From NCBI GenBank assembly GCA_003222675.1, contig QHWT01000041.1, positions 55,196-93,350 on the forward strand: a stretch of 38,155 bases of DNA. The letters are read 5' to 3'. The notes beneath the pieces were generated by a model, which saw nothing but the letters and a program-made list of their open reading frames with translations, searched no databases and had not been told where the DNA came from. The DNA is from Acidobacteriota bacterium (lineage in GTDB: Bacteria; Acidobacteriota; Vicinamibacteria; Vicinamibacterales; 2-12-FULL-66-21). Of this stretch, positions 1 to 38,155 are shown piece after piece (the stretch's first letter is position 1; the number at the start of each line of letters is the position of its first letter). A program made the position numbers and the translations under genes.

Positions 1-8
1 ACGTGACC

Positions 9-1976
9 TTAGTGCTTGGACTCGCCACTTTTGCCACCTTTCGCCTTATCGATCTCGGCTTGATAGGCAGCCTGGGCCTGACGCAGACGCTCGGCCGCTT
101 CCGTCAGAGACTTTTCGCGCTTCTTCGCTTCGGCCTGCTTCTGACGATCGGCCTCGGCGTTCCTGCGCGCGACTTCCGCCTCGCGCTTCGCGCGCTCCTC
201 ATCGAGCTTCTGCTGCCGTGCCTTCTCCTCGGCCGCCTTCTGGTCCGCGACTTTCTTCGCCTCGGCGTCCTTGCGATCCTGCTCGGCCTTCGACTTCGCG
301 GCCGCCTCCGACTGACGGCGATCGCTCTCGCGCTGCTGCTCGAGCGCCTTCTGCTCCGCCTTCGATGGTGCCTTCGCCATCTCGTGCACAGGCGTGGTCT
401 TCTGCTCCGCGGCCGGCTTCTGCTCCGTTACGAGCTTCTGCTGCGGTACGCCCGTCTGCCCGGCGGCGGGCTGGTTCGTCTGCGCAGGCGCGGAGCTCGG
501 GGCCGCGGCATTGTTGTTGTCGTCACGGCGCGGCTGCGCGGGCGACGCGGACGCACCGCCGGCCGGATACCGCGGCGATCCGACGTACGGCGCCGGCTGC
601 GGAATGGACTTGTTCGGCGCCCCGAGATACGGCTGCACGTTCGATGGCAGCCCTTCCGACACGCCCGCCGATCCGCGACGCATGATCTGCGGCGTGATCA
701 TGACGACGAGCTCGGTCTGGTTCTTCTGATACGCGCGGCTGCGGAACAGATACCCGAGGATCGGAATGTCGCCGATGCCGGGGATCTTCTGCATCGTGCT
801 GTTCAGCGTGTTGTTCATCAGACCGGCAATCGCGAACGTCTGCCCATCCTGCAGTTCGACTTCGGTTTCCGTGCGGCGCGTCGACAGCGCCGGCACGCGG
901 AACCCATCGAGCGTGATCGCGTTGCTGAAATCGAGCGAGCTGACCTCGGGACGGACCTTGAGGTTGATGAGATCGCCGCCAAGCACCGTCGGCGTGAAGT
1001 TCAACCGCACGCCGAATTCCTTGAACATGATCGTGATGGCCGCCTGGCCGCTGCTGCTGGGCTGCACGACCGGATACGGATACTCGCCGCCTGCGAGGAA
1101 GCTCGCCTCTTTGCCGTTCAGGGCGATCAGGTTCGGCTCCGCGAGGCTCTGGAACAGGCCCTTGGTCTGCAGCGCGCGGATGACCGTACCGACGTTGTGT
1201 TTCGTGTTGAACAGAAACACGTTCAAGAAGTCGCTGAACGTCAATCCGCCCGGCTTCGTGGAATCGAAGTCCGGTGATGGGAATTGCTCCGTCGTTCCGC
1301 GACCAAACCAGTCGTTCTTGTAGCCGTTGGCGATGTACGATGCGCCGAGCTCCTGCAGCGCGCTGCGGCTCACTTCGGCGAAGCGCACGCGCAGCATGAC
1401 CTGATTCGACGCGACGCCTTCCTGCTGCTTCAGCAGGTTGACCACGTTCTCTTTCTTCTCGACGTAGCCGCCCGCGACTTCCGCCGCCTTGTCGATGACG
1501 TACTTGCTCGAGACCGTTCCCGAGATCACGACGTCCTTGCCGCTGCCGACGACGCTCACCGGCTCGCCGGGAAACAGGTTGCGCATCTGCTCGATCAGCT
1601 GCGTGAGGTCGCGGCGGACGTTGACCTCGTAGGTCTTGATCCCGCCGGCGCGGTCCCACACGAACATCGAGATGACGCCGGGCGTCTTCCCGTGAATCAG
1701 CAGCTGCTGCGGCGCGGTGACCATCGCGTCGGCCACCTCCGGCACGGTCAGCGACACGCGCGAGATAGCGGAGCCGACGTTCAGAATCGTCGAGCGTCCA
1801 ACGAGAAGGTCGATGCCCGTCGCCTCGGGAGCAACCGCTGCGGGGCCGGCGGTAATCGCGCCGGGCGAGCCGCTGAACGACACGGGCTGCTGAGCCTGCG
1901 GCGTCGCGACCAGGATCACGATAATGAAGATGATCAGCGCGACGATCTTTGACGCCGCTGCACGACGGGGTCTCAT
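9..1976 (-). CDS. cpaC: Tad pilus secretin, CpaC/RcpA-like, with long C-terminal coiled-coil tail
   Basis: Outer-membrane secretin of a Tad/Flp pilus, 655 aa. Residues 9-27 form a signal or membrane segment. About 55-125 match the pilus-formation N-terminal domain (IDLLVGRSTILNVG). About 126-190 look like a BON-type domain. About 195-435 are the secretin domain, with the motifs VPALSTRRTETEV, ELQDGQTFAIAGLM and ILGYLFRS, ending at TELVVMITPQIM. CpaC proteins are usually about 450-500 aa. Here a Pro/Ala/Gln-rich linker (about 440-520) and a highly charged Ala/Lys/Glu/Gln coiled coil (about 525-650) follow the secretin domain and resemble a TolA-like stalk. The gene is last of the minus-strand Tad operon seen here, 15 bp after cpaB. 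The ATPase and platform genes would lie beyond the left edge. Family assignment is firm; the role of the tail is unknown. Confidence 0.93.
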   Translation of the reverse strand: MRPRRAAASKIVALIIFIIVILVATPQAQQPVSFSGSPGAITAGPAAVAPEATGIDLLVGRSTILNVGSAISRVSLTVPEVADAMVTAPQQLLIHGKTPGVISMFVWDRAGGIKTYEVNVRRDLTQLIEQMRNLFPGEPVSVVGSGKDVVISGTVSSKYVIDKAAEVAGGYVEKKENVVNLLKQQEGVASNQVMLRVRFAEVSRSALQELGASYIANGYKNDWFGRGTTEQFPSPDFDSTKPGGLTFSDFLNVFLFNTKHNVGTVIRALQTKGLFQSLAEPNLIALNGKEASFLAGGEYPYPVVQPSSSGQAAITIMFKEFGVRLNFTPTVLGGDLINLKVRPEVSSLDFSNAITLDGFRVPALSTRRTETEVELQDGQTFAIAGLMNNTLNSTMQKIPGIGDIPILGYLFRSRAYQKNQTELVVMITPQIMRRGSAGVSEGLPSNVQPYLGAPNKSIPQPAPYVGSPRYPAGGASASPAQPRRDDNNNAAAPSSAPAQTNQPAAGQTGVPQQKLVTEQKPAAEQKTTPVHEMAKAPSKAEQKALEQQRESDRRQSEAAAKSKAEQDRKDAEAKKVADQKAAEEKARQQKLDEERAKREAEVARRNAEADRQKQAEAKKREKSLTEAAERLRQAQAAYQAEIDKAKGGKSGESKH

Positions 1977-1991
1977 GTATCCTCCAGATTC

Positions 1992-2843
1992 CTAGCGAAT
2001 GACTTCCGCGGTGCGCTTGTCGCCGCGGATGATCTCAACCGTGGGGAGCGGCGCCGCCGCCGGCGCAGACTGCGTGACCGGACCCGCCGCGGCCCTGCGC
2101 GATGTCGAGGCGCTCTTCTGCGCCGGCGCCTTCACGGCACCGAGGAGGATCGCCGGCTTGACGCCCGGCGTTTCCGGCGCGCTCTGATCCAGCGGGTTGC
2201 GCAGCGCGAGCTGAATCTTGCCTTCGGTGCTCGCCAGCGCCAGCCGCTCCGCCTGGTCGGGATACACGAGCAGCGTCACGACCGTGACCTGCATCGGCTT
2301 GCCCTTGTCCTGGTCCTGCTCGATGCGCGTGCCGGCCGTCACGACCTGCACGTTCGAGAGAATCAGCTTCGTCGTGATGTCGGTCTGCTGATTCGTCGGA
2401 TTCGCCGTCGCGAGCACGTCCACGCGCGACCCGGGCAGCACGTAGCCGGCGACGCCGATCACCTCGTTCACGCGCACCGACAACGCGCGCATGCCCTCGG
2501 GAATCACCGGCGGCAGGCCGGAACCCGCCTCCTTGGACGCGAGCTTCGCGGGAATCACCACCTCGTTCTTCACGAGCGGGCTGATCACGCCGCGGCCCAC
2601 GACGTCGGTGACCCGCGGGAACGCCCCCTCGGGCGCCTGGCCCGCAGGGAAGTTGACGACCGTGAGGTCTTCCTTCCTCAGCTCGCTGCCGAGCGAGAGG
2701 TCAGCCGCGGCGACGACCACAGGCTGCGTCGGCGTGGTCACGGTCTTCACCGGCTGGTTGTTCATCATGTTGTAGGTCCCATACGCGAGACCTCCACCAG
2801 CCAGGATCGCAATCGCCAGGACGCCAAAAATTCGATTACGCAT
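1992..2843 (-). CDS. cpaB: Flp pilus assembly protein CpaB (SAF domain)
   Basis: CpaB/RcpC family protein, 283 aa, thought to act in the periplasm with the Tad secretin. Residues 5-27 are an N-terminal membrane anchor (IFGVLAIAILAGGGLAYG). Residues about 38-105 are a SAF domain (VVVAAADLSLGSELRKEDL, then FPRVTDVVGRGV). Residues 115-225 match the RcpC-type region, with MRALSVRVNEVIGVAGYVLPG and VDVLAT. The last 50 residues are low-complexity Ala/Pro/Ser. The start follows the TadE-like gene by 10 bp and the stop precedes cpaC by 15 bp, so the three genes are very likely co-transcribed. Length and order (pilin, peptidase, TadE, CpaB, CpaC) fit known Tad loci. Confidence 0.93.
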   Translation of the reverse strand: MRNRIFGVLAIAILAGGGLAYGTYNMMNNQPVKTVTTPTQPVVVAAADLSLGSELRKEDLTVVNFPAGQAPEGAFPRVTDVVGRGVISPLVKNEVVIPAKLASKEAGSGLPPVIPEGMRALSVRVNEVIGVAGYVLPGSRVDVLATANPTNQQTDITTKLILSNVQVVTAGTRIEQDQDKGKPMQVTVVTLLVYPDQAERLALASTEGKIQLALRNPLDQSAPETPGVKPAILLGAVKAPAQKSASTSRRAAAGPVTQSAPAAAPLPTVEIIRGDKRTAEVIR

Positions 2844-2853
2844 GAGTCGTCAC

Positions 2854-3294
2854 CTACATCTCATTTCGCATGATCGCGCTCGATGTCATCGTGATCGGCG
2901 CACCTGTCGTCGAATTGCGCGGCGCGATGAGTCTGACCACCGGGTTCAGCACAATGAATCGAAACGGGTAATTGATCTGTATCCGAGACGCCGTATCGGG
3001 TCCCGTGAGCACCACGTTGCGCGCGACGGTCACGGTCGCCGATGCATAGTTCGGGAGCGATCCCGACTGCATGTAGTTACGCACGCGGGCGGTCACGTCC
3101 GTATCCGTCGAGCCCTGTATCACCGCGAGCCGCGCGCCTTCGCGCGCCGCGTTCGTCAGCACCTGCCACGTCTGGTACGCGCGGCCGAATTCGAAGATGC
3201 CGACGGAGACCAGCAGGATGATCGGCACCGTGATCGCCGCTTCGAGCAGTGCCGCTCCGCGTTCATTCTTCTTGAGGCGTTTCATAAGCGTCAC
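2854..3294 (-). CDS. TadE-family pseudopilin-like protein
   Basis: TadE-like protein, 146 aa, a minor pilin-like subunit of Tad pili. Residues 1-12 are a basic leader (MTLMKRLKKNERG). They are followed by the TadE signature AALLEAAITVPIILLVSVGIFEFGRAY, a single hydrophobic helix that begins just after Gly and carries the conserved Glu. The remaining 100 residues are a small globular domain containing AAREGARLAVIQG, which is typical of TadE/TadG proteins. It lies between the prepilin peptidase and cpaB. A 93-bp spacer with GGTTGCCGGT repeats separates it from the peptidase, so an internal promoter is possible but none is evident. Confidence 0.88.
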   Translation of the reverse strand: MTLMKRLKKNERGAALLEAAITVPIILLVSVGIFEFGRAYQTWQVLTNAAREGARLAVIQGSTDTDVTARVRNYMQSGSLPNYASATVTVARNVVLTGPDTASRIQINYPFRFIVLNPVVRLIAPRNSTTGAPITMTSSAIMRNEM

Positions 3295-3295
3295 C

Positions 3296-3350
3296 AGTTG
3301 ACAATTGCCGGTTGACGGTTGCCTGATCGGTTGCCGGTTGCCAGTTCTTG
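3296..3350. repeat. Short tandem-like repeat, GGTTGCCGGTT type
   Basis: The spacer between the TadE-like gene and the prepilin peptidase gene consists of imperfect copies of GGTTGCCGGTTGAC. The same unit reappears at 6698-6743 in another spacer. It has no coding potential and no hairpin that would make an obvious terminator. Confidence 0.7.
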
Positions 3351-3387
3351 CGCGACGTGGCTGGTACCGGTTACTCGCGACTGTCTC

Positions 3388-3897
3388 CTACCACTTCGCC
3401 GTCAGCAGCACCGCGACGAGGCTGCCGACAGCGATGGCCGGTGCGTACGCGAAACGATTCGCGCGCGCCGGCGCTTCAATTTCCATCTTTGCCGCCGAAG
3501 GCGCGGTGACCAGCTGGCCCGTGCCTTCAATCGTCGCGATCAGCCGCCCGCGCCGTGCCGCGACCGCCACGGCGAAGACTCCTCCCGCTACCGCCGTGCC
3601 CAGGAACGCGTTCAACGCGAGCCACGGTCCGACGAACCCGCCGATTGCGGCCATCAGCTTCACGTCGCCGGCCCCTGTGGCGCCGATGATGTGGCCCGGC
3701 AGCATCAGCAGTAATCCCGCGAGGATGCCGAGCGCCGCCTGCCCCGGCGTTACGCCGCCCAGTCCCGAAACCGCAACCGCGAACCCCGCAACCATCATCG
3801 AGCCCGTCAGCCAGTTCGGAATCCGGCGGCTGCGCAGGTCGATCACGACCGCGACGGCCAGGCCGGCCGCGAGAACGATGAAAGACAACACTGTCAT
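3388..3897 (-). CDS. Prepilin peptidase, A24 family (CpaA/TadV-like)
   Basis: Membrane aspartyl protease of 169 aa that removes the leader peptide from Flp prepilins. The two catalytic aspartates can be seen: D20 in VVIDLRSRRIPNW and D78 in the signature GATGAGDVK. The hydrophobic profile gives about five membrane segments and there is no N-methyltransferase domain, as usual for the short TadV/CpaA type. The gene begins 5 bp after the stop of the second pilin gene, which points to co-transcription with its substrates. Confidence 0.92.
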   Translation of the reverse strand: MTVLSFIVLAAGLAVAVVIDLRSRRIPNWLTGSMMVAGFAVAVSGLGGVTPGQAALGILAGLLLMLPGHIIGATGAGDVKLMAAIGGFVGPWLALNAFLGTAVAGGVFAVAVAARRGRLIATIEGTGQLVTAPSAAKMEIEAPARANRFAYAPAIAVGSLVAVLLTAKW

Positions 3898-3902
3898 CTC
3901 GG

Positions 3903-4097
3903 TTAGAAGTTGGTGGCGATCGTCTGCCAGAACACCGAGTAAATCGTCTGGCCGACCGCCGTCACCGCGCCGATCGCGACGATCGCGATCAAAGCCGCGA
4001 GAAGTCCGTACTCGAGCAGATCCTGTCCATCCTCCGAAAGATGGAACCGGGTGTTGGCCATCCGGAACAATGATTCGACGGCTTGTGGAGACTGCAT
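3903..4097 (-). CDS. Flp-type IVb pilin (second copy)
   Basis: Small type IVb pilin, 64 aa from the preferred start at 4097. That ATG is preceded by AGGTGAGGAG at normal spacing, whereas an upstream ATG at 4136 has no such site and would add 13 unrelated residues. The protein has a 30-residue hydrophilic leader, then EDGQDLLEYGLLAALIAIVAI: the Flp motif with the conserved Glu-Tyr pair after the predicted cleavage site, followed by one hydrophobic helix and a short tail (VFWQTIATNF). It is shorter and more divergent at the N-terminus than the pilin upstream. It lies between that pilin, separated by a stem-loop, and the prepilin peptidase. Confidence 0.88.
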   Translation of the reverse strand: MQSPQAVESLFRMANTRFHLSEDGQDLLEYGLLAALIAIVAIGAVTAVGQTIYSVFWQTIATNF

Positions 4098-4136
4098 CGC
4101 GTGCTCCTCACCTGACACGGAATTCACTTGAGACAC

Positions 4137-4166
4137 GCGAGGCCGGGAGATACCCCCCGGCCTCGC
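4137..4166 (-). promoter_or_regulatory. Intercistronic stem-loop between the two pilin genes
   Basis: A perfect 11-bp inverted repeat (GCGAGGCCGGG / CCCGGCCTCGC) with an 8-nt loop sits 18 bp after the stop of the first pilin gene. In the transcribed direction no T-run follows, so it is more likely an mRNA-stabilising or partial attenuation element than a full terminator. Confidence 0.65.
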
Positions 4167-4184
4167 ACCGAGATCCGTCTGCTC

Positions 4185-4364
4185 TTACGCCGCAGTGCCG
4201 AGCGCGTCGGCGATGCTCTGGAAAATCCGGCTCACGCTGCTGCCGGCCGCGGCCACGGCCGCGATCGCCACGAGCGCGATCAGCGCGACGAGCAATGCGT
4301 ACTCGAGCAGGTCCTGGCCCTCGTCATTGCGCACGAACGACTTCACGGCATTAACAAGCTTCAT
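4185..4364 (-). CDS. Flp-type IVb pilin (first, probable major pilin)
   Basis: Small type IVb pilin of 59 aa. The ATG at 4364 has a strong ribosome binding site (GGGGGAGGAT), so I prefer it to the upstream ATG at 4418. The leader MKLVNAVKSFVRNDEGQ is followed by DLLEYALLVALIALVAIAAV, the Flp hydrophobic helix with conserved Glu-Tyr, and a short tail ending in ADALGTAA. It is the first gene of the operon, about 100 bp downstream of a sigma-54-type promoter. The stem-loop after it could keep its mRNA abundant, so it is probably the major pilin; that part is inference. Confidence 0.92.
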   Translation of the reverse strand: MKLVNAVKSFVRNDEGQDLLEYALLVALIALVAIAAVAAAGSSVSRIFQSIADALGTAA

Positions 4365-4474
4365 GAGATCCTCCCCCAGCGGGTTTGCACCGCCCGAGTG
4401 CGGTGCGAATGGCGGCACCTGCCGCGTTTCCGACTGACGCCCGCGGCCGATGCCGCGTCACGCCCTGCCCAATG

Positions 4475-4489
4475 GCAACGGCTGTGCCA
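4475..4489 (-). promoter_or_regulatory. Sigma-54-type promoter for the Tad pilus operon
   Basis: The minus strand reads TGGCACA-GCCG-TTGC, matching the -24/-12 consensus TGGCACG-N4-TTGC at all but one defined position and with exact spacing. Predicted transcription starts near 4463, about 100 nt before the first pilin ATG. Confidence 0.75.
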
Positions 4490-4515
4490 CGCCTGATGCC
4501 TAACGACGCGTCGAC

Positions 4516-4550
4516 GCGCGCAAGTCCCGTAATGCGGTTCACTTGCGCGC
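4516..4550. promoter_or_regulatory. Perfect inverted repeat upstream of the sigma-54 site
   Basis: GCGCGCAAGT (4516-4525) and ACTTGCGCGC (4541-4550) form a perfect 10-bp inverted repeat with a 15-bp spacer, starting 27 bp upstream of the -24 element. A dimeric regulator could bind here. A second dyad, GAAATTCG (4573-4580) / CGAATTTC (4638-4645), lies farther upstream. The rest of the 509-bp spacer 4365-4873 shows no gene. Confidence 0.5.
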
Positions 4551-4759
4551 CGAACGAGGCGGCGCGACCTGTGAAATTCGGTCCCCGGGAAGGGGCATCC
4601 TCACGCGCTCCGCCCTGCACTTTCGTAACCGATCGCGCGAATTTCGTTGGCTCCGACCCGCGCACGTGCACCGCCCGGCGCGCCGAACGCGGCACGTTCG
4701 CTCCTCTAGTGCCTGTACCCGTGCGAGTTGCGATGGATCATCGCGGTAAGCGTCCCGCG

Positions 4760-4774
4760 CGGCACATGCCTTGC
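4760..4774 (+). promoter_or_regulatory. Sigma-54-like promoter facing the 4874 gene
   Basis: The plus strand reads CGGCACA-TGCC-TTGC, with GG and GC at the correct 10-bp interval. It is weaker than the divergent site at 4475-4489 because the first base of the -24 box deviates. Predicted transcription starts near 4787, about 87 nt upstream of the membrane-protein gene at 4874. Confidence 0.5.
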
Positions 4775-4873
4775 CATTAAGAGGACCGCGGTTAGGCGAA
4801 GAACTGAAGACCACGCGGGAATCCGTGCGATCGCACAAGCGTGATTACGCGATCGTGATCCGGGCGAGGAACC

Positions 4874-5152
4874 ATGGTGATGAAACTCGGTATCCGTGAA
4901 AGCGCCTTATCGTTCGCCGTGTTCTGCGGCGTGCTGTTTGCGCTGACGACGGTCGATCCGCGCGTGCAGGATCGCCTGCTCGATCTGATTGGGCACGGCA
5001 GCGTGAACGACATCGGGCCGTGGACACACCGCGCCGGCGAGCTCGGCGATGCGCTCTGGTCGGCAGCGCGCCATCAGAGCCTCGAGAACGCGCCGCTCCT
5101 CGTGTTTGCAACCGTGGGCACGGTGCTCACGATCTTCTTGTTCAAAAGCTGA
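4874..5152 (+). CDS. Small two-helix membrane protein, unknown function
   Basis: Not recognised; 92 aa. Residues about 10-27 (ALSFAVFCGVLFALTTV) and 73-90 (PLLVFATVGTVLTIFLF) are hydrophobic helices separated by a soluble loop of about 45 residues with charged and Trp residues. The N-terminus MVMKLGIRES is short. The stop codon overlaps the ATG of the next gene by one base (TGATG), so the two are translationally coupled. Its position opposite a pilus operon, between paired sigma-54-like promoters, suggests a role tied to pilus assembly or its control, but nothing in the sequence proves it. Confidence 0.7.
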   Translation: MVMKLGIRESALSFAVFCGVLFALTTVDPRVQDRLLDLIGHGSVNDIGPWTHRAGELGDALWSAARHQSLENAPLLVFATVGTVLTIFLFKS

Positions 5153-6696
5153 TGCCGATTGTTCTCGCGATCGAACCCGACCTGCGCCAGGCGGCCATCA
5201 TCAAGCGGATAGTCCGGGACAAGATCCGCGCGGACGTGGTCGTCGTGGACTCCCGCGATGCCGCGCTCGATGCGATCCGCACGAGCATTCCCGACGTGCT
5301 GCTGCTGAGCGCGCTGCTCTCGCCGCGCGATGAAGACGAGCTGATCGCACACCTGCGGCTACTCGACGGCGCAGAGCACCTTCAGACGCACACGATCCCG
5401 CAGCTCGCCGGGACATCGGAGGATCGCGAAACAGGCCGGGGGCGCGGCCTGCTCGGCATTTTCAGCCGCAAGAAGGATACGGAGCCGGCGGCGGCCTCGG
5501 GCTGCGATCCGGACTTGTTCGCGGAAGAGATCCGGACGTACCTGCAGCACGCGCATGAGAAGAAGGAAGAGCGCCGGCTGCTCGCGGAGCAGGGAATCGA
5601 GATCGAAACAGCCGGGTCGATTGCGCACGCGACGCTGACGGCGGTATCCGCTCCTGCCGATGCGACGCCGGAGGCGGATGCAGGATCGTCGTGGTCGTCG
5701 CCGTTCGAGTGGCGTCCGGCCTCCTCGAAGGCGTCACCCAGGAGCGCCGCGCCGAGCCCGGAGTTCTCAGTCGCGAGTCACGAGTCGCCGGTCGTGAGTC
5801 ATGACGCTGTCGTCGCGAGTCGCGAGTCCGTCATTCTCGATCCTGAGCCGGTTGCGGCGAGCCAGGATCCGCTCGTCCATAGCGGCGAGCCTGTCGTCGA
5901 GCACTACGAGTCTGTGCTCAGGCCTGAGCGCGCGGTGACGACCCCCGCACCGGTCATCATCAATCCGGATCCGATCATGGCGGCGCCGGCTCCTGCGGAT
6001 CCGTGGGCGGTCGATTACAGCCATCGCGAGCTCGGAGCAGATGCCGAGGCGGCGCTGGTGGGATATACGGCGCCGTTCAGCACGCCGCCGGCCGAGCCGA
6101 TTTCGTTGGTGGATTCAGCAGTTCCTGCGTTCCAGCCGATCATCGACGAACCTGCGACCGCGTCATACGACCAGACGTCACGAGTCGCGCAGGAGCTGGA
6201 CCTCCGGCTGGACGACGACTCCGTGACATCGTCGGTCTCGGAGGACCTCCGGCTCGGCGCGGACGAACCGGTACACGAAATCTCTGCTCGCGATCTCGAC
6301 CTCGATGATTCTGAAGCTGTCGCCGAGCCCGAGATCGAGGAAGAACCGGTCGCGGTTGCGCCCAGCCGCTCGCGCCGCTCCAGGCGCGCGGCGCAATCGT
6401 CGCTCCTGCGGCTCATGCCGCTTGCAATCTGGGCTCGCGCGGAGATCGAAAAGCATCCAAAGCGGAGCGCGGCTGTGATCGACGCCCCGGAGCGCAGCGT
6501 CAACGACGAGCTGCGCGACCTCATGTCCCGCCTGGCGGTGCCGCCCAACGTGGCCGGCGTCAGCTACCCGCGCGGCTGCCGCATCCGCCGGGTCCGTGTC
6601 CCTGGCGGCCGCGAGCGGCGGCAGGGTGAGACGGCGGGCCCCATCATCCTTTCGAAGCGAGCCCTCGAACAACGTCGGAGCGAGACGAACGCGTAA
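5152..6696 (+). CDS. Pseudo-receiver domain protein with long acidic linker
   Basis: 514 aa from the ATG that overlaps the preceding stop codon. Residues 1-75 resemble a CheY-like receiver: IVLAIEPDLRQAAI carries the acidic cluster (E8, D10), and SIPDVLLLSALLSPRDEDEL matches the beta3-alpha3 region. The residue at the phospho-acceptor position is Ser53 rather than Asp, so phosphorylation is not expected. Residues 75-150 include a basic patch (GIFSRKKD) and a helical EEIRTYLQHAHEKKEER segment. Residues 170-440 are low complexity and rich in Ala, Pro, Ser, Val and acidic residues, with an imperfect repeat of the SHESPVVSHD type around 205-260. The C-terminal 110 residues are basic and helical. 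Function unknown; it may be a scaffold or adaptor for the nearby Tad apparatus. Confidence 0.72.
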   Translation: MPIVLAIEPDLRQAAIIKRIVRDKIRADVVVVDSRDAALDAIRTSIPDVLLLSALLSPRDEDELIAHLRLLDGAEHLQTHTIPQLAGTSEDRETGRGRGLLGIFSRKKDTEPAAASGCDPDLFAEEIRTYLQHAHEKKEERRLLAEQGIEIETAGSIAHATLTAVSAPADATPEADAGSSWSSPFEWRPASSKASPRSAAPSPEFSVASHESPVVSHDAVVASRESVILDPEPVAASQDPLVHSGEPVVEHYESVLRPERAVTTPAPVIINPDPIMAAPAPADPWAVDYSHRELGADAEAALVGYTAPFSTPPAEPISLVDSAVPAFQPIIDEPATASYDQTSRVAQELDLRLDDDSVTSSVSEDLRLGADEPVHEISARDLDLDDSEAVAEPEIEEEPVAVAPSRSRRSRRAAQSSLLRLMPLAIWARAEIEKHPKRSAAVIDAPERSVNDELRDLMSRLAVPPNVAGVSYPRGCRIRRVRVPGGRERRQGETAGPIILSKRALEQRRSETNA

Positions 6697-6697
6697 T

Positions 6698-6743
6698 GGG
6701 TTGCCGGTTCCGGTGGTCGGTTGCCGGTGGTCGGTTGCCGGTG
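6698..6743. repeat. Short tandem repeat, GGTTGCCGGTGGTC type
   Basis: Three near copies of GGTTGCCGGTGGTC immediately follow the stop of the pseudo-receiver gene. The unit is related to the 3296-3350 repeat. The remainder of the spacer up to 6807 shows nothing recognisable. Confidence 0.75.
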
Positions 6744-6807
6744 CTGATCGGCACGCATCTCGCCGCGCGCCGACTCCTCGAATCCTGGTTGACGCGGCGT
6801 CGCGCCG

Positions 6808-8070
6808 CTAAAGCGTTGGCTCGCTGACCGGGCCGCGCGCGGAAAAGGCGAGCGCATGCGACGGCGCCGCTTCAACGCTGCCGCCCTCGCGTGCAGCGAT
6901 CCTCGCAATGAGCAGTAGCATCCACGTCATCAAAAGGACGGAAACCTGCACGCCGATTGCCGCAGCCGTCGGCGCGAGGAACGTCACGTACAGCCAATAG
7001 GCGGTCATCCAGAACATCACGGCGTCCGCCCGAACGTTACGTTCCTGCACGTACGCGCCGAACCAGAGCAGCGGCAATGCGAGCACAGCGGCGTCGTACA
7101 CGATCAGGTGCGGATTCACCAGGACGGACGCGAGAATCAACAGGCCGAGACGCACCCGCAGCGGCGCGCCGGTCTTCCACAATTTGACGATACATATGAT
7201 CACGGCCGCACTCAGCACGGCCCACAGGGGCAGCGCGATCGAGGCCGGCGCGAGCCGCGTCACCGCCCGCAGCGAATGACTCTGGAACGGCTTGGCCTCG
7301 AGAAGGTCCGCGTGGCGCAGCATGACCGGGACAAACGCCGCGTACGCCTCGAGCACGCGCCAGCCGAGCACGAGCGCCACCACGCCGAGCTGCATGGCGA
7401 TCGACGTCACCGCGCCGAGCAGCATCGCCCACTCGCGGCAGGCAAGAACGACAACGGCGAGCGGAATGGCGAACTGCGGTTTGATCAGCAGGACACCGAA
7501 TGCGACGCCCGCGAGAAACCGGCTCCGCCGCTCGAGCGCGATCCATCCAGCCCAGAACGCGGCCAGAATCACAATCGTTGTCTGGCCATAGAGCACCAGA
7601 TTCCAGAACGGTGGAAAGGCCGCGGCAGCCGCGAACACGAACACGGAATCGGGGAGGTTCGCGGCCACGGGCCGCCACGCGCTGCGGACGATCGCCCAGA
7701 AGATTGCGATGGTGATCAGGCTCCAGAGCAGCATCGCCTCGCGAAACGAGAGCACGCTGAAAGGTGCGAAGAGGAGCGCCGCCTGCGGCGGATACACAGG
7801 CGGATAGAGCTCGGGGTCGGATTCGGGAACGAGTGCGACCTGCGCACGGTGCAGCGCGTCGAAGTCGTAGAGCGCCGCGGCGTGATGAGTCCTGACCAGC
7901 GAGCCGATCGTGTAGAACTGAAGGAAGTCAGGCCCCTTGATCGGTCCTGCGATGCTGCGATTGCCGGGACCCGCCGCAAACGTGACGATCAATGCGATCC
8001 AGAGAATGAACGCCATCAGGAGGGCATGCATCCGTGCCTTGCGCGCTGATTGCGGCCAGCGCATGCGCAT
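6808..8070 (-). CDS. Membrane glycosyltransferase, GT87/DUF2029 family
   Basis: Polytopic membrane protein of 420 aa, of the family that includes mycobacterial polyprenyl-phosphate mannosyltransferases (GT-C fold). One helix (MHALLMAFILWIALIVTFAAG) is followed by an extracytoplasmic loop with the family's DFLQFYTIGSLVRTHHAAALYD region. Next come YPPVYPPQAALLFAPFSVLSF and the VLYGQTTIVILAAFWAGW segment with LLIKPQFAIPLA, then about eight further helices. The acidic residue after the first helix (GPDFLQFY) is the likely catalytic Asp. Two starts are plausible: 8070 (used here) and 8031, which has an AAGG just upstream. It stands alone between repeats and a divergent helicase gene. The sugar donor and acceptor cannot be told from the sequence. 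Confidence 0.85.
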   Translation of the reverse strand: MRMRWPQSARKARMHALLMAFILWIALIVTFAAGPGNRSIAGPIKGPDFLQFYTIGSLVRTHHAAALYDFDALHRAQVALVPESDPELYPPVYPPQAALLFAPFSVLSFREAMLLWSLITIAIFWAIVRSAWRPVAANLPDSVFVFAAAAAFPPFWNLVLYGQTTIVILAAFWAGWIALERRSRFLAGVAFGVLLIKPQFAIPLAVVVLACREWAMLLGAVTSIAMQLGVVALVLGWRVLEAYAAFVPVMLRHADLLEAKPFQSHSLRAVTRLAPASIALPLWAVLSAAVIICIVKLWKTGAPLRVRLGLLILASVLVNPHLIVYDAAVLALPLLWFGAYVQERNVRADAVMFWMTAYWLYVTFLAPTAAAIGVQVSVLLMTWMLLLIARIAAREGGSVEAAPSHALAFSARGPVSEPTL

Positions 8071-8201
8071 GCGCGCGCCATGCGGAGGGAATTGATCGGT
8101 CAATTCGTCGGTTCCAATTACAGGTGTGACGCCCGGCTCACACTTTTCGCCTGGCGGCTCTGATCGATCTGGCCGTGCGGTGCGGTTGTGCAAAAGCCCT
8201 T

Positions 8202-8247
8202 CCGGGGTCAGACCCCGGGCGCTCCCCTTCCTGGGGTCAGACCCCAG
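8202..8247. repeat. Pair of GGGGTCAGACCCC palindromes
   Basis: CCGGGGTCAGACCCCGG (8202-8218) and CTGGGGTCAGACCCCAG (8231-8247) share the core GGGGTCAGACCCC, and each can fold into a hairpin. They lie in the 280-bp divergent spacer between the glycosyltransferase and helicase genes. The rest of that spacer shows no gene. Flanking bases vary while the palindrome is kept, as in dispersed REP-like elements. Confidence 0.8.
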
Positions 8248-8350
8248 TCGCTCGGTTACACACTCACGCACCCCGGATCCCGCGCCCCGACGACGAAGGC
8301 CAGGCACGTTCGTTGCCCCATCGTGCGCGCGCTCATTGAGAGCGCGCGAA

Positions 8351-10885
8351 ATGCCAAACGAAACAGTCTCGGATAGCAAAAATTGCGAAGATGCCGCGGC
8401 GGCTCGTGCGCAGTCATTGCCATCAGGGATCACGCCAGGTGCGGACGTGACGGCGCGGGGCGAACGATGGATCGTGCGGGCCATCGTTCCGCACGAGGAC
8501 TGCACGGAGCTTCACTTGTCGAGCGCAACTGAGCTCCGTAGCCGCGTCCTGTTGTGGCCGTTCGACAGGCCCGTCGCCTGGACCGCCGTACGGGACCTGC
8601 GCACGGTCAGGCTGCGGCGCTGGTGGGCACATGTGGCGTCGTTCATCACCGCGGCGCGAGTGGATGGTCTGTGCGGAAGGGCGACAGGCGCGCGTGTGCT
8701 GCCATATCAGCTGATGCCCGCTCTGGCTGCGGCAAATGGCACGTCACGAATTGTACTTGCTGACGAAGTCGGTCTCGGTAAGACCGTGCAGGCGGGCTGG
8801 ATGGTCAGCGACATCCTTCAGCGTCAGCCTGACGCGCGTGTCTTGATCGCCGTCCCGGCCGGCCTGCGGGAGCAATGGCAATCAGAGCTCGCCGCGCACT
8901 TCGCGATCGATTCGATCGGCGCGGATGCGCTGTGGCTGCGGCGCACCTTCGCGGATCTTCCCGCGGATGTCGACCCGTGGTCGTTGCCTGGTGTTTACGT
9001 CACATCGATCGACTTCCTGAAGCGCGCCGACGTGCTCCGGTCGCTCGAGCAGCACGCATGGGACGCGCTGATCGTGGACGAGGCGCACACCGCGGCGGCG
9101 CCGACCGAGCGTTACGCGGCGCTGAGGCACATCGCGTCCCGAGTGCGAGCGGTCGTTCTGATCACCGCGACGCCGTTCTCGGGAGACCCGGCGGCATTCG
9201 CCTCGTTGGTCGGTCTCGGCACGAGAGAGGACGAACCGCCCTTGATGTTCCGTCGCTCGCGCGAAGACGTCGGTCGGTTGCATCCGCGGCGTCATCGCTT
9301 CGCGGCGATCCGGATCAGCAGCGCCGAACGGCGGCTGCAGCGATTGCTCGAGCGCTATACCGAAGAAGTATGGAACACGCCGGCGAACGAAGGGGCGCGG
9401 CTCGCGATGACGGTGCTGCGCAAGCGTGCGCTGTCGTCGGCCGAGGCGGTCGCGCGATCGCTGGAACGCCGACGCGAGCTGCTGGGCCGCGAAGACGCCG
9501 CGACTCGACAGCCGACGCTGTTTGACGATGAGAGCGCGATTGAGGACGAGGAGCCTCTCGCGGCGCTCGGCGCGCCCGGCCTGGCGGATGAACGGCGCGA
9601 GGATCGCTGGCTCGCGCAGCTTGCGGCCGCAGCCCACGCGGCAGCGGACTCGAAACAGCGATACCTCGTGCGTCTGCTGCGGCGTATCGGCGGTGAACCG
9701 GCAATCGTTTTCACCGAGTACCGCGACACCCTGCGCCAGCTCTCCGCGTCGTTTCCCGGATGCCTGATCCTCCACGGCGGCATGACGACGGGAGAACGCG
9801 CCGAGGTGCAGGCGCGGTTCAACGCGGACGGGGGCGTGCTGCTGGCGACGGATGCGGCGTCCGAGGGCCTCAATCTGCAGCGGCGCTGCCGGGTTGTCGT
9901 CTGCTACGAGCTCCCGTGGAATCCCGCGCGCCTCGAGCAGCGCATTGGCCGTGTCGATCGCATCGGGCAGTCGCGCCGGGTGCATGCAATCACCCTGGTC
10001 GCGCGCGACACCGCCGAGGATCTCGTCATCGCGAGCCTCGCGCGCAGGCTCGCGCGCGTGGCTGCCACGCTCGGCGAACGCGATCGCCTCGCCGGCTTTC
10101 TCACGGATGCGCGCACGGCGGGAATCGTGATCGGCGGCGCATCAGAAGAGCCGTTTGAAAACACGCCGCTGCCGCGCATCACGATGGGACCCGCGACAAC
10201 GAGCGCCGCAATCGAGGAGGCGCACCGGCTGTCGAACCGCGCCATCGAGCCGTTCAGGCCGCGCGACAGCTCGGTGCGCGTCGCCTCGATCCGTGCGACA
10301 TCCACGCTGCCGCGTGGCTTCCTCTTCGTGTTCGTCTGGTCAGCGCTCGCCGGCGACGGATGCCTGATCGATTGTCATCCGGCTCTCGTGCACGTCCGTG
10401 CCGACCACGTGCAGCGACCGCGGCGCGCGGCCCAGGCGCGTGATGCGGCGGCGGATGCGATCCGGCGTTACGAACACCAGGCGTCCCAGATCGTTGAGCC
10501 CGTCGCCGCGATGCACCTCTCACACGCACGCGTCGTGCACGCCGCGAGAGTCGATCGCGCGATCGCGCGCGAGCGGGAACTGCGGGACTGGAATGCGGCA
10601 GCCGCGGAAGTTCAGCCGGGTCTCTTCGACAGACGGGTCGTCACCCTCGCGGACGAAGACACCGCGGCGCGCCAGCGGATGCGCCTCGATCACGATCGGC
10701 GGATTGCAGCCTTGACGCGCGCGCGCGTGCTCGCCGCGCGCTGCAATCTCGCGGCCGTGCTGATTGTGTACTCGTCCTCGCGGACGGCCGGTAATGCGGC
10801 AAAACCATACGGCGACAATGCTTTCTCGTCCTCGCGGACGGCCTGCGGCGGCAATGGGACTAAACCTTGCGGCGTAAGGCCGTGA
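8351..10885 (+). CDS. SNF2-family DEAH helicase/translocase (DrmD-like)
   Basis: Superfamily 2 ATPase of 844 aa. Walker A is ADEVGLGKTVQAGWM (G141 region). Motif II is VDEAH (D243), motif III is ITATPFSG, and the C-terminal helicase lobe holds FTEYRDTLRQL, LLATDAASEGLNLQ and motif VI QRIGRVDRIGQ (about 530-540). This arrangement fits SNF2-type DNA translocases such as HepA/RapA and DISARM DrmD. I chose the ATG at 8351 because the open frame upstream runs through the palindromic repeats at 8202-8247. The last residues (SSSRTA repeated twice, then GVRP) come from a 54-bp direct repeat and are probably not ancestral. The stop overlaps the methylase GTG start (GTGA), so the two proteins are made together. 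Likely role: DNA-tracking motor of a restriction or defence module. Confidence 0.88.
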   Translation: MPNETVSDSKNCEDAAAARAQSLPSGITPGADVTARGERWIVRAIVPHEDCTELHLSSATELRSRVLLWPFDRPVAWTAVRDLRTVRLRRWWAHVASFITAARVDGLCGRATGARVLPYQLMPALAAANGTSRIVLADEVGLGKTVQAGWMVSDILQRQPDARVLIAVPAGLREQWQSELAAHFAIDSIGADALWLRRTFADLPADVDPWSLPGVYVTSIDFLKRADVLRSLEQHAWDALIVDEAHTAAAPTERYAALRHIASRVRAVVLITATPFSGDPAAFASLVGLGTREDEPPLMFRRSREDVGRLHPRRHRFAAIRISSAERRLQRLLERYTEEVWNTPANEGARLAMTVLRKRALSSAEAVARSLERRRELLGREDAATRQPTLFDDESAIEDEEPLAALGAPGLADERREDRWLAQLAAAAHAAADSKQRYLVRLLRRIGGEPAIVFTEYRDTLRQLSASFPGCLILHGGMTTGERAEVQARFNADGGVLLATDAASEGLNLQRRCRVVVCYELPWNPARLEQRIGRVDRIGQSRRVHAITLVARDTAEDLVIASLARRLARVAATLGERDRLAGFLTDARTAGIVIGGASEEPFENTPLPRITMGPATTSAAIEEAHRLSNRAIEPFRPRDSSVRVASIRATSTLPRGFLFVFVWSALAGDGCLIDCHPALVHVRADHVQRPRRAAQARDAAADAIRRYEHQASQIVEPVAAMHLSHARVVHAARVDRAIARERELRDWNAAAAEVQPGLFDRRVVTLADEDTAARQRMRLDHDRRIAALTRARVLAARCNLAAVLIVYSSSRTAGNAAKPYGDNAFSSSRTACGGNGTKPCGVRP
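10771..10843. repeat. Direct repeat forming the helicase C-terminal tail
   Basis: CTCGTCCTCGCGGACGGCC occurs at 10771-10789 and again at 10825-10843, a period of 54 bp, which keeps the frame. Each copy contains the dyad GTCC-TCGC-GGAC. The following sequence up to 10880 is related Gly/Lys/Pro-coding sequence with partial similarity between the copies. Confidence 0.8.
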
Positions 10886-13800
10886 GTGTCTTCTCAGGCA
10901 CACTCGTGTCGCTCGACGTGCTCACGCGCGTCACAGGTCGTCGCGATGCTCACGCGTCGCATCTTTGCCGGCTGTTGCGCGAGGCGCTGGGACATCTCGG
11001 CCCGGCCAGCGGCGCCCGTGGTGTATTCGATCTGCTCGGACATCCGCTGTTCACGGCGCTCGGGTTCGAGATTCGGCTTACGCGCGATGCCCAGTCGGAA
11101 ATGATTGCCACGCTCATGGCGGATCGGCACGAGGCGGCGATTCTCGCGGTTACCGGATGGGGCGGCGATCTCACCCGTGTTCGTGCCGCGACCGCCGCAC
11201 TCACGCCGTTCTCCCGTCTCCGATGGTGGATAGGACTCAACGGGCCGGTGCTCCGGATCGTTGATTTGACACGCGTGTACGCGCGGCGCCTCGTTGACAT
11301 CGACGTCGAGCGGCTTGCGATCGACGAAGCGTCCGTCGCAACGCTCGCTGGACTGCTGGCGGCGCGCAGATCTGGCGGATTGCCGGGATTGGAAGATGCG
11401 GTCGACGCGAGCGACCGGCATCGAGGGATCGTCGGACGCTCGCTTCAGGTGGGCGTCGAGCACGCGCTCGAACGCCTCGTCTCAGGCTTCGTGACCGGCC
11501 GGCGGCGCCGCCCGGCCGCGCTCGACGCGGCGTTCTCGGATGCGTTGACGGTTGTGTATCGGATCCTGTTCCTGCTGTTCGCGGAGGCGAGGGGGCTCGT
11601 GCCGCAGTGGCATCCTGTCTATCGGAACAGTTACACGATCGAATCGCTGGTCGAGTCGCGTCACTTCCACCTAAAGGGGGCCCCAGGCGGTGCAACAGGC
11701 GGCCGCCCCTCTCGTGGCTTCCGCCTTCCGCCTTCGCGCAAAGCGCTTCGGCGGACCGCCGTAGCCTTGGCGGAGGCTGGTCAGGCGGAAGACAAACCTG
11801 GTGGCGGCCTCTGGGAGTCGCTGCAGGCGATCTCGCGCCTCGCGCATCGCGGGTGCCGGGCGGGTACGCTGCGCGTGACCCCATTCAACGGCCGTCTCTT
11901 CGCGCCCGCGTCGGCGCCGCTGGCCGAGACTTTCGCGCTCGACGATCGCGTCATCAGTGACGTGCTCGTCACAATCACCACGCGGCCCGCCGGGGATCGC
12001 CGCGAACGCATCACGTACGCGGATCTTGGCGTCGAACAACTTGGGGCCGTGTACGAGCGTGTCCTGGATTTCACGCCCGAGCGCCGGGGCGACGCGCTCG
12101 TCCTCGCGCGGTCGGGGCGCCGCAAGGCGACCGGTACCTTCTACACGCCGCGCGCGATGACGGAGTACCTCGTGCGGCGCACGCTCGCGCCGCTCGTGCG
12201 CGACCGCACGCCGGGTGACGTGCTCGCGCTGCGCGTGCTCGATCCCGCGATGGGAAGCGGCGCGTTTCTCGTGGCCGCGTGCCGCTATCTCTCGGACGCC
12301 TACGAACAGGCGCTCGTCCGCGAAGGAGCCGTGACGACGAGCGACATCGGTCCTTCGGACCGCGCCGCCTTCCGCCGCGCTATCGCGCAGCGCTGCCTCT
12401 ACGGCGTCGACCTCAATCCAACCGCGGTGCAGCTCGCGCGCCTCTCGCTCTGGCTGTGCACGCTCGCCGCCGATCGGCCATTGACGTTCTTCGATCATCA
12501 TCTGCGTGCCGGAAACAGTCTCGCGGGAGCGTCGCCGCGCGATATCTACCGGCAGCCGCCGGGCCGGCGGCGGCGCGGAACCGCGCGAGGCAGCGCCCTT
12601 CCACTCTTCGATGCAGACGAGCTGCACGGGTGCCTCTCTGCCGCCATCCTTCCGCGCCTCGCGATGGCCTCGCAGCCTGACGACACCGCGGTCACGGTCC
12701 GAACGAAGGAGCACATGCTGGCCGCGCTCGACGGCCGCGGCGGTCCGCTCGCATTGTGGCGCCGGCTCGCCGATGCGTGGTGCGCCGCATGGTTCTGGAC
12801 CGGGGGACCCGCCCCTGCGTGGAGCGCGCTCAGCGCCTGCGTGCGGGATCGCTCGTCGGGCGCGCCGCCAGGTCTCGAGGAGCAATGGCTCGACACGGTC
12901 GACGCAATTCGTGCGCGCGAGCGGTTCTTTCACTGGGAGCTGGAGTTTCCCGAAGTCTTCTTCGATCAGCGCGGCGATCCCGTTACGAATGGCGGCTTCG
13001 ACGCGGTGCTCGGCAATCCGCCATGGGATACCTTGCGAGCGGAATCCGCGGCGCGGCCGCTGACGATCTTCAGCCGCGAATCGGGCTGCTATCGATTGCA
13101 AGGCGAGGGGCACGCGAACCTGTATCAACTGTTCGCCGAGCGCATGCTGCAGCTCGTCAAGCCGGGGGGACGACTCGGCGCCGTCATGCCGTCGGGCTTG
13201 ATGGCAGATCACGGCTGCGCGCGTCTCCGGCAGGCATTGATCGAGCGCTGCCGCATCGATGCGGTCCTCGGGTTCGAGAACCGCGAGGCGATCTTTCCGA
13301 TTCATCGCGGCGTCCGGTTCGTATTGCTGACCGCCGACGCACATCGACCCGGCGATGCACTGTGCACGCGGTTCGCCATGCGCTCCGCTTCGTCACTCGA
13401 TGACGTGCCCGACGAGGGATCGATCCCTGGCGGCACGGTTATCTCGACATCCCTGCTCAGAGGATGCAGCGGACCGGGGCTGGCCGTACCCGAACTGGGC
13501 GGAGTCCGCGACCGCGAAATCCTTGCGCGGATTGTTGACGTAATTCCGACGCTGGGGTCAGTCGAGGGCTGGGGCATTCACGTCGGCCGCGAGCTGAATG
13601 CCAGCGACGATCGCGGTCATTTCGGCGCGACCGGAGTTCCGGTGCTCGAGGGCAAATCGATCGAGCCGTTCGCCGTTCACGTCGACCGCGCGCGGCACCA
13701 CATCGACCCGGCGATCGCCCGGAGCATTCTCGGCCGGCGCTCGGCGTTCACTCGCCCGCGTCTCGGCTACCGCGAGGTCGCCGCCTCCGCGAACCGACTG

Positions 13801-14214
13801 ACACTGATTGCCGCCATCATTCCAGCCGATGCCGTCACCACGCACACGATCTTCTGTGTGAGGGAGCGGCTCGAGGATGCGGTGCAATGGTTTCTCTGCG
13901 GGATGTTCAACAGCTTCGTCGCCAATTACCTCGTGAGGCTTCGCGGCAGCACGCACGTAACGGCCGCGACAATCGACCTGCTGCGCGTGCCGAAGCCCGC
14001 GCGGACCAGTCCCGCCTTTCGCGGGATCGTCGAGCTCGCGCGGCAGCTGTCACGCAATCCCCAGAACACCGACGCCTACGTCGAGCTCCAGGCCCGTGCG
14101 GCTTCGCTGTACGGGCTGTCACAGGAGGAGTTCGATCACGTGCTGGACACCTTCCCTCTGATCTCCGCGGACATCCGGATGGCCTGCTCAGCGTCATTCA
14201 GCCATCAGCATTGA
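10882..14214 (+). CDS. Eco57I-like N6-adenine DNA methylase (DrmMI/type IIG-like)
   Basis: Large DNA adenine methyltransferase, 1110 aa from the GTG that overlaps the helicase stop; a TTG at 10867 is an alternative start. SAM-binding motif I is LDPAMGSGAFLVAA (D454). Motif IV is NPPWDTL (N712), the NPPY/W signature of N6-adenine methylases. FYTPRAMTEYLVRRTL precedes motif I, as in type IIG and type I methylases. The C-terminal 300 residues (HFGATGVPVLEGKSIEPF, then LRGSTHVTAATIDLLRVPKP) match a TaqI-like target-recognition region. The N-terminal 230 residues resemble the N-terminal region of such proteins, but I see no PD-(D/E)xK nuclease motif. An in-frame repeat insertion occupies residues about 261-307. 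Likely role: self-DNA marking in a defence module with the upstream helicase. Confidence 0.9.
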   Translation: MSVFSGTLVSLDVLTRVTGRRDAHASHLCRLLREALGHLGPASGARGVFDLLGHPLFTALGFEIRLTRDAQSEMIATLMADRHEAAILAVTGWGGDLTRVRAATAALTPFSRLRWWIGLNGPVLRIVDLTRVYARRLVDIDVERLAIDEASVATLAGLLAARRSGGLPGLEDAVDASDRHRGIVGRSLQVGVEHALERLVSGFVTGRRRRPAALDAAFSDALTVVYRILFLLFAEARGLVPQWHPVYRNSYTIESLVESRHFHLKGAPGGATGGRPSRGFRLPPSRKALRRTAVALAEAGQAEDKPGGGLWESLQAISRLAHRGCRAGTLRVTPFNGRLFAPASAPLAETFALDDRVISDVLVTITTRPAGDRRERITYADLGVEQLGAVYERVLDFTPERRGDALVLARSGRRKATGTFYTPRAMTEYLVRRTLAPLVRDRTPGDVLALRVLDPAMGSGAFLVAACRYLSDAYEQALVREGAVTTSDIGPSDRAAFRRAIAQRCLYGVDLNPTAVQLARLSLWLCTLAADRPLTFFDHHLRAGNSLAGASPRDIYRQPPGRRRRGTARGSALPLFDADELHGCLSAAILPRLAMASQPDDTAVTVRTKEHMLAALDGRGGPLALWRRLADAWCAAWFWTGGPAPAWSALSACVRDRSSGAPPGLEEQWLDTVDAIRARERFFHWELEFPEVFFDQRGDPVTNGGFDAVLGNPPWDTLRAESAARPLTIFSRESGCYRLQGEGHANLYQLFAERMLQLVKPGGRLGAVMPSGLMADHGCARLRQALIERCRIDAVLGFENREAIFPIHRGVRFVLLTADAHRPGDALCTRFAMRSASSLDDVPDEGSIPGGTVISTSLLRGCSGPGLAVPELGGVRDREILARIVDVIPTLGSVEGWGIHVGRELNASDDRGHFGATGVPVLEGKSIEPFAVHVDRARHHIDPAIARSILGRRSAFTRPRLGYREVAASANRLTLIAAIIPADAVTTHTIFCVRERLEDAVQWFLCGMFNSFVANYLVRLRGSTHVTAATIDLLRVPKPARTSPAFRGIVELARQLSRNPQNTDAYVELQARAASLYGLSQEEFDHVLDTFPLISADIRMACSASFSHQH
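11663..11790. repeat. Dispersed palindromic repeat inserted in the methylase gene
   Basis: Within the methylase gene, CTCTCGTGGCTTCC (11709-11722) starts a block whose last 42 bp (11749-11790) are identical, in inverted orientation, to 20678-20719 in a spacer 9 kb away. Sequence from about 11663 (CACTTCCACCTAAAGG) also resembles repeat copies elsewhere in the window. The insert is read in frame as a Pro/Arg/Gly/Ala-rich stretch. Confidence 0.85.
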
Positions 14215-14220
14215 TGTGGA

Positions 14221-14322
14221 TCCCGCACCCCGCACCCCGCGCCCCGCACCCCGCATCCCGGACCCCGCACCCCGCATCCCGGACCCCGCGTCCCGCGCTC
14301 CGCATCCCGCGCCCCGCACCGG
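14221..14322. repeat. Tandem CCCCGCAC/CCCCGCATCC repeat
   Basis: About a dozen imperfect 7-9 bp units (CCCCGCAC, CCCCGCATC, CCCGGAC, CCCGCGC) directly follow the methylase stop. The remaining spacer to 14581 has no convincing gene or promoter; a TATAGAAT around 14450 is the only AT-rich element. Confidence 0.85.
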
Positions 14323-14581
14323 TGCAACCCGATCCAGTCAGCGGCATGCACTGCTGGCACCAGCGGGTCACGCTGGAAAAGGCCGGGGTTGACGATCGCT
14401 GCGGCGATATTGAAGTGGACACGGAAAAGGCTCATCAAGCGTATATAGAATGGATGCAGCGAACGCGCCCCGCCCCTGGTCCCGGGGGGCTTCGCCGGCC
14501 GATATGGTTTGATCGGCCTCTCCGTCCGGTGGCGGCGGCGTACCGCCTCGACAATCCGAGCCTCCTCGTTTCCGGCAGTAG

Positions 14582-15637
14582 ATGACACTTCGCGATCGAC
14601 TCTCGCGCGTGTGGGTGATCTGGACGCTGATCGCGACGTTCGCGCTCGTCCAAGCCGTGGCATGGACGCTTGCCGGCGGCGTGCCGCGGCGCGCGGGCGT
14701 CCTCGCCCAGGTGTTCACCGCGTGGGCCGTGATGCTCACGCTCGCCTGGCTCGCATCGCGCCGCATCGAGTCGCTGTCGAATCGCATCCGCCAGCATGAG
14801 CACACGCACCAGGCGTCGCTCGGCGAGATCGAACAATTGCAGACCCAGAACGCGATGCTGCAGATTATTGCGCAGTCGGTCGACGTCACGCTGGCATTCC
14901 AGGCGCTCGCGTCACGAATCGCGCGACTGGTGCCGTGCGATCGCGTCGGCCTCGCGCTGCTCGACGAGAGCGGCCAGGAGTTCCAGACCTACACCGCGCG
15001 CGTGCACGAACAGGAGCGCCGTGCGCGGCCGCGCCCGGAGGTCGTCTTCAAGACCGACCGCACGCTCCTCGGAACGGTCATTCGGACGCGGGAACCACTC
15101 GTCGTGCCGGATACGGCAGACGTGGCTGCCGACTTTCTCGATGCCAACGTGCTGCAGAGCGCGGGGTTCAGTTCCGTGGTGATGGTGCCGCTTCTGTCGA
15201 AGGGACGCGCCGTCGGCACATTGAATCTCGTCGCCAGGGCGGCGGACGCATTCGGGCCCGCCCACGCGAGCACGATTCTGCCGATCGCCGAGCTCTTCGC
15301 CGTGGCCGTCGTCGCGCAGCAGCTCCAGATGGCGCTCGGGAGGCATCGATCTGTAGAGGCGATGTCGGACCTGACGCTGGGGATCTCGGCGGAGATCAAT
15401 AGCGCGCTGCAGACGATCATCGGACACTGCGATCTGCTCGAGCGCGGCTATCCCGATCCCAACCTGCAGCGCGATCTCGCGACGGTCGTGCGGCAGGCGC
15501 AGCGGATCGCGGGACTCCTCGACAAGATGCGCGTTGCCGCCAACGATCGCCTGAGGGAAGTCGAGGCCGCCGTCTCCGAGGCGGGGATCCCATCGAGTCC
15601 CGAAGAATTCGGGAAAGGCATCTCCGCTGAGCCGTGA
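14582..15637 (+). CDS. Membrane GAF protein with degenerate histidine-kinase dimerisation domain
   Basis: 351 aa. Two N-terminal membrane helices (about 10-30 and 40-60) are followed by a coiled coil (RIRQHEHTHQASLGEIEQLQ). A GAF domain at about 95-245 carries VPCDRVGLALLDESGQEF and GFSSVVMVPLLSKGRAVGTL. A DHp-like helix pair lies at about 262-320. In active kinases the helix reads like HEINNPLQ; here it reads ISAEINSALQTIIGH, with Ala270 where the phosphorylated His should be. No HATPase domain follows, and the protein ends after a second helix and a short tail. It therefore cannot be a working histidine kinase; it may dimerise and sense a ligand, or inhibit a partner kinase. No partner is adjacent. 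The ribosome binding site is weak (GGCAG). Confidence 0.8.
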   Translation: MTLRDRLSRVWVIWTLIATFALVQAVAWTLAGGVPRRAGVLAQVFTAWAVMLTLAWLASRRIESLSNRIRQHEHTHQASLGEIEQLQTQNAMLQIIAQSVDVTLAFQALASRIARLVPCDRVGLALLDESGQEFQTYTARVHEQERRARPRPEVVFKTDRTLLGTVIRTREPLVVPDTADVAADFLDANVLQSAGFSSVVMVPLLSKGRAVGTLNLVARAADAFGPAHASTILPIAELFAVAVVAQQLQMALGRHRSVEAMSDLTLGISAEINSALQTIIGHCDLLERGYPDPNLQRDLATVVRQAQRIAGLLDKMRVAANDRLREVEAAVSEAGIPSSPEEFGKGISAEP

Positions 15638-15640
15638 GCT

Positions 15641-15780
15641 GGGGATTTAGGAATTTGGGAATTTGGGAATTTGGGAATTTGGGAATTTGGTGATTGCACC
15701 TCTCAAAAGCACGCGCGATAGCGCGTGCCACACCAGATCACCAAATCACCAAATCTCCAAATCACGAAATCTCCAGATCA
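15641..15780. repeat. GGGAATTT tandem repeat with nested hairpins
   Basis: Five copies of a GGGAATTT-type unit (15641-15690) and a second run of ATCACCAA-type units (15731-15780) flank a hairpin GCACGCGC-GATA-GCGCGTGC (15709-15728). The outer arms ATTTGGTGAT (15685-15694) and ATCACCAAAT (15737-15746) also pair perfectly. It lies between convergent genes and could act as a bidirectional terminator. The stop of the DUF1634 gene falls inside its right edge. Confidence 0.85.
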
Positions 15781-16089
15781 CCCGGGTTTCACGTTATGGA
15801 CCGCCACGCCAATCGTCACGAACAGCACGATCAGCACCACGAGCGTCGTCGTGACGAAGAGCCAGTCGCGCATGCGCGCGTACTCGACGAGGGAAACCAC
15901 GACGCGGAGGATCGGCGTCGCCATCAGAATCATAAGGCCAGCCGTCAGGAGCGCGTTGGCGATCGAGGGCGCGGCGCGCGTGAGAAACAGCGCGAGGCCC
16001 GCGGCCAGGCAGCCGGCCGAGGACAGCACGCCGCCGCGCAGGAGTCGACCCAGATGAGTCTCCAGCCGGCTGATGCCCGCGTCGCTCAT
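15778..16089 (-). CDS. DUF1634 membrane protein
   Basis: 103 aa, DUF1634 family, small integral membrane proteins commonly encoded next to TauE/SafE exporters. ISRLETHLGRLLRGGVLSSAGCLAAGLALFL is the first helix region. ALLTAGLMILMATPILRVVVSLVEYARMRDWLF contains the family's T-P-I-x-R-V motif. WLFVTTTLVVLIVLFVTIGV is the third helix. The ATG overlaps the TauE stop (ATGA), so translation is coupled. Its function is unknown; partnership with the exporter is suggested by the consistent pairing known for this family. Confidence 0.87.
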   Translation of the reverse strand: MSDAGISRLETHLGRLLRGGVLSSAGCLAAGLALFLTRAAPSIANALLTAGLMILMATPILRVVVSLVEYARMRDWLFVTTTLVVLIVLFVTIGVAVHNVKPG

Positions 16090-16907
16090 CGCAGCCCCTT
16101 CACGAAATAGAGCAGCGACACCGAGCCGAGCACGATCGCCATCAGCAGCTTGAGCCATTTCGCGCGCGCGCGTCCGCCGAACCAGAACCCGGCGGACGAT
16201 CCGAGCAACACCCCGAGCACTGCGGCCGCCGCGACCGGCGGAATCACGTACCCGCGCGCGTACTGAATCGGCACCGACGACACGGCCGTCACTCCGATCA
16301 TCAACGCGCTCGTCGCTGCGGCAGCGCGCATCGGTACGCCGCACCACGCGTTCAGGATTGGAACCTTCAGAATGCCGCCGCCGATCCCGAGCGAACCGGA
16401 GACGCCGCCGGCGACCAGCGACGCACACAACGCGAGCGGCAGCCGCCGCACGCGGTAGACGACTTCGCGGCCACTCTCGCTTTCGTAGAAGCGGCCACCG
16501 AGCGGTCCCGGATCCGCCTCGGCCTCCAGCACATTGCGCCGCTCGAGCCGCGACAGCATGAGAACCGCGATGGCGGCCGTCACGGTCGCGAAAAGGCGAT
16601 TGAGGAGCGTCTCCGACATGTGCTCGACGAGCACGCCGAGCGTCAGGCCGCCTATCGTCGACATGATCTCGAGCAGCATGCCGAGCCGCAAATTGATCAG
16701 CTGACGTCCAGCCGTACCGGCAGAGACGACGCTCGATGTCGCAATGACCGTCATGAGGCTCACCGCCGCGGCCACCTTGAATTCAAAGCCAAGGCCCACA
16801 TTGAGGAACGGCACGAGAAACACGCCGCCGCCCAGGCCGAGCAGCGATCCAAGGCAACCGCCCACCGCGCCGGCAGCGATGACGGCAATCACGACGGAGA
16901 GGGTCAT
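16086..16907 (-). CDS. TauE/SafE-family sulfite/sulfur-anion exporter
   Basis: Integral membrane protein of 273 aa in the TauE/SafE (DUF81) family, which exports sulfite, sulfoacetate or related anions. The two family repeats are visible: GGCLGSLLGLGGGVFLVPFL near the N-terminus and GGVSGSLGIGGGILKVPILN in the middle, each a glycine-rich loop with the GxGGG-x-(L/K)VP pattern. About eight hydrophobic helices are present. The start at 16907 is the first Met before the hydrophobic core; the open frame upstream is unrelated. It is divergent from the persulfide dioxygenase gene, with 75 bp between the starts, so export of sulfite or thiosulfate made from persulfide is a reasonable inference. Confidence 0.9.
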   Translation of the reverse strand: MTLSVVIAVIAAGAVGGCLGSLLGLGGGVFLVPFLNVGLGFEFKVAAAVSLMTVIATSSVVSAGTAGRQLINLRLGMLLEIMSTIGGLTLGVLVEHMSETLLNRLFATVTAAIAVLMLSRLERRNVLEAEADPGPLGGRFYESESGREVVYRVRRLPLALCASLVAGGVSGSLGIGGGILKVPILNAWCGVPMRAAAATSALMIGVTAVSSVPIQYARGYVIPPVAAAAVLGVLLGSSAGFWFGGRARAKWLKLLMAIVLGSVSLLYFVKGLR

Positions 16908-16982
16908 GCGGTGGGCTTCTGACGCGGTCGCGCGGGTGCTATCATCAATTGCAGACGCGGTCAGGCACCGCGATTTTATCCC

Positions 16983-18353
16983 ATGTTCCAGCGATTCTTC
17001 GAGGAAGGGCTCGCGCAGAGCTCCTTTCTGATCGGGTGCGACCGCACGAAGCGCGCCGTGGTGATCGATCCACGACGAGACGCCGGCGTCTACCTGGCCG
17101 CCGCGCGCCAGAACGGCCTCACGATCACGCACGCGATCGAAACGCACATTCACGCGGACTTCGTGTCGGGCGCGCGAGAGCTCGCCGCAGTCGGCGCCCG
17201 CGTCATCGCCGGTCCGGGCTCCGGTCTCGCATTCGAGCACGAAGAACCAGTGGACGAGGAGCAGTTGAGCGTCGGCGATCTCACACTGACGCTGCTGCAC
17301 ACGCCGGGTCATACGCCCGAGCACGTCTCAGTGCTGGTCGAACATCCCGGTGAGCCGCGGCGTTTGTTCACTGGCGACCTGCTGTTTGTCGGTGCGGTTG
17401 GCCGGCCGGATCTCCTCGGCGAGGCACAAGCCCGTCGGCTCGCCGAGCAGCTGTTCACATCGCTTCAGCGGGTGATGGAGCTCGACGATGAGATCGAGGT
17501 GCACCCCGGGCACGGCGCAGGATCGCTCTGCGGTGCTGAGATCGGGAAGGAACCCTCGTCGACGATCGGTCGCGAACGCGCGCAGAATCCCATGGTTCGT
17601 CTCACCGATCGAACGGCGTTCGTCGAGGGGGTGCTCGGAGATCTGCCGGACACGCCGCCATATTTCGCGCGGACGAAGCACGTCAACCAGCACGGCCCTA
17701 ACGTGCTCGGGCTCGCTGACGGCATGCTCCGTGTTCCACCGATTCGGCCAGCCGCCGCTGCCGCGCTCGTCGCCGACGGCGCGATCGTCATCGATCTGCG
17801 GACGCCGGAGGCCTTCGGCACGGGCCACCCCGAGGCGGCGATCAACATCGCCTTGGGGCCGAAGGTGGGTTACTGGGCGGGTTGGGTCATTTCGCCGGGC
17901 GCGCCGCTGATCCTGCTCGCTGAAGATTCGAAACAGGTCCCTGAAGCGGCCGCGCAGCTGCTCCGCGTCGGGTTCGAGCGGATCGAAGGCTACATTTCGG
18001 GTGGCACCCAGAGCTGGCGTGTCGACAGGCTGCCGATGCGGTCGCTCGAGCAGATTTCGGTCTCCGAATTACGGGCCGCGCTGACATCACCCGCGAAGGA
18101 TCCAATCCACCTCGTCGACGTCCGCAGTCGGCGGGAATGGCGCGCCGGGCACATCGACGGCGCGGTCAACATTCCGCTCGGCGAAGTTGTGGCGCACGCG
18201 GCGACGCTGCCGCAGGATGCGGTGATCGCGACCATCTGCGAAGGCGGGGTGCGTTCGAGCCTTGCGGCGAGCCTCCTCGCGCAGGAGGGGATCAGCCGGA
18301 TCGTCAACGTCGTGGGAGGCTTCGCCGCGTATCGCGCGCTCGAGACGACATAA
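16983..18353 (+). CDS. Persulfide dioxygenase-rhodanese fusion (ETHE1/CstB-like)
   Basis: 456 aa. The N-terminal metallo-beta-lactamase fold (about 1-230) has THIHADF (H55, H57, D59), PGHTPEH (H110) and FTGDLLF (D132). This is the pattern of mononuclear-iron persulfide dioxygenases, where Phe replaces the second His of the HxHxDH motif. Two rhodanese domains follow. The first (about 250-345, VIDLRTPEAFGTGHPEAAIN) has no catalytic Cys in its loop and is probably structural. The second (about 358-455, LVDVRSRREWRAGHIDGAVN) has the active-site loop ICEGGVRSS with Cys419. It would oxidise glutathione or low-molecular-weight persulfide and transfer sulfane sulfur, giving sulfite or thiosulfate. 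It is divergent from the TauE-like exporter, and no CstR-type regulator is visible. Confidence 0.92.
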   Translation: MFQRFFEEGLAQSSFLIGCDRTKRAVVIDPRRDAGVYLAAARQNGLTITHAIETHIHADFVSGARELAAVGARVIAGPGSGLAFEHEEPVDEEQLSVGDLTLTLLHTPGHTPEHVSVLVEHPGEPRRLFTGDLLFVGAVGRPDLLGEAQARRLAEQLFTSLQRVMELDDEIEVHPGHGAGSLCGAEIGKEPSSTIGRERAQNPMVRLTDRTAFVEGVLGDLPDTPPYFARTKHVNQHGPNVLGLADGMLRVPPIRPAAAAALVADGAIVIDLRTPEAFGTGHPEAAINIALGPKVGYWAGWVISPGAPLILLAEDSKQVPEAAAQLLRVGFERIEGYISGGTQSWRVDRLPMRSLEQISVSELRAALTSPAKDPIHLVDVRSRREWRAGHIDGAVNIPLGEVVAHAATLPQDAVIATICEGGVRSSLAASLLAQEGISRIVNVVGGFAAYRALETT

Positions 18354-18364
18354 AAGCCCAACAG

Positions 18365-18411
18365 GAGAGCAGGAGGTCAGGAGAACCTCAAGAGAAGAAG
18401 CTCCTGCTCTC
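18365..18411. terminator. Stem-loop after the persulfide dioxygenase gene
   Basis: GAGAGCAGGAG (18365-18375) and CTCCTGCTCTC (18401-18411) form a perfect 11-bp stem with a 25-nt loop, starting 12 bp after the stop codon. There is no T-run, so this is a weak terminator candidate or another repeat-derived hairpin. Confidence 0.45.
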
Positions 18412-18462
18412 GTATCATCTCGTGATCTCGAATATCAACTTTCACGCTATTTCTCAAAACCC

Positions 18463-19287
18463 GTGCCTCTGACGCCAGGATTGAAGCTCGCGCAATACGA
18501 AGTGGTCGCGCCGATTGGCGCGGGCGGCATGGGCGAAGTCTATCGCGCGCGAGACTCGCGGCTGGCGCGCGACGTGGCGATCAAGATCATGGCGGACCAC
18601 GTCGCCGGCGATCCCGAGATGCGCGCGCGCTTCGAGTCGGAGGCGCGCGCCGTCGCCGCCGTTTCGCACCCCTGCATCCTGTCGATCTTCGAGCTCGCAA
18701 TGGTGGACGGCCTCCTCTTCGCCGTCATGGAACTTCTTGACGGGGAATCGCTGCGAGCGCGTCTCGAGAACGGGCGTCTGCCATGGCGGCAGGCCGTGGA
18801 GATTGCCGCCGACATCGCGGAAGGACTCGCTGTCGCGCACGCGCACGGGGTCATCCATCGCGACCTTAAACCCGAGAATCTGTTCCTGACGCGCAGTGGT
18901 TCCGTCAAGATCCTCGACTTCGGCCTCGCGCTGCACAGAATGCCCTCGGCCGGCGGCGCAGGCGATCCGACATTCGTGCACACCGCGGCGGGCATCGTCC
19001 TCGGCACGTTTGGCTACATCTCGCCGGAGCAGGTGCTCGGCCAGACGGTGGACGGCCGCAGTGACGTCTTCGCTCTCGGCTGCGTGCTGTACGAGATGCT
19101 GAGCGGCGAGCGCCTGTTCACTGGCGGCACGCCGCAGGAAGTCATCGCCAACGTGCTGCAGGGTCGCCGGCCGGAGCTCGCCGCCTTCGATCCGCTCACG
19201 CACCGTCGCGTCGATTCGAATCGGCGCGGGACGCGGCGATGGCGCTGCGAGCGCTGCTCACCGGTTCCGCCGCCGCACCGGTCCTGA
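18463..19287 (+). pseudogene. Ser/Thr protein kinase, N-terminal part of a split gene
   Basis: Hanks-type kinase domain, 274 codons from a GTG at 18463; upstream in-frame residues are spacer. The glycine loop is IGAGGMGEVY (19-27), the ATP-anchoring Lys is in VAIK (K41), the catalytic loop is HRDLKPEN (D134), and DFG is at 152. The activation segment ends in GTFGYISPEQ, followed by DVFALGCVLYEMLSGE. The reading frame then leaves the kinase family after FDPLTHR: the remaining residues are out of frame. The expected C-lobe end (RRFESARDAAMALRALL) is encoded in another frame from about 19214. Some 12-16 codons of the C-lobe appear to be missing. The kinase core looks intact apart from its last helix, so partial function cannot be excluded. 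Confidence 0.85.
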
Positions 19288-20687
19288 AAGGCGTGGCGCG
19301 GACGCGGAGCAAGTCGCTCGCCGTGCTGCCGTTCACCAGCGCCGGCACGGATCAGCAGATCGAATACATCACGGACGGCATCAGCGAAAGTATCATCAAC
19401 AGCCTTTCGCAGCTGCCGGGGCTGCGCGTCGTGCCGCGCAGCGTCACCTTCCGGTATAAGGGTGTGCACGTCGATCCGGCGACGGTAGGGCTCGCGCTCA
19501 ATGCGCGCACGATCTTGACGGGCCGCGTACTGCAGCAGGGTGACGAGCTGAATATACAGGTAGAGCTCATCGACACGGCGACCGAATCGCAGCTGTGGGG
19601 CGAGCAGTTCCGTCAGGCGTCGAGCGGACTGATGGCGGTGCAGGAAGCGATCGCCTGGCAGATCTCCGAGGCGCTGCGGCTGAAGTTGAGCGGCGCGCAG
19701 AAGAAGCGGCTGAAGAAACGGGCGACCGTGCAGCCCGAGGCCTACCAGGAATATCTGCGCGGACGATACCACTGGAATTCATGGACCTTCGACGGGTTCC
19801 GGCGCGCGCTGGATCACTTCGAGCGCGCGATCGGGCACGACCCGCTGTATGCAGAAGCATGGGCCGGTCTCGGCGACACGTTCGGTGTGATGGCGTACTA
19901 CGGTCTCGCGCAGCCGTCCGACGCGTATCCGCGGGCGCGCGCTGCGGCCCTCAGGGCGATCGAGCTGAATCCGGAGCTCGCCGATCCCCATGTCACGCTG
20001 GGCATCCAGCGCATGTTCTATGAGTGGCACTGGAGCGAAGCAAAGACCTCGTTCAAGAAGGCCATCGCGCTCAATCCAAAACTCGCGCGCGCGCAACTGC
20101 TCTACGCGCTGTATTGCACGGCCGCGGGGCGACACGAGGACGCGCTTCGGCTGATGCGCACAGCGCGCGACCTCGAGCCGCTCTCGCCCGTCGTCAACAT
20201 GGGAACCGCGTGGGCGCTCCATTTCGCAGGCCGCGAAGAGGAGGCGGTACTGGAGACGCTGCGTGTCGAGGAGCTCTCGCCCGGTTTCGAAGAAGCGGGC
20301 AACATACGCTCGCTCTGCCTCGAACAGCTCGGTCGCTTCGATGAGGCGGTAGAAGTCATGACGCGGCAGCGCTGCTGGGGACTGCCGCTCGACGGCGCGG
20401 CGTTGAAGCAGGCGTTCGCGGCCGGCGGCGAGACTGGGTATTGGCAGCGGAAGCTCGAACTGCTCGATCAGGTCGAGGAGGTGCCATCATCAGCGCGCCG
20501 ACTCCAGACGGCGGTTGCCCTGGTGCACGTCGGCCGATCCGACGAGGCGGTGGCAAACCTCGAGCAGGCTGTCGACAAGCGGAACGGAATGGGCGTATTT
20601 CTGAAAGTGGATCCGTGTTTCGCGCCGCTACGGCAGCATTCGAGATTCATTGCGCTGGCAAAGCGCGTCGGGATTCCTTCCGCCTGA
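19239..20687 (+). pseudogene. TolB-like/TPR C-terminal half of the split kinase gene
   Basis: 482 codons in a different frame from the kinase, overlapping it by 49 bp. The first residues (MALRALLTG) are the remnant of the kinase C-lobe. Residues 25-130 are a FlgO/TolB-type domain: SLAVLPFTSAG, TDGISESIINSLSQLPGLRV and the closing LTGRVLQQGDELNIQVELID. About 165-475 hold TPR-like helix pairs (AEAWAGLGDTFGVMAYYG, ADPHVTLGIQRMFYEWHWSE, GRHEDALRLMRTARDLEPLS). In related one-piece proteins the kinase and these domains are fused. The ATG at 19239 could allow separate translation, but no ribosome binding site is evident. Its stop lies inside a dispersed repeat. Confidence 0.82.
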
Positions 20688-20850
20688 CCAGCCTCCGCCA
20701 AGGCTACGGCGGTCCGCCGACCCGCCTCCGCGTAAAGCTACGGCGCGTCCGCCGAAGCCTTCGGCGAAGGCGGAAGCGCTTCGCGCGGAAGGCGGAAGGC
20801 GGAAGCCACAAGAGTGTTTGAGTTCAACCTGGTGGGCTTCCGCCTTGAGG
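20678..20850. repeat. Dispersed palindromic repeat cluster between convergent genes
   Basis: The block 20678-20719 is identical in inverse to 11749-11790 in the methylase gene. It continues with alternating CGGCGGACG/GAAGGCGGAAG units to the end motif GGAAGCCACAAGAG (20801-20814), and a partial copy (GGGCTTCCGCC) follows at 20834-20844. The left edge supplies the stop codon of the TPR gene. Confidence 0.85.
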
Positions 20851-20857
20851 CGAAAGA

Positions 20858-21571
20858 TCATTTGTGCTGCGATAGATTTTTCGGCGACCGCTGATTGAGC
20901 AGATCGATCATCGGCTTCGCCGCGGCCGGCACGTCGACTCCTGCCTTCACGATGTCGCGCGCGGAGATCTCGCGACCATAGACCGACTTGTTGGCCTCGC
21001 CATCTTCGCGCAGCGTCGAGCCCTCCAGCGAGACGCCGGCGAACAATCCCCTCGCACGCGAGTACGTGAGCATCTCTGCGTTCATCACGATATCCGTCGA
21101 GGCGCCGGCCGTCCGGCCCTTCGGTCCGGCGGCCGCGGACGCGTCCGCTCCGAGCTTCACTTTGCTTCCGAGCACCGAACGCGCGCCCCGGTCGTTCATG
21201 ACGAGCAGGACGTAATCGGTCGCCTCGCCGCCAAGCTGCGCCCCGATGCTGGCGCCTTCGAGCGCGAACAACGCGGGCGCACTCCATGGACCGTCGAGGT
21301 TGTCACCGGTGCGGCAAGTGATCGCCCCACGGCCATAACTGGCACCCACACCCATCGCGACCTTCTTCACCGATGGAAAGACAATCACGCACTCGGCTTT
21401 ATCGAGCAGGTCCTTCGGGATGCCATCTGGTATGTCGAGAATCTCTTTCATGACCGTCGCGCATTCGCGCAATCGATCTTCTTCCTTGCCCTGTGCGCCC
21501 ACAGTTGCGACCGCCAGCGCGGTCAGCGCCGCCAGGGCTGCCAGTCGTACCGCCAAACGTCTCGGTCTCAT
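20858..21571 (-). CDS. SYLF-domain lipid-binding protein (Ysc84-like), exported
   Basis: 237 aa from the ATG at 21571, chosen because GAGGAG lies 6 nt upstream; an earlier ATG would add eight residues. A signal peptide (MRPRRLAVRLAALAALTALAVATVGAQG) is followed by a SYLF/Ysc84 domain. That domain contains ATVMKEILDIPDGIPKDLLD, AECVIVFPSVKKVAMGVGASYGRG, GPWSAPALFALEGASIGAQLGG and RSRGLFAGVSLEGSTL-like residues (YSRARGLFAGVSLEGSTLR). The family binds phospholipids, and bacterial members are exported proteins of uncertain role. No operon partner is visible; it converges on the TPR gene across a repeat. Confidence 0.92.
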   Translation of the reverse strand: MRPRRLAVRLAALAALTALAVATVGAQGKEEDRLRECATVMKEILDIPDGIPKDLLDKAECVIVFPSVKKVAMGVGASYGRGAITCRTGDNLDGPWSAPALFALEGASIGAQLGGEATDYVLLVMNDRGARSVLGSKVKLGADASAAAGPKGRTAGASTDIVMNAEMLTYSRARGLFAGVSLEGSTLREDGEANKSVYGREISARDIVKAGVDVPAAAKPMIDLLNQRSPKNLSQHK

Positions 21572-21654
21572 ATGCAGCTCCTCGTTCGAAAGCATGTCCC
21601 CAGTCTAACCAGAACCCTGGAAGCGTAAAACCTCAAGCACTGAGCACCGGGGAA

Positions 21655-22262
21655 ACCTGTTAGAGTTCTCTCGCCTCCTGTCGCTGCGCACGCGCCTGAT
21701 TCTCGCGTTTCTGCTGCTGCAGCTCAACATGAATCGCACACTGGGCGCGATCCTGACGCTGGCGCGGTCGGACCAGGGTGGATCCCGTTCGCGATCGATC
21801 CGCGCGGGCAGCTCGATACGCCCGACCCAGGTCAGCGCGCCAGTCTCGACTCGTTGCAAGTGCAGCAGAACGCGCAGGGGACAAACCTCGCCGTGTGGGC
21901 GACTGGGTGATCGTGACGAAGAAGGATCAGTCGGGATTGACGTTCGGCATCGCCCGGCTGCTCGGCGAGTCGCGGCGCGAGATTCGGCGTGCATCCGTGC
22001 GCAACCTGTCGCTCGGTCTCCTCGTCGTCGGCCTCGCGATCGTCGGCATCGTGCCGATTTCGCACTGCATGACGGAACGGCTCCGCGCGCTGACCGGCGG
22101 CGTGCGGCAGCTCGCGGCGGGTGACTTCCACGCATGAGTGCCCGCGGGCCCGGCGAACGAGTTCGGCGTACTCGCCCGCGCGTTCAATCAGATGGCGCAG
22201 GATCTCGACCATCACCAGGCGTTTGCGATCGCGCAGGAGCGCCTGCATCGTGAGCTGGAGCG
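21655..22262 (+). pseudogene. Decayed HAMP-containing membrane sensor (probable SpoIIE-type phosphatase or kinase)
   Basis: Remnants in several frames, none with an intact start. SRLLSLRTRLILAFLLL (from about 21670) is a first membrane helix. WIPFAIDPRGQLDTPDPGQR (from about 21779) and VGDWVIVTKKDQSGLTFGIA (from about 21900) belong to the extracytoplasmic sensor. LLVVGLAIVGIVPIS is a second helix, and LRALTGGVRQLAAGDFHA is the start of HAMP. An in-frame TGA at 22135 replaces the next codon; the frame then continues with PANEFGVLARAFNQMAQDL and QERLHRELE before stopping at a palindromic repeat. The output domain is gone. Upstream the frame changes at about 21720 and near 21890. Confidence 0.75.
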
Positions 22263-22284
22263 GCTTCCACCTTCAGGTGGAAGC
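22263..22284. terminator. Palindrome GCTTCCACC-TTCA-GGTGGAAGC
   Basis: A perfect 9-bp stem with a TTCA loop ends the decayed sensor, and its loop contains the panE stop codon (22273-22275). It belongs to the same repeat family as 29849-29921. Confidence 0.7.
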
Positions 22285-23202
22285 TCCATCTGCATGCAGT
22301 TTCAGAACCGCATACAGCGTCGCGGCGATCGGTGTGGGAATCCCCAGCTTGGCTCCGCGGCGCACGACCGAACCCTGCAGCGCCTCGACCTCGATCCGTT
22401 TTCCCAGTGAAAGATCGATCAGCAGCGACGAGCGCATCGATCCCGGGATTCCCTCGACGTAGGGCCCGATCCGATCGACGACGTCGGAGGCGACAGGAAT
22501 GCCTTCTGCGCGAGCGATCCTCTCGATCTCACGCGCGGCATCGAGGAACCGCGCGCGTGTGAATGGATCCGCCCACACCGGACCCACCGGCAGCCGCGCC
22601 GCGCCGGTGAAGCCGGCCAGCGTCGCCAGGAAAATGAACTTTTCCCAGATGGGAATGCGGGCGTCGGCTACCGCCTCCGTCTGGATGTCGGCGCCTGCCA
22701 TCGCGGCCTGGATTCGCGAGACCCGGTCGGTCACCTTCGACAGATCGCCAAACACTTCACCAAACACGATCCGCCGGTGTGTGCCGGTCTGGACGATCAC
22801 ACCAGGCGTCTCCAGCGCCGTCGCGATATACGTCGTCCCGCCGAGCGTCCGCGCCTCGCCCGCAATCGCTGCGACATCCGAAACGCTGTCGACGCCGTTC
22901 TGAACCGTAAGGACGGACGTCCTCGAGCCGAGGAGCGGCGCAATCAACGGCATCGCCGCGGCATTGTCGTAGGCCTTCACCGAAACGAGCACGACATCGA
23001 CGGGTCCGACGCGCGATGTGTCTTCCTCCGCGCGCACTTTCGTCACGACGTCGCCCAGGGGACTGCGAATCTGAAGCCCGCGTTCGCGCATGGCGGCCAG
23101 GTGCGCGCCGCGCGCAATGAACGCGACGTCGTGCCCCGCCCGTGCCAGGCGCGCGCCGTAAAAGCCGCCGACCGCTCCCGAACCCAGAATCGCGAAGGTC
23201 AT
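22273..23202 (-). CDS. panE: 2-dehydropantoate 2-reductase (ketopantoate reductase)
   Basis: 309 aa. NADPH-dependent reductase that makes pantoate from ketopantoate in coenzyme A synthesis. The Rossmann motif is FAILGSGAVGGFYGARLARAG (GxGxxG at 7-12). VVLVSVKAYD holds the conserved Lys (about 73), LTVQNGVDS the NG pair, and SSLLIDLSLGKRIEVEALQG the C-terminal-domain Ser and Glu that bind substrate. The start at 23202 has GGAAAAG just upstream, and the longer open frame before it is spacer. The C-terminus (GAST) is encoded by a palindromic repeat. Some family members act on other 2-keto acids; the isolated location gives no pathway context. Confidence 0.9.
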   Translation of the reverse strand: MTFAILGSGAVGGFYGARLARAGHDVAFIARGAHLAAMRERGLQIRSPLGDVVTKVRAEEDTSRVGPVDVVLVSVKAYDNAAAMPLIAPLLGSRTSVLTVQNGVDSVSDVAAIAGEARTLGGTTYIATALETPGVIVQTGTHRRIVFGEVFGDLSKVTDRVSRIQAAMAGADIQTEAVADARIPIWEKFIFLATLAGFTGAARLPVGPVWADPFTRARFLDAAREIERIARAEGIPVASDVVDRIGPYVEGIPGSMRSSLLIDLSLGKRIEVEALQGSVVRRGAKLGIPTPIAATLYAVLKLHADGAST

Positions 23203-23293
23203 GTGCTTTTCCGCCGGAACTTTAGCACGCGTGCTAGAATTCCCGGTCTGCCACCATTGGCGCTGCGCGGTGGCGGGCTCGCCCGGAGGGGGC

Positions 23294-25003
23294 ATGGCCG
23301 CGCGTCTCACCACATACGTCGTTGTCGCGATCGTCGCGGCCACGCTCATCGCGGGCCTGATCGTCGGCGCGCAGCGCGACGACAACAGCGGCCCGGTCGA
23401 TCTCATCGTCCACAACGCAAAGCTTTACACTGCCGACGGCCTCGGGACGATGGCCGAAGCGGTCGCGGTGCGCGGGAACAAGATCCTGCACGTCGGCACG
23501 AACCGCGAGATCCTCCGCTATCGCCGTCCACAGACGACCGTCATCGACGCAAAGGGCGCAGCGGTGATCCCCGGATTCAACGACGCGCACGTCGCGTTCA
23601 TCGCGGGCGGTCTTGCGCGGGAGGCAATCGATTTGACCGGCCTCGAGACGCTCGAGGCGATGCAGGAGCGGATCGCCGATGCGGATCCGTTCAGCCCGTG
23701 GGTCATCGGCCGCGGCTGGACGTACGAGCGCTTCGCGGACTTGCCCACGCGCGCGCAGCTCGACGCCGCGACGAGCGATCGGCCGGCGATGTTCCTCTCG
23801 CAGGACGGCCATGCGGCGTGGGTCAACACGATGGCGCTTGCCGCCGCGGGCATCACGAGAAAGACGCCTGCGCCGCCAGACGGAGTCATCGTGCGCGACC
23901 CGCGCGGCGAGCCAACGGGCTTACTGAAGGACGGCGCGATTTCCCTGGTCACGCGCGTCATGCCGCCATCGACGCGCCAGAGCCGCGCGCGCGCGCTGCG
24001 GCTCGCGGTTCGTGAGGCACACGCGCACGGCGTCACGAGCATCCAGACCTTCGGCGAGTCGGCTGACGATCTCGATCTCTACGACGAGGCGCGGCGTGCA
24101 GGGGAGCTGACCGTACGTGTCTACGCCGTGCTTCCGGCAACCTCGCCAGTAACGCAGAACGAGCTTGCCGTCTTCGAGGGAATCACCAAGCGTTTCTCTG
24201 ATGATCCGCTGTTCAAAGCAGGAGCAGTGAGCGTAGCGCTCGACGGATCGATCGCATCGCAGACCGCGGCGACATTGGAGCCCTACGCGACCCGCGGCGC
24301 TCTGTCGGGGTTGACTGTGCTGACGTTCGACGAACTGAACGCGGCTGTCGCCACGCTGGATGCGCGCGGCTTGCAGATTGCCATCGACGCGGCCGGGGAC
24401 AGGGGCGTGCGGATGGCGCTCGATGCGTTCGAGAAGGTTGCGGCGCAACACACTGCTGCAGGACAGACGCGCCGCCATCGGATCGAACGCGCAGAGATTG
24501 TCGATCCGGATGATCTCCCGCGTTTCAAGACGCTGAGCCTGATCGCGGCGCTGCAGCCGTTGCACGTCGAGACGAACCGGGTGTCGTCGGACTGGGCGAA
24601 GAACCTCGGACCCGATCGCGCGCTGTTCGGCTGGCCGGCACGCTCGCTCGCGACCGCCGGCGCCCATGTCACATTCGGCAGTGACTGGCCGAACGTGCCG
24701 CTCGATCCGCTCGCCGGTCTCAACGCCGCCGTCAATCGGACGGCCGGCGGAGACGCGACTGAGGAGATCGCCTCGATCGACGAGTCGCTGCCACTCAAGT
24801 CCGCCGTCAATGCGTGGACCTCCGGCGCGGCCTGGGCATCGTTCGATGATCATCGCAAAGGCGTCATCAAGCGTGGCATGCTCGCCGACCTCGTCGTCCT
24901 GTCCGCTGACATCTTCGATCCGAAGAAGCGCGCGCTGGCCTCGGCGGAAGTTGCCGTGACGATCTTCGATGGAAAGGTCGTCTATCGACGCAACGCTTCG
25001 TAG
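23294..25003 (+). CDS. YtcJ-like amidohydrolase-fold protein lacking most metal ligands
   Basis: 569 aa, with a GGAGGGGGC ribosome binding site before the ATG. An N-terminal membrane anchor (about 6-28) places it outside or facing the periplasm. The YtcJ/NfdA-type fold is clear: DLIVHNAKLYTADGLGTMAE, VIPGFNDAHVAF, WVIGRGWTYERF and FLSQDGHAAWVN, with FGSDWPNVPLDPL near the end. Key metal-site residues are changed. The HxH motif is H99-V-A101; the usual HAxGD is DAAGD (Asp365); the usual EHAE is IERAE (Arg399). Only H99 and D464 of the usual ligands remain. It is probably a pseudoenzyme or has another function. It converges on an intact amidohydrolase gene. Confidence 0.85.
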   Translation: MAARLTTYVVVAIVAATLIAGLIVGAQRDDNSGPVDLIVHNAKLYTADGLGTMAEAVAVRGNKILHVGTNREILRYRRPQTTVIDAKGAAVIPGFNDAHVAFIAGGLAREAIDLTGLETLEAMQERIADADPFSPWVIGRGWTYERFADLPTRAQLDAATSDRPAMFLSQDGHAAWVNTMALAAAGITRKTPAPPDGVIVRDPRGEPTGLLKDGAISLVTRVMPPSTRQSRARALRLAVREAHAHGVTSIQTFGESADDLDLYDEARRAGELTVRVYAVLPATSPVTQNELAVFEGITKRFSDDPLFKAGAVSVALDGSIASQTAATLEPYATRGALSGLTVLTFDELNAAVATLDARGLQIAIDAAGDRGVRMALDAFEKVAAQHTAAGQTRRHRIERAEIVDPDDLPRFKTLSLIAALQPLHVETNRVSSDWAKNLGPDRALFGWPARSLATAGAHVTFGSDWPNVPLDPLAGLNAAVNRTAGGDATEEIASIDESLPLKSAVNAWTSGAAWASFDDHRKGVIKRGMLADLVVLSADIFDPKKRALASAEVAVTIFDGKVVYRRNAS

Positions 25004-25020
25004 CCCTCGGTGCGGCGCGT

Positions 25021-26313
25021 TCACTGGTGCCGTGGTTCCCACGTTCTGTAGGCGACTCCCCCTTTCATCACGAATCGCACCCGGCGCAATGCACTGACGT
25101 CAACGGTCGGGTCTCCTTCAACGACAACGAGATCCGCGAGAAGATTTTCCTTCACCTGGCCGATGCGGTTCTCCATGTGCAGCACGCGGGCGCCGATGGA
25201 CGTGGCGCTCCTCAGCGCGTCGACGGGCTTCATGCCGTAGTCGACCATCAGCTCGATCTCGCGCGCGTTGTCGCCGTGGGTGAAGACGCCCACGTCGCTG
25301 CCACTCAGAATCGTGACGCCGGCATCGAGTGCCGCCTTGAAGCTCGCGCGCTTGCGCGTGATCGAAGCCGGCTCGACACCCTCGCCCTTCTTCCATCCCG
25401 CGTATTGCGACGTCGCGTCGCCGGCCGCCAGCGTGGCGCAGAGCGCGACGTTGTGCTCCTTCATCAGCCGGAACACCTCCGGCGTTCCCGCGTCGCCGTG
25501 CTCGATCGTTTCAACGCCGGCCATGACCGCCCGGCGCATCCCCTCGGCCGTGGTCGCATGCGCCACGACGGGTCTCCCGCTGCTGCGCGCCGTCTCGACG
25601 ATCGTCTTCAACTCCTCGAGTGAAAACGTGGGCGCCGCTTCGCCGCGCGCGCCCCAGCGGTAGTCCGCGTACACCTTTACCCAGTCCGCGCCGTGGCCGA
25701 TTTGATCGCGGACGACGCGAACGAGCGACTCGCCGTCGGCTTCTTCAGCACCTTGCGGCACGTTCCATTCGAGCGCGAATCCCCTGGGACCGTAGCTTCC
25801 CGTCGCCACGATGGCGCGAGTCGCGACCAGCATGCGTGGGCCGGGAATGATCCCGAGGTCGACCGCTTGCTTCAGCTCCGCGTCCGCGTAGGCGGCCCCT
25901 TCGGTGCCGAGATCGCGAATCGTGGTGAAGCCAGCCAGCAGCGTCGCGCGCAGGTGATTCGTCGCCCGCGCTACGCGGAGCGCCAAGCCTTCGTGCAGCA
26001 CCTGGTCGTTCCATGCGGCCTCGTCGTAGGGATGGAGGAGCACGTGCGAATGCCCTTCGATCAGTCCCGGCAGAAGGGTTGTTCCGGCCATGTCGATCGG
26101 CGTTGCGCCGGGCGACGCGACAGATGCCGCGGGTCCGACCGCCTCGATGCGATCGCCGCGGACTCGCACGCCCCAGCCTTCGTGCATCGTGTCGCCGTCG
26201 AAAACGCGCGCAGGACGCAGCACCGTGACCGTGCCCGTGTCATGCGGCGGTGCATCCTGTGTCGTAATGGCAGGCACGATGATCAACAACGCCATCAACA
26301 CCGCATTTCGCAT
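25021..26313 (-). CDS. Exported metal-dependent amidohydrolase, imidazolonepropionase-like
   Basis: 430 aa with a signal peptide ([20 protein letters not shown]) and a good ribosome binding site (TGGAGAAG). All ligands of the binuclear amidohydrolase site are present: EGHSHVLLH (HxH at about 87), [11 protein letters not shown] (bridging Lys), [24 protein letters not shown] and LSGSDVGVF. Members of this group are often dipeptidases or lactonases, and the substrate here is not predictable. It is in contrast with the neighbouring YtcJ-like protein, whose metal site is degraded; the two genes converge with 17 bp between stops. Confidence 0.9.
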
Positions 26314-26473
26314 GACACTTCTCCAGGTGATGTGACCGCGGATGCATTATCACTTGAAAGGTGCAGCCGGTCGCACCGAGCATGCAGCACTTCACGCCTT
26401 GCGCCGAGCACCTGACGCGCGGAGCACGCGGCACGTAGCACCGTGCCGCCGGCATCGATATGATCGCAGGTGC

Positions 26474-27259
26474 ATGGACACGGTGTTTCCGCCGCTGACC
26501 GCGACGCGGTTCGATGCGGTCACGTCGGCGGTCTCCGCCGCGGTCTATCTGCTCGTGGGCTTCGCGGCGCTGCTGCGCGCGCCGCGTGACGCGCGTACGG
26601 GCGTGTTCCTGCTCGTTGCCGTCACCGGTCTCGGTCCATATCTCCTTCCGGTGTATGCGTGGCTCCGTCCCGGCAGCACGTTTACAAAACCTCTCGTGTC
26701 GGTACTCGCAGTATCCCTCGTGCTGGGAAGCCTAGCGCTCTTTCACTTCACGCAGATCTTTCCGTGGCGGCGCCCGTGGATCCGCCGCTACTTCGAGCTG
26801 CTGCTCACGGGCTACGGCCTCGGACCCCTGATCGTGCTTGGCTTGATCTGGTTTGCACCGAGGCACGCTGAGGACATCGAGGCCTCGTACGCGGTGCTGA
26901 CCGTATTCATCGGCTTGCCCGCGATCTTCGTCGCCGGCATCGTCCTGCCATTCGCAGGATTGCTGTCGCTCTACTACAGCGTTCTCGCGGCGCGCGCCGC
27001 GGGCTTCGAGCAGGCGCGGCGTCCTCTGATGGGCATCCTCGTCAGCCAGCTGGCGGGAGGCGTTCTCGCGATCCTGATCATTCCGCTCCTGCACTTCGTC
27101 GCCCCTGCGGGCGCCTTGGTGACGATCGCGTCTGCCCTGCTCTTTGGATTCGGATTGCTGATGCCCATTGCCTTCGCAGCGGGAGTCTGGCGGTTTCGCG
27201 TGTTGGATCTCGATATCGAGGGACTGCCATCGGTCAGGGCGGGTAGCACTTCATCCTGA
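26474..27259 (+). CDS. Seven- or eight-helix membrane protein, unknown
   Basis: 261 aa with a GCAGG before the ATG. About seven or eight hydrophobic helices fill the protein: VYLLVGFAALLRAP, GVFLLVAVTGLGPYLLP, LVSVLAVSLVLGSLALFHFT, LLTGYGLGPLIVLGLIWF, VFIGLPAIFVAGIVLPFAGL and two more. The ending (WRFRVLDLDIEGLP) resembles the junction after the 7TM sensor module of some histidine kinases, but here the protein stops with no kinase. Its 3' end overlaps the opposing permease gene by 9 bp. The spacer upstream (26314-26473) holds GCAC-rich repetitive sequence only. Confidence 0.72.
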   Translation: MDTVFPPLTATRFDAVTSAVSAAVYLLVGFAALLRAPRDARTGVFLLVAVTGLGPYLLPVYAWLRPGSTFTKPLVSVLAVSLVLGSLALFHFTQIFPWRRPWIRRYFELLLTGYGLGPLIVLGLIWFAPRHAEDIEASYAVLTVFIGLPAIFVAGIVLPFAGLLSLYYSVLAARAAGFEQARRPLMGILVSQLAGGVLAILIIPLLHFVAPAGALVTIASALLFGFGLLMPIAFAAGVWRFRVLDLDIEGLPSVRAGSTSS

Positions 27260-28582
27260 TCCGGATCGCGGCGCCAGCCGCGCGGCGATGAGGAACAGCG
27301 CCGCGCCCGCGGCCAGCGCGCCCGCGCCCGCCATCCACTGACGCGCCGTCGCGCCCGCGAGAATGCCGAGCGCGATTGCAATTGCGGCCGACGGCACGAT
27401 CGGACCCAGCGGAAGCGTCAGCGTGGGCGGCGCGACGCGATCGGCGAGCGCGGGGCTTCGCAGCCGGAGGGCGGACGCACACGTGGCCACGTAGACGACG
27501 AGGCGGCTGACGGCGCTGGCGGCGGCCATCGTGACGAACGTGCCGCTCGTCGCGAGCGCAAGGGAAATCGCAGCGGTGACGAGGATTGCGTTGATCGGGG
27601 TGCCGAACCGCGCGCTCACGCGTGCCAGGACGCCGGGCAGATCCCCTTGCTCGGCGAGCGCGAACAGGCTGCGGGATCCCGACAACGCCTGCCCCATGTT
27701 GTTCCCGGTCGTCGACATCACGGCGCCGAGCGTCATCAGCGCGGCGGCAGCGGGACCCATCACGCGCGCCGATGCATCGGCCAGCGGCGTCTTCGATTGC
27801 GCGAGTCCCGGCAGTGTGCCGAGCACGGCAACCTGTACGAGGGTCAGAATGATGGTGACGAGAATAATCGTCATCAGGAGCGCGAACGGCACCGCGCGGC
27901 GAGGATCCCTGGCCTCGCCCGCGGGCACGGGCACGACTTCGTAACCGCCGAACGTATAGATGAGCAGCAAGGCGCTGCTCCGCAGCTGCGACAACTCTGG
28001 CGCGCCGCCCGGTGCGAGAAGGGCCGCATCAATCGCCGGGAGAGCGAACGCGATGAACAGTCCGAGAGGAATTATCTTGCCGATGGCGAGCGCGTTCACC
28101 ACCCACGCGCTCTGCCGGATCCCGAGCACGTTGATGATCGCAAGCGTCGCGATGATCGCCGTCAGCAGCAGCGTACGCGTCGCGCCAGCGGTCACAGCTG
28201 GCCAGTAGAAGCCGAGTGACACGATCAGCACGTTAATCACGGACGCCCAGCTCGCGACGCGCGTGAACCATTGCATCCATCCCACTTCGAATGCCGCGAA
28301 GCGTCCGAACGCTGCGCGCGTGTAGAGGTAAGGGCCGCCAGTGCCGTCGAAGCGGCTGCCAACTTCCGCGAACGTCGCGGCAATCAGCAATGAGGCGAAG
28401 CCGACCGCGACGATCAGCAGAGGGCTCCAGGCGCCGACGAGTCCAGCGATGGCGGCGGGCACCGCGAACACCGCCCCGCCGATGACCTGGTTGATGCCGA
28501 TGGCGGTAAGGTCCCAGCGTCCGAGCTCGCGACGCAGAGAAGGGGCCGGGCCGGTCACTGCGCGAGCCTGCAGATGGGGCAC
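27251..28582 (-). CDS. APC-family amino acid permease
   Basis: 443 aa, about 12 hydrophobic helices. The first is LTAIGINQVIGGAVFAVPAAIAG, with the APC substrate-binding GxG-type unwound helix (here IGG). FAEVGSRFDGTGGPYLYTRAAFG is the consensus amphipathic region after helix 2. A segment about midway (LLLIYTFGGYEVVPVPAGEARDPRR) matches helix 6 with the conserved F-G-G-x-E/Y pattern. Substrate is probably an amino acid or amine. It is divergent from the Rieske gene and may supply its substrate; that is inference. Confidence 0.9.
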   Translation of the reverse strand: MPHLQARAVTGPAPSLRRELGRWDLTAIGINQVIGGAVFAVPAAIAGLVGAWSPLLIVAVGFASLLIAATFAEVGSRFDGTGGPYLYTRAAFGRFAAFEVGWMQWFTRVASWASVINVLIVSLGFYWPAVTAGATRTLLLTAIIATLAIINVLGIRQSAWVVNALAIGKIIPLGLFIAFALPAIDAALLAPGGAPELSQLRSSALLLIYTFGGYEVVPVPAGEARDPRRAVPFALLMTIILVTIILTLVQVAVLGTLPGLAQSKTPLADASARVMGPAAAALMTLGAVMSTTGNNMGQALSGSRSLFALAEQGDLPGVLARVSARFGTPINAILVTAAISLALATSGTFVTMAAASAVSRLVVYVATCASALRLRSPALADRVAPPTLTLPLGPIVPSAAIAIALGILAGATARQWMAGAGALAAGAALFLIAARLAPRSGSG

Positions 28583-28603
28583 CTCGCAGCGGTTGTATCA
28601 TGA

Positions 28604-28644
28604 GTCGGAGGCCGGAGGCCGGAAGTCGGAGGTCGGAGGTCGGA
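28604..28644. repeat. GGTCGGAG-type tandem repeat
   Basis: Six imperfect copies of a 7-8 bp unit (GTCGGAG, GCCGGAG, GTCGGAG) lie in the divergent spacer upstream of the Rieske gene. Confidence 0.75.
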
Positions 28645-28677
28645 GAGAAAGCCGACAACCATCAACCGTCAACCGAT

Positions 28678-29019
28678 ATGGAAGAACAATCGGTGGTCGT
28701 CAAGCCGCGGGACGTCATGCCGGAGGGGGCGCGCACGCTGCCCGCGCGCTATTACACCGATCCCGCGTTGTTCAAGGCGGAACTCGATGGCCTCTTCGGC
28801 CGCATGTGGTTCTATGCGGGTCGATCGGAAGAGGCGACGCGCGCGGGACAGTACTTCGTCCGCGAGTTGAACGGCCACAACATTGTCGTCACTCGCAACA
28901 CGACCGGACGCGTCAGGGCCTTCCACAACATCTGCCGCCACCGGGGCACGCGGATCTGCACCGAAGTCTCAGGACAATTGAGCGTCATGCGTGGACCTAC
29001 GATCTCGACGGGCGGTTGA
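28678..29019 (+). pseudogene. Rieske oxygenase alpha subunit, N-terminal fragment
   Basis: 113 codons from the ATG at 28678. PARYYTDPALFKAELDGLFGRMWFYAG opens the Rieske domain of aromatic-ring-hydroxylating or amine-oxidising Rieske oxygenases. The first cluster motif FHNICRHRGTRIC is present (Cys86, His88). The frame departs from the family after TEVSGQLS, and the continuing residues to 29019 are out of frame. The homologous sequence resumes in another frame at 28986. The second cluster motif, CPYH in typical members, lies in the missing piece of about seven codons. Confidence 0.85.
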
Positions 29020-29792
29020 TCGGCGCGCCGCACATGGACGAAGTGCCGCATTTCCGGAAAGCGGATTACCCGTTGATGGGCGTGCACGCGGACGAGTGGG
29101 ACGGTCACATTTTCCTGAATCTGAGCGAGAGGCCGGAACCGCTCAGCGCGCAGCTCGGATCGCTCATGGAAAAGTTCCGAGACTGGAGGATGCAGCACCT
29201 GCGGCTTGGCCGCCGCATCGTGTACGACGTGAAAGCGAACTGGAAGCTCGTGATTCAGAACTACAACGAGTGCCTGCACTGTCCGAATCTGCACCCCGCC
29301 CTCAACAAGCTCTCGCACTACTTGAGCGGCGAGAACGAGCTACTGCATCCGACCTACATGGGCGGACGCATGGATCTCCGGCCGGGTGTGGATACGCTGT
29401 CGTGGGACGGCACGTGCCCGCGTGCGGTGCTGCCGGGGCTCTCGGCCGACGATCGCCGTCGCGTGTACTACTACGCGATTTTTCCGAACATGCTCCTGAG
29501 TCTGCACCCGGATTACATGATGACGCACACGCTGTGGCCGATCGCGCCCGGCCGCACGATTAACGTGTGCGAATGGCACTTCCAGCCGTCGGAGCTCGCG
29601 CGCGACGGGTTCGATCCGTCTGATTGCGTGGACTTCTGGGACATGACGAACAAGCAGGACTGGCACGTCTGCGAGCTGTCGCAGGCGGGAATCGGCTCGC
29701 CCGCGTATGTGCCGGGTCCGTACTCGAACCGTGAAGACCTGCTCTATGCGTTCGATCGCTTCATCGTCAATTTTCACGAGCGCGGCTTGTAG
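28986..29792 (+). pseudogene. Rieske oxygenase alpha subunit, C-terminal fragment
   Basis: About 269 codons in a frame different from the N-terminal fragment. It opens with HAWTYDLDGRLIGAPHMDE, the sequence that should follow the Cys-Pro-Tyr of the second iron-sulfur ligand motif. The catalytic domain is complete: NYNECLHCPNLHP holds the two mononuclear-iron His, and SDCVDFWDMTNKQDW holds the probable Asp. It resembles the choline/carnitine and phenylpropionate dioxygenase group. No start codon or ribosome binding site of its own is apparent. Cluster context (GcvT-like protein and FAD oxidoreductases downstream) suggests demethylation or amine oxidation. Confidence 0.85.
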
Positions 29793-29793
29793 C

Positions 29794-29838
29794 GCGGACC
29801 TTCAGGTCCGCCGGGAGTGCCGGGTCTGAAGACCCGGC
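29794..29838. terminator. Double hairpin after the Rieske gene
   Basis: GCGGACC-TTCA-GGTCCGC (29794-29811) is followed by GCCGGGTC-TGAA-GACCCGGC (29819-29838), both perfect stems with 4-nt loops. They lie between convergent genes and may terminate transcription in either direction, or be repeats of the same family as the next element. Confidence 0.7.
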
Positions 29839-29848
29839 CTGCATTCGA

Positions 29849-29921
29849 CTCTCGTGGCTTCCACCCTTAGGTGGAACGACAACGCGCGGTCACTTCCGCC
29901 TGAAGGCGGAAGCCACAAGAG
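29849..29921. repeat. MITE-like element with CTCTYGTGGCTTCC ends
   Basis: Ends CTCTCGTGGCTTCC (29849-29862) and GGAAGCCACAAGAG (29908-29921) are inverted repeats with 13 of 14 matches. Inside are hairpins at 29860-29876 (TTCCACC/GGTGGAA) and 29893-29912 (CTTCCGCC/GGCGGAAG). A degraded copy lies at 36378-36402. The stop codon of the glycosyltransferase fragment lies within it. Confidence 0.8.
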
Positions 29922-30273
29922 TTATGAGGAGCACCAGCCACGGCAGCGATACCGCCCACGGCAGCCAGACAGGGATCGCTGCTCCGCCGGGCATCCATTC
30001 GCGCGCGCGCGCGAGGTGCAGCGCGAAAAAATCAGGACCGTTCCCGACGGGACGGTTGGGCGCCAGCCACTGACCGCTCGTCAACGCAGTCTTGAACGGC
30101 ACGTAATCGATCCGGTATCGCAGCCACGGACGCCCCGGCGGCGGATCGACGCGCTCGTAGTACGGGCCCGTCCCGCGAGGATCGGCCTGGAGAGGCGCCT
30201 GATCTTGCAAGAACGAGATCGACACCGCCAGCGCCGACACGAGTAAGCCGGCAACCACACATGCGACGAGCAC
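29890..30273 (-). pseudogene. Membrane glycosyltransferase-like protein, C-terminal fragment
   Basis: 127 codons from a GTG. VLVACVVAGLLVSALAVSISFLQDQAP is a membrane helix, followed by a soluble loop (PLQADPRGTGPYYERVDPPPG, then WLRYRIDYVPFKTAL) and a last helix (WAVSLPWLVLLITLVASAF). It continues the product of the two fragments upstream but in another frame. Its final residues (SAFRRK) and stop come from the repeat at 29849-29921. About 20 or more codons are missing between it and the middle fragment. Confidence 0.65.
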
Positions 30274-30797
30274 CCGGCGGTGAATCGTGGCGCGTAGCCG
30301 CCTTCAGGAAACAAGAAGGCGGCATAGAACACGAGCGCCGCGACACTCGCCGCGATGAGGCCTGCCAGGAGGCCTCTTTCTGTCCTGACGAGTGGCCTGC
30401 TGTCCTCTTTTACCGGTGGCGTGCGGCAGCACAGCGCGAGCGCAGAAAGCAGCACCGGCGGCGCCCAGACGAACAGCGACTTGCCGTGCGTCAACAACTG
30501 CACGAACAGTCCGCGCGGAATTTCTCCCAGCGTGAACGCGCGCGCCGGCGGAACCGGAATCATCGCGCCCAGGTTATAGCCGAAGTCCAGAGGGTCACCG
30601 AATCGCGCGATGTTCCACCCGATTTGCGCGAGCGCCCCAAGACCGATGCCGGCCGATAGCGTGATCGCCGCACGCCATCGCGCTGCGCGGTCCAGATGCG
30701 GATCGAGGAGCGCGCTTATGACGAATCCCGGCGCGATGACGAGCGCGGTAGGCTTCGTCAGTCCGGCAAGCGCAAGGAGCGCCGCCGCGCCGGCCAC
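30081..30797 (-). pseudogene. Membrane glycosyltransferase-like protein, middle fragment
   Basis: Open frame in which the meaningful part runs from about 30829 to about 30300. It encodes ALLALAGLTKPTALVIAPGFV, a helix pair with the Lys-Pro turn typical of GT-C enzymes, then LAQIGWNIARFGDPLDFGYN, a loop (FTLGEIPRGLFVQLLTHGK) and SLFVWAPPVLLSALALC. It then reads FLFPEGGYA and leaves the family; the remaining residues (CSSHVWLPAYSCRR onwards) are out of frame. The open frame upstream of the GTG carries residues ESNARARVAGAA that continue the protein. Confidence 0.65.
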
Positions 30798-30816
30798 GCG
30801 TGCACGCGCGTTCGAC

Positions 30817-31362
30817 TCATGCGAACGCAGCTGCCAGCCACGCTTCCGAATACAACGTCGTTCCGTACGGCCAGAGCATGGTGGCGCCGCCGAGAATCAA
30901 TGCGATCCCGAACGAGCGATCGACAGATCCGCCGAGCGCGCACGACGCGCGATAACAGCCGGCCACCGCCACCGCCGCGGCGAACGCCAGCGCCAGCGTC
31001 GTAATGCCGCCGACGAGAAACTCCCACGCAACTCCATCCGGCGGCGGACGCCGCGGCACGCCGGTCACGTGCGCGACCAACCGCCCGGCAAGGTGAAACG
31101 GAACGATAAGGAATGCGACACCGGGCCCGTACGGCGCATAAGGACGCCCATCGAGGCCGAACTTGCCAAAGAAGATTGGTTGCCCGCCCTGCATGATCGC
31201 GAGCGTTTGCGGAACCGAGATGTCTCCGGCGTCGACGAGGTGCTCGGCCTGGAAATACACCTCGAACTCGTCCGGCACACGGAACGCGTTGCCTGAGGAC
31301 GTCAGCGCATAGAGCGCAAAGAAGAAGCAGAAGAGGCGGACGGCAGGCCGCCCGATCGTCAT
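30817..31362 (-). pseudogene. Membrane glycosyltransferase-like protein, N-terminal fragment
   Basis: 181 codons. A first helix (VRLFCFFFALYALTSS) is followed by a periplasmic loop with VPDEFEVYFQAEHLVDAGDI, where an acidic pair in the first loop is typical of GT-C/ArnT-like transferases, and LDGRPYAPYGPGVAFLIVPF. Two or three helices follow, ending at MLWPYGTTLYSEAWLAAAF where the frame stops. The ATG overlaps the stop of the GcvT-like gene (ATGA), so it was co-translated with it. The whole gene (29890-31362) is broken at two points and is unlikely to work; the exact family is uncertain. Confidence 0.7.
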
Positions 31363-32561
31363 GCGGGCGGCGTGGCCGTCTTGCGCGGCGGATTGAAGAA
31401 CGGCGGGCGCGTCACGGTCGCGGTGACGCGGTGACGCACCGCTTCCACCGTCACCTCGATGAGCACCTTCGTGCCTTCAGCGTAGTGCCCGCGCTCGATC
31501 GTGGCGAGCGAGATCATCCGCTTCAGCATGGGCGACCAGGTCGTCGAGGTGGCCTTCCCGACCTGGCGGCCGTTGCGATAGACCGGGACCGCGACGCGTG
31601 ATGCCGTGGCCGCGACCGTAGGCGCGAGTCCCGCTTCGTCGTAGAGCTTTTCGACTTCGTTCCAGTCGATCTGGAGCCCTGCAATCCGGCGCGCGGGGCC
31701 GCGCGCGTGTTCGGCGCGGAGCGCGCGCTGACCGATGAAACGCGTCTTCTTGTCGAGATCGACGAGGCGTCCCAGGTTCATCTCATAAGGCGTGTACATT
31801 TGCGGTGCGATCATCGCCTTCCGGCTGCTGAAGAAATCCACCTCGATCAGCAGCAGGCCTGCCTCGATGCGGGCGACATCGAGCGCGAGCATGCCTGCGG
31901 GCTTGATGTCGAACGGCTCGCCGCCGCGCATCAGCCCGTCCCACACCTCGACCGCGCGCTCGGCCGGCATCCAGATCTCGTAGCCTAGATCGCCGGTGTA
32001 TCCCGTCCGCGAGATATCGACGGCCACGCCCGCAATCCTGCCGCTGGTCACGCGGAAGTACTTCAGGCGGTCGATGTCGGCATTCGCGACGGCGCGCAGC
32101 AGCCGCGCGGACGTCGGCCCCTGCAGCGCGAGCGCGGCGGTCTGCTCCGAGATGTCGTCGATGCGGACGTCAAGCCCCTCGGCATTCTGCCGGAACCACC
32201 GCAGGCTCGGGTCCGCAGCGGTCCACCGGAACGTCTGCTCCCGCAGCCGCGACACCGTCCCGTCGTCGATCACCTTGCCGTGCTCGTCGCACCACGGCGT
32301 GTAGTACACCTGACCGACCGCCATGTTCGATACGTCGCGCGTGATCAGCCGATCGACGAGCTTCGATGCGTCCGTTCCGGTCACGAGGTATTTGAACAAC
32401 GGCGATACGTCGATGAGCGCCGACGCGTTGCGGATGGCGTTGTATTCGTGCTCGTGATGGCTCTCGTACGCGCTGACGGCGTAGTAGCCCGACCACTCGC
32501 GATAGTTGAGGCTTTCGCACAGCGCCAACGTGCGTTCGTGGACGGCGGTTCCGATCGGCAT
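31359..32561 (-). CDS. GcvT-like aminomethyltransferase/demethylase family protein
   Basis: 400 aa from the ATG at 32561. It has the T-protein fold of the glycine cleavage system: EHEYNAIRNASALIDVSPLFKYLVTG, HGKVIDDGTVSRL (with the conserved Asp of the folate site region), GPTSARLLRAV, RTGYTGDLGYEIWMP and a C-terminal barrel (KTRFIGQRALRAE to ERGHYAEGTKVLIEV). Stand-alone relatives include folate-dependent demethylases such as DmdA, LigM and dimethylglycine-type enzymes, so a methyl transfer to tetrahydrofolate is likely. A -10 box ends 7 bases from the start, suggesting a leaderless mRNA. It is translationally coupled to the broken glycosyltransferase and divergent from the FAD oxidoreductase genes. 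Confidence 0.88.
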   Translation of the reverse strand: MPIGTAVHERTLALCESLNYREWSGYYAVSAYESHHEHEYNAIRNASALIDVSPLFKYLVTGTDASKLVDRLITRDVSNMAVGQVYYTPWCDEHGKVIDDGTVSRLREQTFRWTAADPSLRWFRQNAEGLDVRIDDISEQTAALALQGPTSARLLRAVANADIDRLKYFRVTSGRIAGVAVDISRTGYTGDLGYEIWMPAERAVEVWDGLMRGGEPFDIKPAGMLALDVARIEAGLLLIEVDFFSSRKAMIAPQMYTPYEMNLGRLVDLDKKTRFIGQRALRAEHARGPARRIAGLQIDWNEVEKLYDEAGLAPTVAATASRVAVPVYRNGRQVGKATSTTWSPMLKRMISLATIERGHYAEGTKVLIEVTVEAVRHRVTATVTRPPFFNPPRKTATPPA

Positions 32562-32567
32562 AGGTGC

Positions 32568-32575
32568 ATTATAAT
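32568..32575. promoter_or_regulatory. Palindromic ATTATAAT, -10 for both directions
   Basis: The octamer ATTATAAT contains TATAAT on each strand. On the minus strand, six bases separate TATAAT from the GcvT-like ATG, the spacing of a leaderless transcript. On the plus strand it would start a transcript about 180 nt before the FAD oxidoreductase gene. The -35 regions are weak on both sides. The rest of spacer 32576-32759 shows no gene or riboswitch that I recognise. Confidence 0.5.
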
Positions 32576-32759
32576 GACGCTCTCCATGCGCCCGTCCGCA
32601 CATCTCCACGCACTGCTGCTGGGAAACCAGACCCGCTCCGCCGGCCTCTCGCCGGGCCGCTGACCCGCGGGGCGTCCATGCTCCGTCTTCTCGTTCTCCG
32701 TGTGCTCATTTCGAGCATTGAGCATTCCGCATCAACTGGATTCAAGATTCGGCACTGAC

Positions 32760-34337
32760 ATGAATTATGACGTGATCGTCATCGGCGGCGGCCACAACGG
32801 TCTCGTCAGCGCGGCGTATCTCGCGCGCGCGGGACGCAAGGTGCTCGTGCTCGAGCGGCGGCACGTGCTCGGCGGGGCCGCGGTCACCGAGGAGATCTAT
32901 CCGGGATTCAAGTATTCGGTCTGCTCCTACGTCGTCTCACTCCTGCGGCCCGAGATCATCCGCGAACTGGATCTGCCGAGGCACGGCCTCGAGATCCTTC
33001 CGCTCGACGGTACGTTCACGCCGATGCCCGATGGAGACTATCTGTGGCGCGTGAACGATCACGCGAAGACACGCCGCGAGATCGCCCGCCACTCGAAGGT
33101 CGACGCGGAGGCGTACGAGGAGTATGGGAAGGCGATGGTGGAGATGGGACGCTTCGTCAAACCCATTCTCAACATGACGCCGCCCGACCCCACGTCGCTC
33201 GACCCGCGTGGCCTGAAGGATTTGCTCTTCCTCGGACGGCGCTTCCAGAGGCTCTCAGAGCAGGACAAGTACAACCAGATCCAGCTGATGACGATGAGCG
33301 CCGTGGACTTTCTGGATCAGTGGTTCGAGACCGACGTCCTCAAGGCGACGATGTCCGCCTCGGGAATCATCGGGACGTTCCTGGGTGTGCGCTCGCCGGG
33401 AACGGCTTACGTGCTGCTGCATCACTACATGGGAGAAATCGACGGCGCCTTTCGCTCGTGGGGATTGTCGCGCGGCGGCACCGGGGCGATCTCGAATGCG
33501 ATTGCCGGCGCGGCGCGCGAGGCGGGCGTCGAGATTCGCACCGAGACTGCGGTGTCGAAGATTCTCGTGAAAGAGGGCACCGCTGCCGGCGTGGTGCTCG
33601 AGAACGGCGATTACTTCACCGCGAACGTCGTGTGCTCCAGCCTGGATCCCAATCAGACTTTCATGAAGATGGTTGGCGAAGATCACCTGCCGGCTGAATT
33701 CACCGAGGACGTCAAGCGCTACAAGTACCGGGGCTCATCCGGCAAAGTGAATATGTCTCTCGACGCGCTCCCCGACTTCAAGGCGCTCGGCGGTTCGGGA
33801 CCGCATCTTCGCGGCGCCGTGTCGATCTCGCCCAGCATCGATTACATGGAAGGCGCCTACGACGATGCGAAGTACGGAAGATTTTCGCGACGCCCCTACA
33901 TTGACATCGTGATCCCGAGCCTCACGGATCCGTCTGTCGCACCGCCGGGCAAACACGTCATGTCCTGCTTCGTGCAGTACGCGCCGTATCACCTCAAGGA
34001 AGGCACATGGGACGATCAGCGTGACGCGTTTGGCGACACGGTCGTCAACACGCTTGCCGAGTACGCGCCCAATATCAAGGACATCATCCTGCACCGGCAG
34101 GTGGTCACGCCTCTCGATCTCGAACGCGAGTGGGGCCTCACCGAAGGCAACATCTTTCAGGGTGAGCTCACGCTGGAACAGCTCTTCTTCCTGCGTCCCG
34201 CGGCCGGGTGGGCGCAATACAAGACGCCGATCCGCAACCTGTATATGTGCGGCTCCGCCACCCATCCCGGCGGAGGAATCATGGGAGCGCCGGGCAGAAA
34301 CGCGGCGATGCGAATCTTGAAGGAGACTAGGAGCTAG
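32760..34337 (+). CDS. FAD-dependent oxidoreductase, phytoene desaturase-like (first copy)
   Basis: 525 aa. The N-terminal Rossmann fold is MNYDVIVIGGGHNGLVSAAY with LVLERRHVLGGAAVTEE (GxGxxG followed by the Glu that binds FAD ribose). RGGTGAISNAIAGAAREAGVEI and the C-terminal FAD motif LYMCGSATHPGGGIMGAPG are characteristic of the carotenoid isomerase/desaturase-like group. No carotenoid genes are nearby, so a carotenoid role is not supported. Its neighbours (GcvT-like, Rieske, APC permease) suggest oxidation of an amine or other small methylated compound. It has a downstream paralogue of identical length, separated by an inserted four-helix-bundle gene. Confidence 0.88.
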   Translation: MNYDVIVIGGGHNGLVSAAYLARAGRKVLVLERRHVLGGAAVTEEIYPGFKYSVCSYVVSLLRPEIIRELDLPRHGLEILPLDGTFTPMPDGDYLWRVNDHAKTRREIARHSKVDAEAYEEYGKAMVEMGRFVKPILNMTPPDPTSLDPRGLKDLLFLGRRFQRLSEQDKYNQIQLMTMSAVDFLDQWFETDVLKATMSASGIIGTFLGVRSPGTAYVLLHHYMGEIDGAFRSWGLSRGGTGAISNAIAGAAREAGVEIRTETAVSKILVKEGTAAGVVLENGDYFTANVVCSSLDPNQTFMKMVGEDHLPAEFTEDVKRYKYRGSSGKVNMSLDALPDFKALGGSGPHLRGAVSISPSIDYMEGAYDDAKYGRFSRRPYIDIVIPSLTDPSVAPPGKHVMSCFVQYAPYHLKEGTWDDQRDAFGDTVVNTLAEYAPNIKDIILHRQVVTPLDLEREWGLTEGNIFQGELTLEQLFFLRPAAGWAQYKTPIRNLYMCGSATHPGGGIMGAPGRNAAMRILKETRS

Positions 34338-34391
34338 AAGCTAGGAGCTAGGAGCCAGAAGCTAGGAGCTAGGAGCTAGGAGCCAGAGCGA
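34328..34391. repeat. GGAGCTA tandem repeat with inverted-repeat arm (left)
   Basis: Repeated GGAGCTAGGAGCCAGAAGCTA units. The arm 34351-34376 pairs with 34758-34783 across the four-helix-bundle gene: 24 of 26 bases match. The repeat also supplies the last codons and stop of the upstream FAD oxidoreductase gene. Confidence 0.85.
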
Positions 34392-34400
34392 GGGGGAGAT

Positions 34401-34772
34401 ATGGATCGCGAGCCGGCGAAGTCGTTTCAAGATCTAGTGTTCTGGCAGAAGAGCCACGCACTGACACTACGCATCTACAGGATCACCGTGGGGTTTCCAC
34501 AATACGAACTCTACGGGCTTGCTTCGCAGATGCGCCGGGCTGCGGTGTCTGTGCCGGCGAATATCGCCGAGGGATTTTCCAAGCGCGGACGATCTGACAA
34601 AGCGCGCTTCATGAACATCGCACAGGGATCGTTGGAGGAACTGCGTTACTACTTCATCCTCGCTCGCGATCTCGGATACTTGAGAGGAAAGGCCGCCGAA
34701 ACTCCGGATGTCGATGAAGTTGCCCGGTTGTTGGGCGCATATTGCCGAACCCTTCTGGCTCCCAGCTCCTAG
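34401..34772 (+). CDS. Four-helix bundle protein (23S rRNA intervening-sequence family)
   Basis: 123 aa. The S23/IVP four-helix bundle family is recognised from FQDLVFWQKSHALTLRIYRIT, YGLASQMRRAAVSVPANIAEGF, RFMNIAQGSLEELRYYFILARDLGY and a final helix. A GAGGGGGA site precedes the ATG. The protein is basic and acts as a homo-oligomeric bundle in solved relatives; a related protein, Avd, works in diversity-generating retroelements, but no reverse transcriptase is here. The gene is framed by an imperfect 26-bp inverted repeat, and its last codons and stop (TLLAPSS) are encoded by the right arm. It lies between two paralogous oxidoreductase genes, as if inserted. Confidence 0.9.
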   Translation: MDREPAKSFQDLVFWQKSHALTLRIYRITVGFPQYELYGLASQMRRAAVSVPANIAEGFSKRGRSDKARFMNIAQGSLEELRYYFILARDLGYLRGKAAETPDVDEVARLLGAYCRTLLAPSS

Positions 34773-34783
34773 CTTCTTGCTCC
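34758..34783. repeat. Inverted-repeat arm (right) flanking the four-helix-bundle gene
   Basis: Reverse complement of 34351-34376 with two mismatches. It ends 4 bp before the ATG of the second FAD oxidoreductase and encodes the end of the four-helix-bundle protein. Confidence 0.85.
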
Positions 34784-34787
34784 TGAC

Positions 34788-36365
34788 ATGATCGACACTC
34801 TCATCATCGGCGCTGGCCATAACGCGCTGGTCGCCGCCTTCTACCTGGCGAAAGGTGGACGCAAACCACTCGTCCTCGAGCGGCGGCCGATTGTCGGCGG
34901 CTGCGCAATCACCGAGGACTTCGCGCCTGGCTTCAAGGCACCGACGCTTGCGCACGCGTTCGGGCCGCTGCGGCCGTCAATCGTCCGCGACATGCAGCTC
35001 GAGCGGCGAGGCGTGCAGTTCCTTCGCCCCGATCCGCGGCTGATTGCGTTGTCGCGCGACGGGCGCGCGATTGCGCTGTCGACGGACGTGAAGCGGTCGA
35101 TGGACGCCATCCGGCCGTTTTCGACAAAGGACGCGGAGCGCTATCCCGAGTTCTGCGACACGCTCGCGCGCGTCGGATCGTTTCTGAACGGTCTGATCGA
35201 GACGACCCCGCCGTCGATCGACTCGCCGTCAGCGAATGAGATGTGGGAGCTCTTGAAGACAGGGCGCCGGTTCCGGGGTCTCGGGAAGAAGTACGCATTC
35301 GCGCTGCTGCGGTGGGCCCCGATGGCCGTCGCGGACTTCGTTCACGAGTGGTTCGAAACGGAGGTGCTGCAGGCGGCGATCGCCGCGCGCGGGATCTTCG
35401 GCACCGCGATGGGCGCCTGGTCCGCCGGAACGACCGCCGTGCTGCTGCTTGCAGCGGCGGCCGATCCGCTGCCCGGCGGGAGCAGCATCAGTGCCGTCGG
35501 CGGACCGGGCGCGGTGACGCGCGCGATGGCTGAGGCCGCACGCGAGGCGGGCGCCGAGATCCGCACGGGCGCCGAGGTCGTCCGCATGCTGGTGAAGGAT
35601 GAATCCGTCGTTGGCGTCGCGCTCGCGGACGGCACAGAGATGCTGGCCCGAACGGTGGTCTCCAGCGCGGATCCGCGGCGCACGTTCCTGCGCCTGGTCG
35701 ATCCGATGGATCTCGAGCCCGGATTCCTGACGCGCATCAGGAATTACCGCATGCCAGGCACGACGGCGAAGGTGAACTTCGCCCTGCGCGCGCTGCCCGC
35801 ATTCCGTGGCATCAGCGGCGATGCTGCCGCGATGCTGAGCGGCCGTGTGCACGTCGGACCAGGAATCGATTACCTCGAACACGCGTACGACGCGTCGAAG
35901 TACGGCGAGATCTCGACCGAGCCATATCTCGATGTGTCGCTTCCCACGATAGCGGATCCATCACTCGCGCCGTCGGGGCGGCATGTGATGTCGGTCTACA
36001 TGCAATACGCGCCGTTCAAGCTGCGCGACGGCACATCATGGGAACACCAAAGCAGCAGGCTGGCGGACAGCATCCTCCGCACGATCGAGGAGTACGCTCC
36101 CGGCCTGACTGCGCTCGTCGAGCATCGACAGGTCATCACGCCCGCGGATCTCGAGTCGACATACGGATTGACCGGCGGCCACGTCTTTCACGGCGAGCTC
36201 GCGCTGGATCAACTGTTCACGATGCGGCCGACGCTCGGATGGGCGCAGTATCGGACACCGCTCCGCAACCTGTATCTCTGCGGCTCGGGGACGCACCCGG
36301 GCCATGGTCTCACGGGCGGCTCCGGTCAGAACGCCGCACGGGAGATTCTCCGGGCAACACGGTGA
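34788..36365 (+). CDS. FAD-dependent oxidoreductase, phytoene desaturase-like (second copy)
   Basis: 525 aa, paralogue of the 32760 gene. Rossmann motif: DTLIIGAGHNALVAAFYL (GxGxxA) with LVLERRPIVGGCAITED. The C-terminal FAD motif is LYLCGSGTHPGHGLTGGSG. Other matched blocks with the first copy are DFVHEWFETEVLQAAI, GIDYLEHAYDASKYGEIS and HVFHGELALDQLF. Divergence is substantial, so the duplication is old or the two were acquired as a pair; they may form a heterodimer or act on successive substrates. It follows the inverted-repeat arm by 4 bp, so its promoter or ribosome binding site may have been altered by that insertion. Confidence 0.88.
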   Translation: MIDTLIIGAGHNALVAAFYLAKGGRKPLVLERRPIVGGCAITEDFAPGFKAPTLAHAFGPLRPSIVRDMQLERRGVQFLRPDPRLIALSRDGRAIALSTDVKRSMDAIRPFSTKDAERYPEFCDTLARVGSFLNGLIETTPPSIDSPSANEMWELLKTGRRFRGLGKKYAFALLRWAPMAVADFVHEWFETEVLQAAIAARGIFGTAMGAWSAGTTAVLLLAAAADPLPGGSSISAVGGPGAVTRAMAEAAREAGAEIRTGAEVVRMLVKDESVVGVALADGTEMLARTVVSSADPRRTFLRLVDPMDLEPGFLTRIRNYRMPGTTAKVNFALRALPAFRGISGDAAAMLSGRVHVGPGIDYLEHAYDASKYGEISTEPYLDVSLPTIADPSLAPSGRHVMSVYMQYAPFKLRDGTSWEHQSSRLADSILRTIEEYAPGLTALVEHRQVITPADLESTYGLTGGHVFHGELALDQLFTMRPTLGWAQYRTPLRNLYLCGSGTHPGHGLTGGSGQNAAREILRATR

Positions 36366-36377
36366 CAATCTCAACCC

Positions 36378-36402
36378 TGTGGCTTTTGCCTTCAGGCGGA
36401 AG
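36378..36402. repeat. Degraded copy of the GTGGCTTCC palindromic repeat
   Basis: TGTGGCTTTTGCC-TTCA-GGCGGAAG resembles the inner hairpin of 29849-29921 with mismatches. It sits between the convergent FAD oxidoreductase and GNAT genes. Confidence 0.55.
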
Positions 36403-36428
36403 AAGCGTAGCGGGGTGCAGACAGGCTG

Positions 36429-37388
36429 TCAGAACGCGTCACCGTGCCAATAGACAATATCCTCCGCGCGCAGATCATCGATTCGTAGGTCCTCACGCAG
36501 CGATCTGATCATCATCAGCTCCGACGCCGGACGCTCCTTGACGATCGTCAACTGAGGCGGGCGAAACGCGGGCGGCAGCCAGGCCGAGATATCAGGCACG
36601 CGCTCGCCCGGCGTCCTCGCGCGCAGCACCTGCAGTATTGCGCCGACGCGCGCACCGGTCGGATCGCGATCGCCGCACGCCTCGAGCGTCACGCCGGTGC
36701 GCGACGAGGTGAGCAGCACGAATGCGACGGCCGACGCTCCTTCTTCGGCAATGTAGAACTCGACGCTGCGCCAGCCGGACGGCGAGAGCCCTGCGAGCAG
36801 GCGCTTCTTCGAGAGACTGTGGCGCACGAGATCGGCCTCGACTTCGAGCGCGAATCGCGCAGGCGCTGCAGCTGCGCGAAGGATGTCGGTGACAGCTGGG
36901 ATGTCGCGCTCTTCACCGGTGCGCACGAGCAGCGCGGGCGCTCCCGGCTTCTCGACGGCGCGCAGCCACAGCACGTCACGCGGAATGCACACAAACCCGA
37001 ATCGCTCGTAGTACGTGGCGCCAATCTCCGAAAACAGGAGGGCGGCATCCGTGCCATCGCTGCGCGCGTCCTCGATCAGCCTCTCGATGAGCGCCGCGGC
37101 GCTCCCGCGCGAGCGAAGCGCCGGCGGCGTGAACACGGCGCCGATACCCAGCACGCGGATCTCACGGTCGTCGAGGCGCGCGCGCAGCATGTAGCGCTTG
37201 GCGCTCGAGAGCACCCGCCCTCCATCGACGAGCGCGACGCGCGCGAGGCACTCCCGTCCCCACGGGGTCTTCATCTGCGCTGCGTTATAACGCGCATACC
37301 CATCGCGCGTCAGCCCGTCAGACCAGATGCGCCAGGTTTCGTCGAGGATGTGTTCGAGGACGGCGTCACGGGCAGGCACGATCTGCAT
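36429..37388 (-). CDS. GNAT-family N-acetyltransferase
   Basis: 319 aa. The acetyl-CoA binding GNAT motif A is GIGAVFTPPALRSRGSAAALIERLI (the R-x-x-G-x-A type loop), and LLFSEIGATYYERFGFVCI is motif B with the conserved Tyr-Glu-Arg-Phe-Gly-Phe. The C-terminal 150 residues (ALEVEADLVRHSLSKKRLLAG onward) form a second domain that I cannot name. Substrate unknown. It is preceded by a short spacer with a candidate -10 (TACAAT) and the dyad CGTGAC-ATCC-GTCACG. It is single-gene and divergent from the DUF1800 locus. Confidence 0.87.
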   Translation of the reverse strand: MQIVPARDAVLEHILDETWRIWSDGLTRDGYARYNAAQMKTPWGRECLARVALVDGGRVLSSAKRYMLRARLDDREIRVLGIGAVFTPPALRSRGSAAALIERLIEDARSDGTDAALLFSEIGATYYERFGFVCIPRDVLWLRAVEKPGAPALLVRTGEERDIPAVTDILRAAAAPARFALEVEADLVRHSLSKKRLLAGLSPSGWRSVEFYIAEEGASAVAFVLLTSSRTGVTLEACGDRDPTGARVGAILQVLRARTPGERVPDISAWLPPAFRPPQLTIVKERPASELMMIRSLREDLRIDDLRAEDIVYWHGDAF

Positions 37389-37401
37389 GGGCGATCACAG
37401 G

Positions 37402-37433
37402 ATTGTACCTGCTTAAACGTGACATCCGTCACG
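37402..37433 (-). promoter_or_regulatory. Promoter and dyad upstream of the GNAT gene
   Basis: On the minus strand, TACAAT (37402-37407) lies 13 bases before the GNAT ATG. The perfect dyad CGTGAC-ATCC-GTCACG (37418-37433) covers the expected -35 region and could be an operator controlling both this gene and the divergent DUF1800 gene. Confidence 0.45.
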
Positions 37434-37473
37434 CCTGTCTAAGTTGACGGGCGAGTAAGCGGAGGCCAACTGA

Positions 37474-38007
37474 ATGAGGTCCTGCGCACGCGCGACCGCT
37501 CGACCGAGCGTTCTTGCCATTTCAATCGTCGTCGCGGGTGCCGGCCTGCACGCGGGCCCATCCGGGTCAGCCGTCCCTGCGCGGCCCGACGACAAGACGA
37601 TCGTGCACGTGCTGAACCGGATCGGATCCGGGCCGCGCCCGGGAGATATCGAGCGCGTCCGGGTCATCGGTCTGGGCGCGTATATCGATCAACAGCTCCA
37701 TCCTGAACGAATCGCGGACGACGACATGCCGGGCCGCCTCGCGTCGTTGCCAACGTTGAGGATGAGCGCGCGTGAGCTTGCGCGCGATTACTTCGCTGCG
37801 GCCATGGAAGCGCGGCGGACCGCAGCACCGCGTGATGAGCAGTCGCCGCGAACGCCCGACGAGATCGACCGACAACGCAAACGGCGCGTTCCGCTCGACG
37901 AAATGTCGCAACAGAAAATCCTGAGGGCGGCGTTCAGCGACCGGCAGCTCGAAGAAGTGATGACCGACTTCTGGTTCAATCACTTCAACGTCTGTTGGAT
38001 CGTATGA
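37474..38007 (+). pseudogene. DUF1800 protein, N-terminal fragment
   Basis: 177 codons, ATG preceded by GGAGG. A signal peptide (about 1-30) is followed by the DUF1800 start: IVHVLNRIGSGPRPGDIERV, then LGAYIDQQLHPERI and FSDRQLEEVMTDFWFNHFNV. The frame then stops. DUF1800 proteins are about 450-600 aa; here about 300 codons are missing. Sequence after about 37992 encodes the family's distal region in a different frame (LLDRMNFALSLVDGKMRGVQ). DUF1800 proteins are usually paired with an exported DUF1501 protein, which would lie beyond the right edge. Confidence 0.82.
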
Positions 38008-38155
38008 ACTTCGCGCTCTCCCTCGTCGACGGAAAGATGCGCGGCGTCCAGCCATCCTTGGGAATCGACCCCGCCGGCACGGCACTCGTCCGCGATGTAT
38101 CCGAGGGCACGGCGGCGCCGATCGCCAGGCCGCGGCCCTCACGCTCGGATCACCC
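38004..38155 (+). pseudogene. DUF1800 protein, distal fragment (cut by window edge)
   Basis: From 38004, MNFALSLVDGKMRGVQPSLG matches the distal part of DUF1800 proteins. The frame shifts again near 38120: RQAAALTLGSP, expected near the end of the family, appears in a second frame. At least two disruptions are therefore needed to explain this gene. Confidence 0.7.

Follow-up and report, generated by a model that had tools for sequence, protein, structure and literature searches.

The window analyzed here is a 38,155-nucleotide stretch of DNA from an Acidobacteriota genome (designated G000), a draft of 7.16 Mb in 152 contigs for which contamination was estimated by tool at 3.9%; the genomes with which it was compared are drafts as well. 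Between positions 8126 and 14214, an SNF2 helicase gene (PADLOC DrmD-like profile, 4.8e-73) lies immediately upstream of a gene for a DrmMI-like methylase. The methylase frame is open from 10867 to 14214 (1115 codons) and contains no stop, as had been stated in a first-pass annotation of the sequence. Translation more likely starts at the in-frame GTG at 10882 than at the TTG at 10867, because the GTG overlaps the helicase stop codon and the homologue in the same-genus genome G001 agrees with it. The product matched the Pfam families Eco57I (1.1e-24) and N6_Mtase (3.6e-16) as well as the PADLOC DrmMI profile (1.2e-98), which places it with DrmMI by profile; type IIG profiles were also matched (best, 1.1e-55). 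When six open reading frames (ORFs) were scanned with PADLOC for DISARM partners, the methylase and the DrmD-like helicase alone gave matches. Given this gene order and the presence of a methylase match in 49 of 59 other genomes, the pair is possibly a long-kept unit. Three named relatives of the methylase are from metagenome-assembled genomes called "Acidobacteria bacterium," and matches to solved relatives were confined to the catalytic part. Toward its end, the helicase frame contains a 19-base sequence that is directly repeated (at 10771-10789 and at 10825-10843), for which one 27-base partial match was found elsewhere within the stretches fetched for this study.

The element within the methylase gene

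The methylase gene, the element that it carries, and the related elements of the window are as follows.

10882..14214, plus strand: host gene, DrmMI/type IIG-like N6-adenine methylase (Pfam and PADLOC profiles)
11664..11796, plus strand: inserted REPIN-like element (homologue alignment; linker of 52 residues here versus 11 in genome G003)
11664..11680, minus strand: decayed left REP arm, CTTCCACCTAAAGGGGG, with 3 mismatches to CTTCCGCCTGAAGGCGG
11710..11791, plus strand: right REP in its long form (82 bases; identity to other copies reaches 98%)
20677..20815, minus strand: second window copy, expanded long form, which gives the TGA at 20685-20687
22264..22283, no strand assigned: REP-like hairpin CTTCCACCTTCAGGTGGAAG, a stem variant altered in both arms
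29893..29917, minus strand: short REP, CTTCCGCCTGAAGGCGGAAG followed by CCACA (the GTGG head on the minus strand)
36378..36402, plus strand: degenerate short REP, directly after the ORF at 34788-36365

The first-pass annotation had proposed that a dispersed repeat was inserted in frame in the methylase, and this was confirmed: the insert consists of a palindromic repeat, the 3' part of which (11710-11791) has near-copies across the genome, and it is missing from nearly all homologues aligned. An inverted copy had also been reported, and it is real, although the identical run is 44 bases rather than 42 (positions 49 to 92 of the query 11700-11799; 100%, E of 3.9e-16); over their full 49 nt, the inverted arms at 11743-11791 and 20677-20725 are 96% identical. 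The end motif said to accompany the repeat was found as CTCTCGTGGCTTCC at 11709-11722; its counterpart in the copy near 20.8 kb, CTCTTGTGGCTTCC, differs at one position.

The right REP begins with TCTC and a GTGG head, followed by a 5' arm (11718-11726), a loop that holds a second palindrome, and a 3' arm (11783-11791). It folds with z scores of -3.35 as RNA and -4.39 as DNA. In an alignment of 30 long-form copies, the window copy among them, one of the nine pairs of the outer stem changed from C-G to G-C in 3 copies and three more pairs changed in single copies, which gives the stem weak support. Matches of the quality of the left arm (17 bases, 3 mismatches) numbered 7 in 1,089,584 background positions, and this arm sits at the junction that holds an intact REP in G001.

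Elsewhere in the window, the stop codon of the ORF at 19239-20687 (20685-20687) comes from the repeat itself. Tandem arrays built from units of 7 or 8 bases (CCCGCAC, TGGGAATT, CACCAAAT, GTCGGAG, and AGGAGCT) are also present at 14222-14320, 15640-15690, 15731-15782, 28604-28645, and 34321-34383.

A high-copy REP family and the search for its mobilizer

The REP was defined as a GTGG or GTAG head plus CTTCCGCCT..AGGCGGAAG. It occurs at high copy in 4 of the 193 genomes of the class: the 24-base pattern CTTCCGCCTNAAGGCGGAAGCYAC was found 57 times in G000, 59 times in G001, 111 times in G003, and 92 times in G034, with single copies in G005, G023, and G157 and none in the other 186, and its reversed control was found in no genome. 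The repeat copies that were expected elsewhere in G000 are many, since GTGGCTTCCGCCT occurs there 112 times (reversed control, 0). At least 42 places in G000, the window's own included, matched the repeat at E below 1e-7 (52 matches were listed, scoring having covered 40 of the 220 candidates from a first look). Among the fetched stretches, heads were GTGG in 108 cases and GTAG in 2 in G000, GTAG in 31 and GTGG in 1 in G001, and GTGG in 67 and GTAG in 4 in G003. The element is thus a small high-copy palindrome, as are GTAG-class REPs, with a GTAG-like tetranucleotide beside it; strict GTAG dominates only in G001, and GTGG is one base off. Judged by sequence and arrangement, these elements are REPs and REPINs.

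Plasmid DNA gave no match, and viral contigs gave no exact match. No target-site mark of insertion was established. A rule linking the head to a cleavage dinucleotide (GTAG-CT or GTGG-CC) was considered and rejected; the composition just outside the heads varies between genomes, and the rule was not followed.

Genes for Y1_Tnp proteins (PF01797 search) numbered two each in G000 and G001 and none in G003 and G034. On both strands and up to 1.5 kb into the flanks, no GTNGCTTCC head was found near the four genes of G000 and G001. When all 21 loci of the flank scan were considered, two of them, L127 (G007) and L139 (G008), had a head-like 9-mer with no arms beside it, and G007 and G008 lack the REP by the 24-base pattern. 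In these draft genomes, then, no gene for a tyrosine transposase was found with the REP GTRGCTTCCGCCT in its flanks, the arrangement called a REPtron. That the elements were mobilized in trans by a RAYT-type (TnpA-REP) transposase is thus inferred rather than observed. Movement by a DDE transposase, with the elements being of the MITE type rather than RAYT-type REPs, would agree with the lack of a linked RAYT and with the terminal inverted repeats that the long-form arms make. However, a GTAG or GTGG head beside a palindrome and inverted pairing are described as REP traits (PMC8266576, PMC3733652), and we regard a MITE origin as improbable.

Homologues at the insertion site and the state of the enzyme

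Among the 59 other genomes searched, 49 matched the methylase at E ≤ 0.001 (50 of 60 with the window's own). In 45 of these 49, as counted from the rows, a separate piece of the match ends at residue 260-274, before the insert, in agreement with the claim that methylase sequence continues on both sides. The methylase alignment comprised 25 rows from 32 loci, representing 23 genomes besides that of the window; 7 loci (L039, L040, L041, L045, L055, L058, and L063) are absent from it because no ORF passed the motif filter, and L032/L061 and L033/L062, the contigs of each pair being equal in length, were each taken as one record. A clean gap at the position of the insert, which had been named as the evidence to look for, was found in 22 of the 23 other genomes aligned. 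By row, 22 of the 25 have the short linker, L056 is longer by 4 residues, and L032/L061 has an insert of its own. Between "YTIESL" and "GLWESLQ," the difference between the window methylase and that of G003 amounts to 41 codons.

It follows that the residues are hardly native protein sequence that merely resembles the repeat, a reading to which we give almost no weight; the open frame speaks for it and nothing else does, against which stand the 22 genomes without the residues, the different sequence of the same-genus enzyme at this place, and the near-identical copies elsewhere in the genome. Had the residues belonged to the native fold, they should have recurred in other genera, and none of the 23 other genomes aligned has them in another genus.

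The only other genome in the alignment with an insert at the site is the same-genus G001 (rows L032 and L061), and its insert differs in sequence. There, two intact REPs in inverted orientation, CTTCCGCCTGAAGGCGGAAGCTAC and GTAGCTTCCGCCTTCAGGCGGAAG, are separated by a spacer and form a longer hairpin (fold z of -6.56 as RNA and -6.09 as DNA), so that this insert is a complete REPIN; strictly, the window copy is not, its left arm having decayed. Both genomes have the junctions GAGTCGCGTC on the left and GGCGGAAG on the right, and the aligned segment at the site is 184 nt in each. The methylase of the REP-rich G034 (L341, on G034:C349) lacks this insert. It has two long inserts elsewhere, LPPSRAERASASRAEAFGGGG... 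and GPAEAGLYENG..., which are perhaps from other repeat families.

The first-pass annotation had left open whether the insert made a new linker or inactivated the enzyme. Inactivation, with the gene now drifting, deserves consideration, since a GC-rich hairpin insert of 41 codons could hinder folding or translation (RNA minimum free energy of -70.4 kcal/mol, z of -2.41) and since a REP appears able to break a gene in G003 (L312, see below). It is nonetheless very unlikely. The frame has remained open over its 1115 codons, and over 1049 codons outside the insert, the two insert-bearing homologues of G000 and G001 differ with a dN of 0.21 and a dS of 1.02, the latter being near saturation (dN/dS of about 0.21). 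Across four sequences, no variation was seen in the DPAMGSG and NPPW columns, and the single-copy genes ligA and argS hold the same element. The dN/dS ratio and the intact motifs favor a functional enzyme whose linker is longer, as far as sequence can tell, and inactivation is disfavored. An AlphaFold model of four sequences was dropped, its mean pLDDT of 43.5 being too poor to place the insert.

The best explanation of the whole, to which we assign a probability of roughly 0.87, is that a REP or REPIN inserted in the methylase linker, that it was tolerated and is probably ancestral in the genus, and that the enzyme probably works. In this scheme, hairpin DNA with a GTRG head would have entered the linker after "YTIESL," probably in an ancestor of the genus. 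Survivors would be those insertions that were in frame, stop-free, and in a permissive linker, most others having been lost. In the lineage of the window, the left REP would then have decayed and the right REP would have become the long form now common in G000, and the same-genus relative would have kept the complete REPIN. The added residues would serve as a tolerated linker in a methylase that is probably still working; we likewise infer both the order of these events and the activity of the enzyme.

Copies in other genes and at sites shared between genomes

For G000, 89 stretches were fetched around the listed copies (for GTGGCTTCCGCCT, 100 of 112 places, so that some may have been missed), and these together with the window, hence G000 alone, served to train a codon model. 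The samples from the other genomes covered 26 of 59 places listed in G001, 66 of 111 in G003, and 19 stretches in G034 (92 places in all); two contigs of G001, those of the methylase and of LigA, and the G003 stretch L340 were deliberately included. Clusters that showed just one kind of weak match (23 in G000 and 3 in G003) were not counted as clear, and this filter reduced the G000 clusters spanned by one frame from 21 to 14, leaving out 7. One stop-free coding frame thus spanned 14 of 110 clear clusters among the G000 copies examined, 4 of 24 in G001, 9 of 49 in G003, and 4 of 25 in G034. The other 96 of these 110 G000 clusters fell outside the class spanned by a single gene, as is expected of mostly extragenic elements. 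Because the selected ORFs make up roughly 81% of the DNA fetched from G000, copies are strongly underrepresented inside genes (P = 4e-54, against a rough baseline).

The G000 genes with an in-frame REP include ligA, uvrA, and argS, which were recognized by alignment to solved proteins; the inserts in LigA and UvrA lie within gaps of these alignments and that in ArgS within a 6-residue gap, and ligA and argS are present in one copy each. Further in-frame hosts, by Pfam, include an AMP-binding/acyltransferase protein, a sodium/hydrogen exchanger, and a VWA protein, among others. LigD, flagged by nothing but the hairpin pattern, is not counted among the 14. As read by eye, the palindrome is open in 5 of 6 frames, the sixth having a TGA, and translated copies read FRLKAEAT, LPPEGGSH, VASAFRRK, WLPPSGG, or GFRLQAE. 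Judged from sequence, the proteins with in-frame REP linker residues still look functional.

Broken genes were sought among 8 candidate clusters in G000, of which 6 had coding sequence on the same strand in another frame and 2 had the same frame with a stop; the weaker classes, in which one side or neither was coding, were left out of this reading. No clear break was found among the 8. In the 6 other-frame candidates, a stop is reached within the repeat or shortly ahead of it, after which another gene follows. The same-strand candidates of G001 and G003 were mostly gene ends too; two entries in L300 are the in-frame LigA insert of G001, and L289 (G001) is ambiguous as a broken gene. At L312 of G003 (2065-2088, on G003:C59), the gene seems to be continued in another frame after the REP and has likely been broken by it; therefore, retained insertions are not always harmless.

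Three further loci are recorded here as separate observations. At L176 (1936-2024), a REP pair lies between an NAD_binding_4 match and a kinase-like match in one open frame, and the repeat may have joined neighboring genes; L187 (1914-2024) is similar by eye, as found by the cruder left/right test alone. The LigA of G003 (L236) has another insert, RPDRLRQGYGESAE..., at the LigA site that holds REP sequence in G000 and G001, and this insert resembles a reading of the long-form loop, SLRQGYGG, that was seen in L340.

Flanks were compared for 208 clear clusters, with a match on both flanks required; another four pairs matched on a single flank only. G000 and G001 share five sites (methylase, LigA, ArgS, L158/L291, and L170/L297), with the methylase and LigA contigs having been included on purpose, G000 and G003 share three (ArgS, L146/L317, and L208/L314), G001 and G003 share two (ArgS and L288/L338), and G000 and G034 share one (L197/L350). 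The 300-base flanks at shared sites are 71 to 88% identical. At the eight shared sites that were read, recognizable GTAG or GTGG heads were of the genome's own type, and some heads were degenerate; because G000 and G003 both use GTGG, only the six sites that contain G001 are informative in this respect. The stem subtype (GCC or GGC) was read by eye for 13 arm pairs at shared sites and was concordant in all 13 (P = 0.006 by permutation with 11 pairs; exact P = 0.0035 with 13 pairs).

In our reading, the insertions at shared sites are old and common to the genomes, their heads having changed together. The genome-specific heads could instead mean that a preferred target received a REP separately in G000 and in G001, there being no common ancestral insertion. 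Spacers and forms differ between the two genomes, the left REP head at L158/L291 lies on opposite sides in G000 and G001, and the long form, whose likeness to other G000 copies reaches 98%, looks recent, all of which would fit separate gains. Nevertheless, the methylase inserts share their two junctions, and the LigA inserts their left one, to within about 1 base, the left arm has decayed in G000 where the G001 arm is intact, and the stem subtypes agree throughout, and we consider independent gains rather unlikely. As to the broader proposition, that REPs, some of them in essential genes, stay at their sites across species and genera while heads are rewritten genome-wide in concert without movement of the elements, we advance it tentatively, at somewhat less than even odds.

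In-frame intragenic REPs have already been published, and it is the pattern of shared sites with genome-specific heads that is less expected. As described in PMC3733652, GTAG- and CGTC-class REPs are intragenic in DNA ligase and uvrA of Opitutus terrae and in tRNA synthetases of other species, REP ends can supply stop codons, and REPs in recB occupy nearly the same position in two Xanthomonas species. Like those REPs, the elements described here are short palindromes with a tag, frequently arranged as inverted dimers, and include intragenic copies and copies with stop-supplying ends, but they differ in sequence family, host clade, composite long form, and defense-type methylase host and in having several shared sites with genome-specific heads. 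As with REPINs accompanied by RAYTs (PMC3116915 and PMC8049555), inverted REP pairs that encode no transposase themselves are present in high copy number, whereas here no linked RAYT was found and some copies are translated within genes. RAYTs are described as vertically inherited and REPIN populations as long-lived in PMC8049555. The palindromic elements of Rickettsia, which are found in frame in genes according to PMC10969869, also resemble the present ones, by description, as in-frame translated palindromes in unrelated genes (PMC3733652 as well); they differ in phylum and size. Searches on Acidobacteria or Vicinamibacter repeats, in-frame REPINs, and related terms turned up no title or opening of an abstract that reports this REP family, and we do not claim its absence from print.

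According to PMC8266576, the REP head can guide the cleavage site, and one TnpA-REP cleaved at a shifted position once GTAG was replaced by GTGG; because of this effect on cleavage, the head switch between GTAG and GTGG, if true, could be a change of transposase specificity. One methylase site gives a natural series of empty site, complete REPIN, and decayed REPIN plus long-form REP, and the shared sites with genome-specific heads make REP persistence and tag replacement testable by genome comparison. An uncultured clade thereby joins those with mobile palindromes translated in housekeeping and defense genes.
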